From the NCBI RefSeq assembly GCF_014397005.1, contig NZ_JACGWS010000008.1:1-64000 (forward strand): DNA of 64,000 bases. The letters are read 5' to 3'. Made by a program: the position numbers and the translations under genes. The notes below the pieces were generated by a model. It was not told where the DNA came from, did not search any database, and saw nothing but the letters and a program-made list of their open reading frames with translations. Source of the DNA: Kordia aestuariivivens (lineage in GTDB: Bacteria > Bacteroidota > Bacteroidia > Flavobacteriales > Flavobacteriaceae). Below are positions 1-64,000 of this stretch, one piece after another; the first letter of the stretch is position 1; each line of letters begins with the position of its first letter.

Positions 1-72
1 CATTCCGAACAGAGAAGTTAAGCCCATTAGCGCAGATGGTACTGCAGAAATGTGGGAGAGTATGTCGCCGCC
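1..72 (+). rRNA. rrf: 5S ribosomal RNA, 3' part
   Basis: The window opens inside a 5S rRNA gene. The segment CCGAACAGAGAAGTTAAGCC and the closing GGGAGAGTATGTCGCCGCC are the conserved loop B/helix III and helix I/IV parts of bacterial 5S rRNA. The 5' third lies before the window, so 16S and 23S genes probably lie just upstream. The end is set by the last bases able to pair in helix I, followed at once by a T run. Confidence 0.93.
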
Positions 73-80
73 TTTTTTTA

Positions 81-113
81 AAACCCTTACCCCAACAGGT
101 AAGGGTTTTTTTA
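81..113 (+). terminator. Terminator of the rRNA operon
   Basis: A perfect stem AAACCCTTACC / GGTAAGGGTTT with a short CCAACA loop is followed by a T run. It lies 8 bases after the 5S gene and should end the rRNA transcript. Confidence 0.9.
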
Positions 114-456
114 TGCCTAAAATCTAAACCTAAAATACTCAGCTAATTAGAGGTTGATATAGGTTCATTTACATTAGTATGTTTAATAGAAAGAATTTAT
201 TTTATTATACTCAGTGGTTTATAGTAGCAGTTTGTTATGTCAAACTCACGTTAATAGTTTAAGAAATTGATTCAACGTAAGAATATTTAATTAGAACATT
301 TATTGTTTTAATCATGTAGTGTATAGGATATGTTATTCAGGTAACGTTATAGGTAATAAATAAATATGGTAGTATATAATCAATTAGGAAATATATTAAC
401 CGTTAATTGATACATTAAACCAAGCTAGAGATAGCGATTAATTTATAGATAGAAAT
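114..456. other. AT-rich spacer with no gene seen
   Basis: I see no ORF with coding character, tRNA or strong hairpin here. The stretch is very AT-rich and separates the rRNA terminator from the terminator of the leftward surface-protein genes. Confidence 0.6.
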
Positions 457-495
457 AAAAAACCTCTTAGTTGTGAAAACTAAGAGGTTTTTGTG
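457..495 (-). terminator. Terminator of the surface-protein gene set
   Basis: The stem AAAAACCTCTTAGT / ACTAAGAGGTTTTT with a small TGAAA loop has A and T runs on both sides. It lies about 30 bases after the stop of the last leftward gene and can end transcription on either strand. Confidence 0.85.
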
Positions 496-522
496 AAACA
501 AAAAATAGAAGCTTATTACAAT

Positions 523-1344
523 TTACTCTACAATAAGCTTTTTAGTAGTTTTTATATCGTCTGACGTTATTGTAATTAGATATAAACCTGATGCAATATT
601 ACTTACATCAATTGTGTTTTCAGGTGATAATTGCATTGCAATTTGCTTCCCTGCATTATCGAATACTTCAATTTTAATATCTTCTATTCCTGCTGGCAAT
701 TCAATTTTTACAATATCTTTTGCTGGATTCGGATATAATGATAATTGTGATAGTATGTTTTCTTCTTCAATAGATAACGTTGCTAAATTGAATGAAGATG
801 GTGCTGTAACAGCTGCCGCATTGGGATCTACTACATTTACAAATTCTGCCATTCCATTATCAATCATATCAGCTTGCATGAAGGATTTTAAGGGCGTTAC
901 TGTATTTGCTAATGCAGAATTATTTTCTAATATATATATGGTTCCCATCGTTGGAGTTCCATTCACCGTAAAGGTGTATACAGTAGAGTTTGTTGCTGCT
1001 GAAGGCGCAGATAATGTTGCAGGACTTCCTAAAGTTTCTGTAACTAAGTATCCATCAATAGTTGGTTGTGCTACGTTAGTTCCATCAAAGAATGTTGCAC
1101 CCGCAGCTCCTCCTAATGAAGTTGCTGATCCTGTATCAATAGTTACACCATCTGGTACTATAATTGTAAACCCATAACTCTGTACAGAAGTAGCAAAGTT
1201 GTTAGCACTTGCATTTGGCACAGCTTGTATTGAAAAGCTATAACTACTATTATGTATCAATGTGTAGGTGTATCCATCCTGAGCTTTTAGTTGTCCAGCT
1301 AGAAGGAAAATAAACGAGACTATTAAAATATTAATTTTTTTCAT
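523..1344 (-). CDS. Secreted protein with T9SS type A sorting domain
   Basis: This 273-residue protein has a signal peptide (residues 1-21, ending AGQLKAQ), a beta-rich middle rich in Ser, Thr and Ala, and a C-terminal type A sorting domain over the last 75 residues (LSLYPNPAKD, then IEVFDNAGKQ, ASGLYLITI and a final KKLIVE). In this family the tail directs export across the outer membrane by the type IX system and is then removed by PorU; both porU and porV lie at 39-44 kb. The function of the middle part is unknown. The gene is last of three leftward genes, only 4 bases after its neighbour, so it is probably cotranscribed. Confidence 0.88.
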   Translation of the reverse strand: MKKINILIVSFIFLLAGQLKAQDGYTYTLIHNSSYSFSIQAVPNASANNFATSVQSYGFTIIVPDGVTIDTGSATSLGGAAGATFFDGTNVAQPTIDGYLVTETLGSPATLSAPSAATNSTVYTFTVNGTPTMGTIYILENNSALANTVTPLKSFMQADMIDNGMAEFVNVVDPNAAAVTAPSSFNLATLSIEEENILSQLSLYPNPAKDIVKIELPAGIEDIKIEVFDNAGKQIAMQLSPENTIDVSNIASGLYLITITSDDIKTTKKLIVE

Positions 1345-1348
1345 GAGT

Positions 1349-2755
1349 TTAATTTTCTGGTAATTGTTCTTGAATTTGATATGTACTAAAGTTAAGGAAA
1401 TTTCCTGGATGTGCTAATACATTTTGTAAAATGAACGGCGTATCTGGCATTGTTCCAGTGTACTGTGTGTTTCCATCCATGTCAACGTCATGTACATTAT
1501 ATCCAGTTACAATATATGTTGGAAAATTTAAAAAGTTCCCTGGATTGTTTAATACTTCTGACAACACACCAGTGGTATCAGGAGTTGCTCCAGTATATTG
1601 AACTACAATATCTCCATTTACATTTCCAGCCCATAGTGCCATACTTCCATTAGATAATTGCACCTGTGGATTGGTTCCAAAAAAGCCAGTTGCGTTGTTG
1701 CTATAATCAACACTAGTAGGAGTTACAGATAAAGGAATTTTATTAGCTGTCATAGCAGATAAATGATTTCTGTGTTTTACAACTATATAATATTCTCCTG
1801 TCAATCCACGTACTATTACATCAGATGTTCCATCTATAGCTACAACATCGCCATCGCGTTGAAGTAAGGCAGAAGTATCACCGACAACAATTGTAGCGTC
1901 TGAACCACTTCTAATTTCGATCCATACCCAATCTACAATGTTATTTTGAGTTAATCCAGATCCTGAAATTCCTCCGTTATTGAATACATTAGAATTTGAA
2001 ATTACATCACCAGCGTCATAAGGACTTACCTTAGGAATTATGTTTCCAACACGTAAGTTATCATTCATTAGACCAGCATTTACAGGATCTAATAGTGGTC
2101 CTTGTAAAAATACTTTTATTTGCAATCTCAAGTCTACAACTTGATTTGGATCAAGGAATACATTTTCTTGATTTGAAGAAAATCCGTCACCATTTCCACC
2201 TTCATACAATACTACTAAAGAAATATTGTCTAATGTTGTGTTGAGTAAGGTTTCCACATCATGTCCGTCACCATTTCCACCTTCGTACAATACTGCCAGC
2301 GAAATATTATCTAATGTTGTGTTTAGTAAACTTTCAACATCAAATCCATCGCCATTTCCGCCTTCGTACAATACTGCTAGCGAAATATTATCCAATGTCG
2401 TACTGAATAAACCTTCAACGTCATGTCCGTCGCCATTTCCACCTTCGTACAATACTGCTAGTGAAATGTTATCCAATGTCGTACTGAATAAACCTTCAAC
2501 GTCATGTCCGTCACCATTTCGACCTTCGTACAATACTGTTAAAGATATATTCTCCAACGTGGTACTGAGTAAATTCTCAACATCATGTCCGTCACCATTA
2601 CCGCCTCGGTATAGGATGACTAGAGAAATATTATCTAACGTAGTATTAAGTCTTGCTTCAACATCATGACCATCAGCGTTTCCACCTTCATATTGAGCAA
2701 ATACCTGTGTACATTGGAATAGTATAAAAGATAAGATTAAAAATCTTTTTTTCAT
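1349..2755 (-). CDS. Repeat-containing adhesin/hemagglutinin-like surface protein
   Basis: This is a 468-residue protein. A signal peptide (1-21) is followed by six full copies of a 27-residue repeat (core GGNGDGHDVE...TTLDNISL..LYE) and a partial seventh that runs into the globular part. The part after about residue 190 resembles the C-terminal region of flavobacterial proteins often labelled hemagglutinin: QIKVFLQGP, GLMNDNLR, VDWVWIEIR, LLQRDGDVV, YYIVVKHRNHL. Near the C-terminus are two related Asp-rich loops (GNVNGD...QYTG and DVDMDGNTQYTG) that look dockerin-like or Ca-binding. There is no obvious type A sorting tail, so surface export is inferred. It sits in the middle of a three-gene set. 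Confidence 0.82.
   Translation of the reverse strand: MKKRFLILSFILFQCTQVFAQYEGGNADGHDVEARLNTTLDNISLVILYRGGNGDGHDVENLLSTTLENISLTVLYEGRNGDGHDVEGLFSTTLDNISLAVLYEGGNGDGHDVEGLFSTTLDNISLAVLYEGGNGDGFDVESLLNTTLDNISLAVLYEGGNGDGHDVETLLNTTLDNISLVVLYEGGNGDGFSSNQENVFLDPNQVVDLRLQIKVFLQGPLLDPVNAGLMNDNLRVGNIIPKVSPYDAGDVISNSNVFNNGGISGSGLTQNNIVDWVWIEIRSGSDATIVVGDTSALLQRDGDVVAIDGTSDVIVRGLTGEYYIVVKHRNHLSAMTANKIPLSVTPTSVDYSNNATGFFGTNPQVQLSNGSMALWAGNVNGDIVVQYTGATPDTTGVLSEVLNNPGNFLNFPTYIVTGYNVHDVDMDGNTQYTGTMPDTPFILQNVLAHPGNFLNFSTYQIQEQLPEN
2201..2686 (-). repeat. 81-bp tandem repeat array coding for 27-residue units
   Basis: Six in-frame 81-bp units encode the GGNGDG(H/F)DVE repeats. The third and fourth units in protein order are nearly identical in DNA, differing at about four positions by eye, which indicates recent duplication or gene conversion. 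The outer units are more diverged. Confidence 0.9.
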
Positions 2756-2767
2756 CTTTTTTATATA

Positions 2768-4237
2768 TTAAGGTGCTGTTCTTGCTCCTCTAAATCCAAG
2801 GCGATTGTTTCCTCCAGCAATTAACGAAGCTCCATCAAATCTATCAGAAACTCTAATAAAATCAGCACCATTTAACCAACTTCCACCACGGAAACTATAT
2901 CCGTCACCTGTTGTATTATTTGGCCAGTTTGATACCGTACCATTTCCAGTAGTTGAACTTATAATTCCGTTACCATGTAATCCAGTAAAGTTTCTTCCTT
3001 GCGCAGTTCCTACGGTTACCACTCTTTCGTATAAGTTACCAGACATTTCCATGACTCCGTAATAACTTCCTCCAGTTTCTTCTCTGTTATTATTTACAGC
3101 ACTTGCAGCAAAAATTCCATTTCTAACAGGACCACTAATTGTACCATTTGTAATACTATATAATGCATTTCCTGTATTTGTTTCTGGATTTGTGATTCGT
3201 TCACTTGAGAATCCTGAATTTACCAATGTGTAATCATTAGAGGCAATATTAGCACTTCCCCAAGCAAATTCTCCTGGTTTAGGTAAAATAGGTCCTCTAC
3301 ATGCTTTTTCGTATTCTAGTTCGCTCAACGGGCGCATTCCTGTCCAGTCCATATAGGCATTCATATCTGCAATATCTAAATAACTCACTGCCCTATCTGG
3401 AGCTGTTGTTGTAGCACTTGCGGTGCCGCCTGTCCATGCAATTGTATTCCTACTTACGACTGCATCACTATTTTTATGTGTTGCATCAGTAACATCTCTA
3501 TTTGTTTTTTGATTTTCTGTTAAACTATTAAAGAAAGCTAGCCATTGCCCTTCGGTGACTTCATATTTCATCGAATAAAAATCATTGAATCCTTTTGGGT
3601 ATGAAGCTGATAAAACACCTGTTTGGTCTCCACCGTTAGCGTTGGTTGCTGTATAGTATAAATTTCCTGAAGTATTTGCGATTGTTAATGCATTTTCAGA
3701 AGTAACTCGAAATGATGATGATGTAGAAAAACCACCTGAATGGAATTTGTTTGCTTCATCTCCAGTAGTTCCACCTACATAAAAAGATCCTGATGGTACA
3801 TATACCATTTCCACAGCAAATACCTGAATGTCTATAATGTCATTTGTGTCCGTAGATCCAAAGTTCCAACGAATTTGCATATTTTGGAAGTTTACGTTTC
3901 CGCTTCCGTCAGAATCTCTATAAATAAATGCTCCGATTCCATCAGAAGTTACATCTAAGGTAGATCCTGTAGAAGCAACAGAGTTTGCCTGACTGATGAT
4001 TCCATGTGTCCATGTACCATTATTTACACGATATTTGATAAATACCCAAGCAGCATCCCAATTGGATGGTCCTGAACTGATTCTCCATGAATTGTCCCAA
4101 GCCAAGTCGAACTCAACGTGTACCCAATTTGAAATGTCATTTAAGTTTTCTAGTGAAATGTTGCTCACTCTGATATTGTTTGCTTTTGTTGAAAAGGCAA
4201 AGCAAATTAGCATTAGAATTAGTGTAATTTTTTTCAT
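2768..4237 (-). CDS. Secreted FGE/SUMF1-fold (sulfatase-modifying factor-like) protein
   Basis: This 489-residue protein has a signal peptide (MKKITLILMLICFAFSTKAN) and an N-terminal beta domain of about 130 residues. A formylglycine-generating-enzyme fold follows from VYVPSGSFYVGG to the end. Hallmarks are EVTEGQWLAFFN, AVSYLDIADMNAYMDWTGMRPLSE-type sequence, YGVMEMSGNLYERVV, FRGGSW and the closing NRLGFRGART. In Bacteroidota this fold is common in surface and gliding lipoproteins and usually has no sulfatase-activating role. No sulfatase gene is nearby, so I do not assign enzyme activity. It is first of the three-gene set, with a 12-base gap to the repeat protein. Confidence 0.85.
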   Translation of the reverse strand: MKKITLILMLICFAFSTKANNIRVSNISLENLNDISNWVHVEFDLAWDNSWRISSGPSNWDAAWVFIKYRVNNGTWTHGIISQANSVASTGSTLDVTSDGIGAFIYRDSDGSGNVNFQNMQIRWNFGSTDTNDIIDIQVFAVEMVYVPSGSFYVGGTTGDEANKFHSGGFSTSSSFRVTSENALTIANTSGNLYYTATNANGGDQTGVLSASYPKGFNDFYSMKYEVTEGQWLAFFNSLTENQKTNRDVTDATHKNSDAVVSRNTIAWTGGTASATTTAPDRAVSYLDIADMNAYMDWTGMRPLSELEYEKACRGPILPKPGEFAWGSANIASNDYTLVNSGFSSERITNPETNTGNALYSITNGTISGPVRNGIFAASAVNNNREETGGSYYGVMEMSGNLYERVVTVGTAQGRNFTGLHGNGIISSTTGNGTVSNWPNNTTGDGYSFRGGSWLNGADFIRVSDRFDGASLIAGGNNRLGFRGARTAP

Positions 4238-4574
4238 TACTTTGATTTTGATTATTTAGTTAATTTGATAAATTGTACTCTAGTTAATAATTATTAGCCA
4301 TACATATAATATAGACTAGTTTGTGATCAAAGATTTGGGTGAAACTTTTTTTACATTTCAAATATACCTGAACAAGAATAAGATTAGTGCAGTTTTTGTA
4401 TAAATGGAATCAAATGTTGTATAGATTGTTTTTGACTGAAAAGGGTGAAAATCCCCTTGTTTGTTAACCATTTATAAAACCAAACCGCATATACACATTT
4501 TTGCACCAACGATACGAACACTGTATAAATGTAAGCCTAAAAGTTTACCTTTATAGTATAAAACCCAAAATCTC
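4238..4574. promoter_or_regulatory. Divergent intergenic region of the surface set and LytTR system
   Basis: This 337-bp AT-rich region holds the promoters of both divergent units. A TAnnTTTG-type -7 element on the minus strand (CAAATATA on the plus strand at 4359-4366) could serve the surface genes, but I see no good -33 TTG. On the plus strand the best match is TACCTTTA near 4549. It is a plausible target for the LytTR regulator next door. Confidence 0.4.
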
Positions 4575-5312
4575 ATGTTAAGAGCAATTTTAATCGACGA
4601 CGAACCTAAAGCTTTAGAAAGCTTGTCTTGGGAATTGGAAAACTTTAGCGATGAAATAGAAATTCTAGCAACGTTTACCGATCCTGAAGAAGCCTTATTG
4701 TATATTGAAAAAGCATCATGTGACTGTGTCTTTTTAGATATTGAAATGCCAACAATGGACGGTTTCCAGTTTTTAAATCGGTTGAAATCAAAAGATTTTG
4801 CAGTCGTTATTACAACGGCTTATAACGAATATGCGATGAAAGCATTAAAGGAAGAAGCAATCGATTATTTATTGAAGCCTATTGATATGGATGATTTAAA
4901 AGTGGCGATCTCCAAAATAAAAAAATACATTTCTCGCAATGATGTATCTACCGAAAAGTTTGAGCGTATTTTATCGGATTACAACAGTAGATTCAACAAG
5001 AAACGAATTACCATCAATACAGACGGAAAATTAATTTTTCTCGATTTAGAAGATTTACTATTTGCTGAATCTGATGGAAATTATAGTACCCTATATTTAA
5101 CCAATTCAAAAAAAATAGTGCTTACCAAGAAATTAAAAGAAGTAAATGCCATGTTGCCCGATGAGCGTTTTTTCAGAATTCACAATTCATACATTGTCAA
5201 CCTAGATAAAATAAAGGAATTTATAAAATCTGATGGATATGTAATTTTAGTTTCCAACCATAAAATTCCAATTTCTAGACAGCGAAAGGCAGCTTTTCTA
5301 GAAAAATTATAA
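4575..5312 (+). CDS. LytTR-family response regulator
   Basis: This 245-residue protein has an N-terminal receiver domain (1-120) with acidic residues at IDDEPKA, the phosphoacceptor Asp55 in VFLDIEMPT, the conserved Thr in VVITTAYNEYA and the Lys in YLLKPID. A C-terminal LytTR DNA-binding domain follows (about 140-245, with DGNYSTLY, FFRIHNSYIVNL and PISRQRK). LytTR domains bind direct-repeat promoter sites. The partner kinase starts 16 bases downstream, so the two form a two-component system. Targets are unknown; the divergent surface-protein genes are the nearest candidates. Confidence 0.95.
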   Translation: MLRAILIDDEPKALESLSWELENFSDEIEILATFTDPEEALLYIEKASCDCVFLDIEMPTMDGFQFLNRLKSKDFAVVITTAYNEYAMKALKEEAIDYLLKPIDMDDLKVAISKIKKYISRNDVSTEKFERILSDYNSRFNKKRITINTDGKLIFLDLEDLLFAESDGNYSTLYLTNSKKIVLTKKLKEVNAMLPDERFFRIHNSYIVNLDKIKEFIKSDGYVILVSNHKIPISRQRKAAFLEKL

Positions 5313-5327
5313 GAAAACCCAAAATGT

Positions 5328-7262
5328 ATGTGTAATTTATTTAAGAATGATATCCTACTCATTCTTACCCTCTTTTTTACTTCTATTAGCTTTTCACAAA
5401 CGATTGATAGTGTTTTTGTGAAAGAAGCAAACGCACTTTTGGAAGCAAAACCTACAGCGTATTTTGAGATCAATCAAAAACTAAAAAAATACAATAGAGA
5501 CTCTCTACAACTTCAATATTTAGTCAATCTTTACGAAAAAAATCAATACTTACATGGAGAAAGTTATGCGTTAAATGCGATCGGTATTTACTGTCGAAAT
5601 ACGTCTCAGTACGACAAAGCGATTTTATATCATAATAGAGCGTTAGAGAAAGCAAAAGAAGCAGATGATAAAGAATTACGTGTAAACTCTTTAAACATGT
5701 TAGGCGTTGTGTATAGACGAATAGATGATATTCGCACCGCTTTAGATTACCATCAAGAAGCATTAGCGCTCGCTGAAACCATTGAAGAACGTACCGAATC
5801 CGTAAAAAGAAGTATTGCCGTTTCTCTAAATAGTATGGGAAATATTTTCTTAGTGTTAGAACAATACGACTTGGCAGTACAACGCTTTACAAAGTCAATG
5901 AAAATTGAAGAAAGTGTAGGTAATAAATTGGGCTTAGCAATTAATTATCACAATATAGGATATGCAAAAGAAGCTACGGGCGATTTAGAAGGCGCGTTAA
6001 TTGATTATAAAGAATCATTGCGCTATAATAATGCAATCGATTCTGATTTGGGGCGTGTAATTTGTAATAATACGATTGGTCGAATTTATATTAAACAGAA
6101 AAAATACAAAGAAGCCATTAATATTATTTCCTCTACATTGGAAAGGGCAAAAGGATTGCGTGATAAATTTCACTTGTCAGATGTATATATCAACTTAGGT
6201 TGGGCATATTTGGAGATGGACAATAACCAGCAAGCAAAAAAATATTTAAACGAAGGTTTAGCAATTTCTAAAGAATACAATTTAAAAAGTTCAATAGCTG
6301 AAAGTTATACCCATTTAGCCAATCTTGCTGAAAAGGAAAAAGAGTTTGAAAAAGCATTAAATTTTCAGAAGCAATCGTATGCATTGAATGAAGAAATAAC
6401 AAACGAGAAGAATTTCAAGTATGTGAATGATCTTATTATAAAATATGATAAGGAAAAATTCAATTTACAAATTGAAAACCTTGAAAAAGAAAACGAAAAT
6501 GTAAAGCTTACGCTGAAAAGAAATAAAAGTATTTGGATTACGAGTAGTATCGTGTTGGCGTTTTTGGCGATTATGATTTACATTTTATACCGACAACGTT
6601 TATTAAACAATGAAAAAAAGATTTTAACATTAGAACAAGACATGCTACGAAGTCAAATGAATCCGCATTTTGTGTTTAATTCGTTGAACTCAATCAAGCA
6701 ATACATCATTGCAAATGAGCAAAAAAATGCAGTCCATTACTTAAACAAATTTGCCAAACTCATTCGTAAAATATTAGACGCTTCTCGTGTAAAAGTAGTT
6801 TCGCTTGGCGACGAATTGGAAACGATGGATTTGTATATGAGTATTGAAAACATTCGTTTTTCTAACGAAATTAACTTTGAAGTTTTTGTAGATAATGATA
6901 TTAATCTTGATCAGGTAAAAATTCCTTCGTTGATATTACAACCATTCTTAGAAAACGCACTTTGGCATGGATTGTCTTCTAAAAAAGGACAAAAAAACAT
7001 TAAACTTTCTGTAACAAGTACTGAAAAAAACTTTGTGACAATTGCAATTGCAGATAATGGAATTGGTAGAGAAGCAGCAAAGAAAATTACCGATGATAAA
7101 ATTATAAAACGAAAATCTATTGGAATTGCGTTGACAAGAAATAGGCTTGCTAATTTTGTGAAAAATTTCAAAAACAGTTTCTCCGTAGAATTTCTAGATT
7201 TAAAAGATCAAAACAATACTGCGATCGGAACAGAAGTGGTGATGACTATTCCGTTACATTAA
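5328..7262 (+). CDS. TPR sensor histidine kinase (LytS/YehU-type)
   Basis: This 644-residue protein has a hydrophobic N-terminus (8-24, signal peptide or anchor), about six tetratricopeptide repeats (75-350), a coiled coil (370-400), one TM helix (402-421) and a His_kinase/HATPase module. The H-box is QMNPHFVFNS with His447, the N-box is QPFLENALWHG with Asn543, and the G1 box is IADNGIG (574-580). The TPRs are predicted periplasmic and would sense a protein or peptide signal; the kinase would phosphorylate the upstream LytTR regulator. The ATG at 5328 is the start that keeps the signal sequence and is close to the regulator's stop. Confidence 0.94.
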   Translation: MCNLFKNDILLILTLFFTSISFSQTIDSVFVKEANALLEAKPTAYFEINQKLKKYNRDSLQLQYLVNLYEKNQYLHGESYALNAIGIYCRNTSQYDKAILYHNRALEKAKEADDKELRVNSLNMLGVVYRRIDDIRTALDYHQEALALAETIEERTESVKRSIAVSLNSMGNIFLVLEQYDLAVQRFTKSMKIEESVGNKLGLAINYHNIGYAKEATGDLEGALIDYKESLRYNNAIDSDLGRVICNNTIGRIYIKQKKYKEAINIISSTLERAKGLRDKFHLSDVYINLGWAYLEMDNNQQAKKYLNEGLAISKEYNLKSSIAESYTHLANLAEKEKEFEKALNFQKQSYALNEEITNEKNFKYVNDLIIKYDKEKFNLQIENLEKENENVKLTLKRNKSIWITSSIVLAFLAIMIYILYRQRLLNNEKKILTLEQDMLRSQMNPHFVFNSLNSIKQYIIANEQKNAVHYLNKFAKLIRKILDASRVKVVSLGDELETMDLYMSIENIRFSNEINFEVFVDNDINLDQVKIPSLILQPFLENALWHGLSSKKGQKNIKLSVTSTEKNFVTIAIADNGIGREAAKKITDDKIIKRKSIGIALTRNRLANFVKNFKNSFSVEFLDLKDQNNTAIGTEVVMTIPLH

Positions 7263-7327
7263 AAAAAGCAACATTAGCTCTAATTAAATAGCTGTTCAGT
7301 TAACCGTTTTGGATTACAAAATAGAGT

Positions 7328-7522
7328 CTATCCTTTAGTTTTTCTACCTTCAACAGGTCTTCCTGATGTTACTGGGCATGATACATAGAGAGTGTTGGTT
7401 GTTGCCGGAGTGTAAGATGTATTAGTGTTAGTTACTGTTGGATGTTGTCTTTCACCAGCTTTAATATGTTCTAAATTTCCCAGTTTTGAAATAGTTTCCT
7501 TTATAAGATGTAGTTTCTTCAT
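7328..7522 (-). CDS. Precursor-like short peptide (class I lanthipeptide-type leader)
   Basis: This 64-residue peptide has an N-terminus MKKLHLIKETISKL that matches the leader pattern (KxLxLxKETIxxL) of Bacteroidota RiPP precursors related to class I lanthipeptides. The expected GG site is IKAGE. The core (about 25-64) is rich in Thr and Pro with a single Cys (YVSCPV). No LanB, LanC or other modifying enzyme is present in the window, so modification is not shown. The peptide lies 76 bases downstream of the leftward TPR-AraC regulator gene. An 18-bp perfect palindrome sits 70 bases upstream of its start. Confidence 0.68.
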   Translation of the reverse strand: MKKLHLIKETISKLGNLEHIKAGERQHPTVTNTNTSYTPATTNTLYVSCPVTSGRPVEGRKTKG

Positions 7523-7592
7523 AATACTTGTATATGTTTAATTATGGATGTAAATCTATAGTATTCTTGCTTTAAAAAGCAAAAATAAATTT

Positions 7593-7610
7593 GACGATTT
7601 ATAAATCGTC
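7593..7610. promoter_or_regulatory. 18-bp perfect palindrome, candidate operator
   Basis: GACGATTTATAAATCGTC is a perfect inverted repeat that overlaps the stop codon of the TPR-AraC regulator gene and lies 70 bases upstream of the 64-residue peptide gene. Near copies occur at 9418-9435 and 11186-11203, the latter 71 bases upstream of another peptide gene. A binding site for a factor that coordinates these genes is an inference. Confidence 0.5.
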
Positions 7611-9308
7611 ATTCTTTAATTTCTTTAAATAATAGGAAGGAGAGATTCCTGTTTGCTTTTTAAAAACCCTACTAAATGTTTCATGTCTACTAAAACCAAA
7701 TTGCTCTGCAATATATTTAAGTGTATATTGTTGGTAGTCTTTTTCAATTTTCAATTTTACCAAAACTTTATTGATTCGATATTCATTAAGATAATTAGCA
7801 AACGACTTCTTTTTATAGGTATTCACAATTTTAGAAAGATATGAAGTATTCGTCTCAATTTCTTTAGCAACTGAGTTCAAAGTACAACTTGTGGAAAGAA
7901 AATGCTCTGTTTTTTCTAATTCATCTAGTGCCGTTAAAATACGTTTAACCTCTTGATCTTCTATTTTAGTCAAGTTGATAGTGGAAGTAAATTTAGGAGC
8001 TTCTTCCTTTTTTATTTTTTCTAAAATCTCAGACAATTTTTTACTATTATGACGATTCTTCTTATAATAGAATATAGCAATGTACCCAAAAAATAGAATA
8101 CTAAATATGGTAATAAAAATTGTTGTGTATAGATTGCGTGTTGCTTTAGTCTCCAGCTGGAAAATCTTCTTTTCAAGAATTTTTACATCATAAGTTTCGT
8201 GAAGTTTTGCATATAATTTTTGATTGTCTTGCTGAATTTTACCACTAAACTTTTTAAACTTTTCAAAATTGACCTCTGCTTTCTCTTGATCATTGATGTA
8301 TGAATAATTCTTTGCTAATAAAAGATAGATTTCTGGAGCATCATTAAAATAAAAATCTTCATCAGCGATCAATGTATTCGCTTTTTCTAAAATTTCTATA
8401 ACTGTATTGTAGTCTTTTAATTCATCATACAATCTTCCTAAATAGAGGTGTAAAAGTATTGTCCATTTACGATCATTATTTTTTTCAAAATAAACTAATA
8501 CTTCTTGAAATGTGCTTAATGCATTTTCATATTGTTTTGTTTTTTGATACCATTGCCCTAATGTGCTTAAAAATAAAAAAGAACCTTCTTTGTCATTATG
8601 TTGTTGACTCTTTTTTAAGCCTGAATCAATATATGTTTTCACAGAATCTAAATACAACGGGTTTGAATTTGATTTATAGATATCCAAATGCAATTCTCCA
8701 ATAAGATGCAGTGCACTAATTTCACTATAAAAATCATTTTCTTTCCTGTAACTATGTAAAGCAGTTTGTACATCTTTTAATGCTTCATAAGGATTTTGCA
8801 GCTCTTTTTTAATTAATGCAATATTGTTTAAAGCAACCAAAGACATATATGTATCATCGGAGTTTTTAGTAAGTTCTAAGACTTTTTTATAATGCGAAAA
8901 TGCACGCTCTAACGCTCCTTCGCTGTACGCCATGTTTCCTTTAAAATTAAAACAATTGGCTAACATATAAGTATCTTTTGCTTTTAGGGCATAGTATTCA
9001 AGTTTATCAATAGCTTCTTTAAATTTAGCTTTTTCCCCTTGTCTTATATATGTAGATGATAAGTTATAATAAGCTATAGTAATTTTATCTAAATCGTTAC
9101 TTTCTTGGGCTTTTGAGAGCATTTTTTGTGCATACATCTCTGTTTTTAGAAGATCGCTATTTTTGGTAAGCTCGAATAATGAATCAAGTTGATGAAAAGA
9201 AAACTGTTTCAACTCTAGTTGTTGTTCTTGCGCGTAAATGAATAAAGGAACACATAAAAATAGGATGCATATATACTTGTATAAACATAAAGCAGTACTA
9301 TTTTTCAT
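7599..9308 (-). CDS. Membrane TPR regulator with C-terminal AraC-type HTH
   Basis: I choose the start at 9308 (569 residues) because MKNSTALCLYKYICILFLCVPLFIYAQ-type sequence begins there as a proper signal peptide; upstream in-frame starts at 9332 and 9362 would bury it. The order is signal peptide, about seven TPRs (40-360), a TM helix (about 390-410, TIFSILFFGYIAIFYY) and an AraC/XylS HTH pair at the C-terminus (NTSYLSKIVN, then IAEQFGFSRHETFSRVFKKQTG and SPSYY). The TPR part should be periplasmic and the HTH cytosolic, making a one-component signal transducer. It is a paralogue of the product at 16046-17761. A precursor-like peptide gene follows and a secreted protease gene is divergent. 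Confidence 0.88.
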   Translation of the reverse strand: MKNSTALCLYKYICILFLCVPLFIYAQEQQLELKQFSFHQLDSLFELTKNSDLLKTEMYAQKMLSKAQESNDLDKITIAYYNLSSTYIRQGEKAKFKEAIDKLEYYALKAKDTYMLANCFNFKGNMAYSEGALERAFSHYKKVLELTKNSDDTYMSLVALNNIALIKKELQNPYEALKDVQTALHSYRKENDFYSEISALHLIGELHLDIYKSNSNPLYLDSVKTYIDSGLKKSQQHNDKEGSFLFLSTLGQWYQKTKQYENALSTFQEVLVYFEKNNDRKWTILLHLYLGRLYDELKDYNTVIEILEKANTLIADEDFYFNDAPEIYLLLAKNYSYINDQEKAEVNFEKFKKFSGKIQQDNQKLYAKLHETYDVKILEKKIFQLETKATRNLYTTIFITIFSILFFGYIAIFYYKKNRHNSKKLSEILEKIKKEEAPKFTSTINLTKIEDQEVKRILTALDELEKTEHFLSTSCTLNSVAKEIETNTSYLSKIVNTYKKKSFANYLNEYRINKVLVKLKIEKDYQQYTLKYIAEQFGFSRHETFSRVFKKQTGISPSYYLKKLKNDDL

Positions 9309-9379
9309 TATGAAAAAATCAAGGGTTTCCATGCAAAGTAGAAATATTGGATTACATACCAAAATTTAAGTTGGATTAT

Positions 9380-9497
9380 CTGAGCATGTAATTACTGTTT
9401 TTGAATCAAAGAAGCTTGACATTTTATAAATCCTCAAGAAGCCTTTTTTTTATATCTATTTTTTCAATGTTACTTAGCTGTATTATTAACTTAATCA
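9380..9497 (+). promoter_or_regulatory. Upstream element, copy A (protease gene)
   Basis: From CTGAGCA at 9380 to about 9497 this segment aligns with 11151-11262. The best part is GAC(A/G)TTTTATAAATCCTCAA, then AAGCC, a T run, TTTTTTC(A/G)ATGTTA and TTAGC; identity is about 85% by eye over roughly 65 bp. It lies between the leftward regulator gene and the rightward protease gene and contains the near-palindrome at 9418-9435. Confidence 0.65.
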
Positions 9498-9592
9498 AAT
9501 GGAAGCATTCTTTATTGCGATTTTAAGTTTGATAAAAACTATTATCAAATATTGAATGCTAACATAATAACCAAAACAAATATTTATAAATC

Positions 9593-10852
9593 ATGAAAAA
9601 ACATTTTTTGAAATTTTTAGCAATAGCTAGTTTAGCTATCATCGGTTGTCAAACTGAGACTATCGAAAACTCAAATGAGGAGTCAAGTATTCTAAATAAA
9701 AACATCGCCATTTCAGCAACTTTTACCCAAACAGAAAGTTCTCCTATAAAAGGACAATATATTGTTATACTAAATAATGGAGTTTTTAATAAAGCGACAA
9801 ATGGTAAAGGGATTGTTAATTATGAGAGCGCTAAAAAGTCTTTCATGTCTCAAAGTATTGAAAAATTTTCAAATGCCAAATTAGAAAAATCAAGTATTAT
9901 AAATGCTTATGGATTTGCACTTGAAGGTTTTACAGCGAAACTAAATGATGCTCAATTAAAAGTATTGAAAAATGATCCAAGAGTTTCATCAATTGAACAG
10001 GATTATTATGTAGTGCAAAATTTTCCCGCAATAAAAGCTAAACCAGCAGGCGTTGGAAATGGTGGTGGAAACGCAGCACAAGAAGTTCCCTATGGCATTA
10101 CGCGTGTAGGTGGAGGACAAGTCTATACAGGAAGCAAAACTGCTTGGGTGATAGATTCTGGAATTGATTTAGATCATCCAGATCTTAATGTCGATGCGGC
10201 AAGAAGTGCCTCTTATGTTACTAGTGGTGGCGGATCTTCTCCGGATGACCAACATGGACATGGTACTCATGTAGCAGGAACTATTGGAGCAATTGATAAC
10301 AGTATTGGTGTTGTAGGAGTTGCAGCTGGAGTAAATGTAGTAGCAGTAAGAGTAGTAGACAGAAGAGGTTCTGGAGCTGCTTCTTGGTGTGTTTCAGGAG
10401 TTGATTATGTAGCTGCAAATGCGCAAGCAGGAGATGTGGCAAACATGAGTTTAGGGTATCCTGCAAATCCTTCCATTGATCAAGCAGTTATCAATGCATC
10501 AAATTTAGGAATTGAATTTGCTTTAGCCGCTGGAAATGATGGGGCAAATGCAGCAACGGGACCTAGTCCATCACCTGCAAGAGTTAATGGGGCTAATATT
10601 TATACAGTATCTGCTATGGATATAAATGACAATTTTGCTTCTTTTTCAAATTACGGCGAGCCACCAGTTGATTATTGTGCACCTGGAGTAGCTGTTAAAT
10701 CATGCTGGAAAGGCGCTGGTTATAGTACAATAAGCGGAACATCAATGGCATCTCCTCACATGGCAGGTTTGTTAATTTGGGGTAATGTTTCAACGAGTGG
10801 TTTTGTAAATGGAGATCCAGATGGAAACCCAGATCCAATTGCTCATAGATAA
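9593..10852 (+). CDS. Subtilisin-like serine protease (S8), lipoprotein
   Basis: This 419-residue protein has a type II signal peptide ending at Cys19 (LAIIGC), an inhibitor I9 propeptide (about 53-143, QYIVIL...VSSIEQDYYVVQ) and an S8 catalytic domain. The triad is Asp188 (VIDSGIDLDHPDL), His223 (HGHGTHVAGT) and Ser384 (GTSMASPHMAG), with oxyanion Asn315 (AAGND). The length is normal for a minimal extracellular subtilase; there is no T9SS tail. It should mature after propeptide cleavage and act in the envelope. It lies between a TPR-AraC regulator gene and a precursor-like peptide gene and shares an upstream element with that peptide, so a role in peptide maturation or signal processing is possible but unproven. 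Confidence 0.93.
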   Translation: MKKHFLKFLAIASLAIIGCQTETIENSNEESSILNKNIAISATFTQTESSPIKGQYIVILNNGVFNKATNGKGIVNYESAKKSFMSQSIEKFSNAKLEKSSIINAYGFALEGFTAKLNDAQLKVLKNDPRVSSIEQDYYVVQNFPAIKAKPAGVGNGGGNAAQEVPYGITRVGGGQVYTGSKTAWVIDSGIDLDHPDLNVDAARSASYVTSGGGSSPDDQHGHGTHVAGTIGAIDNSIGVVGVAAGVNVVAVRVVDRRGSGAASWCVSGVDYVAANAQAGDVANMSLGYPANPSIDQAVINASNLGIEFALAAGNDGANAATGPSPSPARVNGANIYTVSAMDINDNFASFSNYGEPPVDYCAPGVAVKSCWKGAGYSTISGTSMASPHMAGLLIWGNVSTSGFVNGDPDGNPDPIAHR

Positions 10853-10897
10853 TTACTAGAGAAATTTAATAGCACACAGTTATACAATAAAAATGAG

Positions 10898-10926
10898 AAA
10901 GGATTCCGTACGGAATCCTTTTTTAT
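10898..10926 (+). terminator. Terminator of the protease gene
   Basis: The stem AAAGGATTCCG / CGGAATCCTTT with almost no loop is followed by a T run, 45 bases after the protease stop. Confidence 0.85.
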
Positions 10927-11150
10927 TATGTTAGAAATACACATAAAACCTTATAAATCGTACAGTAAATTTAAGTAATAAATGGTATGCCTGTGAAAGC
11001 TAATTTTATACCTTCTTTCATTAATCGATCTAATATTATGTTTGTACTTAAGTTTAATTTATAAAGCTTCTTTAAATCGCGTTTTGTGCTTGTACTTGGT
11101 AGAAGGTAATTGTTGCTTGGTAGCTTTTACTTATAATTTTATAATCCATA

Positions 11151-11262
11151 CTGAGCAATTGTGGTTTTAAGTCAAAATGCTTCTTGACGTTTTATAAATC
11201 CTCAAAAAGCCTTTTTTTTTCTACTGTTTTTTCGATGTTATTTAGCAGCATTAATAATCTTA
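11151..11262 (+). promoter_or_regulatory. Upstream element, copy B (peptide gene)
   Basis: This is the second copy of the element at 9380-9497. Its near-palindrome GACGTTTTATAAATCCTC (11186-11203) differs from the perfect palindrome at 7593 at two of 18 positions and ends 71 bases before the peptide ATG. A half-like site TTATAAATCGTAC also lies at 10951-10963. The rest of the 10853-11274 gap shows no gene. Confidence 0.65.
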
Positions 11263-11274
11263 AACTTTATAATC

Positions 11275-11502
11275 ATGAAAAAAAAGAATTTAAAAAACTT
11301 AGTCTTAACAAAGGAAACAATTTCTAAAATAAATCCGACAATTGTATATGGAGGAGTAAAAAATGGACGTCCAACAGAGTTGCCTCAACCTCCTATAGAC
11401 ACAATCCGAATTCCGCCAACAACACGGATTCCCGTAGATGTATCTAGAGCAATAACAGTACAACAAACTAACTGCGCAAGTGTTTGTTTTGAGTGTCAAT
11501 AA
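11275..11502 (+). CDS. Precursor-like short peptide with GG leader
   Basis: This 75-residue peptide starts MKKKNLKNLVLTKETISKI and has a double-glycine site YGG at residues 25-27, the classic leader pattern of Bacteroidota RiPP precursors (LxLxKETIxxx...GG). The core holds several Pro and Thr and ends with three Cys (TNCASVCFECQ). Ser/Thr with Cys would allow thioether rings if a modifying enzyme exists, but none is encoded in the window. It follows the protease gene and is preceded by element copy B. Confidence 0.72.
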   Translation: MKKKNLKNLVLTKETISKINPTIVYGGVKNGRPTELPQPPIDTIRIPPTTRIPVDVSRAITVQQTNCASVCFECQ

Positions 11503-11676
11503 ATGACTTTGAGAATACAAAGAAAGCGGTTTTTTACAACCGCTTTCTTTCCTTATCTGTCAATATTTATGTTTTATAAAGAATCCTTTACAATACTATC
11601 TTTCTGAATTGTTGTGGAATCTTTTACAGTATGATATTCTACTAAACTTAGCAATACGTAAATGATTATTAAATTT

Positions 11677-13320
11677 CTATTGATTATCAATTTTTTCAAT
11701 TAATTGTTTAAGCTCATTAGTAATACTATCTTTTATGAACTCTTGTCGCAAGCGCTCTTCTTCAGTATATATTACTTCTTTCGATAAATTTTCAGAAGCT
11801 TGCCATGTTTCACCTAATTGATTTAAAATTTGCGTATTCCATTGTGATGGATGTTTGGCATCAATCCAAACCACATCTTTATACGAAACATCAACCAAGG
11901 CTAAATCGGGTGTAGAACCACCATCAAACTGATCGCTATTTGCACGTTTTGCGGCAATTGTACTCAACATAAATAAACGTCTTTTTCCAGCAATATCGCG
12001 TATAAACGGTCTAAATTCTACAGGTTTATTCACGGTCCAATCGTATTCCTTTTTAGATTCCATCACTTTTGCTGGCATTGCCGAAACACCTGCCAAACCT
12101 TCTTTTCGACTTGCATGATTATAATAGTATACACCTTGACTTCCATCAGCTGGAATAAAAACACTGATGGATAAACCTGTTCGTTTATCGCCAATAGGTT
12201 CCAAACCAAACCAATGATACAAACCGTCATAAGCATTATTCACAGCACCTGTAAACTTGAAATCGGTGACAAATGGTTGTTGATTTTGATCTTCGATTAA
12301 ATCGGGAATTTTCACAGCAGTTTTCTTATTCCATGGCAATGGATCTGTAAATCCGCCTAAAAACATCATCGATTTTGCTTGCAAGCGTGATACTTTTTCA
12401 GAGAGTGTATTTTGTCGTGTTAAGTATGGATATTTTTGAACATCTTCTGCCGAAATAAAAGTTCCTTTTCCAATCAACAAACGCTCAAAATAATCATTAT
12501 GATCTCCTGTTTCTAAAACCATCACGCCACCAAATGTTGGATATGGGAAAAAGAATCCTTTCCATCTAATCAAACTCACAACCTGAACCCAATTTCCAGC
12601 ATCATTCTTCATATAATACGCTTCATGCGGCTCATAATTAAACAATTGCCAAGGATTGAAACGTTGTACAACGGCATTATACGTATTTCTACTAAATGCT
12701 AACGATTCACCAATGGAAAACACTGCGGAAATTCGATTCTCGTTCGCAAAGCGAGGAGAAGGCGATGTACTCGAAACCGAGAATAACTCTTCAATATTAT
12801 CATTCGTACGTTGAATAAAATATTCCTGAGAAGGTTGTACTGCCATTGTCCACTGATTGCGATCGTCTACACGAACCAACTGTGGAGCCGAAACTTCCTG
12901 TGTTTCAGAAATAGATTCGTACGCCATTGTTTTGATATTATTGTACGGTTGAATACGTTCGTTTCGACTCAAAGGTAACTTTGAAATTTCTTGAAGATTC
13001 ATGTCATTAAACACATTGTACGTTTGTATATATTCATACATGCCAACATTCCAAAACAATACATAAATCAGCGCAATAGATGCCAATGTAAGTATTCCTT
13101 TGAATATCTTTTTCATCACGTTTGCAGCTTTCCGAAACGATCGTATTCCGAAATAAATAATGACTACAAATAATAATAAAACAAACAAGTACTTTCTTAA
13201 AAAGAGTAAAAACGGCTGGTAATCATCTCTCAAAATAAAAAGTGCACTAAAAACAATCAATCCTATTATAATTAGAATAATTTTTTGTTTTGCTCCACGG
13301 TTCCAAAATCTTTTTAACAT
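11677..13320 (-). CDS. Unrecognised membrane-anchored protein (547 residues)
   Basis: I do not recognise this family. Three hydrophobic segments (about 13-28, 38-58 and 73-95) are followed by a large soluble domain of about 430 residues rich in aromatic and beta-type sequence (FNPWQLFNYEPHEAYYMK, FFFPYPTFGGVMVLE, YDGLYHWFGLEP). The C-terminal 50 residues are charged and probably helical. It ends a leftward trio: the 415-residue protein, the 172-residue membrane protein, then this one, 10 bases apart. A membrane-complex component is inferred from order only. Confidence 0.8.
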   Translation of the reverse strand: MLKRFWNRGAKQKIILIIIGLIVFSALFILRDDYQPFLLFLRKYLFVLLLFVVIIYFGIRSFRKAANVMKKIFKGILTLASIALIYVLFWNVGMYEYIQTYNVFNDMNLQEISKLPLSRNERIQPYNNIKTMAYESISETQEVSAPQLVRVDDRNQWTMAVQPSQEYFIQRTNDNIEELFSVSSTSPSPRFANENRISAVFSIGESLAFSRNTYNAVVQRFNPWQLFNYEPHEAYYMKNDAGNWVQVVSLIRWKGFFFPYPTFGGVMVLETGDHNDYFERLLIGKGTFISAEDVQKYPYLTRQNTLSEKVSRLQAKSMMFLGGFTDPLPWNKKTAVKIPDLIEDQNQQPFVTDFKFTGAVNNAYDGLYHWFGLEPIGDKRTGLSISVFIPADGSQGVYYYNHASRKEGLAGVSAMPAKVMESKKEYDWTVNKPVEFRPFIRDIAGKRRLFMLSTIAAKRANSDQFDGGSTPDLALVDVSYKDVVWIDAKHPSQWNTQILNQLGETWQASENLSKEVIYTEEERLRQEFIKDSITNELKQLIEKIDNQ

Positions 13321-13330
13321 AGTTCTTATT

Positions 13331-13849
13331 TTATAATAATCCTTTATCTTTTAAACGTTCTCTACCGCTTTTCTTAGGCGTTTCAGGGTCGGTTGAAGTT
13401 TCCTCCGTAGTTGTTTCTTCTTTCGAAAAACTAGCGGCAGCTTCTTGTCCTTTTGTTTTAATATCGTCAATAATATCTTTGCTCGTATCGACAACTTTGT
13501 CAATAATTTCTTCAGATTTGTCTTTTACATCCACCACAAGATTTGCAATATAAATTCCAATCATTGTTCCGATTACTCCAGAAACAAAATATTCTATTCT
13601 AGGACCAAAAGGAAGTAAAAGAAAAACGAGTACAACAATGATAAATAGTATATTCACATAAATCAGTCTTGGAATAAATTCCTGTTGTACAAAAAAACCT
13701 TTTCTGCTTGTCGGCTTCATTTGTAATTCTTCTGAATGTGTAATTTTATTGATTGCTCTATAAAACCAATTATTTTTAGCTTCGAGCCAATACATGGCAA
13801 TTCCAAAAACAATGCTCGATATAAATATGATGATGTCAAATGTGATCAT
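13331..13849 (-). CDS. Small membrane protein with charged tail (172 residues)
   Basis: An N-terminal hydrophobic helix (4-20) and a strong pair of helices (about 62-100: IYVNILFIIVVLVFLLLPFG, then VSGVIGTMIGIYIANLVV) are followed by a long charged tail rich in Asp, Lys, Glu and Thr, ending SGRERLKDKGLL. The tail has YtxH-like character (VKDKSEEIIDKVVDTSKDI), but I would not assign a family. Its ATG overlaps the stop of the upstream gene (ATGA), which points to translational coupling with the 415-residue protein. Confidence 0.82.
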   Translation of the reverse strand: MITFDIIIFISSIVFGIAMYWLEAKNNWFYRAINKITHSEELQMKPTSRKGFFVQQEFIPRLIYVNILFIIVVLVFLLLPFGPRIEYFVSGVIGTMIGIYIANLVVDVKDKSEEIIDKVVDTSKDIIDDIKTKGQEAAASFSKEETTTEETSTDPETPKKSGRERLKDKGLL

Positions 13850-15093
13850 GAGTTCCAGGTGTTTTGTTTAATTAATTTGATGACCCAATCCTGATATGAT
13901 GTGTCCCAAGCGGTATATTCTGTGTAAAATGTTTCTTTGTCATACCAATATAAGAAAAGCGGATCTTTATATGCTGATGTTTTTACAATCAATTTCCAAA
14001 CGAGTTCTTGTTCTTCCATCGGTAATTCTGGTGTTGGAATTTGTATACATGCCAACACTTCGGGCGTTAATCCACCTTCAATATCTAAGGCATTTGCTTT
14101 TTTAGCATTTGCTTGTAAGCGATCTAAAATTTGAACTTGCTTTCGCGCATCAGCGGTTAAACGATTCAAATAGCGTTTGTATACATTTGAATTTTCTAAA
14201 ATTTCATTTAATGAATGTGTTGCATCTTTTATATGTGTTGAAAAAATAATTTTTTGTACACGTTCGTAATAGCCAGAAGCAACACTGTGTTCCGGATCGA
14301 GAACAATCATTTTTTCTGAAGCTAAGGCACTATAAAAACGTCCATCTTCAATATGAAAAGCGTGTGTTTTGCTAGAAGTTTTCACTTTTTCGGCTTGTTC
14401 TTTTGATTCAAAAATTAAAATGTTTTTCCCGCTTCCTTTTCTTCTAAACACAAATACGCCACCAAATGCTCTTGTATAAAATGAACTTGTTTTGTAATCA
14501 ATGCTTTCCATGTGTAGCGTTCGCGATCGCAAATCGCCGTGCTTTCTGGCGGAAGCCAAAATTTTTAAATGTAATTTTTCATCTAAAAAGTTATCGCCTT
14601 GATGAAATTCTTCGACGAGTTGTAATTGTTTTTTTTGTACGCTGTATAAATCGTCAACTACACTAAAATCAATCGTAATTTGATTGTACTTTAATAAATC
14701 TTCTGGTTCGTAAAACGCATCTATGAATTGATCTAAATCGACACAAATAGCTGCATCACGCGTAATATCTTTAATCGCATCTTTATGTTCTTTAAACACT
14801 AAGGTCATAATTTCTCTATCAAAACTATGAAAAGGAGAATACGCAGGTTTTTCGTTTTGCTTTGGCGAAAGAATAATGGCGTTCGGATTGGCTTCACCAG
14901 AATTCAAATACAGAAAGTCATCTTTTTCATCGGCAATTTCTGGGCTCCAACCCATTGCGTCAATATGAAAACTGCGCAATTGTGTGGGTGCGGTTCCAAT
15001 AAAAGAAAGACATTTATTATAGCGTTCTACTAGAGCGCCTGTAACAGGTACTAAGGCTGCGCCAAATAATTCAGATCGTTTTAATTTTTCCAT
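13846..15093 (-). CDS. Uncharacterised conserved protein (415 residues)
   Basis: This soluble protein has no signal peptide or TM helix. It opens with LKRSELFGAALVPVTGALVERYN and has a recognisable SFHIDAMGWSPEIADE stretch. It recalls an uncharacterised DUF family (my memory suggests DUF6638) that elsewhere lies beside AAA+ ATPases; I cannot verify that here. No catalytic motif is evident. It is the first gene of the leftward trio and probably belongs with the AAA+ gene set at 20766-25424, about 5.7 kb away on the same strand. Confidence 0.8.
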   Translation of the reverse strand: MEKLKRSELFGAALVPVTGALVERYNKCLSFIGTAPTQLRSFHIDAMGWSPEIADEKDDFLYLNSGEANPNAIILSPKQNEKPAYSPFHSFDREIMTLVFKEHKDAIKDITRDAAICVDLDQFIDAFYEPEDLLKYNQITIDFSVVDDLYSVQKKQLQLVEEFHQGDNFLDEKLHLKILASARKHGDLRSRTLHMESIDYKTSSFYTRAFGGVFVFRRKGSGKNILIFESKEQAEKVKTSSKTHAFHIEDGRFYSALASEKMIVLDPEHSVASGYYERVQKIIFSTHIKDATHSLNEILENSNVYKRYLNRLTADARKQVQILDRLQANAKKANALDIEGGLTPEVLACIQIPTPELPMEEQELVWKLIVKTSAYKDPLFLYWYDKETFYTEYTAWDTSYQDWVIKLIKQNTWNS

Positions 15094-15269
15094 TCGTTAT
15101 AAAAATTCACCTTTTTAACAAAAATAAGGTATCTCTTGCTAAGATACTTTATAAGTAGCTAATTTTTGTTTCTTGTTACAGATAAAGGAAATAGTGATAA
15201 AATAATTTTTCTTTCAAGCATAAAAAAGTAAATATAAACACAGTGTTTTTGATGAAAACTAGCAGGAGT

Positions 15270-15311
15270 TTTATAGTCTGAAATTCAATAATTAAGAGTC
15301 GAAATTGTTGA
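15270..15311 (+). promoter_or_regulatory. Two spaced AGTC(T)GAAATT motifs before a peptide gene
   Basis: TTTATAGTCTGAAATT and AGTCGAAATTGTT lie about 22 bases apart, two helical turns. A near-identical TTTATAGTCGAAATTGTTAG lies at 16003-16022, upstream of the peptide gene on the other strand. Downstream, TTTTTTTGACG and TACCTTCG (about 15330-15360) resemble -33 and -7 promoter elements with a short spacer. Confidence 0.4.
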
Positions 15312-15390
15312 ATGCCGATTATAGGTGTTTTTTTGACGCTGTGTAGTGCTATACCTTCGATGCATATTAATCTATTAAAATATTAAAAAG

Positions 15391-15570
15391 ATGAAAAAAA
15401 AGAATTTTAAATCGCTTAAGTTGAATAAATCAATTGTAAATTCTTTCTCTGTTTTTGGAGGAGAAGGAAAAACGGAAATGTGTGGATTAGGCTCTTTTGT
15501 TGTTCCTGTTGATTGCCCACTTGGACCTCGTGATGATACTTATGATGTGGGTTGTTCGGATACAATCTAG
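15391..15570 (+). CDS. Precursor-like short peptide with GG leader (59 residues)
   Basis: The ATG at 15391 opens a 59-codon frame. Its leader MKKKNFKSLKLNKSIVNSF is followed by VFGG (residues 21-24), and the 35-residue core has Cys at three places (EMCGLG, VDCPLG, VGCSDTI) plus several Asp. The leader resembles that of the 75-residue peptide at 11275. An A-rich stretch precedes the ATG and a strong terminator follows. No modifying enzyme is seen. Confidence 0.68.
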   Translation: MKKKNFKSLKLNKSIVNSFSVFGGEGKTEMCGLGSFVVPVDCPLGPRDDTYDVGCSDTI

Positions 15571-15617
15571 GAAATTATTAATGTTGCCAATCTAAAAGGT
15601 AGACATGAGATTGAATG

Positions 15618-15658
15618 AAAAAGCCTTAACGTTTATTTAAACAAACGTTAAGGCTTTT
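15618..15658. terminator. Bidirectional terminator between convergent peptide genes
   Basis: AAAAGCCTTAACGTTT / AAACGTTAAGGCTTTT forms a 16-bp stem around a short ATTTAAAC-type loop, with an A run before and a T run after. It serves the rightward peptide gene at 15391 and the leftward one at 15694. Confidence 0.88.
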
Positions 15659-15693
15659 AAATTCTTTTTTACTGTAAACGTAGCATGTCATTC

Positions 15694-15945
15694 CTAAATT
15701 AAGCAATTTGATTCTTTTGTTTTAGCACTTCCATTTTGTCTAGTTGCACCAGGTGTAGTAGCTGTGCAAGGACTAAATATATTTGTAGTATTATTACAAC
15801 CTTCACAGTTTGTTAGGCAAGTTATAGAGTTGTTACCTGTGTTATCACAAATTGTATCAGTATTAGAATTTTCTGATTTACCAATGATTTGATGCACATT
15901 TCCAATTGCTGCAATTTGAATTTTTTTTAACGTTAATTTTTTCAT
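15694..15945 (-). CDS. Cys-rich precursor-like peptide (83 residues)
   Basis: The N-terminus MKKLTLKKIQIAAIGNVHQIIGK fits a RiPP-type leader, with IGK in place of GG. The core has six Cys, five of them between about residues 33 and 57 (DTICDN, ITCLTNCEGC, FSPC) and one near the end (NCLI), with many Thr, Ser and Asn. It lies 100 bases downstream of the TPR-AraC regulator gene at 16046, mirroring the regulator-peptide order at 7328-9308. Confidence 0.65.
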   Translation of the reverse strand: MKKLTLKKIQIAAIGNVHQIIGKSENSNTDTICDNTGNNSITCLTNCEGCNNTTNIFSPCTATTPGATRQNGSAKTKESNCLI

Positions 15946-16045
15946 GTGTCTAAATATTTATTTTTTGGCTAATATAGAAGTCTACTTCTCTGAATTCAAG
16001 CCTTTATAGTCGAAATTGTTAGATTTAGAGCACTATTTTGCAGTA

Positions 16046-17761
16046 TTATGATGCTGTCTCGTTTAGCTTTTTTATGTAATATGAAGGATACAGTTTGGTA
16101 CGTCTTTTAAAATCTTTGGAGAATGATTCTGCAGAGTTATACCCTAATTCAGAAGCGATTGATTTGATATTATACGCTCTAAATTTTTTATCAGTTTGGA
16201 GTTTTTCCAAAGCGTAGTCAATGCGAAGATCCGTAATGTATTGGATAAACTTTTTTTGCTTGTGAATTTGAATCACTTTTGATAAATATGTACTATTTGT
16301 ATTCGTTTTGTTAGCTACAAAGTTTAAAGAACAATTCTTTTTTAGAAATTGTTCATTCTTTTCAAAACTATCTAATCCTTGTAAAATTTTTAAAACATTT
16401 TCTTTACTGATGTTGATCTCTTTAGAAGACGATTTTTTATCTTTTGGATTTTTTAATTCTTCTACAATTAGTTGAAATTGTTTGCTATTTTGTGATTGTC
16501 TTCTTTTGTAATAGCCAATAATAATTATGATGATGAATAGTAAGGAAAAAACTATAATTCCATGGTTGTATTTTTTCTCTTCAAGATTATTTTGTAGCAA
16601 ATCAATTTTGTCTTTAAAAACGACTACATCATATTTTTTATATAGCTTTTCTTGACCTTGCTGACTTAAATCATCATTTTTTGCATCTTTTTGATAGAAT
16701 AAATTAAAGTATTTAATAGCGTTTTCTGAATCACTTTTTTGTTCATATGACTTAGCCATCAGAATATACAATTCTTGTAAATCTGGAAAATCTGCTTTCG
16801 TTTGTTTTATTAAAGAATCTGTTTTGGTAAAGTATGTAATGGCTTTATCATAGTTGCCTTTTACATAATAGTTTTTACCTCTATACAGGTATAAGATTAA
16901 AAGTCGATTCGGAAGGTGTAGATTATATATTAAATCTTCCGCTTTTATTAAATCGGTGGTTGATTGCTCAATGTTTCCTTCTTCATGATGAATAATACCT
17001 TTGAGTCTTAACGATATAGCAAATGCTTCATTATCATTGTAGTGCAAGCTTTTGTCTATAGCAATAGTATTGTAGTAATGTGCAGAATCTAAATATTTTT
17101 TTTCACTTTTCCCTTTGTCTATGAATAGATTTGTATAAATGTCACTTATTGTCATGAGTGAATTAATATACGCGACACTATATTTTTCACCATCTTCCTG
17201 TTTTACTAAATTTTCATAAAAAGGAATACTTTTTTTGATCAAATTCAATGCATCTGCGTTGTCGCCAATTTGTGTTTTTATCAACGCAATGTCATTGGCA
17301 ACATTTGCTTGAGCAAAGAGATCATTTTTCTTTTTAGCTATGTCATATACCTTTGTGTAATATTCTATAGCTTGTATATAATCTCCAAATTCATAATAAA
17401 TACTGCCTTTTAAATATAGATGATTGAAAACAAGCTCTTCATCATTTTCGACTTCTTTTATAGCTATATTTATGTGATGTAAAGCACTGTCTTTATTTCT
17501 TAATGTGCTAAAAATACTAGCTAATTGATAATGAATTTTATGTTTTTTAAGCGCTGTATTTTTATTGGATGCTTTTTTTAAAAGAGAGAGTAAGTATTCT
17601 TTTGCTACAATAGGATTTGTTTTTTGGTATTGATAAAATCCTTTTTTTAAACTATCAATTGATAGTTCTTTCAAATCGTTCTGAATTATTTTCTTAGAAG
17701 TTTGCGCATTAGAAAAATTGAAGAAAATAATAAATATAAGTGTGAAGAATAGCTTATTCAT
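16046..17761 (-). CDS. Membrane TPR regulator with C-terminal AraC-type HTH
   Basis: This 571-residue protein has a signal peptide (MNKLFFTLIFIIFFNFSNAQ), about seven TPRs (50-370), a TM helix (about 400-416, IIVFSLLFIIIIIIGYY) and an AraC/XylS-type C-terminus (NSTYLSKVIQ, then IASELGYNSAESFSKDFKRRTK and YPSYYIKKL). It is a clear paralogue of the product at 7599-9308, with matching domain order and HTH sequence. Predicted topology puts the TPRs in the periplasm and the HTH in the cytosol. The S26 peptidase gene ends 33 bases upstream and a Cys-rich peptide gene follows, so the three may be cotranscribed. Confidence 0.88.
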   Translation of the reverse strand: MNKLFFTLIFIIFFNFSNAQTSKKIIQNDLKELSIDSLKKGFYQYQKTNPIVAKEYLLSLLKKASNKNTALKKHKIHYQLASIFSTLRNKDSALHHINIAIKEVENDEELVFNHLYLKGSIYYEFGDYIQAIEYYTKVYDIAKKKNDLFAQANVANDIALIKTQIGDNADALNLIKKSIPFYENLVKQEDGEKYSVAYINSLMTISDIYTNLFIDKGKSEKKYLDSAHYYNTIAIDKSLHYNDNEAFAISLRLKGIIHHEEGNIEQSTTDLIKAEDLIYNLHLPNRLLILYLYRGKNYYVKGNYDKAITYFTKTDSLIKQTKADFPDLQELYILMAKSYEQKSDSENAIKYFNLFYQKDAKNDDLSQQGQEKLYKKYDVVVFKDKIDLLQNNLEEKKYNHGIIVFSLLFIIIIIIGYYKRRQSQNSKQFQLIVEELKNPKDKKSSSKEINISKENVLKILQGLDSFEKNEQFLKKNCSLNFVANKTNTNSTYLSKVIQIHKQKKFIQYITDLRIDYALEKLQTDKKFRAYNIKSIASELGYNSAESFSKDFKRRTKLYPSYYIKKLNETAS

Positions 17762-17794
17762 AATTTACCTATGTTGCATACGTTATTTAAAGCA

Positions 17795-18505
17795 TCAGAA
17801 TAAAGTTTTCCAGCGTACACCTTTGATTGCAGAGACATCAATAAGACCAATAAATCGACTATCCATTGAGTTGTCTCTATTGTCACCGAGTAAAAATACT
17901 TTTCCTTTCGGAATCACCAAAGGTCCAAAATGATCTTTGTTCCAATCTTGCTGATAGGTTTTGTTGATTTCAGGATTAGGAATCGTTTTTAAATCTCTGT
18001 ATCGATCTGCTGCAAGTTTGTGTGTTCTGGCATCTACATCTTCTATAAAAGTAATATAAGCTTTGTTGTTTTCGTCATTTAAAATTGGAAAGTTTTCGAT
18101 CGTAGGATCATTCAAGGAATTGAATTTTTCTTCACTCAACAAATACGAATGTTGTAAGTTGTATTGTTCATCAAAATTTTCCCCATTTACAAACAAAGTG
18201 CCATCAATAATTTGAACCGTATCGTTTTCCATAGCACACAAACGATGCATCCAAGTTGATTCACCTAACTCAGGATTCTTAAAGGTAAATGCCGTAAAGT
18301 CGCCACGTTTTGGAGTAATGAGATTAGAAATTAAAATAAAAGATCCATGTTTTAAATTAGGCTCGCTAGATGTAGAACTAATAGTGTAAAGTGCACATAT
18401 TCCTGTGTATTTTAGTATGACGTAGAGAATCAATAGAAACCCGAGAATGTATGAAGTAATTTTAAGTTTTTTGTTCAAAATGTTTTTTTTGCTTGTATGA
18501 ATCAA
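17795..18505 (-). CDS. Signal peptidase I-like S26 peptidase with Ser-His catalytic pair
   Basis: This 236-residue protein has an N-terminal TM helix (about 17-35) and S26 boxes. Box B is TSSEPNLKHG with catalytic Ser46 (usual SMxPTL), box C is KRGDFTAF, and box E is GDNRDNSMDSRFIG. In the box D position, where bacterial enzymes have catalytic Lys (IKR), this protein has MHR with His87, as in the Ser-His S26B type, and the usual GLPGD is replaced by AMEND. It should cleave exported substrates at the periplasmic face. Its ATG overlaps the stop of the amidohydrolase gene (ATGA). It is more likely an accessory paralogue than the housekeeping LepB. Confidence 0.83.
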   Translation of the reverse strand: MIHTSKKNILNKKLKITSYILGFLLILYVILKYTGICALYTISSTSSEPNLKHGSFILISNLITPKRGDFTAFTFKNPELGESTWMHRLCAMENDTVQIIDGTLFVNGENFDEQYNLQHSYLLSEEKFNSLNDPTIENFPILNDENNKAYITFIEDVDARTHKLAADRYRDLKTIPNPEINKTYQQDWNKDHFGPLVIPKGKVFLLGDNRDNSMDSRFIGLIDVSAIKGVRWKTLF

Positions 18506-20757
18506 TCTTTAATAAAATAGACTTTCGCTATTTTCTCATTTTCAATTTTATAAATAGCAATGACTTCAGTATAGTTTCCTCCTTTTACACGAAGTACACG
18601 TTCATGATCAATAATTGTATTTCCGAGCACAGTTCTGTTCAGTATTTCACAATGTAAATCAGGAAATTTTTTAAAGTAATTTGAAAATATTTTTCGATAC
18701 GCTTCTTTTCCTTTAATGTCCAATGTATTTGGGAAATAATAAATCTCAATGTCTTCACTGAAATTTTCTAAAAAAGCATCTAAATTTCTTAAATTATAAG
18801 CGTTTACTTGACGCTGCACAACATTTTCAGGACTTTCTATCAGAACATCTTCCGTGCGGAAAACACTGCCGCCTTTGATAACATACTGGATTTTTTGCAA
18901 CGCTTGAATGTCCTCTAAAGGATTTTCATCCAAAATTAATACATCAGCTAATTTTGAAACTTCAATACTGCCAATTTCGCTCTCTTTATCCAATATTTTT
19001 GCAGCACTAATCGTAGACGCTTGCAGAATTTGCAAGTTGGACAAACCAGCTTCTTGCATCGTTTGTAATTCTTCTTGATACGAAGTTCCGTGCAAGGTTC
19101 CAATATTTCCAGCGTCGGTTCCTGTGGCAATAAGTGCATTGTTGTCTTGCAATAGCTTTAAATTGGCTGCTTCAATATCATTTTGTTGAAAATCTCTTTT
19201 TCTACGTGCAAAGCTTCTTGTTTTACTCCGCTCAAATTGCGCATCATTGTTCAAATGCTTATGATCTGAAAAACTTTTGATCGGAAACGGATTTGAAAGT
19301 CTCAACTCTTCATTAGAGAATGCAATTTCTTGTGTGAATGCTTCTGTATATTTATCACTTACAATTAAAGTTGGAATGTAAATGATCTTTTTTGAAGTGA
19401 CCATTTCAACAAATTCTTCATCAATAGCATCTGAAACGCTGTGTACTAAAATATCCGCTTCTGCTTTAATGGCTAATTTTGCTGTTTTAAGATTTGTAGC
19501 ATGAACCGCCACTTTTAAGTTGTGTTTATGACTTTCCGCAATGGTAGCTTTTACAATTTCATGATTCAGCGTTGCGTCACCACTATTAATGTACCATATT
19601 TTGATAAAATCGGGTTTGTATGGCAATTGCGCTCTCACTAATTCTATTGCTTCTTCGGGCGAATTTGCTTTGATGATTGGACTATCTTCAATGTCAAACG
19701 CTTTTGGTTGATAGGTAGAAATTAATGGTCCTGTAAGATAAATATTTGGAAACGAAGTGTTGTCGCTGTATCGATCTCTGATTTCGTAATTGTACAAAGG
19801 TCCGCCAACATCAATTACCGTGGTGATTCCAGATTGTAAGTAGCGTTTTAAAACATCGGGTGCGTTTTGGCGAAGCCATTTTCGTTCTTCTTCGTATGGT
19901 CTGTATTTTCTCAGATCGAAAGCATCCGGACGTGTATATAAACTTCCCGATTGAAACAAATGGATGTGACTGTCAATCATTCCTGGGATTAACCATTTTC
20001 CAGTACCATCAATTTTAACGACAGTTGCGTCTGAAACTTGAATATTTCTAGCAATTTCAACGATTTTTTTATCTCGAATTAAAACACTTCTCTTTTTAGT
20101 TTTTCCTGTGTTGACATCAATTACGTTGATATTTTCAATCAAAACGGCTTCTCCTTTTGGATTTAGCTTGATGCTTTTTGCGGAAACAGGTTTTTCATCA
20201 ATATCATAGATGCTTTTTACCAATAAAGAATAATCTGCTGAATTTTTATTAGAAACTCTTGGGACAGAACTATACACGTAATTCAGATTATTTTTGTCTC
20301 TAATCCAACCTAAGTTATTTTGATCAGTTATTGGTTGATCAAAATTTGAATTTTCAATGGGAATTATCGTCCATGTTCCATTTTTCTCTTGCACTTTCAA
20401 TTGAAAGTTATCAAAATAAAAAATACCTTGTCCTGTTACAATACCACCAACTTGTATAAACTTGGCGTCTGCATCAAGTATTCCTTCAATACTATATAAA
20501 TCCCATGAATCTTTAGTAATGGGACGATCTAACATATTATCAAAAAACAATCTCTTTTTATCAGTGCCAGAAATTTGAGTATATAAACATGCGCCACCAT
20601 CTTTGGATAGTGTGCTAGCTTTAACATCTCCAGAAAAAACGAACTTTTTGTTCGCATGTATTTCAATGTTATACCTATTTATGAAATAGTCCCAGTTTTT
20701 ATCCTGCGAATACGCAAACGAAACACAAAAAAGGAGTAAGAAAACGATTTTTTTCAT
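18502..20757 (-). CDS. Secreted amidohydrolase with C-terminal SnoaL/NTF2-like domain
   Basis: This 751-residue protein has a signal peptide (1-18), a beta-type N-terminal domain (20-185) and an imidazolonepropionase/prolidase-like amidohydrolase barrel (about 200-620). Metal-site motifs are IDSHIHLF, the Lys of FIKIWYIN, VHATN, LVHSVSD and TGTDAGN. An NTF2/SnoaL-like domain follows (about 635-751, VQRQVNAYNLRNLDAFLENF). The three-part arrangement is unusual. The substrate is unknown; periplasmic cyclic amides or dipeptides are possible. It lies 8 bases after the AAA+ gene and its stop overlaps the S26 peptidase start. Confidence 0.87.
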   Translation of the reverse strand: MKKIVFLLLFCVSFAYSQDKNWDYFINRYNIEIHANKKFVFSGDVKASTLSKDGGACLYTQISGTDKKRLFFDNMLDRPITKDSWDLYSIEGILDADAKFIQVGGIVTGQGIFYFDNFQLKVQEKNGTWTIIPIENSNFDQPITDQNNLGWIRDKNNLNYVYSSVPRVSNKNSADYSLLVKSIYDIDEKPVSAKSIKLNPKGEAVLIENINVIDVNTGKTKKRSVLIRDKKIVEIARNIQVSDATVVKIDGTGKWLIPGMIDSHIHLFQSGSLYTRPDAFDLRKYRPYEEERKWLRQNAPDVLKRYLQSGITTVIDVGGPLYNYEIRDRYSDNTSFPNIYLTGPLISTYQPKAFDIEDSPIIKANSPEEAIELVRAQLPYKPDFIKIWYINSGDATLNHEIVKATIAESHKHNLKVAVHATNLKTAKLAIKAEADILVHSVSDAIDEEFVEMVTSKKIIYIPTLIVSDKYTEAFTQEIAFSNEELRLSNPFPIKSFSDHKHLNNDAQFERSKTRSFARRKRDFQQNDIEAANLKLLQDNNALIATGTDAGNIGTLHGTSYQEELQTMQEAGLSNLQILQASTISAAKILDKESEIGSIEVSKLADVLILDENPLEDIQALQKIQYVIKGGSVFRTEDVLIESPENVVQRQVNAYNLRNLDAFLENFSEDIEIYYFPNTLDIKGKEAYRKIFSNYFKKFPDLHCEILNRTVLGNTIIDHERVLRVKGGNYTEVIAIYKIENEKIAKVYFIKD

Positions 20758-20765
20758 AGCTGCTT

Positions 20766-22724
20766 TTATCCTTTTTCAAAACGATTGCGCGCTTCGGTTC
20801 CAATTTTCATTTGCATAATTTGTTGTTCTACTTTACGAGAGAAATCTGTATCAGCAATCGTGGCAACATTATCTAAATAGCGAATTACTTCTTGCTTACG
20901 AACATCAGCAAAGTTGAGTCCTTTCATGTTAGCCGTCATTAATTCTTTTAGCATTCCAAGTTTGGTATCGTATTCTTTTTGGAAATACAATTCAGGATTT
21001 TCAAACCAATCTTCTGGCAAGTTAAAATCTGTCAGACGCAATGAAATTGCACTTTGAATGTTTCTGATATCTCTTGATGAGAAAAACGGAAATTCTTTTT
21101 GAACCGAACCGTATAAATTCGAGTAAAACGTATGTGAATCCAACGAATCTTGCGTTAAGACTTTATTGTAAATCGCCGCAATTTTTTCTTCCGTAGGTTT
21201 TTCTAATTGACCTAAAATTTCTCCTGCATTGGCAACCAAACCTTGATCGCTTAAGTATTTGTAATCAGGATGATCTTTCATAGAAACAAATCCTGGCAAT
21301 GTTTTTTCAAGTTTTTTCCACCAAATATAATCTTGGTCTAAGAAATCGTGTTCCGTACGTGCTCCATCAATTTTAAAACGTCCTTGAATTCTGGAAATAA
21401 CGGCTTTGTCTAATTGCTCAGGCAAATTCGTAAATAAACCAATCGCACTGTTTCCGTGATTTACCGCATACGCACCTTCTGTATAACGTAAAAATACACC
21501 AATCACTTCTTTTACACCAGCCGAAACGCCTTGCGCAGTTCGTTCTTGTAAATTGTTTTCGGCATCATCAATGGGCGCGAAAATCAATCGCGTTGGATCT
21601 TGCATAGGTTTCATCCATTGCACCATTTTTTCAGCAGATCCACCTTGAAAAGTAGAAACTACAGTGTCTGGCATTGGGTGAAATAGAAACGGAATGTCTA
21701 AATGATCGCAACGTTCTTTTAACATCGTTGCAATTGCCGCAATCAACATACTTTTTCCAGTTCCCGGAATTCCATAGCCCATAAATACAGGCATGAATCC
21801 GCCCAATTCCTGAAAAGGATTTCTCTTAGTCGCAATGTCATAACTCATCATACGTTCTACCAAACGCTTCGCGAAGTGTTTTGCATCTTTGTTTCCGACA
21901 ATTTGCTCAAAACGAATTGGATTGAACTCAATACTTTTAGCACTTCCTGTAAACGCAGTTTCCCAACCTGCAATAGAAAATTCAGAATCTTCTAGTTGAT
22001 ACGTTCGGTCTGTAATTACTTCTGTGTAATCTAAAGCGCCTTTTCGTTGAATGATTTCATTTAAGTACGATTCAAAATACAACACCGTAAAATCAATCAC
22101 ATCTTGTTCAGAATTGATCAAGTTTGGATGATTCATGTATTTGTCATAATAGAATAGCGTACATGAAATTCCTTTCATTGGTGAGAGCAATGAAACTTCT
22201 GGAATTCCCGCAAATTTATTTTGCATCACTTTATTGTCTTCGGAAGCTTTTTCTTTCAATCGAGAAACGATATAATAGGACAAACTAAACACCATAAAAG
22301 CGGTTGCCGTTTGTTGTTTTGATTCGTATTCTTTGCGTTGATCTGTAGAAAGTCCAGTTCTTTTTTCATGCAGAATTGATAAACCAGATGCGTCATAGTA
22401 ACTATCACGAATCCATAAACCAATTGCCAATGATTCCTGCAAGTGAAAGAGTGTTTCATTCAGCGCAAGCGGTAAAGCTACAGAATCGGGTAATAAACGT
22501 TTTTTAAGGTTTAAAATCGTTTTAGAAATCGAAATTGCATTCGCGCCAGCATTTCCTGTTGCTTTTGATAAGTACAGTAAAATGTCTTCTTGCTCTTTAT
22601 TTCCATCTCTATTTCTAGCTTTATAACCTTGTTCCCATTGTACACCTTTAATGAAAGAAGAAGCTTCTTCGCGTAAAATGATTAATTCAGTTTTTTTGAT
22701 AGGAAAAGTCGGTTGTTTCTCCAT
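20766..22724 (-). CDS. AAA+ ATPase of an uncharacterised cluster
   Basis: This 652-residue protein has a helical N-terminal region (1-270) of unknown type and an AAA+ module. Walker A is GIPGTGKS (318-325), Walker B is the atypical RLIFAPIDDAEN (379-390), sensor 1 is IGLFTN and the arginine-finger region is SRIQGRF. A helical C-terminal extension follows (about 480-652). The single classical AAA domain suggests a hexameric remodelling ATPase. No protease, helicase or nuclease domain is visible. Upstream are the 355-residue and coiled-coil genes; downstream is the amidohydrolase gene. Confidence 0.9.
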   Translation of the reverse strand: MEKQPTFPIKKTELIILREEASSFIKGVQWEQGYKARNRDGNKEQEDILLYLSKATGNAGANAISISKTILNLKKRLLPDSVALPLALNETLFHLQESLAIGLWIRDSYYDASGLSILHEKRTGLSTDQRKEYESKQQTATAFMVFSLSYYIVSRLKEKASEDNKVMQNKFAGIPEVSLLSPMKGISCTLFYYDKYMNHPNLINSEQDVIDFTVLYFESYLNEIIQRKGALDYTEVITDRTYQLEDSEFSIAGWETAFTGSAKSIEFNPIRFEQIVGNKDAKHFAKRLVERMMSYDIATKRNPFQELGGFMPVFMGYGIPGTGKSMLIAAIATMLKERCDHLDIPFLFHPMPDTVVSTFQGGSAEKMVQWMKPMQDPTRLIFAPIDDAENNLQERTAQGVSAGVKEVIGVFLRYTEGAYAVNHGNSAIGLFTNLPEQLDKAVISRIQGRFKIDGARTEHDFLDQDYIWWKKLEKTLPGFVSMKDHPDYKYLSDQGLVANAGEILGQLEKPTEEKIAAIYNKVLTQDSLDSHTFYSNLYGSVQKEFPFFSSRDIRNIQSAISLRLTDFNLPEDWFENPELYFQKEYDTKLGMLKELMTANMKGLNFADVRKQEVIRYLDNVATIADTDFSRKVEQQIMQMKIGTEARNRFEKG

Positions 22725-22753
22725 GTATGTTTTTGTTGTTTTATTTTAGTTAT

Positions 22754-22783
22754 TTGTTGTCGGTTGTCGGTTGTCGGTTGTTG
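22754..22783. repeat. Heptamer tandem repeat (CGGTTGT)
   Basis: Three CGGTTGT units with degenerate TTGTTG flanks lie in the 74-bp gap before the AAA+ gene. The unit is related to the reverse complement of the CAACCAA heptamers at 44628-44690. Confidence 0.75.
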
Positions 22784-22798
22784 ATTCAACATTCAATT

Positions 22799-23866
22799 TC
22801 AATTTATATCGTTTGGCAATTCTTCTACTTCAAAAGGTTCATGATGTAAGTGAATGATAGTATCTGGAATTTTTCCATAGAGCAATTGAATGACTCTGTG
22901 TGGTGCCAAAATGTATTTGTGTGTTGCTACTTCGCTCCAAACTTGAATTTCTTGTTTTTTGAATGATAATAAATCGTTGCTCACTTTTGACGAATTCACT
23001 GCGCTGATCGTTTCTACACTTGTCGTCAATGAAAATGAATGAAGATTCACGTCTTTTTGTGCAATGGCTTTTAAAAGCGCATGCGTGATTTCATGATCAT
23101 CTTTCGAGAAAATACTATGTAAAATACCTAAATCTATACGTTTTACTTTTCGCGGATGCACATATTTCAAACGTTTGTCAATCATGTACGCCATGTTGTC
23201 CAAATCCTGATAACGATCGGCACAATCTTTAATCGTATCGTAAATTTCTTGTTCTATTTTTTCATCGTGTTTGTAATCGAAATACATAAAACAAACAAAC
23301 GGTCTGTTGAGCGATACATCATAAAAAGCCCAATCGAGGACATAATTTGCAAACGTACTCTTGGTTTTTTTAATTTTTCCAATCACTAATTTTTGAAAGA
23401 TTTTATCTTCCTCAATCATATTGTAATACAAAGAAGAAGATGCTTCAAACAAATCGCGTTTTTCCACATGTTGCTTGTTCATCATTAATTGATTGAGAAA
23501 CTTTTCTTTGAAGACATTCGCTTCCGGAAGTTTTGCTTTAAATTCTTCCTTTAAGTCTAAATCGTTATGAATATAGCGAAGTTCCAAGTAGTTTGGGAAT
23601 CCAGATTCCGTCAAATCTACTTTCATACGTTCTTCGTCAAAACGATATTTTAACTGCATTGCTTTTAGCGAAAATGCCAATCGTTTGCAGTATTCTTCTA
23701 ACGATTTGAGCTCTTCTTTGGTACAAATTCGGTGATAATTCCATTCCACTAAATTAATTTCAAACTCGTCCAATACATGCTTTACCATTTTATAGTAAAG
23801 TTCATATTGCGCATCCGAATCTAACGTTGCGGAATCTAATGGTGTTGTGATATCGTTTATAGACAT
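22799..23866 (-). CDS. Unrecognised soluble protein (355 residues), AAA+ cluster
   Basis: I do not recognise this family. The protein has no signal peptide or TM helix. The first 170 residues look helical (ALKAMQLKYRFDEERMKVDL, FKEKFLNQLMMNKQHVEKRD); a later part has mixed alpha/beta character (FVCFMYFDYKHDEKIEQEIYD, KRIDLGILHSIFSKDDHEI). It lies 74 bases upstream of the AAA+ gene on the same strand, so a partner or adaptor of the ATPase is a reasonable guess. Confidence 0.8.
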   Translation of the reverse strand: MSINDITTPLDSATLDSDAQYELYYKMVKHVLDEFEINLVEWNYHRICTKEELKSLEEYCKRLAFSLKAMQLKYRFDEERMKVDLTESGFPNYLELRYIHNDLDLKEEFKAKLPEANVFKEKFLNQLMMNKQHVEKRDLFEASSSLYYNMIEEDKIFQKLVIGKIKKTKSTFANYVLDWAFYDVSLNRPFVCFMYFDYKHDEKIEQEIYDTIKDCADRYQDLDNMAYMIDKRLKYVHPRKVKRIDLGILHSIFSKDDHEITHALLKAIAQKDVNLHSFSLTTSVETISAVNSSKVSNDLLSFKKQEIQVWSEVATHKYILAPHRVIQLLYGKIPDTIIHLHHEPFEVEELPNDIN

Positions 23867-23969
23867 TAAAACGAACTAGTTTTAGTGATTAATATTTTTT
23901 GGGCATGTCCACCAATGAAAAATTGGCGGTCAGGCTATCAGCAGTCGCTTTTTTTTATAGTACAATTTT

Positions 23970-23995
23970 GTCATTCCTGCGAAGGCAGGAATCTA
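23970..23995. repeat. Short palindromic intergenic repeat (CATTCCTGCGAAGGCAGGAA)
   Basis: ATTCCTGC / GCAGGAAT form an 8-bp perfect stem around GAAG, within GTCATTCCTGCGAAGGCAGG. Elements of this REP-like kind are scattered in many bacterial genomes. Only one copy is present here. Confidence 0.7.
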
Positions 23996-24040
23996 AAAAA
24001 AGAGCTCCAACAAAGCTTCTATCCTTCATGCGGAGCTCTT
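23996..24040 (-). terminator. Terminator of the coiled-coil gene
   Basis: On the minus strand AAGAGCTCC / GGAGCTCTT forms a stem with a loop of about 23 bases, followed by a T run. It lies just after the stop at 24066 and separates this gene from the 355-residue gene. Confidence 0.7.
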
Positions 24041-24065
24041 ATAATATAGTATATTTTAGAACTAA

Positions 24066-25424
24066 TTATCCTAATAAATCATCCGAGCCACCATCAGGTG
24101 CTGGAGCTGGTTTTTCAGGCGCATCGCCATCATTTCCACCAGTAGAAGGATTTTCATTGTTTTTGTAAAATTCTTCGAATAATTCTTTCATGTCAATTCC
24201 ATAACGGTCTGCGAAGTTCTTGCGAATTTCCACATCTTTCTCCCGAATTTCTTGTAACGATTCAGCATAACTTCCGTAAATACCTTTCATTACTTTTTCG
24301 TGCACAGGAATATTTTCCATCATATCTTGACGCGCTCTTGCACTTGCAGTATGCATTGCCGCTAAAGTCTCACCGATTTTTTCATCCGTTTTGATTCCTA
24401 AATGCTCTAAAATAGCAGCAAATTCTTGATCCGTTCTTGCTTTTAAGGCAACTACATAACCGTCATAATACCGAACACGTTCTTCCGTATCAGATTTTAA
24501 TTTTGCTCTATGCGTTTGTAAGTTGCTACGTAACGAAGTCAATACTTTGATTGTTAAGTTATGCTTGTGAACGAAACTATCTTTACTCGCCGCTAACGTA
24601 ATGTAAGCAGTTCGTAAACCTTCAAGTTCTTCTACAGATTGCTCTAGCTTTGTAACTTTAGACAATGCTTCAGAATATTCAGGTGATTGTTTGTCTACAA
24701 CTTCTTCTAATTCTTGTCGCACTTGACTTAATAAAGATTTCTCTGTTTCAAGTTTTTCTTCAATCTCTTTCTTTTTCTGTAACGCTTTTGTGTGATTTTT
24801 GCTCGCTTCAACAATGGCAACTTGCAATTTGCTTTCCACGTCTTTAATTTCAATCTCACGATCTTTCAAACGTTTTACTGCAGCCTGACTTTTAAATGAA
24901 AGTTCTTTTAATAACGTTTCCGTATCTGAGCTTTCAATACGCTTTTGAAACATTTCTTTTGCTTTAGAATCTGAAAAACGTCTGTCTTTCTCCGCTTGAT
25001 CTAATGCAGATTTTGAACTTTTTATTTTAGCCTTTCTTCCCCAAAGATTGTTCCACCAAGTGTCGGGTTTCTCTAATGCTTCTCGGTATTCAACTTTTGC
25101 TTTTTCAAGTTCGTTTTGGGCATTATCAATGACGCGTTGTTCATCATCATTTAAGGTGGAAAAACGCTCAAAAATAATTCCGACTTCGTCTTGGTAATCT
25201 GTTAAATCTTTAATCGCATCTAATAAAGAGGTACGATCTTTTTCAGCCATATCTACAACATTGTCTAATGTTGCATTTAATATTTTTTGACGTACTTCTG
25301 GACTGTCTTCTTGCGCTAATTTCGACTTCATTTGGTCGATAGCCTTTCCCCAATCTACTTTGTCGTTTGATTTTTGTTCTTGTTGTGCTCCGGAAGTTTC
25401 CAGTAAATCAAAATCGTCAGCCAT
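24066..25424 (-). CDS. Coiled-coil protein (452 residues), AAA+ cluster
   Basis: This acidic, soluble, mostly helical protein has long coiled-coil stretches (about 95-290, for example RLKDREIEIKDVESKLQVAI and LLSQVRQELEEVVDKQ) and a disordered Gly/Pro/Asp tail (ENPSTGGNDGDAPEKPAPAPD). Its helical repeats recall TelA-like (toxic anion resistance) proteins, but I see no firm match. It heads the AAA+ gene set. A scaffold or substrate role is inferred only from shape and position. Confidence 0.82.
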   Translation of the reverse strand: MADDFDLLETSGAQQEQKSNDKVDWGKAIDQMKSKLAQEDSPEVRQKILNATLDNVVDMAEKDRTSLLDAIKDLTDYQDEVGIIFERFSTLNDDEQRVIDNAQNELEKAKVEYREALEKPDTWWNNLWGRKAKIKSSKSALDQAEKDRRFSDSKAKEMFQKRIESSDTETLLKELSFKSQAAVKRLKDREIEIKDVESKLQVAIVEASKNHTKALQKKKEIEEKLETEKSLLSQVRQELEEVVDKQSPEYSEALSKVTKLEQSVEELEGLRTAYITLAASKDSFVHKHNLTIKVLTSLRSNLQTHRAKLKSDTEERVRYYDGYVVALKARTDQEFAAILEHLGIKTDEKIGETLAAMHTASARARQDMMENIPVHEKVMKGIYGSYAESLQEIREKDVEIRKNFADRYGIDMKELFEEFYKNNENPSTGGNDGDAPEKPAPAPDGGSDDLLG

Positions 25425-25749
25425 ATATTTATTTAGTTTATTGTTAATGAATGTTAGTGTTATCAGTGTATTCTACTTAGTTTTTCTATTGTAATGCAAT
25501 ACAAAAAAATATGTTCAAGTAATTTCTAAAGATAAAGAATTTACGATTATATGTGTAATTTTTTTTGCAGATGTTACAGTCTGATGGTATAATCTAAATT
25601 TTTACTACTGATTTATGAGTTGATGTTGTGGTTTTAATTATTATGAAGTGTTTTTACTCCTCAATACTAACGACCAAAAAATACGTATTATTAAGTATTG
25701 TTTGATGTTTGTTTTTAGCGGTTATTTATGATAACCTAAAACAGCTAAA
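25425..25749. other. AT-rich intergenic region, divergent promoters expected
   Basis: The region separates the leftward coiled-coil gene from rightward small genes. I see no RNA gene, strong hairpin or convincing TTG-N19-TAnnTTTG pair in it. Confidence 0.5.
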
Positions 25750-25881
25750 ATGAAACCATCAAAAACAACCATCGAAATCGGAAATGATTATAAAGAAGTA
25801 GAAATTTATTATGATGAAATAGAGGAATCACAATTGACTATTGCAATTCATAAAAACCAGGTGACGGTGTCTCAGGAATGA
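25750..25881 (+). CDS. Small hypothetical protein (43 residues)
   Basis: The ATG at 25750 opens a 43-codon frame (MKPSKTTIEIGNDYKEVEIY to the end NQVTVSQE). It is acidic with alternating beta-strand character (KEVEIYYDEIEESQLTIAIH) and coding-like codon use. The A-rich AACAGCTAAA precedes the start. It lies 60 bases before the outer-membrane-like protein gene. No function can be assigned. Confidence 0.5.
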   Translation: MKPSKTTIEIGNDYKEVEIYYDEIEESQLTIAIHKNQVTVSQE

Positions 25882-25941
25882 GTAAGGTTTTATCTTTGGC
25901 ACTTTTCTTGATGAAGTCTGGCAACATTAACACCAAACTTT

Positions 25942-26745
25942 ATGAAATCAAAAATTACACTTTCAATACTACTTTGTTGTCTTGCATTTAGTGTTGCCAA
26001 CGCACAAGGAAAACTCAATAAAGCCAAAGACGATCTTTCGGGAAGTAGCTCAAGCACATCATCTTCAAGTTCTTCACGTAACAATAATAGAGGTGGCGGA
26101 AATGATGATGACCCAGGTTATTTTGATAGCGTATTTGTCGAAATTGCATACCACGTAACAATCGGAATCTTATTAGGGGAAATGGAGCCACGCTATTTTT
26201 ATGAATATCCATATTCTGATGGTTCGCATGGTGAATATTCACTCTTTACGCAAGATTATCCTCTGAAAAGAAGTCAATTCATGATTTCGAATACGGTTTT
26301 TGCAAGCGGAAAAGAATTCTATGGAAATGACTTCAAACTAAATTTCAGATTTATTCCATTGGTTGGTGTTGAAGTAAGTCACTTGCATTTCTTTGAGCAA
26401 ACTCCAAAAGTAGAATTGGGCGTAAGCTCATTTATGGTAAACTATTATCGAATTCGTGAAAAAAATGTCACAGGATATTGGGGAGTTGGTGCCACACACG
26501 TTGGAAACGGCGTTGACGAAACTGGATTAGCCTATCAAGTAGGTGTAGATATTTACCTTAACAAACCATTCAGTTTTGGAATTTCGTGGAAGCAAAGCCT
26601 GATTAATGAATCTTCTGTGGATGAATTCAAATTATTAGCGCGCTATCACAGAAAACGCTTCTCTTTTCACGGAGGATTTAATCACTACCAATTGGGAAGT
26701 GTCAACATAAACGCTATGGGAATTGGGCTTGATTATCGTTTTTAA
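25942..26745 (+). CDS. Outer-membrane beta-barrel-like protein
   Basis: This 267-residue protein has a signal peptide (MKSKITLSILLCCLAFSVANAQ), a low-complexity Ser stretch (about 34-46), an Arg/Asn/Gly/Asp-rich linker, and then alternating beta sequence ending with GIGLDYRF, a terminal Phe typical of outer membrane barrels. No specific family is recognised. Confidence 0.82.
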   Translation: MKSKITLSILLCCLAFSVANAQGKLNKAKDDLSGSSSSTSSSSSSRNNNRGGGNDDDPGYFDSVFVEIAYHVTIGILLGEMEPRYFYEYPYSDGSHGEYSLFTQDYPLKRSQFMISNTVFASGKEFYGNDFKLNFRFIPLVGVEVSHLHFFEQTPKVELGVSSFMVNYYRIREKNVTGYWGVGATHVGNGVDETGLAYQVGVDIYLNKPFSFGISWKQSLINESSVDEFKLLARYHRKRFSFHGGFNHYQLGSVNINAMGIGLDYRF

Positions 26746-26750
26746 AACAT

Positions 26751-26783
26751 AAAAAAAGCGCGTTAAAGTTCAACGCGCTTTTT
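26751..26783 (+). terminator. Terminator after the outer-membrane-like gene
   Basis: AAAAAAGCGCGTT / AACGCGCTTTTTT is a perfect 13-bp stem with a 7-base AAAGTTC loop and a T run. It lies 5 bases after the stop. The A run also makes it usable by the convergent gene. Confidence 0.92.
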
Positions 26784-26840
26784 TATTTTGTCTTTTTTTC
26801 TAAGATCTTACAGCGGAGCGATCTTGTATCTATTTAAAAT

Positions 26841-27983
26841 TTATCCTTTAATAACTCCTCTTGAAATTACAATTTTCTGAATCTCAGAAGTTCCTTCGTA
26901 AATCTGTGTAATTTTTGCATCACGCATCAAACGCTCTACGTGGTATTCTTTTACGAAACCATTTCCACCATGAATTTGCACAGCTTCTACCGTATGTTCC
27001 ATCGCGACTTTAGAAGCATATAATTTTGCCATTGCGCTAGACATATCGTAATTATTCCCTTGATCTTTATCCCAAGCAGCGTTCATTACCATAAGGCGAG
27101 CAGCAGTAATATCTGTGTACATATCGGCTAACTTAAAAGCAATTGCTTGATGATTGCAAATCTCTGTTCCAAATGCTTTACGTTCTTTAGAATACTTAAG
27201 TGCCAATTCATAAGCTCCAGAAGCAATTCCTAAGGCTTGTGCAGCAATTCCAATACGTCCACCAGAAAGTGTTTTCATAGCAAATTTGAATCCGAAACCA
27301 TCTTCTCCAATACGATTTTCTTTCGGAACTTTTACATCATTAAACTGTAATGTATGTGTGTCGCTTCCGCGAATTCCTAACTTATCTTCTTTTGGCCCAA
27401 CGTGAAAACCTGGTGTTCCTTTCTCAACAATAAAAGCGTTGATTCCTCTATGTCCTTTATCTCTATCAGTTTGCGCAATGACCAAATACACATCAGCACG
27501 TCCACCACTTGTAATCCAGTTTTTAGTACCATTAATTACATAATGATCATCCTTTTCAATGGCCGTAGTTTGCTGAGAAGTTGCGTCACTTCCAGCTTCC
27601 GGCTCACTCAAACAAAAAGCACCAACAAATTCTCCTGTTGCCAACTTTGTTAAATATTTTTGTTTCTGATCTTCAGTTCCATAAGCTTCTAATCCATAAC
27701 AAACCAAAGAGTTATTTACAGATACAATTACAGAAGCAGATGCATCAATCTTAGAAAGTTCCTCCATAATCAATACATAAGAAATGGCGTCCATTCCGCT
27801 TCCTCCGTATTTCGGATCAACCATAATTCCCATAAAACCTAATTCACCCATTTTGTGAACTAATTCTTGTGGAAATTCTTGTTTATTATCACGTTCTATA
27901 ACACCTGGAAGCAACTCAGTTCTTGCGAAGTCTCTAGCTGCATCACGAATCATGATATGTTCCTCTGTAAGATTAAAATCCAT
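26841..27983 (-). CDS. Acyl-CoA dehydrogenase
   Basis: The start at 27983 (MDFNLTEEH, 380 residues) is preferred over 28025 because the predicted promoter lies at 28023-28053. The protein is a full-length flavin-dependent acyl-CoA dehydrogenase that makes 2-enoyl-CoA in fatty acid or branched-chain amino acid breakdown. Signatures are GAFCLSEPEAGSDA, NGTKNWITSGG, the ERKAFG stretch, QIHGGNGF and the catalytic Glu in QIYEGTSEIQ. It resembles short-chain/butyryl-type enzymes, but the chain length cannot be read from sequence. Confidence 0.95.
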   Translation of the reverse strand: MDFNLTEEHIMIRDAARDFARTELLPGVIERDNKQEFPQELVHKMGELGFMGIMVDPKYGGSGMDAISYVLIMEELSKIDASASVIVSVNNSLVCYGLEAYGTEDQKQKYLTKLATGEFVGAFCLSEPEAGSDATSQQTTAIEKDDHYVINGTKNWITSGGRADVYLVIAQTDRDKGHRGINAFIVEKGTPGFHVGPKEDKLGIRGSDTHTLQFNDVKVPKENRIGEDGFGFKFAMKTLSGGRIGIAAQALGIASGAYELALKYSKERKAFGTEICNHQAIAFKLADMYTDITAARLMVMNAAWDKDQGNNYDMSSAMAKLYASKVAMEHTVEAVQIHGGNGFVKEYHVERLMRDAKITQIYEGTSEIQKIVISRGVIKG

Positions 27984-28022
27984 AACTATATATTGTATTA
28001 ATAAATTTTTTAAAAAGTCGCA

Positions 28023-28053
28023 CAAAGATAATTCTAAAATAGCAGATTTTCAA
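28023..28053 (-). promoter_or_regulatory. Promoter of the acyl-CoA dehydrogenase gene
   Basis: On the minus strand TTG (28051-28053), a 20-base spacer and TATCTTTG (28023-28030) match the Bacteroidota TTG-N19-TAnnTTTG consensus. The 5' leader would be about 30-35 bases. Confidence 0.65.
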
Positions 28054-28168
28054 TAATAAGCGTGCATTTCTGAGAATCTTTAATTTTAAATCTTTAGAAA
28101 GGTAATTTAATTGTGAATATTATCCTAAATTAGGAAATCAAATGACAAAAATTGAATAATTTTACAAG

Positions 28169-29230
28169 ATGATTTCATATAAAGTGATTGGTGTAATGTC
28201 GGGAACTTCACTCGATGGAATTGATATTGCACATATACATTTCAAAAAACAAGAAAAATGGACGTTTTCCATCTTAAAAGCAGTGACGATTCCGTATTCG
28301 CAAGAAATGGAAGATTCACTTCGAGAAGCCATTCACTTTGATGCAGATCAGTTAGCCGAATTTGATACGCTGTACACAAAACTGTTAGCAAACACTATCA
28401 AATCATTCATCTCAACACACGAAATTACAAAAATTGATGCGGTTTGTTCACATGGACATACGATTTTGCATCAACCTGAAAACGGAATTACCTATCAAAT
28501 TGGAAATCAAGAAATTTTAGCTGCATTACTACAGCAAAAAGTAGTTTGTGATTTCAGAGTGCAAGATGTTGAACTTGGCGGACAAGGCGCGCCGTTAGTG
28601 CCAATTGGTGACGAATTATTATTTTCTGAATATGATTACTGTTTAAATTTAGGTGGATTCGCGAATGTTTCTTTCCATGAAGATGGAAAACGGATTGCGT
28701 ATGATATTTGTCCAGTAAATATTGTCTTGAACAAATATGCAAAACAGTTAGGGTTTGATTATGATGACAAAGGAAATCTTGCCAAATCGGGAGAATATTT
28801 GTTACAGCTTGGACAAGAATTAAACAATTTAGACTATTACACACAACAACCGCCAAAATCGCTTGGTTTGGAATGGGTTCAAGAAAAAATATTTCCACTG
28901 CTCGAAGCTTCTCAACGAAAACAAATTGATGTATTGCGAACATTTACAGAGCATATTGCACAACAAATTGCACGTAGTTTCAAAATTAGATCAAAAATAC
29001 TCGTCACAGGTGGTGGCGCATACAATGAATATTTACTATCAAGAATTCAATATTACAAAGAAGTTACACTTGTAAAACCAAGTAATGAACTTTTAGAGTA
29101 TAAAGAAGCTGTAATATTTGGTTTCTTAGGGATTCTCCGATTGCGCGATGAGGTAAATTGCCTCAAAAGCGTGACTGGCGCGTCTAAAAATCACAGTTCA
29201 GGAAAAATTTATAATCTTAAAGCAAATTAA
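28169..29230 (+). CDS. anmK: Anhydro-N-acetylmuramic acid kinase
   Basis: This 353-residue protein has the family's N-terminal phosphate loop GVMSGTSLDGID (8-19), VCSHGHTI, the substrate region VVCDFRVQDVELGGQGAPLVP, NLGGFANVS and the second nucleotide motif VTGGGAYN. It phosphorylates and opens 1,6-anhydro-MurNAc to MurNAc-6-phosphate in cell-wall recycling. The length is typical. A glutamate dehydrogenase gene follows about 70 bases downstream. Confidence 0.95.
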   Translation: MISYKVIGVMSGTSLDGIDIAHIHFKKQEKWTFSILKAVTIPYSQEMEDSLREAIHFDADQLAEFDTLYTKLLANTIKSFISTHEITKIDAVCSHGHTILHQPENGITYQIGNQEILAALLQQKVVCDFRVQDVELGGQGAPLVPIGDELLFSEYDYCLNLGGFANVSFHEDGKRIAYDICPVNIVLNKYAKQLGFDYDDKGNLAKSGEYLLQLGQELNNLDYYTQQPPKSLGLEWVQEKIFPLLEASQRKQIDVLRTFTEHIAQQIARSFKIRSKILVTGGGAYNEYLLSRIQYYKEVTLVKPSNELLEYKEAVIFGFLGILRLRDEVNCLKSVTGASKNHSSGKIYNLKAN

Positions 29231-29252
29231 CCTAAAAGATGTTAACAATTTT

Positions 29253-29260
29253 TATATTTG
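29253..29260 (+). promoter_or_regulatory. -7 element before glutamate dehydrogenase
   Basis: TATATTTG matches TAnnTTTG and lies 39 bases before the start. No clear TTG is seen at the expected -33 position, so support is partial. Confidence 0.4.
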
Positions 29261-29299
29261 TCTGAATAGAAACAACATGCCAATAAAACCTATATTTAA

Positions 29300-30526
29300 T
29301 TGAAAGAACTACTCAAAATATACGAAAATAAAGCACCCGAAATAGTATTTAACTGGAAAGATCCTGAAACGAATGCAGAAGGATGGACCGTAATTAATTC
29401 GCTTCGTGGTGGAGCTGCTGGCGGTGGAACCCGAATGCGAAAAGGATTGGATATGAACGAAGTGCTTTCGCTAGCCAAAACAATGGAAGTAAAATTTACG
29501 GTTTCTGGCCCTGCAATTGGTGGTGCGAAATCTGGAATTAACTTTGATCCGCAAGATCCACGAAAAAATGGCGTATTAAAACGCTGGTACAATGCAGTTG
29601 CACCATTGTTAAAAAGCTATTATGGAACTGGTGGCGATTTGAATGTCGATGAAATCCATGAAGTAATTCCAATCACAGAAGATAGTGGCGTTTGGCATCC
29701 GCAAGAAGGTGTATTTAACGGACACTTTAAGCCCACAGAAGCTGATAAAATCAACAGAATTGGACAATTGCGTCTCGGAGTTATCAAAGTAATTGAAAGC
29801 TCAAAATATTCTCCTGATGTTTCTCGAAAATATACAGTTGCCGACATGATTACAGGATTTGGAGTTGCAGAAGCTGCACGCCATTTCTATGATATCTATG
29901 GCGGATCTATTGAAGGAAAACGTGCCATTGTACAAGGATTTGGAAATGTTGGAGCTGCGGCGGCCTATTACTTAGCGAAAATGGGCGCGAAAGTAGTAGG
30001 AATCATTGACAGAGTTGGTGGTGTTATTAATGAAGATGGGTTTTCGTATGAAGAAATAAAAGATTATTTTTTAAAGAAAGACGGAAACACGCTTGTGGCA
30101 GACAATATGATTTCTTTTGAAGAAATAAACAAACGTATTTGGGAATTGCCAACTGAAATCTTTGCGCCTTGTGCAGCATCACGATTAGTTACACAAGAAC
30201 AAATAGATAAAATGATTGATACAGGTTTGGAAGTCATTACCTGTGGTGCAAATGTACCGTTTGCAGACAAAGAAATTTTCTTTGGTTCTATCATGGAACA
30301 TACAGATCAACAAGTAAGTTTAATTCCTGACTTTATCTCCAATTGTGGAATGGCAAGAGTATTTGCTTATTTCATGGAACGTAGAGTTCAAATGACCGAT
30401 GAAGCCATCTTTGAAGACACTTCAAAAACCATCAAAAAAGCATTGCAAAATACATTCAAACGAAATGCTTCAAAAGTAGATGTCAGTAAAACCGCTTTTG
30501 AAATTGCACTAAAAGAACTCGTATAA
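29300..30526 (+). CDS. Glu/Leu/Phe/Val dehydrogenase (glutamate dehydrogenase-like)
   Basis: The frame starts at a TTG codon; an in-frame stop lies directly upstream and the first internal ATG would remove conserved sequence. The 408-residue product has the N-terminal substrate domain (GGGTRMRKGL, the catalytic Lys in GPAIGGAKSGI, YGTGGDLNVDE) and a Rossmann domain (QGFGNVGAAAAYYLAKMGAKVVG-type). It interconverts an amino acid, probably glutamate, with its 2-oxo acid and ammonia. Substrate choice is not certain from sequence. Confidence 0.92.
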   Translation: MKELLKIYENKAPEIVFNWKDPETNAEGWTVINSLRGGAAGGGTRMRKGLDMNEVLSLAKTMEVKFTVSGPAIGGAKSGINFDPQDPRKNGVLKRWYNAVAPLLKSYYGTGGDLNVDEIHEVIPITEDSGVWHPQEGVFNGHFKPTEADKINRIGQLRLGVIKVIESSKYSPDVSRKYTVADMITGFGVAEAARHFYDIYGGSIEGKRAIVQGFGNVGAAAAYYLAKMGAKVVGIIDRVGGVINEDGFSYEEIKDYFLKKDGNTLVADNMISFEEINKRIWELPTEIFAPCAASRLVTQEQIDKMIDTGLEVITCGANVPFADKEIFFGSIMEHTDQQVSLIPDFISNCGMARVFAYFMERRVQMTDEAIFEDTSKTIKKALQNTFKRNASKVDVSKTAFEIALKELV

Positions 30527-30549
30527 CTAACCACTCATAAAAATTACAA

Positions 30550-31962
30550 ATGGAATCAGCAATAATAGCCATATTTGTCATAGGATATTTAGCCATAACC
30601 TTAGAGCACAACTTAAAAATAGATAAACTTATTCCCGCATTAGCTATGATGGCGATATGTTGGGCGTTTATTGCTTTTGGAATCGAAGGCTTTCAAAGTT
30701 GGTTCGATTCAGGAGCACATGCATTAGTCGAAAACTTTGGCAGTATGGCGAGCGATGAAAAGATGCATATTATGGAAGAATCCTTACTGCATCATTTAGG
30801 GAAAACCGCAGAAATACTAGTATTCTTGTTAGGAGCAATGACGATTGTGGAAATTATTGATTATTTCGACGGATTTGCAACGATCAAAGATTTTATCAAA
30901 ACACGAAGTAAAAAACGGGTTCTTTGGATTTTTGCATTCTTAGCATTTATCTTATCAGCGATCATTGACAATTTAACGGCAACAATTGTATTAATTTCTA
31001 TTCTACAAAAAATTATTGGCGACAGAAACATTCGAATTTGGTATGCAGGTTTAATCATTATTGCTGCAAATGCAGGTGGAGCTTGGTCTCCTATTGGAGA
31101 TGTTACAACCACGATGTTATGGATTGGAAACAAAGTATCTACAGGGAAACTAATAGGATATTTATTCATTCCATCATTATTATGTATGTTAGTGCCAACG
31201 TTTATAGCTTCATTCTTAGAGCCATTCAAAGGAAATCTTCCTGATGAAGAAACGAAAGATGATAAAAAGCCACATCGTTTTGGACCAACTATGTTGTACT
31301 TAGGTTTATCGGCAATCGTTTTTGTACCAGTTTTTAAAGTAGTAACACATTTGCCTCCGTATGTAGGAATGATGTTGTCTTTATCAGTTGTAGCCATATT
31401 TGCGGAATTGTATAGCAATACAAAATTCAGTATGTCTGCAGTTGGAGCAAACGAAGGATATGAAAGCGAATCAGATGCATTATCTGCACATCACAGCCCA
31501 GTACATCATTCGTTATCAAAAATAGAATTGCCAAGTATCCTATTCTTTTTAGGAATCTTAATGGCAGTTGCAGCATTAGAATCACTAGGATTGCTCTTTG
31601 GATTTGCAGATTGGTTAAAAACAGCAACACCACAATTAGGAACAGAAATGCACTCTGGTGGCGTTTCAGATTTAGTAGTTATGTTGCTCGGAGTTGGATC
31701 AGCAGTTATTGACAACGTGCCTTTGGTAGCAGCAAGTTTAGGAATGTTTACAGAGCCTATGGATCATGAATTATGGCACTTTATCGCTTTTGCAGCTGGA
31801 ACTGGAGGAAGTATGTTAATCATAGGTTCGGCAGCTGGAGTTGTAGCCATGGGAATGGAAAAAATAGATTTCTTTTGGTATCTCAAGAAAATAGCATGGT
31901 TGGCATTCATCGGATTCGTTGTGGGTTCAGCAGCATTCATGGTCATGCGAACTTTATTCTAA
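30550..31962 (+). CDS. nhaD: NhaD-type Na+/H+ antiporter
   Basis: This 470-residue inner membrane protein has about 12 hydrophobic segments. Family hallmarks are SAIIDNLTATIVLISIL and GGAWSPIGDVTTTMLW in the first half and GVGSAVIDNVPLVAAS and GTGGSMLIIGSAAGVVAMG in the second, the ion-transporter superfamily inverted repeat. A hydrophilic His-rich loop (about 300-320) lies between the halves. It extrudes Na+ in exchange for protons, fitting a marine lifestyle. It starts 23 bases after the dehydrogenase gene. Confidence 0.94.
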   Translation: MESAIIAIFVIGYLAITLEHNLKIDKLIPALAMMAICWAFIAFGIEGFQSWFDSGAHALVENFGSMASDEKMHIMEESLLHHLGKTAEILVFLLGAMTIVEIIDYFDGFATIKDFIKTRSKKRVLWIFAFLAFILSAIIDNLTATIVLISILQKIIGDRNIRIWYAGLIIIAANAGGAWSPIGDVTTTMLWIGNKVSTGKLIGYLFIPSLLCMLVPTFIASFLEPFKGNLPDEETKDDKKPHRFGPTMLYLGLSAIVFVPVFKVVTHLPPYVGMMLSLSVVAIFAELYSNTKFSMSAVGANEGYESESDALSAHHSPVHHSLSKIELPSILFFLGILMAVAALESLGLLFGFADWLKTATPQLGTEMHSGGVSDLVVMLLGVGSAVIDNVPLVAASLGMFTEPMDHELWHFIAFAAGTGGSMLIIGSAAGVVAMGMEKIDFFWYLKKIAWLAFIGFVVGSAAFMVMRTLF

Positions 31963-32015
31963 AGTATACTTTATTGAAAAATTGAACGTTATATATCTTA
32001 AATCAAAAAACACAC

Positions 32016-32702
32016 ATGTTTCTATTTCAAACAACGAATAACGCAGCTGAAAACCCAGAAAGTAAGGAAGAGTTATTTTCTATCTATCAATTAGTCATTG
32101 ATGGTGGCTTAGGAAGTATTATCATAATTAGTGTCTTATTAGTATTGTTAGCAGTAGCACTATACATTTATTTTGAACGCTTATTTGCTATCAAAGCAGC
32201 TTCAAAGATTGATAAAAACTTCATGAATCAAATTAAAGATAATGTTTCAGGTGGAAAACTAGACGCAGCCAAAATGTTGTGTTCGCAAACAGATTCGCCA
32301 GTAGCTCGTTTAACAGAAAAAGGAATTTCGCGAATTGGAAAACCTTTGGAAGATATCAATAAAGCCATTGAAAATGCTGGAACCTTAGAAGTGTACAAAC
32401 TAGAAAAAAACGTAAGTATTCTAGCAACTGTCGCTGGTGTAGCGCCAATGATTGGGTTCTTAGGAACGGTTATCGGTATGATTATTGCATTCCGTGAAAT
32501 GGCAACTAGTGGCGGTCAAGCCGAAATGGGCTCGCTAGCAGGCGGTATTTACACAGCCATGACAACTACGGTTGCTGGTTTAATTGTGGGAATTATTGCG
32601 TATATTGGATACAACCATTTAGTTGTGAAAACAGATAAAGTGGTGCATCAGATGGAAGCAAATGCAGTAGACTTCTTAGATTTATTAAACGAACCTGTAT
32701 AA
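32016..32702 (+). CDS. exbB: MotA/TolQ/ExbB proton channel protein
   Basis: This 228-residue protein has three TM helices (about 30-52, 133-155 and 175-197). The ExbB/TolQ signature regions are present: ERLFAIKAA after TM1, APMIGFLGTVIGMI in TM2 and GGIYTAMTTTVAGLIVGI in TM3. It forms the proton channel that energises TonB with the ExbD genes downstream. It is first in the ExbB-ExbD-ExbD-like-TonB order, 9 bases before the first exbD. Confidence 0.94.
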   Translation: MFLFQTTNNAAENPESKEELFSIYQLVIDGGLGSIIIISVLLVLLAVALYIYFERLFAIKAASKIDKNFMNQIKDNVSGGKLDAAKMLCSQTDSPVARLTEKGISRIGKPLEDINKAIENAGTLEVYKLEKNVSILATVAGVAPMIGFLGTVIGMIIAFREMATSGGQAEMGSLAGGIYTAMTTTVAGLIVGIIAYIGYNHLVVKTDKVVHQMEANAVDFLDLLNEPV

Positions 32703-32711
32703 TTTTCAGAT

Positions 32712-33098
32712 ATGAGATTAAAAGGTAGAAATAAAGTAAGCCCAGAGTTTAGTATGTCATCCATGACAGACATTGTATTTCTGTTATTGGTGTTTTTCAT
32801 GTTAACATCAAATTCGCCAAACGCACTCGATTTGCTATTGCCAAAAGCAAAAGGTAAATCAACAAACACGCAAAATGTTGCGGTAAGCATCAAGAAAAAT
32901 TTAGAAATTTATATCGATTCAGATCGAATCAGAGAAGGACAAATAGAAGCAAAGCTGAAGGCAAAATTGGCAGGGCAATCCGAGCCGACAATTATATTAA
33001 GAGCAGAAGAAGGTGTACCAATTGAAAAAGCGGTAAACATTATGGATATTGCCAATAGAAATAAGTATAAGATCATTCTAGCTGTTCGCCCACAATAA
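32712..33098 (+). CDS. exbD: ExbD/TolR biopolymer transport protein
   Basis: This 128-residue protein has one TM helix (about 19-35) with the essential proton-carrying Asp20 in SSMTDIVFLLLVFFM, and a periplasmic domain (45-128) ending AVNIMDIANRNKYKIILAVRP. It is the canonical ExbD of the complex. Its stop overlaps the start of the next gene by one base (TAATG). Confidence 0.94.
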   Translation: MRLKGRNKVSPEFSMSSMTDIVFLLLVFFMLTSNSPNALDLLLPKAKGKSTNTQNVAVSIKKNLEIYIDSDRIREGQIEAKLKAKLAGQSEPTIILRAEEGVPIEKAVNIMDIANRNKYKIILAVRPQ

Positions 33099-33493
33099 TG
33101 AGTTTGCTCGAAACGAATAATAAAAAGTTTAATTTACCATTCGTTTTTATTGCTGGTGTGATCTTCTTAATTGGATTGGCATACTTTGCAAAATATATAG
33201 AAGATTTATCAAAGGAAGCAATAGATTTAGAAGTACCGAAAGTTGATGAGAATGTAGCAAATGAAAATTCGGTTACAATTCGAATTACTAAAAATTTAGA
33301 AACATATCTAGATTCGGTAAAAATAGAGGCAACTCAATTAGAAGAAAAATTAAAAATACAATTTGAAGGACAAGCAAATCCGACAATTCTATTACAAATA
33401 GAAGAAGGTGTTTCAGTAGAAAAAGCAGTAAGCATCATGGATCTTGCAAGCAAGAATCAATACAAAGTTATTTTAACAGTTCGACCAAAATAA
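33098..33493 (+). CDS. ExbD-like paralogue lacking the channel aspartate
   Basis: This 131-residue protein has a periplasmic domain that is clearly a duplicate of the preceding ExbD (RITKNLETYLDS, NPTILLQIEEGVSVEKAV, SIMDLASKNQYKVILTVRP). Its TM helix (about 14-34, LPFVFIAGVIFLIGLAYF) has a different sequence and lacks the Asp needed for proton transfer. It may be a non-conducting subunit or a TonB/periplasmic-domain adaptor. It sits between exbD and tonB, 7 bases before the latter, and its frame is intact. Confidence 0.85.
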   Translation: MSLLETNNKKFNLPFVFIAGVIFLIGLAYFAKYIEDLSKEAIDLEVPKVDENVANENSVTIRITKNLETYLDSVKIEATQLEEKLKIQFEGQANPTILLQIEEGVSVEKAVSIMDLASKNQYKVILTVRPK

Positions 33494-33500
33494 AAATAAT

Positions 33501-34391
33501 ATGTCATTATTTAATACAGAACACAAGCGAAAATCAGCAACCATTACGACGGCGTTAATGATTGTATTATTGTTATTAATGTTTGTATTTGGAATGAAAT
33601 ACATGGACCCGCCAATAGAAAGTGGTATTGCGGTAAATTTTGGAAATACTGATGTTGGAAGTGGAAACTCAGTGGCAAAAGACACACCAAAGCCTAAAAC
33701 AACGCCAACAGAAACACAAGAAGAAGAGTCGCAAGAAACAGAAGCCGTTCCGGAAGAGCAGCCAGAAACAACGCCAGAAGAAGTAGAGTCGGAAGAAGTT
33801 GTTACGCAAGAATCGGAAGAATCTATCGCAATAAAAAAAGCAGAAGAAGCTAAGAAAAAAGCTGACAAAGAAGCGGAAGAAGCGAAAGCAGAAGCAGACC
33901 GAATTGCGAAAGAAAAACAAGAAGCCGAAGAAAAAGCACAAAAAGAGCGTGATAAGAAAAAAGCAGAATTAGATGCCATGATGGATGGCGTTAATAACTC
34001 TGACGGTAAAGACGTTGAGGGCGAAGGTCCAGATGATGGTGATGGAAACAAAGGAAAGCCAGATGGTGATCCGTATGCGGCAAGTTATTATGGCAAGCCA
34101 GGTTCAGGTACAGGAGGTGAAGGAGGAAGTGGGTTAAATGGTAGAACACGACTGTATAAACCCGATGTTGAATCCAATTGTAAATCTGAAGGAAGAGTAG
34201 TTATAGAGATTACGGTAGATAAGCAAGGTAAAGTCGTTAAAGTAAAACAAGGTGTAGGTACGACTGCTATTGATAAATGTTTAATAGATCTCGCAAAAGA
34301 AGCGGCTTTCAAGTTTAAATGGAATCCTGATGACAAGGCGCCAGAAAATCAATATGGAGTTATTGAATTTAACTTTAGTTTAGGCGGTTAA
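33501..34391 (+). CDS. TonB-like energy transducer with TolA-like helical linker
   Basis: This 296-residue protein has a TM helix (about 14-33), an acidic Pro/Thr/Glu segment (50-105), a charged Ala/Lys/Glu helix (about 112-158, resembling TolA), a Gly-rich linker (165-215) and a TonB-type C-terminal domain (RVVIEITVDKQGKVVKVKQG to VIEFNFSL). It links the proton channel to outer membrane receptors. The operon continues into folC 20 bases later. Confidence 0.9.
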   Translation: MSLFNTEHKRKSATITTALMIVLLLLMFVFGMKYMDPPIESGIAVNFGNTDVGSGNSVAKDTPKPKTTPTETQEEESQETEAVPEEQPETTPEEVESEEVVTQESEESIAIKKAEEAKKKADKEAEEAKAEADRIAKEKQEAEEKAQKERDKKKAELDAMMDGVNNSDGKDVEGEGPDDGDGNKGKPDGDPYAASYYGKPGSGTGGEGGSGLNGRTRLYKPDVESNCKSEGRVVIEITVDKQGKVVKVKQGVGTTAIDKCLIDLAKEAAFKFKWNPDDKAPENQYGVIEFNFSLGG

Positions 34392-34411
34392 TAATCTTCT
34401 TACGGTACATA

Positions 34412-35623
34412 ATGAATTACGAAGAAACCTTAGATTGGTTGTTCAAGCAGTTGCCTGTCTTTCAAAAACAAGGTGGAAAGGCGCTCAAAATAGGTTTGGG
34501 AAATATCATAAAACTTTCCGAATACTTACAATCTCCTGAGAAAAAATTCAAAACAATACATGTTGCAGGAACCAACGGAAAAGGTTCTACAAGTCATATA
34601 ATTGCTTCTATCTTACAAGAAGCGGGCTATATTGTCGGTTTATACACATCACCACATTTAAAAGATTTCAGAGAACGAATTCGTGTCAACGGAAATAGGG
34701 CGAGTGAACAATTTGTCATTCAATTTGTAAAAGAACACCAAGCATTTTTAGAAGCAGAAGGGCTTTCATTTTTTGAAATGACTGTTGGAATGGCTTTTGA
34801 CTATTTCGCCAAGAAAAAAGTAGACATTGCTGTCATAGAAGTTGGTTTAGGCGGACGATTTGATGCTACAAATATCATCACGCCCGAAGTAAGCGTCATC
34901 ACAAACATTGGCTTTGATCATCTAGAATTCTTAGGTGATACATTGCCTAAAATCGCTTTTGAGAAAGCAGGAATCATCAAAAAAAATATTCCTGTGGTAA
35001 TTAGCGAATTTCATGAAGAAACCTTTCCTGTATTTACCGAAAGAGCAAAAGAAGAAGAAGCCGTATTATATCTAGCAGAAGAAACAATTCAACAAAAGTA
35101 TCAAACAGATTTATTGGGTGATTACCAACAGAAAAATTGTAAAGCTGCGGTACAAGCAGTTCAATTATTAGAAGACTTTCAAATCGAAGAAACGCACATT
35201 AAAAAAGGTTTACTCAATGTCGTTACCAACACAAAACTGCAAGGAAGATGGCAGATTCTACATCAAAGTCCAAAAACGATTTGCGATACGGCACATAATA
35301 AAGAAGGTTTAGCAATTGCCATGCAGCAACTCCAAGCAGAGAACTTTCAGGAATTACACATCGTTTTGGGTGTTGTGAAAGATAAAAAACTAGAAGCTAT
35401 ATTGCCATTGTTGCCTAAAAACGCACGCTACTATTTTTGTTCTCCAAAAATAATTCGTGGTTTGTCAGCAACCGAATTACAAGAAAAAGCAGCACAGCAA
35501 CACTTGATTGGAAATGTATACGATTCAGTTTCAGAAGCCTATCATGCTGCAAAAACAAAAGCGACAAACAAAGATGTAATCTATATTGGCGGAAGTACGT
35601 TTGTAGTCGCAGAAATAGTATAA
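34412..35623 (+). CDS. folC: Folylpolyglutamate synthase / dihydrofolate synthase
   Basis: This 403-residue Mur-ligase-family enzyme has the P-loop HVAGTNGKGSTSH (about 49-61), YTSPHLKDFRERIRVNG, IEVGLGGRFDATN, SVITNIGFDHLEFLG and DTAHNKEG. It adds glutamate to folates and may also make dihydrofolate. The length is typical. It is last of the TonB-complex operon by spacing, although unrelated in function. Confidence 0.94.
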   Translation: MNYEETLDWLFKQLPVFQKQGGKALKIGLGNIIKLSEYLQSPEKKFKTIHVAGTNGKGSTSHIIASILQEAGYIVGLYTSPHLKDFRERIRVNGNRASEQFVIQFVKEHQAFLEAEGLSFFEMTVGMAFDYFAKKKVDIAVIEVGLGGRFDATNIITPEVSVITNIGFDHLEFLGDTLPKIAFEKAGIIKKNIPVVISEFHEETFPVFTERAKEEEAVLYLAEETIQQKYQTDLLGDYQQKNCKAAVQAVQLLEDFQIEETHIKKGLLNVVTNTKLQGRWQILHQSPKTICDTAHNKEGLAIAMQQLQAENFQELHIVLGVVKDKKLEAILPLLPKNARYYFCSPKIIRGLSATELQEKAAQQHLIGNVYDSVSEAYHAAKTKATNKDVIYIGGSTFVVAEIV

Positions 35624-35640
35624 TTTTTTCAGTTTAAATT

Positions 35641-35670
35641 TTGTCAGATATAAAATCTATTCTATATTTG
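35641..35670 (+). promoter_or_regulatory. Promoter of the tRNA-Val genes
   Basis: TTG (35641-35643), a 19-base spacer and TATATTTG (35663-35670) are an exact match to the Bacteroidota TTG-N19-TAnnTTTG consensus, 12 bases before the first tRNA. Confidence 0.88.
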
Positions 35671-35682
35671 CATCCGCAATAA

Positions 35683-35757
35683 GGGCGATTAGCTCAGTTG
35701 GTTCAGAGCATCTGCCTTACAAGCAGAGGGTCACTGGTTCGAATCCAGTATCGCCCA
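35683..35757 (+). tRNA. tRNA-Val (anticodon TAC), copy 1
   Basis: A full cloverleaf can be folded: acceptor GGGCGAT / ATCGCCC, D stem GCTC / GAGC, anticodon stem TCTGC / GCAGA with loop CTTACAA (anticodon TAC), T stem ACTGG / CCAGT with loop TTCGAAT. The discriminator is A and CCA is not encoded. Confidence 0.97.
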
Positions 35758-35779
35758 CTATCTTATTGAAAATGATTTC

Positions 35780-35854
35780 GGGTGATTAGCTCAGTTGGTT
35801 CAGAGCATCTGCCTTACAAGCAGAGGGTCACTGGTTCGAATCCAGTATTACCCA
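35780..35854 (+). tRNA. tRNA-Val (anticodon TAC), copy 2
   Basis: This copy is the same as copy 1 except in the acceptor stem, GGGTGAT / ATTACCC. One pair changes from C-G to T-A and the next becomes G-T, so folding is kept. The spacer between copies is 22 bases. Confidence 0.97.
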
Positions 35855-35856
35855 CG

Positions 35857-35888
35857 AAAAAAGCTTCTCTTTATGAGAAGCTTTTTTT
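35857..35888. terminator. Terminator shared by the tRNA genes and murF
   Basis: AAAAAAGCTTCTC / GAGAAGCTTTTTT forms a stem around TTTAT with T runs on both strands. It lies 2 bases after the second tRNA and 3 bases from the murF stop. Confidence 0.9.
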
Positions 35889-35891
35889 AGT

Positions 35892-37163
35892 TTACAGCAA
35901 TTCTAAAATTCGTTCAAGCGCCATACCACGCGAACCTTTAATCAATAAATTGCTGTTTTTTAGTGCTGGAAAATTAGCTTTCAATTCTTCAAAAGTTGGA
36001 TAGATAATTATCTTGTTGTCAGTGCTACTTGTCTTTCCGAAATTTTCTCCAATTAAAAATACCTTATCAATGTTCAAAGAACTTACATAATCCGTGATAA
36101 ATTGATGTTCTTTTGCTGCGCTTTCGCCTAATTCAAACATATCACCCAAAAAAGCAATTTTGTTTGTACTTGTTAAGTTTGAAAAATTATCCAACGCAGC
36201 TTTCATGCTTGTGGGATTGGCGTTGTACGCGTCTAAAATGATGCTGTTTGTATCTTTATTGATAATCTGAGATCTATTGTTAGAAGGCGTATATGATTCA
36301 ACAGCGTCTTTTATATCGTTTAGTGGAATGCCGAAATAACTTCCTATTGCAATGGCGGCTGCAATGTTTGAAAAATTATATGCTCCGATCAATTGACTTT
36401 GAATTTCTACGTCATTTAATGTAGCGCGAACCATTGGATTTGCGCTCAGAAAACGAATCGCTACATCATTATCTTCAGAACTTCCAAAGGTGTACTTTGT
36501 AGCATTATGAGTCCTTTCTACTTGCTTTGGATCATCTCCATTCACAAAAATAAATTTATTATTTACTTTTAAATAGTCGTATAGTTCGCTCTTACCGAGA
36601 ATAACACCTTCAATGCCACCAAAACCTTCTAAGTGCGCTTTTCCAAAGTTGGTGATGTAACCGTAATCAGGTTCTGCAATACTGCTTAAAAAGGTAATTT
36701 CCTCACGATGATTTGCGCCCATTTCTACAATACCTATTTCAGTAGTTGAATCCATGGAAAGTAAGGTAAGTGGTACGCCAATATGATTGTTTAAATTTCC
36801 TTTGGTAGCAGTTGTGTTGAACTTTTTAGACAATACTACATTTATTAATTCCTTCGTGGTCGTTTTACCGTTACTTCCTGTGAGTGATACAATAGGAATG
36901 TTTAATTGTTTTCTGTGATGATTGGCAAGTTGTTGAAGCGTCTCTAATACATCTTTTACTAGAATAGTGTGTTCTGATGTGTTGTATGCTTCTTCATCAA
37001 CGATCGCATACGCAGCACCTTTTTGTAACGCGTCTTTAGCGTATATGTTGCCATTAAAATTATCGCCTTTTAAAGCGAAAAAAATACAATCAGGTGTAAT
37101 GTTTCTCGAATCCGTACAAACTACTGGGTGTTGTTGAAAAATTGTATATAATGCTGAAATCAT
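35892..37163 (-). CDS. murF: UDP-MurNAc-tripeptide:D-Ala-D-Ala ligase
   Basis: This 423-residue Mur ligase has VCTDSRNITPDCIFFALKG at the N-terminus, the ATP loop SLTGSNGKTTTKELI, GIVEMGANHREEI, YITNFGKAHLEGFGG and ILDAYNANPTSMKAA. It adds D-Ala-D-Ala to the peptidoglycan precursor in the cytosol. Its position after gldJ, with murF and gldJ on the same strand, matches other flavobacteria as I recall. Confidence 0.95.
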   Translation of the reverse strand: MISALYTIFQQHPVVCTDSRNITPDCIFFALKGDNFNGNIYAKDALQKGAAYAIVDEEAYNTSEHTILVKDVLETLQQLANHHRKQLNIPIVSLTGSNGKTTTKELINVVLSKKFNTTATKGNLNNHIGVPLTLLSMDSTTEIGIVEMGANHREEITFLSSIAEPDYGYITNFGKAHLEGFGGIEGVILGKSELYDYLKVNNKFIFVNGDDPKQVERTHNATKYTFGSSEDNDVAIRFLSANPMVRATLNDVEIQSQLIGAYNFSNIAAAIAIGSYFGIPLNDIKDAVESYTPSNNRSQIINKDTNSIILDAYNANPTSMKAALDNFSNLTSTNKIAFLGDMFELGESAAKEHQFITDYVSSLNIDKVFLIGENFGKTSSTDNKIIIYPTFEELKANFPALKNSNLLIKGSRGMALERILELL

Positions 37164-37189
37164 TTTGAATCGAATTAATATTTAAACGA

Positions 37190-37221
37190 AAAAAAGCCCT
37201 GATGTATCAGGGCTTTTTTTT
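37190..37221. terminator. Terminator between gldJ and murF
   Basis: AAAAGCCCTGAT / ATCAGGGCTTTT with a GT loop is followed by T runs on both strands. It lies between the gldJ stop and the murF start. Confidence 0.85.
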
Positions 37222-37248
37222 AGTACTATACATAAAATGTAAGTAGTA

Positions 37249-38943
37249 TTATTTTCTTGGTCTCTTGTTACTTTGTGATTTAGAACCAACTCTAGACATT
37301 GCACATCTAAACCCAATATATGAAGTTGCCATATATTCTGGGAATGCTCTTCTTTGTGCAGGATCAATCCAGTATGCTCTATCTTTCCATGATCCACCTT
37401 TGTAAACTCGTACATTGTCATCAATTAACGTAGTTCTTGAGTTAGATTTGTCATATTGTCTCACCATTCCTGTAGAATCAGATCCTACTTGATGTTTTGG
37501 TGCGTTATACATGCGTTTTGCCTCAGATTCTGAATCTTCATCTTCATTAAATAAGTCAAAATATCTTGAAGATGCAACATCTCCATCACGATAGTTTCTG
37601 TTATCAGACTTGTCAAAATTTGTACGTAAGTATGTTTCTTTCTCGTCAACATCAACTTGCGCTAATTGTCCAGGAAGATTTCTTGCCATAATTCTACCAT
37701 TCGCTAAAGTATCATATTTCATACTTCCAGCTTCAACAATTTCTACGGTTCCTTCAGCGTTGATTTTGTTTTTTGTATAGTAGTTACCACGATAGTAGTT
37801 AAAGTCATTTGCTTCATCATCTACAATTGGACGATATACATCAGCAACCCATTCTGCAACGTTTCCAGCCATATCATATAAACCATGATCGTTTGGAGGA
37901 TAAGTTTTTACGCGTGCAGTAATATCAGCACCATCATCAGACCAACCTGCGATTCCACCGTAATCTCCTTTTCCTTGCTTGAAGTTTGCTAATTGATCTC
38001 CACGTCTTTTTCTGTTTCCACTTCTTGTGAATTCACCTTTCCATGGATATTTCTTTCTACCACGTACATTATTGTACTCTCTCAATCCATCTAAACCTTT
38101 TGCAGCATATTCCCACTCAGCTTCAGTTGGCAAACGATATTCTGGTAAAATAATTCCAGTAGTACGTTTTGCATATACATTTGTAGATTCTTCTTCTTCA
38201 CCGTCTTCGTCATCTTCGCCTTTTTTCTTTTTCTTCTTTGATTTTTCAGCAATTCGACCTTGGTAATCATCAATCTTACCTGCGTAAGTTTCTTTCGGTC
38301 TTGTCAAATACGCTTCTGTGCTAAATGTGCTTCCTGCGTCAATACTATCCGTTTTTACACCTTTAGCAATATAACCTTCGCGCTCTAAAACAGATTCGTT
38401 CACTCTGTCAGTTCTCCACTGGCAGAATTGAACTGCTTGAATCCAGTTTACACCAACTACAGGGTAATCAGCATATCCAGGATGTCTTAGGTAGTTAGTG
38501 GTCATCGTTTCATTAAATCCTAAACGATCTCTCCAAACTAATGTGTCAGGTAAAACACCTGTATAAATGTTTTTGTAATTTTCATCTTCTGGAGGGAAAA
38601 CACTTTTTGTCCAATATAAGTACTCTGTGTACATTAAATTGGTAACCTCTGTTTCATCCATATAAAAGGATTGCACGTGTTGTTGGTTTGGAGTGTTATT
38701 CCAATCATGCATAGGGTCATCCTGTGTTTTTCCCATTGTGAAGGTTCCGCCTTCAACAAATACTAATCCTGGAGCCGTTTCCTGATCTTTAAATTTTGTG
38801 TTGGCTGTAAATCCACCGTCTTTACCGTCAATGCGCCAACCAGTGGCTCTTGAGGTGTTATTTGATGATGATCTTTTACAGCTAAAAAATCCTAGTGAAA
38901 CTACTGCGGCAAGTAGCATAATTTTTATTGTACGCTTTTTCAT
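37249..38943 (-). CDS. gldJ: Gliding motility lipoprotein GldJ
   Basis: The start at 38943 gives a 564-residue lipoprotein (MKKRTIKIML, lipobox LGFFSC). An FGE-fold domain spans most of it: FVEGGTFTMGKTQDDP, DETEVTNLMYTEYLYW, YPVVGVNWIQAVQFCQWRT, RLPTEAEWEYAAKG, YDMAGNVAEWVADVYRP, YKGGSWKDRAYW and IGFRCAM. An insertion rich in Lys/Glu/Asp (about 235-255, KSKKKKKKGEDDEDGEEEES) is low complexity. GldJ is required for gliding and for type IX secretion. porU and porV lie divergently next to it, as in Flavobacterium. Confidence 0.95.
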   Translation of the reverse strand: MKKRTIKIMLLAAVVSLGFFSCKRSSSNNTSRATGWRIDGKDGGFTANTKFKDQETAPGLVFVEGGTFTMGKTQDDPMHDWNNTPNQQHVQSFYMDETEVTNLMYTEYLYWTKSVFPPEDENYKNIYTGVLPDTLVWRDRLGFNETMTTNYLRHPGYADYPVVGVNWIQAVQFCQWRTDRVNESVLEREGYIAKGVKTDSIDAGSTFSTEAYLTRPKETYAGKIDDYQGRIAEKSKKKKKKGEDDEDGEEEESTNVYAKRTTGIILPEYRLPTEAEWEYAAKGLDGLREYNNVRGRKKYPWKGEFTRSGNRKRRGDQLANFKQGKGDYGGIAGWSDDGADITARVKTYPPNDHGLYDMAGNVAEWVADVYRPIVDDEANDFNYYRGNYYTKNKINAEGTVEIVEAGSMKYDTLANGRIMARNLPGQLAQVDVDEKETYLRTNFDKSDNRNYRDGDVASSRYFDLFNEDEDSESEAKRMYNAPKHQVGSDSTGMVRQYDKSNSRTTLIDDNVRVYKGGSWKDRAYWIDPAQRRAFPEYMATSYIGFRCAMSRVGSKSQSNKRPRK

Positions 38944-39169
38944 AGTCAAGACTTGAGTATTGAAAGAAATTTTGGTTTGCAATATAGCAATTAAAGGTAA
39001 AATATCAAGATTTATTTCAAAAATTAATATGATGCTTTACCTGCATCACAAATATTAATAGTTTTCATATAACGGACACAGTTGTTATTTATTATTCTTA
39101 ATTTTGTTTTTTTGATAAAATAGCTAAAACATTGAATAATATTTCGATGTATTTACCGTTAAAGATGCA

Positions 39170-42100
39170 ATGAAAAATACACTTACTCTCCTTATTGGTA
39201 TCCTTTTTATAAGTGCTCATGCTCAAAATAAGCACTTCGATTTAGTATGGAATGATACGCCAACTCAATTTTCTACGGAAACAACGACGATCGCATTACC
39301 CACATTTACCAAAGAATATTTTGTGTACAATGATGATGCTACCATTAACTTCATAGCGCAATGGGATGATGATCGTGCTGTAAATAAAAACTCTATTCGT
39401 ATTGAAAATGTTGCGTATGGAAGCATTTCAAATCAAAATTTAGGTGGAATTGACAAAAGAAAATTACCAACTTCTATAAAATCTAAAATATTAAATTCGG
39501 GTGCTAGAGGGAAAAATGCACACATATTAATAGTATCTCCATTAATCAACGAAAACGGAGTTGTTAAAAAAGTACTCAGTTTTGATGTGAGTTATAATTT
39601 TCTTGCCAGAAGACCAAATTCAGGTTTTAAAAACAGTGAAGCAATCACAAGTTCGGTATTGGCAAGCGGAAATTTTTATAAATTTTCAGTAGAAGAATCA
39701 GGAATACATAGATTAAGCGCCGATTTTTTAAATCAAATAGGTTTAAATACAGGAAACATAAATCCAAGAAAATTAAAAATCTATGGAAATGGTGGACGAA
39801 TGATTCCTCATTTAAACGAATTAAACCAATATTATGACGTTACTGAAAACGCAATTACGGTTGTTGGAGAAGAAGACGGACAATTTAATGGAGAAGATTA
39901 TGTGTTATTTTATGCTGAAGGACCCAAAAAATGGAATTCAGACAGTCAAACGCATATCAATGCATATACAGATAAGACCTATTATTACATAACGGTGGAT
40001 GGTTCTGAAGATGGAAAACGAATTCCAGAAGCGATACAACCTACGGCAACACCCGATGTTATCATTACTCAATATAACGATTATCAATTTCACGAAGTTG
40101 ACAACATAAACATTGTAAAACTAGGAAGAAGATGGTTTGGAGAAGTATTCAATATTGAAACTGAGCAAACATTTGACTTTACACTGCCAAATATAGTAAC
40201 GACAGAACCTGTTCGTATCGGAATAAAACCAGCATCAATATCTAACAACGCAACGTCCATGTCTACATTTATAAACGGACAACCTGCGCAAAATAGTAAT
40301 GGGCAACCTGCGTTTAACTTTAATTTTGCGGCAATAGATGGTTCGTCGTATGCTACACAGCATATCGTTTCAGGATCTCCACAAAATAGACAAGGATTAA
40401 TAGAAGACGATGTAAATCTAAGTTCTGAAGATTTAAGCATTACCTTAAACTATCAAAACAATGGAGTTGCAGGTTCGGTGGCATATTTAGACTATATTTC
40501 AGTAGCTTCAACACGTATGTTAATGGGCGTTGATGATCAATTTATGTTTCAATATAATGACGCAAGAAATATAATAGGAACAGGCGAGTTTGTCATTTCT
40601 AATGCAGCAACAATAGCGCAAGTTTGGGACATTACAGACATTTGGAATGTAACTAAAGTAACCAATGATACTGCTGCAAGTAACTTCTCTTTCTCTGCGC
40701 CAATGGGCGAAATAAGACAATACATTGCGTTAGACACCTCTCGATTCTTAATCCCATCCATAGAGCCAAATAGCTTAATTCCGAATCAGGATTTAAAAGG
40801 TGGTGTCTTTGCGGATGGCGATGTTGAGTACATTATTATCTCTCCAGAATCTTTTGTAGGGCAAGCTGAACGTTTAGCAGATTTCCATAGAAACAACTCA
40901 GGAATGATTGTAAAAGTGGTCACCTTAAAAAGTATCTATACCGAATTCAATACTGGAAATCCTGATATTGGAGCCATTAGAAACTTTCTAAAATACGTGT
41001 ACGACAATGCAAGTACTCCCGAAAACAGAATAAAATATGTGTGTTTCTTTGGCGATGCTTCGTATGACTATAAAGACAGAATTCAAGGAAACACAAACAT
41101 TGTTCCTGTATATCAAGCCTACGATAGTTTTAACCTCACGAGAGGTTATATGACGGATGATTTCTATGGAATGATGGATGATACCGAAGGATTGATGTCA
41201 ATTACAGATCGTTTAGATATTGCGTTGGGAAGAATGCTAATTTCTGATGCAAATCAAGCGCAAAAAATGGTCGACAAGACATTAAGTTATTATGCTAAAG
41301 AATCTTATGGAAGATGGCGAAACACGGTAACAATTATTTCTGATGATGCTCAAAATAACTCTGACAAGGATTTAGAAGTAGATTTAGATGCATTAGGAAA
41401 TACCATTGCGTTACAAAAACCATTCATCAATATATCTAAAATACACTCAGATGCTTTTGTGCAACAATCGTCAGCAGCTGGAGAACGCTATCCGGAAGTA
41501 ACAGAGGCTATAAAAGATAACATTGCATTAGGCTCATTAGTGGTCAACTATTTTGGTCACGGTGGAGAAGATGGACTCGCAGGAGAACGAATTTTTGAAA
41601 AAGTAGACTCGCAAGAACTTACCAATGCATGTAGGCTTCCACTATTTATCACAATTACGTGTGAATACACTCGATTTGATAATCCACTGCGTCAAACTGC
41701 AGGAGAATTCATGTTCTGGAATGAAAATGGAGGTGCAGTTTCGTTACTAACAACAACACGACAAATATTTCAAAATGTTGGAGTAAGCATCAATGAATTA
41801 CTAGCAAGATATCTATTCTCGTACGGTTCTAACGAATACGAGCCAATATCTGAAGCATTGCGTCTTACAAAAAACCAAGTATCAACAAGTAACAAAAGAA
41901 CAGTATTCTACATTGGAGATCCTGCATTGAAACTTGCAATTCCAAGACCTAGAGTAAACCTTACAGCCATCAATGATGTGCCAATTACGCAACCAACGGA
42001 TACGCTTAAAGCATTAAGTAAAGTGAAAATGGCGGGGAACATCACGGATGAGCTAGGAAATCTACTAAGCACATACAATGGAACCGTATTCTCAACAATC

Positions 42101-43045
42101 TATGACAAAAAAATTCAACGTCAAACATTGGCAAATGACTTTCCATTTGTATTAGACTTTGAAACGTTGGGAGAAATTATTTTTAGAGGAAAAGCTGAAG
42201 TCGTAGATGGAAACTTTGAATTTGAATTTGTTGTTCCTAGAGATATTACCATTCCTGTTGGAAACGGACGTATAAGTTTCTATGCCGAAAAAGGCGATGT
42301 TTTAGAAGATCATACAGGAGTCAATGAAGCTTTCAAAGTTGGTGAACTCAATGAAAATGCGCCAATAGACAATGAACCTCCAGTAGTAAACCTATTTATG
42401 AATGATGAAAGTTTTGTTTCTGGTGGAATTACCAATGAAGCTCCATTCTTACTAGCAAAACTATCAGATGAAAACGGAATCAATACAGCAAGTGGAATTG
42501 GACACGATATTGTAGCTATTCTTGATGGAGACGAAGTCAATCCTTTTGTCCTAAATGATTACTACGAAACAGAATTAAACGATTACACAAGAGGAATTGT
42601 TAAATTTCCACTCCGCGATTTAGAAGATGGTACACATACACTATCATTAAAAGCGTGGGACGTTTACAACAACTCATCAACAACTGAAATACAATTTACC
42701 GTATTCAATGAAAACAACTCATTGGTCATTAACAATGTTTTAAATTACCCGAATCCTTTTGTCAGTTACACCGAATTTTGGTTCAATCATAACAGTTCTA
42801 GTGAGCTGGATATCATGATCCAAGTATTTACGGTTTCTGGGAAAGTGGTGCGTACGCTTATTGGTAAAACAAATGCTGGCGCTTCAAGCAAAGATTTTGG
42901 TTCATTATCTAGAGATATTCTTTGGGACGGGAAAGATGATTTCGGAGATAAATTAGCAAAAGGAGTCTACGTATACAAGATTACCGTAAAATCTCCGTTA
43001 ACTAATCAGAAAGTTGAAAAATTTGAAAAACTTGTAATACTATAA
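39170..43045 (+). CDS. porU: Type IX secretion system sortase PorU (C25 peptidase)
   Basis: This 1291-residue protein has a signal peptide (1-18), a propeptide-like and beta N-terminal part, and a gingipain-type C25 domain (about 535-925). The catalytic His is in NYFGHGGEDG (about 796) and Cys in FITITCEYTRFDN (about 828). Beta-sandwich domains follow, ending in a FlgD-like module (DILWDGKDDFGDKLAKGVYV). PorU removes the C-terminal sorting domain of T9SS cargo and attaches it at the cell surface. porV follows 32 bases downstream. Confidence 0.95.
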   Translation: MKNTLTLLIGILFISAHAQNKHFDLVWNDTPTQFSTETTTIALPTFTKEYFVYNDDATINFIAQWDDDRAVNKNSIRIENVAYGSISNQNLGGIDKRKLPTSIKSKILNSGARGKNAHILIVSPLINENGVVKKVLSFDVSYNFLARRPNSGFKNSEAITSSVLASGNFYKFSVEESGIHRLSADFLNQIGLNTGNINPRKLKIYGNGGRMIPHLNELNQYYDVTENAITVVGEEDGQFNGEDYVLFYAEGPKKWNSDSQTHINAYTDKTYYYITVDGSEDGKRIPEAIQPTATPDVIITQYNDYQFHEVDNINIVKLGRRWFGEVFNIETEQTFDFTLPNIVTTEPVRIGIKPASISNNATSMSTFINGQPAQNSNGQPAFNFNFAAIDGSSYATQHIVSGSPQNRQGLIEDDVNLSSEDLSITLNYQNNGVAGSVAYLDYISVASTRMLMGVDDQFMFQYNDARNIIGTGEFVISNAATIAQVWDITDIWNVTKVTNDTAASNFSFSAPMGEIRQYIALDTSRFLIPSIEPNSLIPNQDLKGGVFADGDVEYIIISPESFVGQAERLADFHRNNSGMIVKVVTLKSIYTEFNTGNPDIGAIRNFLKYVYDNASTPENRIKYVCFFGDASYDYKDRIQGNTNIVPVYQAYDSFNLTRGYMTDDFYGMMDDTEGLMSITDRLDIALGRMLISDANQAQKMVDKTLSYYAKESYGRWRNTVTIISDDAQNNSDKDLEVDLDALGNTIALQKPFINISKIHSDAFVQQSSAAGERYPEVTEAIKDNIALGSLVVNYFGHGGEDGLAGERIFEKVDSQELTNACRLPLFITITCEYTRFDNPLRQTAGEFMFWNENGGAVSLLTTTRQIFQNVGVSINELLARYLFSYGSNEYEPISEALRLTKNQVSTSNKRTVFYIGDPALKLAIPRPRVNLTAINDVPITQPTDTLKALSKVKMAGNITDELGNLLSTYNGTVFSTIYDKKIQRQTLANDFPFVLDFETLGEIIFRGKAEVVDGNFEFEFVVPRDITIPVGNGRISFYAEKGDVLEDHTGVNEAFKVGELNENAPIDNEPPVVNLFMNDESFVSGGITNEAPFLLAKLSDENGINTASGIGHDIVAILDGDEVNPFVLNDYYETELNDYTRGIVKFPLRDLEDGTHTLSLKAWDVYNNSSTTEIQFTVFNENNSLVINNVLNYPNPFVSYTEFWFNHNSSSELDIMIQVFTVSGKVVRTLIGKTNAGASSKDFGSLSRDILWDGKDDFGDKLAKGVYVYKITVKSPLTNQKVEKFEKLVIL

Positions 43046-43077
43046 ATAAAAACTATATTTGTTAAAATTTTAACTGA

Positions 43078-44319
43078 ATGAAGAAGATATTTTTATCCAT
43101 ATTGTGTTTAATCCCTTTAGGAATGTTAGCACAAACTACGGTCGTAAACCCAAATGATACAAGAGTAATAACGACAGGAGTACCTTTCTTACTCATTACA
43201 CCAGATGCGAGAGCCGCTGGTATGGGAGAATTGGGAGTAGCAACATCACCAGATACGTATTCACAACAGTGGAACCCTGCAAAATATGCATTTGTAAAAG
43301 AGCAAATTGGAGTAGGAATTAGTTACACACCCTACTTAAGTGACTTAGTAAATGATATATTTCTTGGAAATATTACATTTTACAACAGAATAAGCGAAAG
43401 AAGTGCTTGGTCTGCAAGTATAAAATACTTCAGTTTAGGTGAAATTGAAATTATTACACAACAACAAGCTGATATTGGAAACTTTACACCATTAATTGAA
43501 AGACCAAACGAATTATCAATTGATGCATCGTATGCATTGCGTTTAAGTGATCAATTTGCAATGTCGGTTACAGGTCGTTTCTTACGTTCAGACTTAAAAC
43601 TACAATCGCAACCAGATACGGAAGCAAACGCAGCAAGTACATTTGCTGTAGATATCGCAGGATACTATCAATCAGAAGAAATAGCGTATGACAACTTCAA
43701 CGGACGTTGGAGAGGTGGATTTAATATCTCTAACTTAGGACCAAAATTAAAATATGACGACTTAGGTCAAGAAAACTTTTTACCAACAAACTTAAGACTT
43801 GGTGGTGGATTTGACTTTATCTTTGATGAATACAACAAATTGGCGGTAAGTGTTGAAGTAAACAAACTATTAGTGCCAACACCTCCAAAACTCGGTTTTG
43901 TTGATTTAAATGACGACGGAAATCAAGATACAGATGATCTTTCAACCCCAGACGTTGACGAAAACGAACCAACAATCATTGTTGCAGGACAAGATGATGA
44001 TGTAAGTTTTGTGTCAGGAATCTTTCAATCGTTCGGAGATGCACCAGACGGATTCAGTGAAGAATTAAAAGAATTCACGTATGCAATAGGAGCAGAATAC
44101 TGGTACCAAGATTCATTCGCATTACGTCTTGGATACTTCAACGAAAGTGAAATCAAAGGAGCTAGAAAATTCTTTACACTTGGAGCTGGATTCAAATACA
44201 GCGCAGTAAGAATTGATGTTTCATATTTATTCTCTGCATCACAAGTAAAAAATCCATTAGAAAACACATTGCGTTTCTCACTAACATTCAACTTAGGAGA
44301 CACGTACGACGAATTATAA
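43078..44319 (+). CDS. porV: Type IX secretion outer membrane protein PorV (LptO)
   Basis: This 413-residue barrel protein has a signal peptide (1-19), the family start PFLLITPDARAAGMGELGVATSPD, WNPAKYAF, and a FadL-like pattern of strands ending FSLTFNLGDTYDEL. An Asp-rich loop (about 283-305) is likely surface-exposed. PorV is the shuttle that hands cargo from the translocon to PorU. Confidence 0.95.
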   Translation: MKKIFLSILCLIPLGMLAQTTVVNPNDTRVITTGVPFLLITPDARAAGMGELGVATSPDTYSQQWNPAKYAFVKEQIGVGISYTPYLSDLVNDIFLGNITFYNRISERSAWSASIKYFSLGEIEIITQQQADIGNFTPLIERPNELSIDASYALRLSDQFAMSVTGRFLRSDLKLQSQPDTEANAASTFAVDIAGYYQSEEIAYDNFNGRWRGGFNISNLGPKLKYDDLGQENFLPTNLRLGGGFDFIFDEYNKLAVSVEVNKLLVPTPPKLGFVDLNDDGNQDTDDLSTPDVDENEPTIIVAGQDDDVSFVSGIFQSFGDAPDGFSEELKEFTYAIGAEYWYQDSFALRLGYFNESEIKGARKFFTLGAGFKYSAVRIDVSYLFSASQVKNPLENTLRFSLTFNLGDTYDEL

Positions 44320-44340
44320 AATTCGATATAACAACAATTA

Positions 44341-44377
44341 CAAAAACCTTTCAAGTTTACTTGGAAGGTTTTTTTGT
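44341..44377 (+). terminator. Terminator of the porU-porV unit
   Basis: AAAAACCTTTCAAG / CTTGGAAGGTTTTT forms a stem with one mismatch around TTTA, followed by a T run. It lies about 22 bases after the porV stop. Confidence 0.85.
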
Positions 44378-44627
44378 GGATATAAACTTCACTTTTAATT
44401 TATCATGAGTAATAGTCGAAAGACTCAGTTTAGGAACAAACGAACAAAAGAAAAGTTTAGTAGTTTATAAGTTTAAGAGTTTCCGATTTGAATCAAAGTA
44501 AGATAATCAAATATACAAATCAACAAACAAACAAGAAGCAAAGGGACACAATCCGAAAGTTAAAAGTTAAAAAGATTAGAGTTAAGAGTGAAAAACGCAA
44601 GTTAACCCACAACCCAAGAGCGCAGCG

Positions 44628-44690
44628 ACCCAACACCCAACACCCAACAACCAACAACCAACAACCAACAACCAACAACCAACAACCAAA
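44628..44690. repeat. Heptamer tandem repeat (CACCCAA / CAACCAA)
   Basis: Two CACCCAA units pass into about seven CAACCAA units in the gap between porV and cdd. It is a period-7 simple repeat prone to slippage; the open frame across it is not a real gene. Confidence 0.88.
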
Positions 44691-44775
44691 TTACGCTATT
44701 CCATAAATAATCACTATATTTCTAGGCTATTTTGATTTGAATTAATCATCAATCAAAAGAAAATAAAAATTTCAA

Positions 44776-45258
44776 ATGCAGGAAATAAAAATCACAACAA
44801 CACTCACGTGTTATGACAACATAGAGGAACTTCCTCAAGACGTTCAAGAGCTAATGCAACATGCTGTAGAAGCACGTAAAAATGCGTATGCTCCGTATTC
44901 TAACTTTAGAGTTGGCGCCGCATTACAATTAGAAAATGGTATCGTTGTCCCAGGAAACAATCAAGAAAATGCAGCTTATCCTTCAGGATTATGTGCAGAA
45001 CGAGTAGCAATATTTCACGCAGGTGCTCAATATCCAGGAGTCAAAATAACGCAAATGGCAATCACGGCAACTTCAGACAATCATATTAACAAAACACCAA
45101 TTCCGCCATGTGGATCGTGTAGACAATCTATTGCTGAATACGAAATGCGTCAAGATTCGGATATTGAAATATACTTCATGGGTGGCGAAGGAAAAATCAT
45201 GAAATCCAATTCACTCAAAGATTTATTACCGTTAATTTTTGATAAATCGTATTTATAG
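44776..45258 (+). CDS. cdd: Cytidine deaminase
   Basis: This 160-residue enzyme has the zinc and catalytic motifs YPSGLCAERVAIF (Cys with the proton-shuttling Glu) and PPCGSCRQSI (two zinc Cys), plus the substrate stretch YAPYSNFRVGAAL. It converts cytidine and deoxycytidine to uridine forms in pyrimidine salvage. The length is typical of the tetrameric type. Confidence 0.95.
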   Translation: MQEIKITTTLTCYDNIEELPQDVQELMQHAVEARKNAYAPYSNFRVGAALQLENGIVVPGNNQENAAYPSGLCAERVAIFHAGAQYPGVKITQMAITATSDNHINKTPIPPCGSCRQSIAEYEMRQDSDIEIYFMGGEGKIMKSNSLKDLLPLIFDKSYL

Positions 45259-45409
45259 ACGTGCAAAAAAATCCATAAATTATCTAAAAACAAAAGTCAA
45301 AATTAATAATCAATTGATTTTATACTTTTCGATAACGTTTTCGATAGAATAATTCGTGTTAAAACATAGATAAATTTGCATTACATTTTTTCACTTCTTA
45401 TTAAAATAG

Positions 45410-45417
45410 TATTTTTG
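45410..45417 (+). promoter_or_regulatory. -7 element before pdhA
   Basis: TATTTTTG matches TAnnTTTG, about 88 bases before the ATG. The expected -33 position reads TTT rather than TTG, so the match is partial. Confidence 0.4.
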
Positions 45418-45505
45418 TTATTCGTTTAAAAAAAACAAACGACAGGAAGCTATAAACCTATAAATGGAATTGTTACTAGTAACAAAGCCAACCAACTTGA
45501 AATAA

Positions 45506-46504
45506 ATGAAAAAGATCACTAAAGAGATATACCGTAAATGGTATGAGGAGATGTTATTCTGGAGAAAGTTCGAAGACAAACTAGCCGCTGTATACATTCA
45601 GCAAAAAGTACGTGGATTTCTTCACTTATACAATGGTCAGGAAGCTGTTTTGGCAGGATCATTACATGCAATGGACTTATCAAAGGACAAAATGATTACT
45701 GCATATAGAAATCACGTTCAGCCAATTGGAATGGGAGTTGATCCTAAAAAAGTAATGGCAGAACTCTACGGAAAAGCAACCGGAACATCACAAGGACTTG
45801 GTGGATCAATGCACATATTTGCGCCAAAACAAGGATTTTATGGTGGACACGGAATAGTTGGTGGACAAATTCCATTAGGAGCTGGATTAGCTTTTGCAGA
45901 CAAATACTTCAAAAGAGAAGCAGTAACCTTATGTTACATGGGAGATGGAGCGGTACGTCAAGGATCGTTACACGAAACTTTCAACATGGCAATGAACTGG
46001 AAACTACCTGTAGTATTCATCTGTGAAAACAATGGATATGCCATGGGAACATCTGTGGAAAGAACAGCAAATCATACAGATATTTGGAAACTTGGTTTAG
46101 GATACGAAATGCCTTGTGGACCTGTTGACGGAATGAATCCTGAAAAAGTAGCAGAAGCAGTTAGCGAAGCAGTAGACAGAGCAAGACGCGGTGACGGACC
46201 AACATTCTTAGAAATGAAAACATACCGTTACAGAGGACATTCTATGTCTGATGCACAACATTATAGAACAAAAGACGAAGTAGCTGAGTACAAAAAAATA
46301 GATCCAATCACGCAAGTAAAAGAAACGTTGTTGGAGAAAAAATATGCTACGGAAGAAGAAATTGCTGAAATGGACAAGCGTGTAAAAGCATTGGTGAAAG
46401 AATGTGAAAATTTCGCCGAAGAATCTCCATATCCGCCAAAAAGTCTAATGTACGACGTAGTGTACGAACAAGAAGATTATCCATTTTTATCTCATAAACT
46501 ATAA
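45506..46504 (+). CDS. pdhA: Pyruvate dehydrogenase E1 component, alpha subunit
   Basis: This 332-residue protein has the E1-alpha signatures MITAYRNHVQPIGMG, GKATGTSQGLGGSMH, and the TPP motif MGDGAVRQGSLHETFNMA with VFICENNGYAMGTS. The phosphorylation-loop-like stretch YRYRGHSMSDAQHYR is also present. It decarboxylates pyruvate with an E1-beta partner that is not encoded here. The E2 gene follows after 3 bases. Confidence 0.95.
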   Translation: MKKITKEIYRKWYEEMLFWRKFEDKLAAVYIQQKVRGFLHLYNGQEAVLAGSLHAMDLSKDKMITAYRNHVQPIGMGVDPKKVMAELYGKATGTSQGLGGSMHIFAPKQGFYGGHGIVGGQIPLGAGLAFADKYFKREAVTLCYMGDGAVRQGSLHETFNMAMNWKLPVVFICENNGYAMGTSVERTANHTDIWKLGLGYEMPCGPVDGMNPEKVAEAVSEAVDRARRGDGPTFLEMKTYRYRGHSMSDAQHYRTKDEVAEYKKIDPITQVKETLLEKKYATEEEIAEMDKRVKALVKECENFAEESPYPPKSLMYDVVYEQEDYPFLSHKL

Positions 46505-46507
46505 AAC

Positions 46508-48133
46508 ATGGCAGAAATTATAAACATGCCGAGACTCAGTGACACCATGGAAGAAGGTGTTGTTGCATCGTGGTTAAAAAAAGTAGGTGATAAAATTGAA
46601 GAAGGTGACATTCTCGCAGAGATTGAAACTGATAAAGCAACGATGGAATTTGAATCTTTCCATGAAGGAACCTTACTTTACATTGGTGTACAAGAAGGAG
46701 AAACTGCACCTGTGGATACCTTACTAGCCATCATTGGAGACGAAGGAGACGATGTTGATGCATTACTAAAAGGTGCTTCTCAAGAAACGCCAGCAGCTAA
46801 AAAAGAAGAAACACCAGCAGCATCAGCGCCAAAAGCAGAAGCAACTGAAAGTGTTGAAATGCCAGCAGGAGCAATCGTAGTAACGATGCCAAGATTGAGC
46901 GATACGATGGAAGAAGGAACCGTAGCTTCTTGGTTAAAACAAATTGGAGATACAGTTGAAGAAGGAGACATTCTTGCAGAAATTGAAACCGATAAAGCGA
47001 CGATGGAGTTTGAATCTTTCCAAGAAGGAACCTTACTTTACATAGGAGTCAAAGAAGGCGAATCTGCACCAGTAGATAGCATTTTAGCAGTTATTGGTGA
47101 AAAAGGAACTGATGTTGATACGGTATTAAAAGCATTTGGGTCGGGAAACGAATCAGGAGCAGAGGAAACTCCAGCAGCAACAGTAACAAAAGAAGAAACA
47201 CCAGCAGCAACGCCAACAGTTTCTGGAAGCGAATCTTCAGGTGGTAGAATCGTAGCTTCACCATTAGCAAAGAAAATTGCAGCTGACAAAGGAATCGATT
47301 TATCACAAGTACAAGGAACAGGCGATCACGGACGCATTATAAAACGTGACGTTGAAAACTATACGCCAGCAGCGGCTGCAGCTCCAAAAGCAGTAGCAGC
47401 TCCGACAGCAAAAGAAACGCCAGTAGCGACTCCTTTTGTGCCAGCAGGCGAAGAAAGCAGCGAAGAAGTGAAAAACTCGCAAATGCGTAAAACCATTGCA
47501 CGTCGTTTAGGTGAATCTAAATTTACGGCACCACATTATTACCTTACGGTAGAATTGGACATGGACAATGCAATTGCTTCTAGAAAAACAATCAACGCTA
47601 TTCCAGATATCAAAGTATCATTCAATGATATGATTGTCAAAGCGTGCGCGATGGCATTACGCAAGCATCCACAAGTAAATACTTCTTGGAATGATGCAAC
47701 GACAACGTATAAAAAACACATTCATATAGGTGTAGCAGTTGCAGTTGATGACGGATTGTTAGTGCCTGTGTTAAAATTTGCGGACCAAATGAGTCTGACA
47801 ACCATTGGAAGTCAAGTTAGAGACTTAGCAGGAAAGGCGAGAAGCAAAAAGATTTCGCCAGCAGAAATGGACGGAAGTACATTCACGATTTCGAACTTAG
47901 GAATGTTTGGAATCTTAGAATTCACTTCGATCATCAATCAGCCAAACTCATCAATTTTATCTGTTGGAGCTATTGTCCAAAAACCAGTAGTCAAAGACGG
48001 AGCAATTGTCGTAGGAAATACAATGAAAGTAACATTAGCGTGCGATCATAGAACTGTGGACGGCGCAACAGGAGCACAATTTTTACAAACTGTAAGACAG
48101 TATATAGAGAATCCTGTGACAATGTTAGCATAA
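46508..48133 (+). CDS. pdhC: Pyruvate dehydrogenase E2 (dihydrolipoamide acetyltransferase)
   Basis: This 541-residue protein has two lipoyl domains (about 1-80 and 120-200), each with the lipoyl-Lys motif EIETDKATMEFES. Ala/Pro/Glu-rich linkers follow, then an E3/E1-binding domain (about 248-284, RIVASPLAKKIAADKGIDLS) and a catalytic domain (about 315-541) with the active-site DHRTVDGA. The two lipoyl domains are near copies even in DNA, suggesting an internal duplication. It transfers acetyl groups to CoA in the pyruvate dehydrogenase core. Confidence 0.96.
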   Translation: MAEIINMPRLSDTMEEGVVASWLKKVGDKIEEGDILAEIETDKATMEFESFHEGTLLYIGVQEGETAPVDTLLAIIGDEGDDVDALLKGASQETPAAKKEETPAASAPKAEATESVEMPAGAIVVTMPRLSDTMEEGTVASWLKQIGDTVEEGDILAEIETDKATMEFESFQEGTLLYIGVKEGESAPVDSILAVIGEKGTDVDTVLKAFGSGNESGAEETPAATVTKEETPAATPTVSGSESSGGRIVASPLAKKIAADKGIDLSQVQGTGDHGRIIKRDVENYTPAAAAAPKAVAAPTAKETPVATPFVPAGEESSEEVKNSQMRKTIARRLGESKFTAPHYYLTVELDMDNAIASRKTINAIPDIKVSFNDMIVKACAMALRKHPQVNTSWNDATTTYKKHIHIGVAVAVDDGLLVPVLKFADQMSLTTIGSQVRDLAGKARSKKISPAEMDGSTFTISNLGMFGILEFTSIINQPNSSILSVGAIVQKPVVKDGAIVVGNTMKVTLACDHRTVDGATGAQFLQTVRQYIENPVTMLA

Positions 48134-48147
48134 ACATATAACACTTT

Positions 48148-48176
48148 AAAAAATCCCACGGAAGTGGGATTTTTTG
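48148..48176 (+). terminator. Terminator of the pdh genes
   Basis: AAAAAATCCCAC / GTGGGATTTTTT forms a perfect stem with a GGAA loop and T run, about 15 bases after the E2 stop. Confidence 0.9.
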
Positions 48177-48227
48177 TATACAGCAATTATTCATCAAATA
48201 AATCATCGATCAAAAGACACATCAATC

Positions 48228-49178
48228 ATGAAACACTTAAAAAACATACTCGGAATCTGTCTGATATCTGTACTTGTATTTTCTTGTAAAACAAAAGAAG
48301 TTGTAATTCAAGCACAAGAAGTAGATGATATCGTAACCTATTTAGCTTCTGACGAATTAAAAGGAAGAGACACCGGAAGTGAAGGAATTGAAAAAGCTGC
48401 AACCTACATTGAAGACTATTTCAAATCAAATGGAGTGAAGCCGTATTTCGATACCTATCGCGATAGCTTTACAGTAAAAGGAAAAAATGCATTCAATGTT
48501 ATTGGATTCATTGAAGGAACAGACCCGAAACTAAAAAATGAATTTGTGATTATTGGCGCACATTACGATCATATCGGATTTGCAAAACCCGTAGGGAATG
48601 ATAGTATTGCCAATGGTGCAAACGACAATGCTGCTGGTGTTGGAACGGTGTTGACGATGGCAAAATACTTCTCAAAAACAAAAAGTAACAAACGAAGCAT
48701 CTTATTCACGTTATTCTCTGCGGAAGAAAAAGGATTACTAGGTTCAAAATATTTAGCAGAAACTTTAAAAGCGAAGAACATTGATTTATATTTAATGTTG
48801 AATTATGAAATGGTGGGTGTTCCGTTAGTAGGGAAAGATTACACAGCGTATGTAACCGGATTTGATAAATCGAATCTAGCTGAAAAAATGAACGAATACG
48901 CAGGAAAAAAGATTGCGGGATTCTTGCCAAAAGCAGGCGAATACAGATTATTCATGCGATCGGATAACTATGCGTTTTTCAAAGAATTCAATGTGCCTTG
49001 TCAATCATTCTCAACCTTCGATTTCACAAACTTTGATCATTATCACAAAGTAGGAGACGAATCTGCTGCAATGGATTTCAATCACATGGCAACCTTTGTA
49101 AACACGTTCATTCCAGCAGTTCGAAAAGCAGTCAATGCGGATACGAAAGAAATTAAGTTGAATGCTCCAACGGAGTAA
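48228..49178 (+). CDS. M28-family metallopeptidase, lipoprotein
   Basis: The start at 48228 (316 residues) places a lipoprotein signal at the N-terminus (MKHLKNILGICLISVLVFSC); the longer frame from 48174 would overlap the terminator. The zinc-aminopeptidase motifs are IGAHYDHIGF, NGANDNAAGVGTV and FSAEEKGLLGS, with a later His in FDHYHKVGDE. It is a Zn-dependent envelope aminopeptidase; the substrate is unknown. Confidence 0.93.
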   Translation: MKHLKNILGICLISVLVFSCKTKEVVIQAQEVDDIVTYLASDELKGRDTGSEGIEKAATYIEDYFKSNGVKPYFDTYRDSFTVKGKNAFNVIGFIEGTDPKLKNEFVIIGAHYDHIGFAKPVGNDSIANGANDNAAGVGTVLTMAKYFSKTKSNKRSILFTLFSAEEKGLLGSKYLAETLKAKNIDLYLMLNYEMVGVPLVGKDYTAYVTGFDKSNLAEKMNEYAGKKIAGFLPKAGEYRLFMRSDNYAFFKEFNVPCQSFSTFDFTNFDHYHKVGDESAAMDFNHMATFVNTFIPAVRKAVNADTKEIKLNAPTE

Positions 49179-49258
49179 TCGTTAAACGAAGATGATTTGA
49201 AGATTTTTTAATTTGATAATTTGAAAATGAAATCAATAACTATCATTTGTAATTAATC

Positions 49259-49463
49259 TAAGTTCGACATAAAAATTATGTGACGGATTCTTTTTCCGAA
49301 GTGTAGCAGACATTTTTCGTTAAGAATTTTTGAAGCCTTGGAGAAAATTTAGAAAAATGGTTGCGGTTTTAGCTTTTTCAGCTAAAAACACCTCTGGAAA
49401 AAGCGCACTTTCTTTTGTTTCTGTTTTCTTTGTGCGAGCAAAGAAAATGAAAATTAATAATTT
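49259..49463 (+). repeat. Interspersed intergenic repeat, copy 1
   Basis: This segment runs from AGTTCGACATAAAAATTATG to the hairpin TTTTCTTTG / CAAAGAAAA. It shares with copy 2 the blocks TTTTTCGTTAA, GAAGCCTTGGAGAAA, ACCTCTGGAAAA and GCGCACTTTCTTTTGTTTC. It carries two hairpins (GTTTTAGCT / AGCTAAAAC and the terminal one). It fills most of the 372-bp gap between the M28 and SDR genes; no gene is seen there. Confidence 0.8.
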
Positions 49464-49550
49464 GTATTGTCGTTATTATGACTAAAGTTTTTTAATAAAA
49501 TAATATTAGGTTGACGTTATACTAATAACGGATTTAAAAAAATATAAAGA

Positions 49551-50231
49551 ATGAAAAACATCATCATCACAGGAACCAGTAGAGGAATCGGATTTGAAAT
49601 GGTGCATTTATTTGCCAATGCAGGACACAATGTCTTAGCACTATCTCGAAATCAAAAACCAGTTTCCAACCTAACTTTTGAAAACATTACCTCACTTGCG
49701 TTTGATTTAAGCAAGCCAGAAGACTATGCAAAAGTGACGGATTTCGTAGATGAAAACTGGGAACAAGTAGATGTGGTGATTCATAATGCAGGTGCGTTGC
49801 TCAACAGACCATTTGCAGAAACCACGATGGAAGATTTCAAGTGGATTTACGAAGTCAATGTCTTTGGTGTTGCTGAACTCAGCAGAGTGTTGATTCCGTA
49901 TATGAAATCGGGAAGTCATGTTGTAACGATCAGTTCTATGGGCGGAATTCAAGGAAGTATGAAATTCCCAGGCTTAGCTGCGTACAGCTCTTCTAAAGGT
50001 GCTGTAATTACTTTAGTTGAATTATTAGCCGAAGAACATAAAGAAGCAGGAATCGCGTTTAATGTATTGGCTTTAGGTGCGGTACAAACCGAAATGTTAG
50101 CAGAAGCTTTTCCAGGCTATCAAGCACCATTAACTGCCTTAGAAATGGCAGAATATATCTTTGACTTTTCACTCAATGGAAACAAGTTTTATAACGGAAA
50201 AATATTGCAAGTATCTAGTTCGACGCCATAG
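49551..50231 (+). CDS. Short-chain dehydrogenase/reductase (SDR)
   Basis: This 226-residue Rossmann enzyme has the cofactor motif TGTSRGIG (7-14), VIHNAG, catalytic Ser in ISSMGG and the YSSSKGAV pair (Tyr and Lys). It is a classical SDR of short length, using NAD(P)H on an unknown alcohol or carbonyl. Both flanking gaps hold copies of the interspersed repeat. Confidence 0.93.
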   Translation: MKNIIITGTSRGIGFEMVHLFANAGHNVLALSRNQKPVSNLTFENITSLAFDLSKPEDYAKVTDFVDENWEQVDVVIHNAGALLNRPFAETTMEDFKWIYEVNVFGVAELSRVLIPYMKSGSHVVTISSMGGIQGSMKFPGLAAYSSSKGAVITLVELLAEEHKEAGIAFNVLALGAVQTEMLAEAFPGYQAPLTALEMAEYIFDFSLNGNKFYNGKILQVSSSTP

Positions 50232-50270
50232 TGATTTTATTACGGTAAATCCAAATACTAAATAACCTGA

Positions 50271-50528
50271 ATTCGATATAAATGTTAACAGCGGTTTTCT
50301 TCTTTTCCGCAGTATAGCAGGAATTTTTCGTTAAAAATTTTCGAAGCCTTGGAGAAATCGAAGATTCATGAACTCCTATTTAATGAAATAGAAAACTGTG
50401 AACTAAAATTTAGAAAAATTCATGCGATTTTAGTTTTTCACAGAAAGAAAAACTAAAAATACCTCTGGAAAAGCGCACTTTCTTTTGTTTCTTTTCTTTG
50501 TGCGATGCAAAGAAAAGAAAAATAATAA
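50271..50528 (+). repeat. Interspersed intergenic repeat, copy 2
   Basis: This is the longest copy, starting GAATTCGATATAAATGTTAAC. It has an inserted AT-rich stretch relative to copy 1. Its hairpins are longer than in copy 1: TTTTAGTTTTTC / GAAAAACTAAAA and TTTCTTTTCTTTG / CAAAGAAAAGAAA. No gene is seen in the rest of this 475-bp gap. Confidence 0.8.
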
Positions 50529-50706
50529 ATTGGAAATCAAATGCTTATTTCTAAATTTTCAATAAATACTTAAGCTTTCATTTTGTAGAAGTTATATAGA
50601 ACTCCGTTAAATACTATTAGACACGAATTCACACTTTTTTTACATTTCATTGACATATTTAATAGGGAACACGCTATACATTCGTAGAAACATTAAATAT
50701 AGCGTC

Positions 50707-51336
50707 ATGAAAAAAATCAAAAATAGTGTATTACCACTCATCATATTGGCAATTATCATTGTTGCGAGTGGCTACACCAATAACACTCCAGATCTTCAAG
50801 AAAATAAAAGCGTTCAAGTACTAGAAAGCAAACAAAATCAAATGATCAATATGTTTGTAACACATGGACATTGCAGTACACCATTTGCAGGTGTTGTACA
50901 TAATTTAAAAGTAAATGCTCCTATACGTGAAGACTTGGGCAATCCGCTAGAGAATATGGACATTTCATTTGAAGTAGATCCTACTACATTTAAAGTCTGC
51001 AGAGGAGATGACGTAACGGCGAGAATTAAAACACCGGGATTATTTATTGGAGAACATAACGAAAAAATCATCTTCAAATCTACGAATGTATATACGATGG
51101 GACTGGATTGGTATCAAGTGAATGGTACGCTATCCATAAAAGGAATCGAAAAAAAGGTAAAACTATTTGTAACAGGTATTAGAGATTCAAAAGACACAAT
51201 GGCGAGTGCACTTGTTATAGAAGGTCAAATGAATCTACTTGATTGGGGAATTGACTACGATAAAATTGTTCATGGTAGATCGGATAGTGTTCCTACGAAG
51301 TGGATGCATTTGAACATGAAGATTGAAATGCTTTAA
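50707..51336 (+). CDS. YceI-family protein
   Basis: The start at 50707 gives 209 residues with a signal or anchor helix (about 7-22). The YceI lipocalin-like pattern is present: FAGVVHNLKV, DISFEVDPTTF, KIIFKSTNVY and VNGTLSIKGIEKKVKLFVTG. Family members bind long isoprenoid or lipid molecules in the periplasm. The longer frame from 50650 would put non-signal residues ahead of the hydrophobic segment. Confidence 0.88.
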   Translation: MKKIKNSVLPLIILAIIIVASGYTNNTPDLQENKSVQVLESKQNQMINMFVTHGHCSTPFAGVVHNLKVNAPIREDLGNPLENMDISFEVDPTTFKVCRGDDVTARIKTPGLFIGEHNEKIIFKSTNVYTMGLDWYQVNGTLSIKGIEKKVKLFVTGIRDSKDTMASALVIEGQMNLLDWGIDYDKIVHGRSDSVPTKWMHLNMKIEML

Positions 51337-51343
51337 AGTAGTA

Positions 51344-51838
51344 TTAATCTGAAGCGTTATTTCTATCATCATGCAGCACTTGGTCAATAACAATGCAAGC
51401 CATTAAAATTGCAATGTCATTTTCACCATCTTGAATGTCAATACCATAACTATCTGTCCAACTCCAAACTTTTTTACTGATGGAAGCTACTCGTTGATTA
51501 TTTCTTATAAATACAAATTCATGTTCCCAAAATGAACCTTCAATAGTATAATCATTTGGTCCAGGTACGTCTAGTGTAAACTTCTTGTTGAACCAGCTCC
51601 ATTCTTTAATTATTTCGGCATAGAGTTCTCCATCAATAAGAATTTGATATTTAGGCATCCATGTTAACAATTTTTGTTTTATGACGGCTACTTCGTTTCT
51701 ACTTTCATCTTGAAATGATAAATTGTTTCCCCAAGAAAATACTTTTCCTTTTACATAAAAACAATCATTTCCTTGTGCATCCGTAATTGAAAAATCAGTT
51801 CCCCATGATCAAAATTTTTCTTTGATTTTATATACCAT
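51344..51838 (-). pseudogene. LURP-one-related protein gene interrupted by an in-frame TGA
   Basis: The minus-strand frame from ATG 51838 to 51344 is 165 codons and continuous except for TGA at codon 10 (51809-51811). The sequence reads MVYKIKEKF, stop, SWGTDFSI, and the repeated FxSWG / KVFSWG / KVWSWT pattern predicts Trp (TGG) at the stop. The rest (KGKVFSWGNNLSFQDE, TWMPKYQILIDGEL, FWEHEFVFIRNNQRVAS) fits the LURP-one/phospholipid-scramblase-like fold. It is either a recent nonsense mutation or an error. A shorter product from TTG 51670 or ATG 51658 would lack half the fold. Confidence 0.75.
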
Positions 51839-51977
51839 AATTGTGTGTTAGTTTTTGTTTTAAAGTAATCATAACTATAGTATGAGTGATTAATTCAAAG
51901 GAAACGTTACACCAGAAGTAGCGGCGCTTCTAAATTGTGTTACATTATGGTGAAAATAATAGCTTACTAATAAACAA

Positions 51978-52006
51978 AAAAACGAAAGCCATAAGACTTC
52001 CGTTTT
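51978..52006 (-). terminator. Terminator after the thioredoxin gene
   Basis: On the minus strand AAAACGGAAGTC / GGCTTTCGTTTT (with G-T pairs) is followed by a T run. It lies about 130 bases after the thioredoxin gene's stop. Confidence 0.6.
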
Positions 52007-52086
52007 CTATAAGTATATAATAAACGCTATGAAAGATTTTTTGAAATAGTTACTATGTAGTCTATATCCTATGATCTAACAGCGCT

Positions 52087-52109
52087 TGCGCTGAGCTTGT
52101 CGAAGCGCA
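52087..52109. repeat. Short palindromic intergenic repeat (CTGAGCTTGTCGAAG)
   Basis: TGCGCT / AGCGCA flank GAGCTTGTCGA. The core CTGAGCTTGTCGAAG is a widespread intergenic repeat motif in bacteria. It lies just after the thioredoxin gene. Confidence 0.6.
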
Positions 52110-52137
52110 GCGGGCTTTTATCTTTTATCAGACAAAA

Positions 52138-52899
52138 CTACATCTTATCAATAATCTTCTCAATCAATTCTGTTGTAGAAGCATAACTTAGTCCTTCTTC
52201 TTTGGCGATATCAACAGCCTTTTTAGCTTTCTTCAAAGCTTTGGTATAGTTTCCTGTTTTGTACAACAAAGCTGCGTGTGTGTCTACATTATAATAGGTT
52301 GCTTCCAACTCTACAGAACGTTCCACCACTTTAATAGCTTTCAATAATGAATCAATATCGCTATGTTCTTTATAGGTATGCCATGCTAGTGAATTCAAAC
52401 GTGTAGAAGAATCCCAGATTTTATCTAAAGTAGCTTGACTAAATTCGTCTGAATCACCATGTTTGGCAGTAGCATCGTAAAAACTTTCATCCGAAGCTGT
52501 TTCCGTAGAAACCGTAGTTCCTGAATCGCCGCCCATGTGTTTTTCAATCAAACTTTGCATTTTAGACTTGCTCATAGCACCTTCAATCTGTTCTAAATTT
52601 GCACTATTATAAATAAACAAATACGTTGGCATCGCGTTCACGCCTAAAGCATCATCTACTTTGTTTTTATCTACATCAATTTTATAAAAATCAACACGAT
52701 CTTTATATTTTTTCTCCAACTCCGCTATAATCGGGTCCATACGTTTACAAGGTCCGCACCAAGTTGCATAAAAATCTAGGACAATCAATCGGTCGTTATC
52801 TACGAGTAACTTTGACTCAGCGTTGGCATCTGTTAACTCGGTTTGCGCAGTGGAGGGAATAGCAATACAAAGTAGTAGAATTAGCAATACATTTTTCAT
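52138..52899 (-). CDS. Periplasmic thioredoxin-fold protein with helical C-terminal part
   Basis: This 253-residue protein has a signal peptide (1-19), a thioredoxin domain (20-125) with active site FYATWCGPCKRM and cis-Pro in NAMPTYLF, and a helical region (about 150-253) with TPR-like sequence (VDTHAALLYKTGNYTKALKKA). It probably reduces or isomerises disulfides in the periplasm. The C-terminal repeats suggest protein binding. Confidence 0.92.
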   Translation of the reverse strand: MKNVLLILLLCIAIPSTAQTELTDANAESKLLVDNDRLIVLDFYATWCGPCKRMDPIIAELEKKYKDRVDFYKIDVDKNKVDDALGVNAMPTYLFIYNSANLEQIEGAMSKSKMQSLIEKHMGGDSGTTVSTETASDESFYDATAKHGDSDEFSQATLDKIWDSSTRLNSLAWHTYKEHSDIDSLLKAIKVVERSVELEATYYNVDTHAALLYKTGNYTKALKKAKKAVDIAKEEGLSYASTTELIEKIIDKM

Positions 52900-53047
52900 A
52901 ATAGTAATTTTAAATAGAAGTTAAATTTATACAAAAAAAACGATGTCATAAAACAATCAGTAATCTTTTTGATGTAAGACACCTATTTATAGGTGAATAG
53001 CTTTTTAACTCAAAATCAAAAAGGATGCCAGTTTTAGCGCTTCACTT

Positions 53048-53157
53048 TTTCTTGTTTAATTCAGGCTCAATATAAAATTACCCGCAACGGATTCTTTTTC
53101 CGCAGTATAGCAGTCATTTTCCGTTAAGAATTTTTGAAGCTTTGGAAAAAGCTAACA
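53048..53157 (+). repeat. Interspersed intergenic repeat, copy 3 (partial)
   Basis: AGGCTCAATATAAAATTACC then CGGATTCTTTTTCCGCAGTA, TAGCAG, GTTAAGAATTTTTGAAGC and TTGGA align with the first half of copies 1 and 2; the hairpin half is missing. It is in the same orientation although the flanking genes run the other way. Confidence 0.72.
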
Positions 53158-53172
53158 AGTCTAGCAGCCCAA

Positions 53173-53718
53173 CTAATCCAACTTCTCAAACAAAAACGAC
53201 GTATTCATTTTTAACGAATTATCAATCACAATCATGGTGCGTTTCATAACGACCAAAGCGCTGTCTTTTTGTGTATGTTTTGAATTAATTAATGAAGTGT
53301 ATAAAACTTTCTGTTTGTAGATGCTGTCGTTCTCTTTTTTTAAATTTCCAGCGAAAACAATGTCTTTTATTTCAATAGTTTGAATAGAATCTGGAAGTGA
53401 AAAATTGAACTTTGTAGAATTTGCCAATTGTTCTTTAATCACTTCTTGAAACTCCGGATGTTTTACGGCTAACACTTTTGCTTCGTAATTTGCTTGCAAT
53501 TTTTCTTCAATCTCGGAGTTGATAGCATTTAAAGAGAAATCAATTTCGATAGCATTCTTGTTTTTTTCATCAAGATCATCTCGTAAGTCGCTTTTGTCCA
53601 CTTTGAATTCTTCACTTTCAACAGCTTCATCTTTCGTCATCATTTGATCTGCTTTCGTATTATTCGCACACGAAAAACACAACAAGAAACATAGTATATA
53701 TATAATCTTCAGCTTCAT
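53173..53718 (-). CDS. Hypothetical lipoprotein (181 residues)
   Basis: A type II signal peptide (ILCFLLCFSC, Cys17) precedes a charged linker and an alpha/beta region (EIDFSLNAINSEIEEKLQAN, KFNFSLPDSIQTIEIKDIVF). No family is recognised. The motif DLRDDLDEKN in its linker echoes DLRDDFKSVDTKDDLDN in the divergent DUF4349 protein. Its ATG overlaps the stop of the upstream membrane-protein gene (ATGA). Confidence 0.82.
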   Translation of the reverse strand: MKLKIIYILCFLLCFSCANNTKADQMMTKDEAVESEEFKVDKSDLRDDLDEKNKNAIEIDFSLNAINSEIEEKLQANYEAKVLAVKHPEFQEVIKEQLANSTKFNFSLPDSIQTIEIKDIVFAGNLKKENDSIYKQKVLYTSLINSKHTQKDSALVVMKRTMIVIDNSLKMNTSFLFEKLD

Positions 53719-54629
53719 TGAATCATAAATTTAAGTTTCACAATCTTGTCATTCGTATAGACTTTATCTAAAATGCGCATCTTTTTCAAGCTACTTGTCG
53801 GAATCGTTAATAGATTGATGAATTCCTTTTTTGAGTACATTTCAATACCTACATTACTTTTAAATGCTCTATATATTTGTGCGTTATCCGCGATGAGTTC
53901 CTGCAATTGTTCACGGCGTTTTTTCCAATCTTCTTTATTTCCGTTTGCATAATACAATAACATCAACGCATAATCATCGGTTTGCAATTGAACAGTTTTA
54001 TGATGATTAGAATTGACATGTCGCACAATTGTATCTGTTTTATGATACGGCGATTTCACTACAAATTTTAATTCGCTTTCAGGAGTTGTATACGAGAAAC
54101 ATCCCAAACTATCCGTTTTAAAATACAATGGCGATTCTTGCGTACGCAACACAATAATATCCAACGGAATATTTGTGATCGATGCACGTTGATCCGCATC
54201 TATAAAACAAAATGAAAAGGTGTTTTCTTTCGGGTATAAACTATAAAGAGCAAGCGCAGCAATTGGCAACAATAATAAAAACCAAATCAATTTTCGTGAT
54301 GATTTTTTCGAATTCTTTTGTGTCTCTTCAAGTTGTGTTTCTTCTGTTTGATGTTGCACAAAATCATTCCAGTTTTCGTAGCCAACATACATGCTGAGTA
54401 AATTCAACATGTCTACACGTGGCAACTTTTCGGCATCATTCTTAATATATGTATAAAACCATTTTTCGCTAATACTTCCTTTTGTTTTGCTGCGTAAATC
54501 TTCTTGAAAATCGGTAATTGTGTTTCCTTTCCAATCGCGAATAGCATCAGAAGCCGCATGCGAAGTCAAAAATGTCTTAGCAATTTGCTCTTTTAAGAGT
54601 GAAAAATAATATGTTTTTTCGGTGTTCAA
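53715..54629 (-). CDS. Single-pass membrane protein with flavobacterial N-terminal domain
   Basis: This 304-residue protein has an N-terminal helical domain (1-95, with FQEDLRSKTKGSISEKWFYTYIK, LPRVDMLNLLSMYVGYENWNDF) that I recall from several flavobacterial membrane proteins. A TM helix follows (about 112-130), then a beta carboxypeptidase-regulatory-like segment (FSFCFIDADQRASITNIPL) and a mixed C-terminal part. The function is unknown. The gene is divergent from the DUF4349 lipoprotein and coupled to the lipoprotein downstream. Confidence 0.82.
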   Translation of the reverse strand: MNTEKTYYFSLLKEQIAKTFLTSHAASDAIRDWKGNTITDFQEDLRSKTKGSISEKWFYTYIKNDAEKLPRVDMLNLLSMYVGYENWNDFVQHQTEETQLEETQKNSKKSSRKLIWFLLLLPIAALALYSLYPKENTFSFCFIDADQRASITNIPLDIIVLRTQESPLYFKTDSLGCFSYTTPESELKFVVKSPYHKTDTIVRHVNSNHHKTVQLQTDDYALMLLYYANGNKEDWKKRREQLQELIADNAQIYRAFKSNVGIEMYSKKEFINLLTIPTSSLKKMRILDKVYTNDKIVKLKFMIQ

Positions 54630-54763
54630 GGAATAAGTATCAGTCAGATAATCAGTGAATTGTATTTTGTAAATTAATTTACAAAGCCGTTACAAGCTGT
54701 TTACAAAGCTTCACGGTGAAACTCTAATAGGTTTGTGCTTGTAATCCTTAAAAATATAAAATT

Positions 54764-55666
54764 ATGAATGCAATCACACTAAAACGAATCGTAAAATCGT
54801 ATGTACTGGTATTTCTTTTCTTAATTGCTGCTTCTTGTAACACAAGTTCAGAGTATAAAAATGATGCAATTACACTGGAAAGCGTTGATCTTCGAGACGA
54901 TTTTAAAAGCGTAGATACTAAAGATGATCTAGACAATAAAACAGCTGATAAGAGCAACGGTTTAACAACGACACAAAGTAATCAATTGCTAGCATCGAAC
55001 ATTCCGACCGATTTAAAAATCATTAAAACAGCAAGCACGCGGTATAAGGTGAAAAATATTGAACAAGCCTTATCGGACATCAAACAAGTAATGTATGTAA
55101 ATGGCGGTTACATTTCGGAGTTGCGATATGATAAAAACTATCAAGAAAAGCAAAATAGATTCACAATTAAGATTCCAAAAGAAAACTTTGACGGCATGCT
55201 TGATGGCATTCAGAAGTTTGCGGAAGAAACGGATTATGTAAATATTTCTACCACAGATGTTACTGAAAAGTATTTGGACGTTCAAACGCGTTTGAAAACA
55301 AAATTAGAAGTCAAAGAACGTTTGGAAGTGGTATTGCGTAAAAATGCAAAAACGGTCAAAGATATTTTGGCGACAGAAGCGCAATTAAGAGTCATTCAAG
55401 AAGAAATTGAAGCAGCGCAAGGCAAAATAAAATATATGAGTAGTAGAGTTGCGTATAGTACAATTCAAGTAGAAATCTATGAAACTATTACGTATAAAGA
55501 AAAACCAGTTTCGTACGAAAAAGGATTTGGAGCCAAAGCAAAAGAAGGTTTGTTAGCAGGTTGGTACTTTATACAGAGTTTGGCAATTGGAATCTTATAT
55601 GTTTGGCCAATCATTTTAGTTTTAATTATTGGAATTATTCTTTTCAGAAGATGGAGAAAGGCGTAG
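54764..55666 (+). CDS. DUF4349 lipoprotein
   Basis: This 300-residue protein has a lipoprotein signal (FLLIAASC, Cys24), a charged linker, a DUF4349 domain (about 85-295: IIKTASTRYKVKNIEQALSD, GGYISE, RFTIKIPKENFDGMLD, a long coiled coil 180-220 and SRVAYSTIQVEIYE) and a C-terminal TM helix (about 272-292). Family members are envelope proteins of unknown function. Here both ends are membrane-linked. Confidence 0.92.
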   Translation: MNAITLKRIVKSYVLVFLFLIAASCNTSSEYKNDAITLESVDLRDDFKSVDTKDDLDNKTADKSNGLTTTQSNQLLASNIPTDLKIIKTASTRYKVKNIEQALSDIKQVMYVNGGYISELRYDKNYQEKQNRFTIKIPKENFDGMLDGIQKFAEETDYVNISTTDVTEKYLDVQTRLKTKLEVKERLEVVLRKNAKTVKDILATEAQLRVIQEEIEAAQGKIKYMSSRVAYSTIQVEIYETITYKEKPVSYEKGFGAKAKEGLLAGWYFIQSLAIGILYVWPIILVLIIGIILFRRWRKA

Positions 55667-55714
55667 TATTTCTTTAAAGAACCAAGAATATAGAATATAG
55701 ATTCAAGATTTTCA

Positions 55715-55841
55715 GAACCGTCAGTTCGAGTGGTTTTTAGAAGTGAAACGGATAAAAATTGTATCGAGAACAGCTTTGTATTAGAAAATATCAAAGTAGT
55801 TCTCGATACTTCGCTTTGCTCAACTTGAACTGACGATTCAG
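55715..55841. repeat. Palindromic intergenic element of about 127 bp
   Basis: Outer arms GAACCGTCAGTTCGAGT and ACTTGAACTGACGATTC are inverted repeats with two or three mismatches. Inner arms GTATCGAGAAC and GTTCTCGATAC are perfect. The whole can fold as a long hairpin and looks like a REP/MITE-type repeat. The rest of the 55667-56026 gap has no gene. Confidence 0.72.
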
Positions 55842-56026
55842 AAAAAGAGTTAATATTTTTTAATCATTTCTTCTCATTATCATAAGAAACAGATTTTCAT
55901 AAGTTGTTCACTTCAATAAACTCAGTGAACAACTTTCGCAATGACAAATAAATAGGAAACGTTTAATTTTGAATCTTTTAGGCTTTCAATTTCTCTAAAC
56001 CAAACAAATCCTTACTTTTGTTGAAC

Positions 56027-56626
56027 GTGAAAGATATCTTAACCAAATACATTCCCGAACGCGCTGTTGACGCCACTTTTGAATTGATTAGAAGCAACCA
56101 AGTGCATCTAAAGATTGTGAATCAGCGTGTTACACGTCATGGCGATTACCGCAGAATGCCTGATGGAAGACATATTATTACGGTGAATGCAGGTGATAAT
56201 AAGTATCGCTTCTTTGTGACACTTATTCACGAAATTGCACATTTAGTTGCCTTTGAGAAATTTGGACGCGAGATAAAACCACACGGAATTGAGTGGAAAC
56301 GTACTTTTCAACGACTCATGTTGCCCTTCATTAACCCGCAAATATTTCCAACACGTCTATTACCAATTGTTGCGAATCATTTTAAAAACCCGAAAGCAAG
56401 TAGCGATACGGATGCGAAATTCGCGTTAGCATTAAAACATTACGATCCTGAAAACGATAAACATTACGTATTTGAAATTCCGTTAGGAAGTACCTTTCGA
56501 TTGCATAATGGGAAAATATTTAAGCGTGGAAATAAGCGTGTAAAACGATTTGAATGTGTTGAAGCGGCTACAGGACGCATCTATTTATTCAATCCAAATG
56601 CAGAAGTTGAGTTGTTAAGAAGTTAG
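56027..56626 (+). CDS. SprT-like domain protein
   Basis: The start is one of TTG 56018, TTG 56021 or GTG 56027; I prefer GTG because it gives an N-terminus of about the length I recall for flavobacterial relatives (KDILTKYIPE). The 199-residue protein has a zinc-protease motif LIHEIAHLVAFEKFG, HGIEWKRTFQRLM and a C-terminal part with RFECVEAATGRIYLFNPN. SprT-like proteins resemble the Spartan protease fold; activity here is untested. Confidence 0.85.
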   Translation: MKDILTKYIPERAVDATFELIRSNQVHLKIVNQRVTRHGDYRRMPDGRHIITVNAGDNKYRFFVTLIHEIAHLVAFEKFGREIKPHGIEWKRTFQRLMLPFINPQIFPTRLLPIVANHFKNPKASSDTDAKFALALKHYDPENDKHYVFEIPLGSTFRLHNGKIFKRGNKRVKRFECVEAATGRIYLFNPNAEVELLRS

Positions 56627-56647
56627 TGTGTTGTTGTAAAGTAGTAT

Positions 56648-57337
56648 TTATTCAAACAACAATTCATCCAATTCACTTTTTTGTCCATTGTACATTTCAA
56701 AAAAGTCAGTTGGTTTCCTAGCAATCAATTTTACGATTTCTTCATGGTCATGAATCAAACGATATACGTTGCCTTTTTTATCTACTGCAATATAATTTCC
56801 GTCTTCCATATCTAAAATTGTATAGAATAATATATCATTCAATTCAATTTCAAAAGAATATTCTAGTTCTAAAAGATTGCGTTGCTCTTGCGTCAATGAC
56901 TTTAGAATTCTCTCAACTATTTCTTGGTCAGGATTTTCCATTGGCAAATGCTCTAACTCAATTTCTCCTTTTCGAATTTGAGTTAAATCATATATTTTAT
57001 GAAAATACTCAGGATTTTCAACTTCAATTTTAGTCAAACCATCTGATTGATAGTATAGTTTAACAGGTTGATAGCGTTGCTCTTTTTTGTGAAAAACAGA
57101 AATTCCAGTCAGATTAAAACAAGTTTTGTGATTTCTATTGATGATTTTATAATCTTCTGGATTGTATTTAGTTTGAATATAAATTCCTTTAGGTTTATAC
57201 ATAAAACTAATTCCGGCTATTTCAGAAAGGTCTATGACAGTTTTCAGTTGCGGCATTTCAGTTGCTAACAATTCAGCAATATTTCGTTCGAATTGCTGAA
57301 GATGTTTCTTTTTTAATTTTCGATTAAAAATGCTCAT
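56648..57337 (-). CDS. Hypothetical protein (229 residues)
   Basis: This soluble protein has no signal peptide or TM helix and is rich in Glu, Leu and Tyr. It has two similar-sounding strands-and-turn regions (GIYIQTKYNPEDYKIIN and GNYIAVDKKGNVYRLIHDHEEI); the second has the character of SMI1/KNR4-like proteins, but the match is weak. I do not recognise a family. Confidence 0.75.
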   Translation of the reverse strand: MSIFNRKLKKKHLQQFERNIAELLATEMPQLKTVIDLSEIAGISFMYKPKGIYIQTKYNPEDYKIINRNHKTCFNLTGISVFHKKEQRYQPVKLYYQSDGLTKIEVENPEYFHKIYDLTQIRKGEIELEHLPMENPDQEIVERILKSLTQEQRNLLELEYSFEIELNDILFYTILDMEDGNYIAVDKKGNVYRLIHDHEEIVKLIARKPTDFFEMYNGQKSELDELLFE

Positions 57338-57532
57338 GTTGCTTTAAAAAAATATAGTTATTGTTAAAACTAGAATAATCTTCCCTAAAATCAAAATTTA
57401 GCTCCATTATGAATAATTAAAGTTATGATGCCGTTAATAATACCGACTTTTTTTACTTTTTTCAGCAATCTGTATTATATTGCTTCTTTAACAAGAACTC
57501 AGCTTTACTTTTTGTTTTTAACCGAAAATACG

Positions 57533-57562
57533 TTGAAATTTGTTCAGAGGAGACTATTTTTG
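57533..57562 (+). promoter_or_regulatory. Promoter of the mannose-1-phosphate guanylyltransferase gene
   Basis: TTG (57533-57535), a 19-base spacer and TATTTTTG (57555-57562) match the Bacteroidota consensus exactly. The leader before the ATG would be about 115 bases and contains a 21-codon frame at 57580-57645 that I do not call a gene. Confidence 0.8.
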
Positions 57563-57683
57563 AAAGGTATAGCATCGTTATGGATAAAAAAATAGACGAA
57601 ATATGGGCGAATTTCTACCATTTTTTAGGAAATAGAAAAAGTTAAGAAGAGTTCAATAAACCTACTGACGAATAATGACGATA

Positions 57684-58760
57684 ATGAACAAGAATTATTA
57701 TGCAATTCTAATGGCTGGTGGTGTAGGCTCACGTTTTTGGCCCGTAAGTACTTCTAGTTTCCCAAAGCAGTTTCACGATATGTTAGGAACTGGAGAAACC
57801 TTACTTCAAAAAACATTTAGTAGGTTGAGTAAATTAATTCCAAAGGAAAATATTTACATTCTTACCAATGAAAAATACAATGATTTAGTATTGGAACAAT
57901 TGCCAGATGCAACACAAAAACAAGTGCTGCTCGAACCTGCGATGCGAAATACGGCACCTTGTATTTTATATGCTTCGTTAAAAATTCAGAAGGAAAATCC
58001 GGATGCCGTGATGGTGGTTGCGCCAAGTGATCACTGGATTGAAGATGAAAATGCATTTATTGATAATTTACAGATGTCTTTTGATAAATGTGAACAAGAA
58101 AGTGTATTGATGACCTTAGGAATTAAACCCACATTTGCCAACACAGGCTATGGATATATCAACTTTCAAGCAAATGAAAACGCAATTAAGAAAGTAAATA
58201 AGTTCACTGAAAAACCTGATTATGAAACGGCTAAAACGTTTTTGGCGAGTGGAGAATATCTTTGGAATGCGGGAATTTTTATTTGGAGTGTGGAAACGAT
58301 TATTACAGCATTTCAAAACTTTCAACCTAAATTATACGAGCTGTTTGATGAAGGGTTAACCGTTTACAATACAGATTTTGAAGACGATTTTATTCGTGAT
58401 AATTACGAACGCGCCGAAAACATCTCCATTGATTACGCCATCATGGAACACGCAAAACACGTATATGTATTGCCAGCAACTTTTGATTGGAACGATTTAG
58501 GAACGTGGGGAAGTTTATACGATAAACTCGATAAAGAAGAAAACGGAAATGCGGTTGTAAATGCACAGACCGTGTTGCAAGATGCAAGTGGAAACATGAT
58601 TCGAACGTCAGACAAAAAAGTCGTGGTGATTGATGGATTAAATGATTATATTGTCGTAGATAAAGAAGATGTGTTGCTTATTTATCCGAAAGCGAAAGAG
58701 CAAGACATTAAAAAAGTATTACAAAAAGTCAAAGATAAATTTGGCGAAAATTACGGATAA
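57684..58760 (+). CDS. manC: Mannose-1-phosphate guanylyltransferase
   Basis: I prefer ATG 57684 (MNKNYYAILMAGG, 358 residues) to 57675. The nucleotidyltransferase signature ILMAGGVGSRFWPVS is followed by FPKQFHDMLG, VMVVAPSDHWIED, GYGYIN, FTEKPDYETA, WNAGIFIW and FDWNDLGTWGSLY. It makes GDP-mannose from GTP and mannose-1-phosphate for glycan synthesis. It lacks the C-terminal isomerase domain of bifunctional types. The DUF389 gene follows after 2 bases. Confidence 0.95.
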   Translation: MNKNYYAILMAGGVGSRFWPVSTSSFPKQFHDMLGTGETLLQKTFSRLSKLIPKENIYILTNEKYNDLVLEQLPDATQKQVLLEPAMRNTAPCILYASLKIQKENPDAVMVVAPSDHWIEDENAFIDNLQMSFDKCEQESVLMTLGIKPTFANTGYGYINFQANENAIKKVNKFTEKPDYETAKTFLASGEYLWNAGIFIWSVETIITAFQNFQPKLYELFDEGLTVYNTDFEDDFIRDNYERAENISIDYAIMEHAKHVYVLPATFDWNDLGTWGSLYDKLDKEENGNAVVNAQTVLQDASGNMIRTSDKKVVVIDGLNDYIVVDKEDVLLIYPKAKEQDIKKVLQKVKDKFGENYG

Positions 58761-58762
58761 GC

Positions 58763-60241
58763 ATGAGTACAGAAGGAGAAAATAAGTTCAACTTTTCGGA
58801 AGAGGAAGAACCAAAAGTTACAGCAGAAACTGCACCACCAACAGACGCAAAAGGATTGTGGCAAGGATTGAAAACATTCTTAAATGAATTGTTAGACATT
58901 CAGCAAGATACAGACAAAGATCAAACAATTGCTGCCATAAAAGCTGATATTCCATTTAAAGGAGCAACCGCTTGGATTTTAATATTTGCGGTATTTGTGG
59001 CTTCTATTGGATTGAATGTAAGTTCTACGGCAGTCGTAATTGGTGCCATGTTAATTTCGCCACTAATGGGACCTATTTTGGGAATTGGAATGTCACTTGC
59101 AATCAATGATATTGATACCTTGCGAAGTTCGTTTACCAATTTATTGGTCATGGTTGTTTTGAGTATTCTTACGGCATACTTATATTTCTTATTATCTCCA
59201 TTAACCGAATTAACACCAGAATTAGAATCTAGAACATCTCCTAATATATTGGATGTGTTTGTCGCCATATTTGGTGGTTTGGCATTGATTGTAGCTAGAA
59301 CAAAGAAAGGAACAATTGCTTCCGTAATTTTTGGTGTTGCGATTGCTACGGCATTAATGCCGCCTTTGTGTACAGCAGGATACGGATTGGCAGTAGGGAA
59401 TTTTCAATTCTTCTTTGGCGCGATGTACCTTTTCGCAATTAACACAACATTCATTGCATTAGCCACATTTTTAGTATTGAAGGTTTTACGTTTTCCGATG
59501 CTGAAATATGCAAACTCTGCGAAGCGTAAACGTATTTCACGAATGGCTTCATTAGTTGCGTTTGCCGTAATGATTCCAGCGGTTTGGACATTTTGGAATG
59601 TACTTCAAATTAGTAATGCAGAAAGGGACTATAATTTATTCGTAGAAAAAATAGAAAGAAATCCAGAAGTTTGGTTGCAAAAAAGAAAAGAAGATTTAGA
59701 TATTACGAATAAAAAAGTATTTCTTCATTTCAATGGAGAAGTTCCGTCTGTATTAGAAGCTGAGTACAGAAATGACCTCAAGAACTATGAAAATATCAAA
59801 GATTTTGAGTTGAAAGTTTTTGGTAATAAAAATAGAAGTGTTGACAAAATTTCAGATGCTTTAGATAGAGCATATAAAGATTTAGATCAAAAAGAATTAA
59901 TCGTTCAAGGGCTCGAAGCGCAAATCACGGAATTGAAACAAGAGGTCTCTAATTTGAACAGGCAAATAGAATCGAAAGCTTCGTTAGAAAATGAAAACTA
60001 TGTTGCGTTTAGTCAAGTTGCTAAAGATGCAAAAATTAGATATGTAGATTTACGTCAGTTTGGATTTGCGAAAATGTTAAACTCAAATGATTTTATAAAA
60101 ATTGATACCATTCCGGTGGCTGCTGTGAAGTGGAATTCACAATTATCAGATAGTATACAAACCATTCGCGAACGTGAATTAAATACGTGGTTGCGTAAAG
60201 AACTGAGTCTTGATACTTTGATTATTGAACGCATCAATTAA
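58763..60241 (+). CDS. DUF389 multi-pass membrane protein
   Basis: This 492-residue protein has a hydrophilic N-terminus (1-65), a core of five or six TM helices (about 68-285) with the DUF389 pattern SSTAVVIGAMLISPLMGPILGIGMSLAIND and VIFGVAIATALMPPLCTAGYGLA-type sequence, then a periplasmic or cytosolic tail with a coiled coil (about 375-410). The C-terminus is LSLDTLIIERIN. Function is unknown for the family. A related fragment lies at 60953-61009. Confidence 0.92.
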   Translation: MSTEGENKFNFSEEEEPKVTAETAPPTDAKGLWQGLKTFLNELLDIQQDTDKDQTIAAIKADIPFKGATAWILIFAVFVASIGLNVSSTAVVIGAMLISPLMGPILGIGMSLAINDIDTLRSSFTNLLVMVVLSILTAYLYFLLSPLTELTPELESRTSPNILDVFVAIFGGLALIVARTKKGTIASVIFGVAIATALMPPLCTAGYGLAVGNFQFFFGAMYLFAINTTFIALATFLVLKVLRFPMLKYANSAKRKRISRMASLVAFAVMIPAVWTFWNVLQISNAERDYNLFVEKIERNPEVWLQKRKEDLDITNKKVFLHFNGEVPSVLEAEYRNDLKNYENIKDFELKVFGNKNRSVDKISDALDRAYKDLDQKELIVQGLEAQITELKQEVSNLNRQIESKASLENENYVAFSQVAKDAKIRYVDLRQFGFAKMLNSNDFIKIDTIPVAAVKWNSQLSDSIQTIRERELNTWLRKELSLDTLIIERIN

Positions 60242-60265
60242 TATTAATACGTGTACAAAGTATTG

Positions 60266-60381
60266 ATGGAAGAAGAGGGAAAGTTTTTTTACAAAAACAA
60301 AAAAGCATTATTTTAGGCTTGATTGTTTTCAACCTCATTGTCTACAATGTATTTGTAAAGAATAGCAGTAAGCGATATTAA
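60266..60381 (+). pseudogene. Possible small TM protein gene with a homopolymer frameshift
   Basis: The frame from ATG 60266 reads MEEEGKFFYKNK and then stops early. A shift of one base in the A run near 60290-60303 joins it to KSIILGLIVFNLIVYNVFVK and NSSKRY, a plausible single TM helix ending at TAA 60379-60381. This may be a broken gene or a sequencing error in T and A runs. Confidence 0.35.
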
Positions 60382-60857
60382 TTTAAATTCTGAAAAATCC
60401 AGCTTGTTGGGTTTGGCCAACAATTATAAGAAGAATTATTTACGATTCGCATTCGCCAATAAAAAGATGTTCGTCCACTTAAATATTGACTGTTCACAAA
60501 AATATATTGATTACTGGTTGTAATAGGAGTAGAAATGGTTTGTCCATAAGGAGACGGAACAATATCAATATACACTGTAGCATTTCCTGGGTTATTCAAA
60601 AAGGAAGTGTCAGGTGATAATGTTACCGAAGAATTATACTTCACTGTTTGTACATTTAAAGTATACGTAACACAGCCATAAAACGTTACAGGAACATTAT
60701 TTACGATGGCTCCTGGAGGAATGTAAAATGATTTTTCAGTTGTTGCATCTGTTTCAATAGTTTCGACTTTATCTTCTTCAAAGAATGCTCCATCATCGGA
60801 AGAGCAAGAGATAAAAAGTGAAACGCTGAGTAATAAAATAAAAGGCATCTTTTTCAT
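60378..60857 (-). CDS. Hypothetical lipoprotein (159 residues)
   Basis: The start at 60857 (or 60863) puts a type II signal at the N-terminus (MPFILLLSVSLFISC). The mature part has an acidic linker and a small beta domain with several aromatic residues (VTFYGCVTYTLNVQTVKY, SGRTSFYWRMRIVNNSSYN) and ends with Trp-rich CWPNPTSWIFQNLN. The longer frame from 60983 is not supported. No family is recognised. Confidence 0.78.
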   Translation of the reverse strand: MKKMPFILLLSVSLFISCSSDDGAFFEEDKVETIETDATTEKSFYIPPGAIVNNVPVTFYGCVTYTLNVQTVKYNSSVTLSPDTSFLNNPGNATVYIDIVPSPYGQTISTPITTSNQYIFVNSQYLSGRTSFYWRMRIVNNSSYNCWPNPTSWIFQNLN

Positions 60858-60952
60858 AATCATAGGTTTAAATATTAATAATCTTAAAGGTAGGTTGAAT
60901 GGTGGTCTTTTAGTTATGGGAAAACCATAGGAATTATAAAGCAATAAAGTAA

Positions 60953-61009
60953 TTAACTGACGAAGCTCGTCTTGATACGTCAATCATCGAACGAATTCAA
61001 GAGAAATAG
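60953..61009 (+). pseudogene. Remnant of a DUF389 gene 3' end
   Basis: Read in frame this fragment gives LTDEARLDTSIIERIQEK and a stop. It resembles the last residues of the DUF389 protein upstream (ELSLDTLIIERIN). A TAA precedes it directly, so it is not expressed as part of a longer frame. A strong terminator follows 20 bases later, as would be expected after a former gene end. Confidence 0.5.
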
Positions 61010-61028
61010 AAAAAAGGCATATATAATC

Positions 61029-61053
61029 AAGCGAACTTCGGTTCGCTTTTTTG
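61029..61053 (+). terminator. Terminator with TTCG tetraloop
   Basis: AAGCGAAC / GTTCGCTT around TTCG is followed by a T run. It follows the DUF389 remnant and would end rightward transcription from manC/DUF389. Confidence 0.9.
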
Positions 61054-61128
61054 TTTACGATACTATATCTGTAACGTTTGAAGATTATTGCTTACTGATA
61101 TAGTATATAATTATAAAAATACTTTACT

Positions 61129-62136
61129 ATGTTCAAAACCATCTTCTCATATTTTTTATTCTTTATTTTACTGATCTCGTGTAATTCTAGTTCAACTATT
61201 GACGGTTTTTGGATACAGAGTTATATAGAATACCCGGAAAGTAAGGTTGTACCATTTGACATAAATAATGAATACAAGAGTTTCTTGAATATAAAAGGAG
61301 ATTCTATTCATATTAAAAATTTTAAAGGAATAGAAAAAGAATTTAAAATGGTTGACACAACAGTTTATTTCAAGCTAAAAAACAATAAATTTGTTTTTGG
61401 TGGCGATGAAATTTATGATTGGAAAGTAAAGGTTTCTAAAGATAGTATGGTTGTAATATTTGATACGAATGAAAAGATGCAAGTAATTTTTAGAAAATTA
61501 CCTAAACGTTCTAAAAAGATAGATTGGAATCCAAAAGGGAAGCGTTACATCATGGAGGGAGATGGAGAAAAATTACATCAAGATTATACCAACGATTCTA
61601 TTATGTATTCACATTATGTAAACGAAATTGATGTCTATGCAAATAAGTGGCAAATAGAGAACGTAGATAATTATAGTTTTCTACTTCATAAGTTTTCAGC
61701 GGGTAATGCACCTTTATTGATTGATTCAGTTTCAGGAACTAACGTATATCTAACTAATTATTCGATTAAAAAAAACAATATAGTTTTAGAAGAACAAAAA
61801 AATGTGACAACGAAGCCTTCTAAATTGTTTGGAGAGTGGAAATTGGTTTCTAAAAAAGAAATCATTGAAGTGGATGGTGAATTACAGTATGAGCTATATT
61901 CAATGAATAACTTACATAAACTAAGCATAGAAGAAGATTCGATAAAAATGTATAATAGAATTTGGAAATCTAGAAGTAGTTGGAAGTATTATGAAGATGA
62001 AAAAATAATTTTACTAGAAATGGACAAACAAAAATTGATAAAAATAGTACAACTAACTAAGAACGAGTTAGTTTTAGAAATGAACTTAGGAGAAAATATG
62101 GGGAGAGAAAAACAATTCGTTTTTAAGCGTGAATAA
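61129..62136 (+). CDS. Hypothetical lipoprotein, lipocalin-like repeats
   Basis: This 335-residue protein has a type II signal (FFILLISC, Cys18) and two similar beta segments with a lipocalin-like start: IDGFWIQSYIEYPES near residue 24 and LFGEWKLVSKKEIIEV near 235. Each is followed by paired strands with a charged turn (DWKVKVSKDSMVVIFD; SSWKYYEDEKIILLEM). No specific family or function is assigned. Confidence 0.8.
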   Translation: MFKTIFSYFLFFILLISCNSSSTIDGFWIQSYIEYPESKVVPFDINNEYKSFLNIKGDSIHIKNFKGIEKEFKMVDTTVYFKLKNNKFVFGGDEIYDWKVKVSKDSMVVIFDTNEKMQVIFRKLPKRSKKIDWNPKGKRYIMEGDGEKLHQDYTNDSIMYSHYVNEIDVYANKWQIENVDNYSFLLHKFSAGNAPLLIDSVSGTNVYLTNYSIKKNNIVLEEQKNVTTKPSKLFGEWKLVSKKEIIEVDGELQYELYSMNNLHKLSIEEDSIKMYNRIWKSRSSWKYYEDEKIILLEMDKQKLIKIVQLTKNELVLEMNLGENMGREKQFVFKRE

Positions 62137-62174
62137 AGTATCAGAAAAACTAAGTAAGATTGTTTTTAAAAATC

Positions 62175-62951
62175 TTAAGATTCTTCTTCCAATTCTTTTA
62201 AATACACTTCTCTTACCTTTTTGAATAAATCAGAAGAATACACAAAATCAGTTACCGCTTTGTTATCGGTTTTGAAGATTTCTTTGTTCGTGCCTTCCCA
62301 AGCTTTGACACCATTTTTTAAGAAGACAATCTTCTCGCCAATTTCCATCACAGAATTCATATCGTGTGTGTTCACAACGGTTGTAATATTGTATTCGTCT
62401 GTAATTTCTTGAATCAAATTATCAATAACGATCGCCGTTTTTGGATCGAGTCCAGAATTGGGTTCATCACAAAATAAATATTTCGGATTCATGACAATGG
62501 CTCTAGCAATCGCAACACGTTTTTGCATTCCTCCAGAAGTTTCCGCAGGGAATTTATGATGCGCATCAATTAAGTCTACACGCTTCAATACAAAATCGAC
62601 ACGATCTTGCATTTCACTCAAAGGTTGATTGGCAAACATGCGCAACGGAAACATTACATTCTCCGAAACCGTCATGGAATCAAACAAAGCACTTCCTTGG
62701 AAAACCATTCCGATTTCAGTACGCAGTTCTCTCTTTTCTTTGGTGGAAAGTGAATTGTAATCTCTTCCATCAAATATAATGGCGCCTTCTTCTGGTGTAA
62801 ATAAACCTAGCAACGATTTTAAAAACACAGTTTTCCCTGAACCACTTTGACCAATAATCAAGTTGGTTTTTCCTTTCTCGAAAGTTGTTGAAATTCCTTT
62901 TAAAATTTCAACGCCATCAAAAGATTTCTTTATGTTTTTTACTTCGATCAT
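62175..62951 (-). CDS. ABC transporter ATP-binding protein, MlaF-like
   Basis: The start at 62951 (MIEVKNIKKSFDG, 258 residues) overlaps the permease stop (TAATG). The ATPase has Walker A GQSGSGKT, Q-loop VFQGSALFD, signature ETSGGMQKRVAIARA, Walker B YLFCDEPNSGLDP and the switch His in NTHDMNS. It powers lipid transport between membranes with the MlaE-type permease; the MlaD partner is not seen here. Confidence 0.93.
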   Translation of the reverse strand: MIEVKNIKKSFDGVEILKGISTTFEKGKTNLIIGQSGSGKTVFLKSLLGLFTPEEGAIIFDGRDYNSLSTKEKRELRTEIGMVFQGSALFDSMTVSENVMFPLRMFANQPLSEMQDRVDFVLKRVDLIDAHHKFPAETSGGMQKRVAIARAIVMNPKYLFCDEPNSGLDPKTAIVIDNLIQEITDEYNITTVVNTHDMNSVMEIGEKIVFLKNGVKAWEGTNKEIFKTDNKAVTDFVYSSDLFKKVREVYLKELEEES

Positions 62952-63688
62952 TAGGTCAGTAATAATTGCGTGATGAGGTAATTTATCAAAATAATAACAA
63001 CACTCGTCCAAACGAATGAAGTGGTACTTGCTTTTCCAACTTCCAATGCGCCACCTTTCATATAATATCCATAAAAAGAAGGAATCGTTGCCAATACAAA
63101 CGAAAATAAGAATGTTTTAATAAAAGCATAGGTCACATGGAATGGAATAAATTCGATCTGTAATCCTTGAATAAAATCGGCACTTGTGGAAAAACCTCCA
63201 TAAATAGACGCTAACCAACCGCCCAAAATTCCTAAAAACATAGCAATTGTAATTACAAAAGGGTATAAAGATAACGCTACAATTTTTGGAAAAACTAAAT
63301 AGTTGAGTGAGTTTACACCCATAACTTCCAACGCGTCAATTTGCTCTGTAACTCGCATTGTTCCGATGCTTGAGGTAATAAACGAACCTACTTTTCCTGC
63401 CATAATAATAGAAATAAACGTAGGCGCAAATTCTAAAATTACAGATTGTCGTGTCGCAAAGCCAACTAAGTACTTTGGAATTAAAGGATTATTGATGTTC
63501 AGGGCAGTTTGTATCGCAACAACACCACCAACAAAAAAGGAAATGAAACATACAATTCCCATCGAACCAATGATTAAATCATCAATCTCTTTAAAAATAA
63601 GATTTCTTAGCATTGACCATTTTGTCATTTTGCTAAATACGCTTTTCAACATCAAAAAATAGCGTCCTATATTTTCTAGGTAAATCAT
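62951..63688 (-). CDS. ABC transporter permease, MlaE-like
   Basis: This 245-residue permease has five or six hydrophobic segments and the MlaE signatures FVGGVVAIQTALN, FAPTFISIIMAGKVGSFITSSIGTM, TEQIDALEVMGVN and FYGYYMKGGALEVG. It is the membrane part of a phospholipid-trafficking transporter with the downstream ATPase. It is divergent from the phosphatase gene at 63837. Confidence 0.93.
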   Translation of the reverse strand: MIYLENIGRYFLMLKSVFSKMTKWSMLRNLIFKEIDDLIIGSMGIVCFISFFVGGVVAIQTALNINNPLIPKYLVGFATRQSVILEFAPTFISIIMAGKVGSFITSSIGTMRVTEQIDALEVMGVNSLNYLVFPKIVALSLYPFVITIAMFLGILGGWLASIYGGFSTSADFIQGLQIEFIPFHVTYAFIKTFLFSFVLATIPSFYGYYMKGGALEVGKASTTSFVWTSVVIILINYLITQLLLT

Positions 63689-63836
63689 GGGCTAAAAATA
63701 CATTATTCGGGGAAGCTAATAAAATAATTCATGTATTTAATGTTTAGTTAAATGCTATTTGATTAAAAACGATTATTTTTGATCCGATTTTAAGATCAAG
63801 TATGATCTATTCTCATAAAAATAAGAAAGCCTCGTC

Positions 63837-64000
63837 ATGAAAAAAGTTATCTTTTTTAGCTTCCTGTCTTTGCTCTTTATACAATGTATATCTGTAAAAC
63901 AGAAAGTAAAACCAACGCCAAAAACGGTCAGTACAACTAGTACAACTTCAAAAACAATTACGAAACCAAAATTAGTTATTGGTATTGTAGTTGATCAAAT
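63837..64000 (+). CDS. Alkaline phosphatase family lipoprotein, 5' part
   Basis: Only the first 54 codons lie in the window. There is a type II signal (SLLFIQC, Cys17), a Thr/Lys/Ser/Pro linker and then LVIGIVVDQ. This start resembles PafA-type Ca-dependent alkaline phosphatases (metal Asp in VVDQM). The gene continues beyond 64000. Confidence 0.72.
   Translation, partial: MKKVIFFSFLSLLFIQCISVKQKVKPTPKTVSTTSTTSKTITKPKLVIGIVVDQ

Follow-up and report, generated by a model that had tools for sequence, protein, structure and literature searches.

Do the short leader peptides encoded among membrane-spanning AraC regulators in Kordia aestuariivivens act as signals for those regulators? The genes lie at positions 7,328 to 17,761 of the window, by which we mean the whole 64,000-nucleotide stretch analyzed (contig NZ_JACGWS010000008.1, positions 1 to 64,000). 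The original prediction offered, as one reading, that each regulator (R) and its adjoining peptide (P) form a signaling system, and noted two peptidases next to them. The signaling reading is supported by linkage that is conserved, by covariation, and by palindromes that are candidate operators; neither of the two peptidases in the window is of the conserved kind. The island comprises the following features, in which E denotes further GG-leader peptides.

7328..7522, − strand: P1, the leader peptide paired with R1, with the degenerate site KAGE
7592..7611, + strand: candidate R1 operator, palindrome TGACGATTTATAAATCGTCA, upstream of P1
7599..9308, − strand: regulator R1, with signal peptide, periplasmic TPR domain, TM helix, and cytosolic AraC HTH; orthologues at the syntenic loci L190:16532-18253 and L191:2444-4162
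9417..9436, + strand: R1-type candidate operator with 3 mismatches, part of a 75-nt repeat that separates R1 from the subtilase
9593..10852, + strand: subtilase with I9 propeptide and a lipobox identified by eye, a predicted member of the R1 regulon
11185..11204, + strand: R1-type candidate operator with 2 mismatches, 90 nt upstream of peptide 11275
11275..11502, + strand: E1, GG-leader precursor (YGGV) with a class I lanthipeptide-like leader
15297..15309, + strand: R2-type half-site AGTCGAAATTGTT upstream of E2
15391..15570, + strand: E2, GG-leader precursor (FGGE); counterpart at L191:8338
15694..15945, − strand: P2, the leader peptide paired with R2, with IGKS at the site
16008..16020, + strand: R2-type half-site AGTCGAAATTGTT upstream of P2
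16046..17761, − strand: regulator R2, with signal peptide, TPR, TM helix, and AraC HTH

The R1 start codon (ATG at 9308) is our choice; its ORF opens at 9362. All four predicted peptide ORFs (7328, 11275, 15391, and 15694) are present, and two of them do lie just downstream of paralogous regulators (32% identity to each other): 7328 begins 77 nt after the stop of 7599, and 15694 begins 101 nt after that of 16046. Both clear GG sites that had been predicted, YGGV in 11275 and FGGE in 15391, belong to peptides that are not regulator paired. The paired peptides of the window have KAGE (7328) and IGKS (15694) in place of a canonical GG, which is present in the P1 orthologues seen (two, at L190 and L191) and in the four P2 orthologues seen.

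R1 and R2 have the predicted combination of TPR and AraC HTH domains (PF12833, 49.6 and 50.4 bits; cutoff, 33.6), and the AlphaFold model of R2 (mean pLDDT 92.3) consists of an N-terminal helix, a TPR superhelix, a long TM-containing helix, and the HTH. Among 141 paired regulators, 133 have an N-terminal hydrophobic segment, 140 have a TM segment between TPR and HTH, and 131 have greater net positive charge on the C-terminal side of the TM segment, arguing for a periplasmic TPR domain. By sequence and fold, this domain resembles peptide-binding TPRs, including those of RapF, RapJ, and NprR, although its best fold matches by E value are consensus TPRs and LGN, with the first Rap protein at rank 39. 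The AraC HTH places R in the AraC/XylS family; palindromes near −80 that covary with this domain are its predicted binding sites. Our literature search found no description of a peptide receptor of this periplasmic TPR-TM-AraC type.

R-P linkage is far above chance: a leader-type P gene lies directly downstream of 121 of the 129 regulators examined in the genus, versus 7 of 238 control genes. These comprise 32 of 35 R in this genome and 89 of 94 R examined in ten other genomes of the genus, the latter drawn from the best-scoring listed part of at least 305 matches in 11 genomes; lack of linkage in relatives had been named as refuting the original prediction, and this check did not refute it. 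The genus sample merged, after removal of duplicates, 27 loci, 60 regions (some with two regulators), L190 and L191, and three named records; the genus scan scored no more than 125 candidates per genome, and two further scans no more than 11 and 4. Two TPR histidine kinases that match the regulator profile (window 5328 and L191:209) were left out; with them, the counts are 32/36 and 89/95. The control count was 10/238 at a threshold score of 4, 8 at 6, and 7 at 8 to 12, and several control positives are leader peptides beside LanB C-terminal genes. P was undetected for 8 of the 129 genus regulators, one of which (L175) has a candidate on reading; this peptide (score 3.6) was added by hand to later pair sets. 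P lies on the same strand as R after a median gap of 96.5 nt (76 to 209 nt, 5 to 95%), and its pooled pN/pS of 0.47 over 166 pairs indicates a constrained coding gene. The aligned leaders of the 32 P from this genome fit LxLxKx5L with GG, some of them noncanonically. The R-P unit also occurs in some other genera of the Flavobacteriaceae; no P was found for 57 of 76 R sampled outside the genus. That R and P are neighbors merely by chance, or because common genes of the Bacteroidota were transferred together, has a negligible probability: R and leader peptides are both numerous in Kordia, but the linkage across the genus and in other genera, the shared strand, and the gap distribution contradict it.

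By a centered palindrome scan, we found a clear palindrome in 35 of 140 pairs, its sequence differing between channels; of these strong palindromes (above the 99th percentile of shuffles), 34 are centered 70 to 100 nt upstream of the P start codon. Palindromes scoring ≥6 lie at −68 to −100 in 108/140 pairs, although shuffling 130 nt of sequence gives, on average, a top score of about 6. Where the palindrome scored 7.5 or more (70 pairs), a second cognate copy was found within the locus in 37, versus 26/700 for noncognate controls; about 8 of the 37 belong to another P by reading, leaving 29/70. The second copies are found ahead of either R or a Cys-rich GG peptide (E). The R1 palindrome precedes P1, peptide 11275, and the subtilase; genome-wide, at ≤3 mismatches and counted per strand, it occurs at 8 places versus 1 for a reversed control pattern. 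Three of the eight are in the island, one is another R's own operator (C34), two are on C42, and the inspected flanks of the other two (C1:396280 and C14:6237) contain no leader gene. The R2 palindrome is degenerate in the window and complete in orthologues (L146 and L225); the half-site common to P2 and E2 suggests that R16046 controls both P15694 and peptide 15391.

Sequence alone cannot give the direction of control, and R could be a repressor, or P a negative feedback ligand that switches its channel off. We regard this as improbable because a promoter-like motif, TTG-N17..22-TAnnTT, is found in 47 of 121 R-P gaps (15 expected), with a median start 56 nt before P: the candidate palindrome is thus on the upstream side of the probable promoter, where activators usually bind.

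The subtilase had been noted for its place beside the peptides. It is present, but no such gene occurs there in L190 or L191, and it has only distant similarity (33 bits) to an S8 lipoprotein that follows P elsewhere, so we rejected it as a conserved partner; a promoter copy, visible as the 75-nt repeat with its R1-type operator, seems to have recruited it. The S26 peptidase (17795) looks incidental and was likewise rejected as a partner, since R2 has no neighbor of similar size in L190 or L191. The more general idea of protease processing fares better outside Kordia, where a serine-protease lipoprotein often follows P: an S8 or S9 gene comes next in 8 of 12 testable long-context pairs, whereas in Kordia an S8 type follows P in only 2/122 (S8 was sought in all pairs, S9 in only ten proteins).

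The computed covariation separates the two domains of R. Palindromes follow the HTH, not the TPR (0.190 given TPR versus 0.022 given HTH; 108 pairs), and 0/300 permutations reached the raw correlation. For P cores, the covariation is with the TPR (0.095 given HTH) and absent for the HTH (−0.006 given TPR), a difference that keeps its sign in 60/60 subsamples. P leaders covary with both TPR and HTH (0.154 and 0.131; 43/60 subsamples). Between core and TPR the correlation is weak (0.10 as a raw rank correlation, and below that of the leader), which counts against autoinduction. Channel-specific palindromes upstream of P, with this domain-wise covariation, are newly found here. AraC regulators usually sense other cues, and R might likewise sense envelope stress, a nutrient, or a foreign peptide, with P and E merely as outputs. 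The many R without P outside the genus would fit this explanation; however, it leaves without reason the covariation of P core with sensor domain rather than HTH, and we judge it quite unlikely.

Biosynthetic context raises a stronger competitor. The absence of a RiPP maturase, as originally predicted, holds for the window, with no LanB or LanC near its R-P pairs, but not for the genome: a class I lanthipeptide synthetase (split LanB and LanC) and a C39 exporter are encoded on contig C16, adjoining two paralogous R-P pairs. Sigma-like and anti-sigma-like genes, so named by eye, precede LanC on C16. An ECF σ operon containing R-P was considered and rejected, since in longer contexts the supposed sigma/anti-sigma pairs are a LanB piece and a LanB C-terminal gene. 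Five contexts in other genera have the R-P unit inside a split-LanB operon, one of which (L178) has a palindrome before LanB and another before P. We picked 16 genomes for comparison: of nine from other genera in which the pair was seen, LanB is accompanied by LanC in two and stands alone in five, and two have neither; the C39 exporter was found in 9/9 family genomes with the pair versus 1/7 whose sampled R had none. This genome has both the exporter and GG-type sites, those of P1 and P2 in the window being degenerate. The peptides are probably substrates of the C39 exporter and, in many lineages, also of LanB; signaling and RiPP biosynthesis thus look linked rather than alternatives.

P and E might therefore be lanthipeptide-like antimicrobials, with R sensing the finished or a closely related product, as for nisin, and P being a bacteriocin rather than a dedicated pheromone. 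The LanB operons with adjoining P, the two L178 palindromes, and Cys in 134/141 P cores are in its favor. Against it, in two genomes (G120 and G090) the P of the R-P pairs lacks Cys and no LanB match was found, and LanC is absent from 5/7 LanB-positive pair genomes; for these reasons, we rejected the view that P is an ordinary lanthipeptide in every lineage. Moreover, E cores (96, chosen by motif) have more Cys and aromatic residues and fewer acidic ones than P cores, as though the two kinds of peptide served distinct roles. In sets that we picked, NF038153 matched 11/16 E and 4/16 P at E values up to 1; its window matches (7328 and 11275) are both below the cutoff (16.5 bits for 11275; cutoff, 22), and E2 (15391) had no NCBIfam match at E up to 1. 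Overall, we consider product sensing unlikely, if less so than the other alternatives.

The reading we prefer, and hold to be rather probable, is that the R-P pairs work as separate channels, each autoinduced by its own peptide across the inner membrane. P would be made with an LxLxKx5L/GG leader, which a C39 ABC exporter would cut off while exporting P; in some lineages, P may be modified by LanB before export and trimmed by an S8 or S9 lipoprotein protease. We infer that the mature core binds its cognate R at the periplasmic TPR superhelix and that the signal passes through the single TM helix to the cytosolic AraC domain, which would bind a channel-specific palindrome ∼80 nt upstream of P and thereby increase P transcription. 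It may also activate R (in some channels), nearby Cys-rich GG peptides (E), and, outside Kordia, LanB, for which a second palindrome was found in 1/5 LanB contexts. The model presumes a peptide route to the periplasm: C39/HlyD exporters should deliver outside the cell, so that autoinduction leaves the return unaccounted for, which we count against it.

We give about even weight to a joint reading in which up to some 35 R, a family of Gram-negative one-component peptide receptors each with its own exported peptide and palindromic operator, would be mutually insulated in one cell and select, from a large repertoire of RiPP-type effector peptides, those to be produced. The family would have arisen from a single R-P unit built into split-LanB operons of Flavobacteriaceae and then amplified, during which TPR with core, and HTH with operator, would have diverged independently as two lock-and-key pairs.

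Most known quorum sensing by peptides is that of Gram-positives. There, the RRNPP members Rap, NprR, PlcR, and Rgg have a cytosolic TPR domain with an N-terminal XRE HTH or a phosphatase domain, while the GG-pheromone bacteriocin circuits (Blp, Com, and plantaricin) and nisin autoinduction offer a second comparison. With the latter, the Kordia system shares a GG-leader peptide, a C39 exporter, and an operator common to pheromone and bacteriocin genes; however, R is a one-component membrane regulator in place of their histidine kinase and response regulator, and here there are tens of parallel channels in a Gram-negative. As in RRNPP systems (a family treated in PMC10075063), a TPR receptor gene adjoins a propeptide gene and the TPR matches RapF, RapJ, and NprR. 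In contrast to RRNPP receptors, R is not cytosolic, having a signal peptide, TM helix, and C-terminal AraC HTH; its TPR lies outside the inner membrane, so that no re-import of peptide into the cytosol would be needed; and P has a GG leader rather than a Sec signal. RRNPP receptors bind the mature peptide; R may do so too, the pertinent observation being the core-TPR covariation. P and E share the LxLxKx5L leader and GG site of Bacteroidetes class I lanthipeptide precursors, as given by Walker et al. 2020 (PMC7268733), along with the C39 exporter and, in several contexts including Kordia C16 with its two R-P pairs, split LanB, but there are also P that lack Cys and P found where LanB is missing; a term search of that article's main text returned neither “AraC” nor “tetratricopeptide”. 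Bacteroidales RiPP clusters (PMC10352776) and graspetide loci (PMC8939145) likewise have TPR-repeat proteins in the vicinity of RiPP precursors and C39 exporters; in the portions consulted, we found no TPR-TM-AraC protein paired with a peptide, and in the former the HTH gene (BGC3) and TPR genes (BGC2 and 9) are in separate clusters.

Kordia thus looks to have many parallel peptide signaling channels, whose peptides are probably secreted. A receptor family that joins a periplasmic sensor and a DNA-binding domain in one polypeptide would be a Bacteroidota counterpart of the Gram-positive systems. The 122 Kordia R-P pairs, 70 with a palindrome score of 7.5 or more, form a natural specificity library that could be used to learn TPR-peptide and AraC-operator specificity and to build orthogonal inducible switches, and silent RiPP clusters might be woken by adding the right peptide.

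The four short peptides and two regulators of the original prediction lie at the positions it gave; they and their neighbors are as follows:

7328..7522 (-), P1, leader-type peptide gene directly downstream of R1
7599..9308 (-), R1, regulator with signal peptide, TPRs, TM helix, and AraC HTH
9593, subtilase
11275, E1, Cys-rich GG-leader peptide of a second class (E)
11677-15093, three-gene cassette
15391, E2, second peptide of class E
15694..15945 (-), P2, leader-type peptide gene directly downstream of R2
16046..17761 (-), R2, regulator of the same architecture as R1
17795, S26 peptidase

TPRs and an AraC HTH were detected in both regulators; on the same strand, 7328 starts 77 nt past the stop of 7599, and 15694 starts 101 nt past that of 16046. 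Next to P1 are a TPR histidine kinase and a gene recognized by eye as a LytTR-type response regulator (4575-7262); a similar kinase adjoins P1 in L191, and partly in L190, the two relatives' loci that are syntenic with this island. Both loci keep the two R-P pairs, both E positions, and the cassette between the pairs, whose three genes encode 415, 172, and 547 aa.

Most of the Kordia regulators of this kind (R) that were examined are paired with a leader-type peptide gene (P). The K. aestuariivivens genome has 40 regulator-profile matches in the stretches examined, 35 of them full length, and the leader profile scan placed a P directly 3' of 32. Since that profile was trained on these same 32, the independent count comes from ten other Kordia genomes: 89 of 94 regulators examined are followed directly by P versus 7 of 238 control genes at the same score (two TPR kinases were dropped from the counts), so the predicted linkage is conserved in relatives. 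All 11 genomes of the genus carry regulator matches, 15 to 47 each and 305 in total (E up to 1e-40). Paralogues in K. aestuariivivens average 22% identity in their TPR domains and 46% in their HTHs. Orthologue-like P genes give a pooled pN/pS of 0.47 (166 pairs; synonymous sites are close to saturation), so P evolves like a coding gene under constraint. Rows of closely similar short-peptide families, with core ends such as CITSCxxH and CATSCHAH, lie beside R-P pairs at L016:84-976, L082, L121, L133, L136, L141, and L149; the P genes of these pairs start with an MKVKxxQKMxLKK-like leader.

In the AlphaFold model of 16046 (mean pLDDT 92.3; built from a 98-row alignment), an N-terminal helix is followed by a TPR superhelix (27-341), a single long TM-containing helix (345-437), and the HTH (453-570). 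Of 141 paired regulators, a hydrophobic segment is found at the N terminus in 133 and between TPR and HTH in 140; in 131, net positive charge is higher on the C side of the latter segment. Because of these features, the TPR domain should lie on the periplasmic side, in agreement with its predicted location outside.

We took the best palindrome within 130 nt upstream of P in 140 pairs, with the 99th percentile of resampled sequence as cutoff. Thirty-five exceed it; of these, 34 have their center 70 to 100 nt ahead of the start codon of P, with a median of 78.5. They vary from channel to channel (e.g., TGACGATTTATAAATCGTCA, TCGTATTTATATAAATACGA, and TATCGTGATATTTGTAAATATCACGATA), mostly with an A+T-rich center. 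A promoter-like TTG-N17..22-TAnnTT occurs in 47 of 121 R-P gaps versus 15 expected. Palindrome similarity follows HTH similarity with TPR held constant (0.190) but not TPR similarity with HTH held constant (0.022; 108 pairs); the raw correlation, 0.229, was reached by 0 of 300 permutations. In 122 Kordia pairs, the P core tracks TPR (0.095, HTH constant) but not HTH (-0.006, TPR constant), a difference of the same sign in 60 of 60 subsamples; the leader tracks both domains (0.154 and 0.131; 43 of 60 subsamples). These effects are small, but their pattern is the one expected if TPR reads the core and HTH reads the palindrome.

Palindromes also recur within loci. Among the 70 Kordia pairs whose palindrome scores 7.5 or more, 37 have a second copy (≤4/20 mismatches) versus 26 of 700 for noncognate palindromes; as read from the output, about 17 lie before E, about 14 before R, about 8 before another P, and a few before neither. 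Several of the copies before R are shared with a divergent gene of class E, whose peptides have the leader LNKKSISNL and a core shorter and richer in Cys than that of P. The window has exactly three sites that match the R1 palindrome with up to 3 mismatches, where 0.02 would be expected: one precedes P1, one lies in the gap separating R1 from the subtilase, and one precedes peptide 11275. In L190 and L191, versions with 2 to 5 mismatches stand upstream of P1 and of the 11275 counterparts. The half-site AGTCGAAATTGTT occurs without mismatch exactly twice, before P2 and before 15391, and with one mismatch at two further places, 16470 and 28823 (0.21 expected in all); TCGAAATTGTT occupies the equivalent positions in L191 and, differing by one mismatch, those in L190. 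A locus from outside the genus, L178, carries its palindrome before P plus a 3-mismatch copy before LanB; no second copy was found in the other four LanB contexts.

The window subtilase and S26 peptidase, placed next to the peptides and regulators in the original prediction, are absent from the corresponding places in L190 and L191, and an S8 type follows P in only 2 of 122 Kordia pairs, both in K. aestuariivivens. The region upstream of the subtilase is a copy of that upstream of 11275 (84% over 75 nt), which argues that the subtilase probably joined the regulon by promoter duplication. Outside Kordia, an S8 or S9 gene directly follows P in 8 of 12 usable pairs (L176, L177 [as a 302-aa ORF], L178, L180, L181, L184, L185, and L186) out of 13 with 14-20 kb of context; L179 was excluded because its contig ends there. 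Seven of 10 proteins scanned are S8 subtilases with invariant D84, H298, and S465 (seven aligned), which we take to be the triad; L184 and L185 have S9 prolyl oligopeptidases and short P, that of L185 being proline-rich.

Strong regulator matches occur in 32 of 120 family genomes drawn (K. aestuariivivens included) and in 23 of 296 drawn phylum-wide; P is present for 19 of 76 regulators outside the genus (loci fetched from both draws, plus longer contexts). L182:4536-16678 (G087) has seven TPR-TM-AraC regulators in tandem, with intergenic gaps too small for peptide genes. Short regulator-profile matches (233-247 aa) lie at L042:13807-14541 (Pfam AraC HTH, no TPR; adjoining a C39 ABC exporter), L043:12631-13356, L048:7798-8499, and L052:2605-3348; 3' of three is a 52-aa hydrophobic ORF, and 3' of the fourth a 27-aa ORF with a similar C terminus.

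In longer contexts (genes named from family hits and by likeness), L176 to L180 share the order LanB, LanB C-terminal gene, R, P, with a C39 ABC exporter and HlyD nearby in L177 and L180. Leader peptides adjoin apparent ATP-grasp (graspetide) genes (by eye) near the LanB-R-P operon at L176:13527-15745 and L178:1604-5932. C39 peptidase is present in 9 of 9 family genomes with a pair versus 1 of 7 selected genomes in which the regulator retrieved lacked a P (P value, 0.0009), and LanB in 7 of 9 versus 0 of 7 (P value, 0.003). LanC is absent from five of the seven LanB-positive pair genomes, and the genome scan found no LanB in G120 and G090, where P is Cys-free; thus, the pair often comes with LanB modification but does not require it, and "lanthipeptide" is an unsafe name for P. 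A search for LanB and LanC elsewhere in the K. aestuariivivens genome, a point raised by the original prediction, located one set of split LanB, LanC, and C39/HlyD genes surrounding two R-P pairs on contig C16; C1 carries a second C39 exporter, C34 a LanM-like gene, C44 a further LanC gene, and C17 a weak LanC match. Near a phosphotransferase-type gene lie a LanM-like synthetase and a LanC gene (L045:9360-12233 and L044:8952-12349); a leader scan beside them gave no convincing precursor.

Passages of PMC7268733 describe the leader type of P and E, and passages of PMC8939145 and PMC10352776 note TPR proteins in the neighborhood of RiPP genes. R-P pairing was not described in passages retrieved by term from PMC10352776, PMC8939145, PMC10734526, and PMC7477175, nor in titles and abstract beginnings on Bacteroidetes/Kordia lanthipeptides and RiPPs, TPR-AraC proteins, quorum sensing with RiPPs, and AraC palindromes, a survey of published, mostly open-access papers; such absence is not proof of novelty. 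We propose that R-P pairs may act as multiple channels of peptide autoinduction: P would be exported, its core would be bound by the periplasmic TPR domain of R, and the AraC HTH would bind the palindrome upstream of P and activate its expression.
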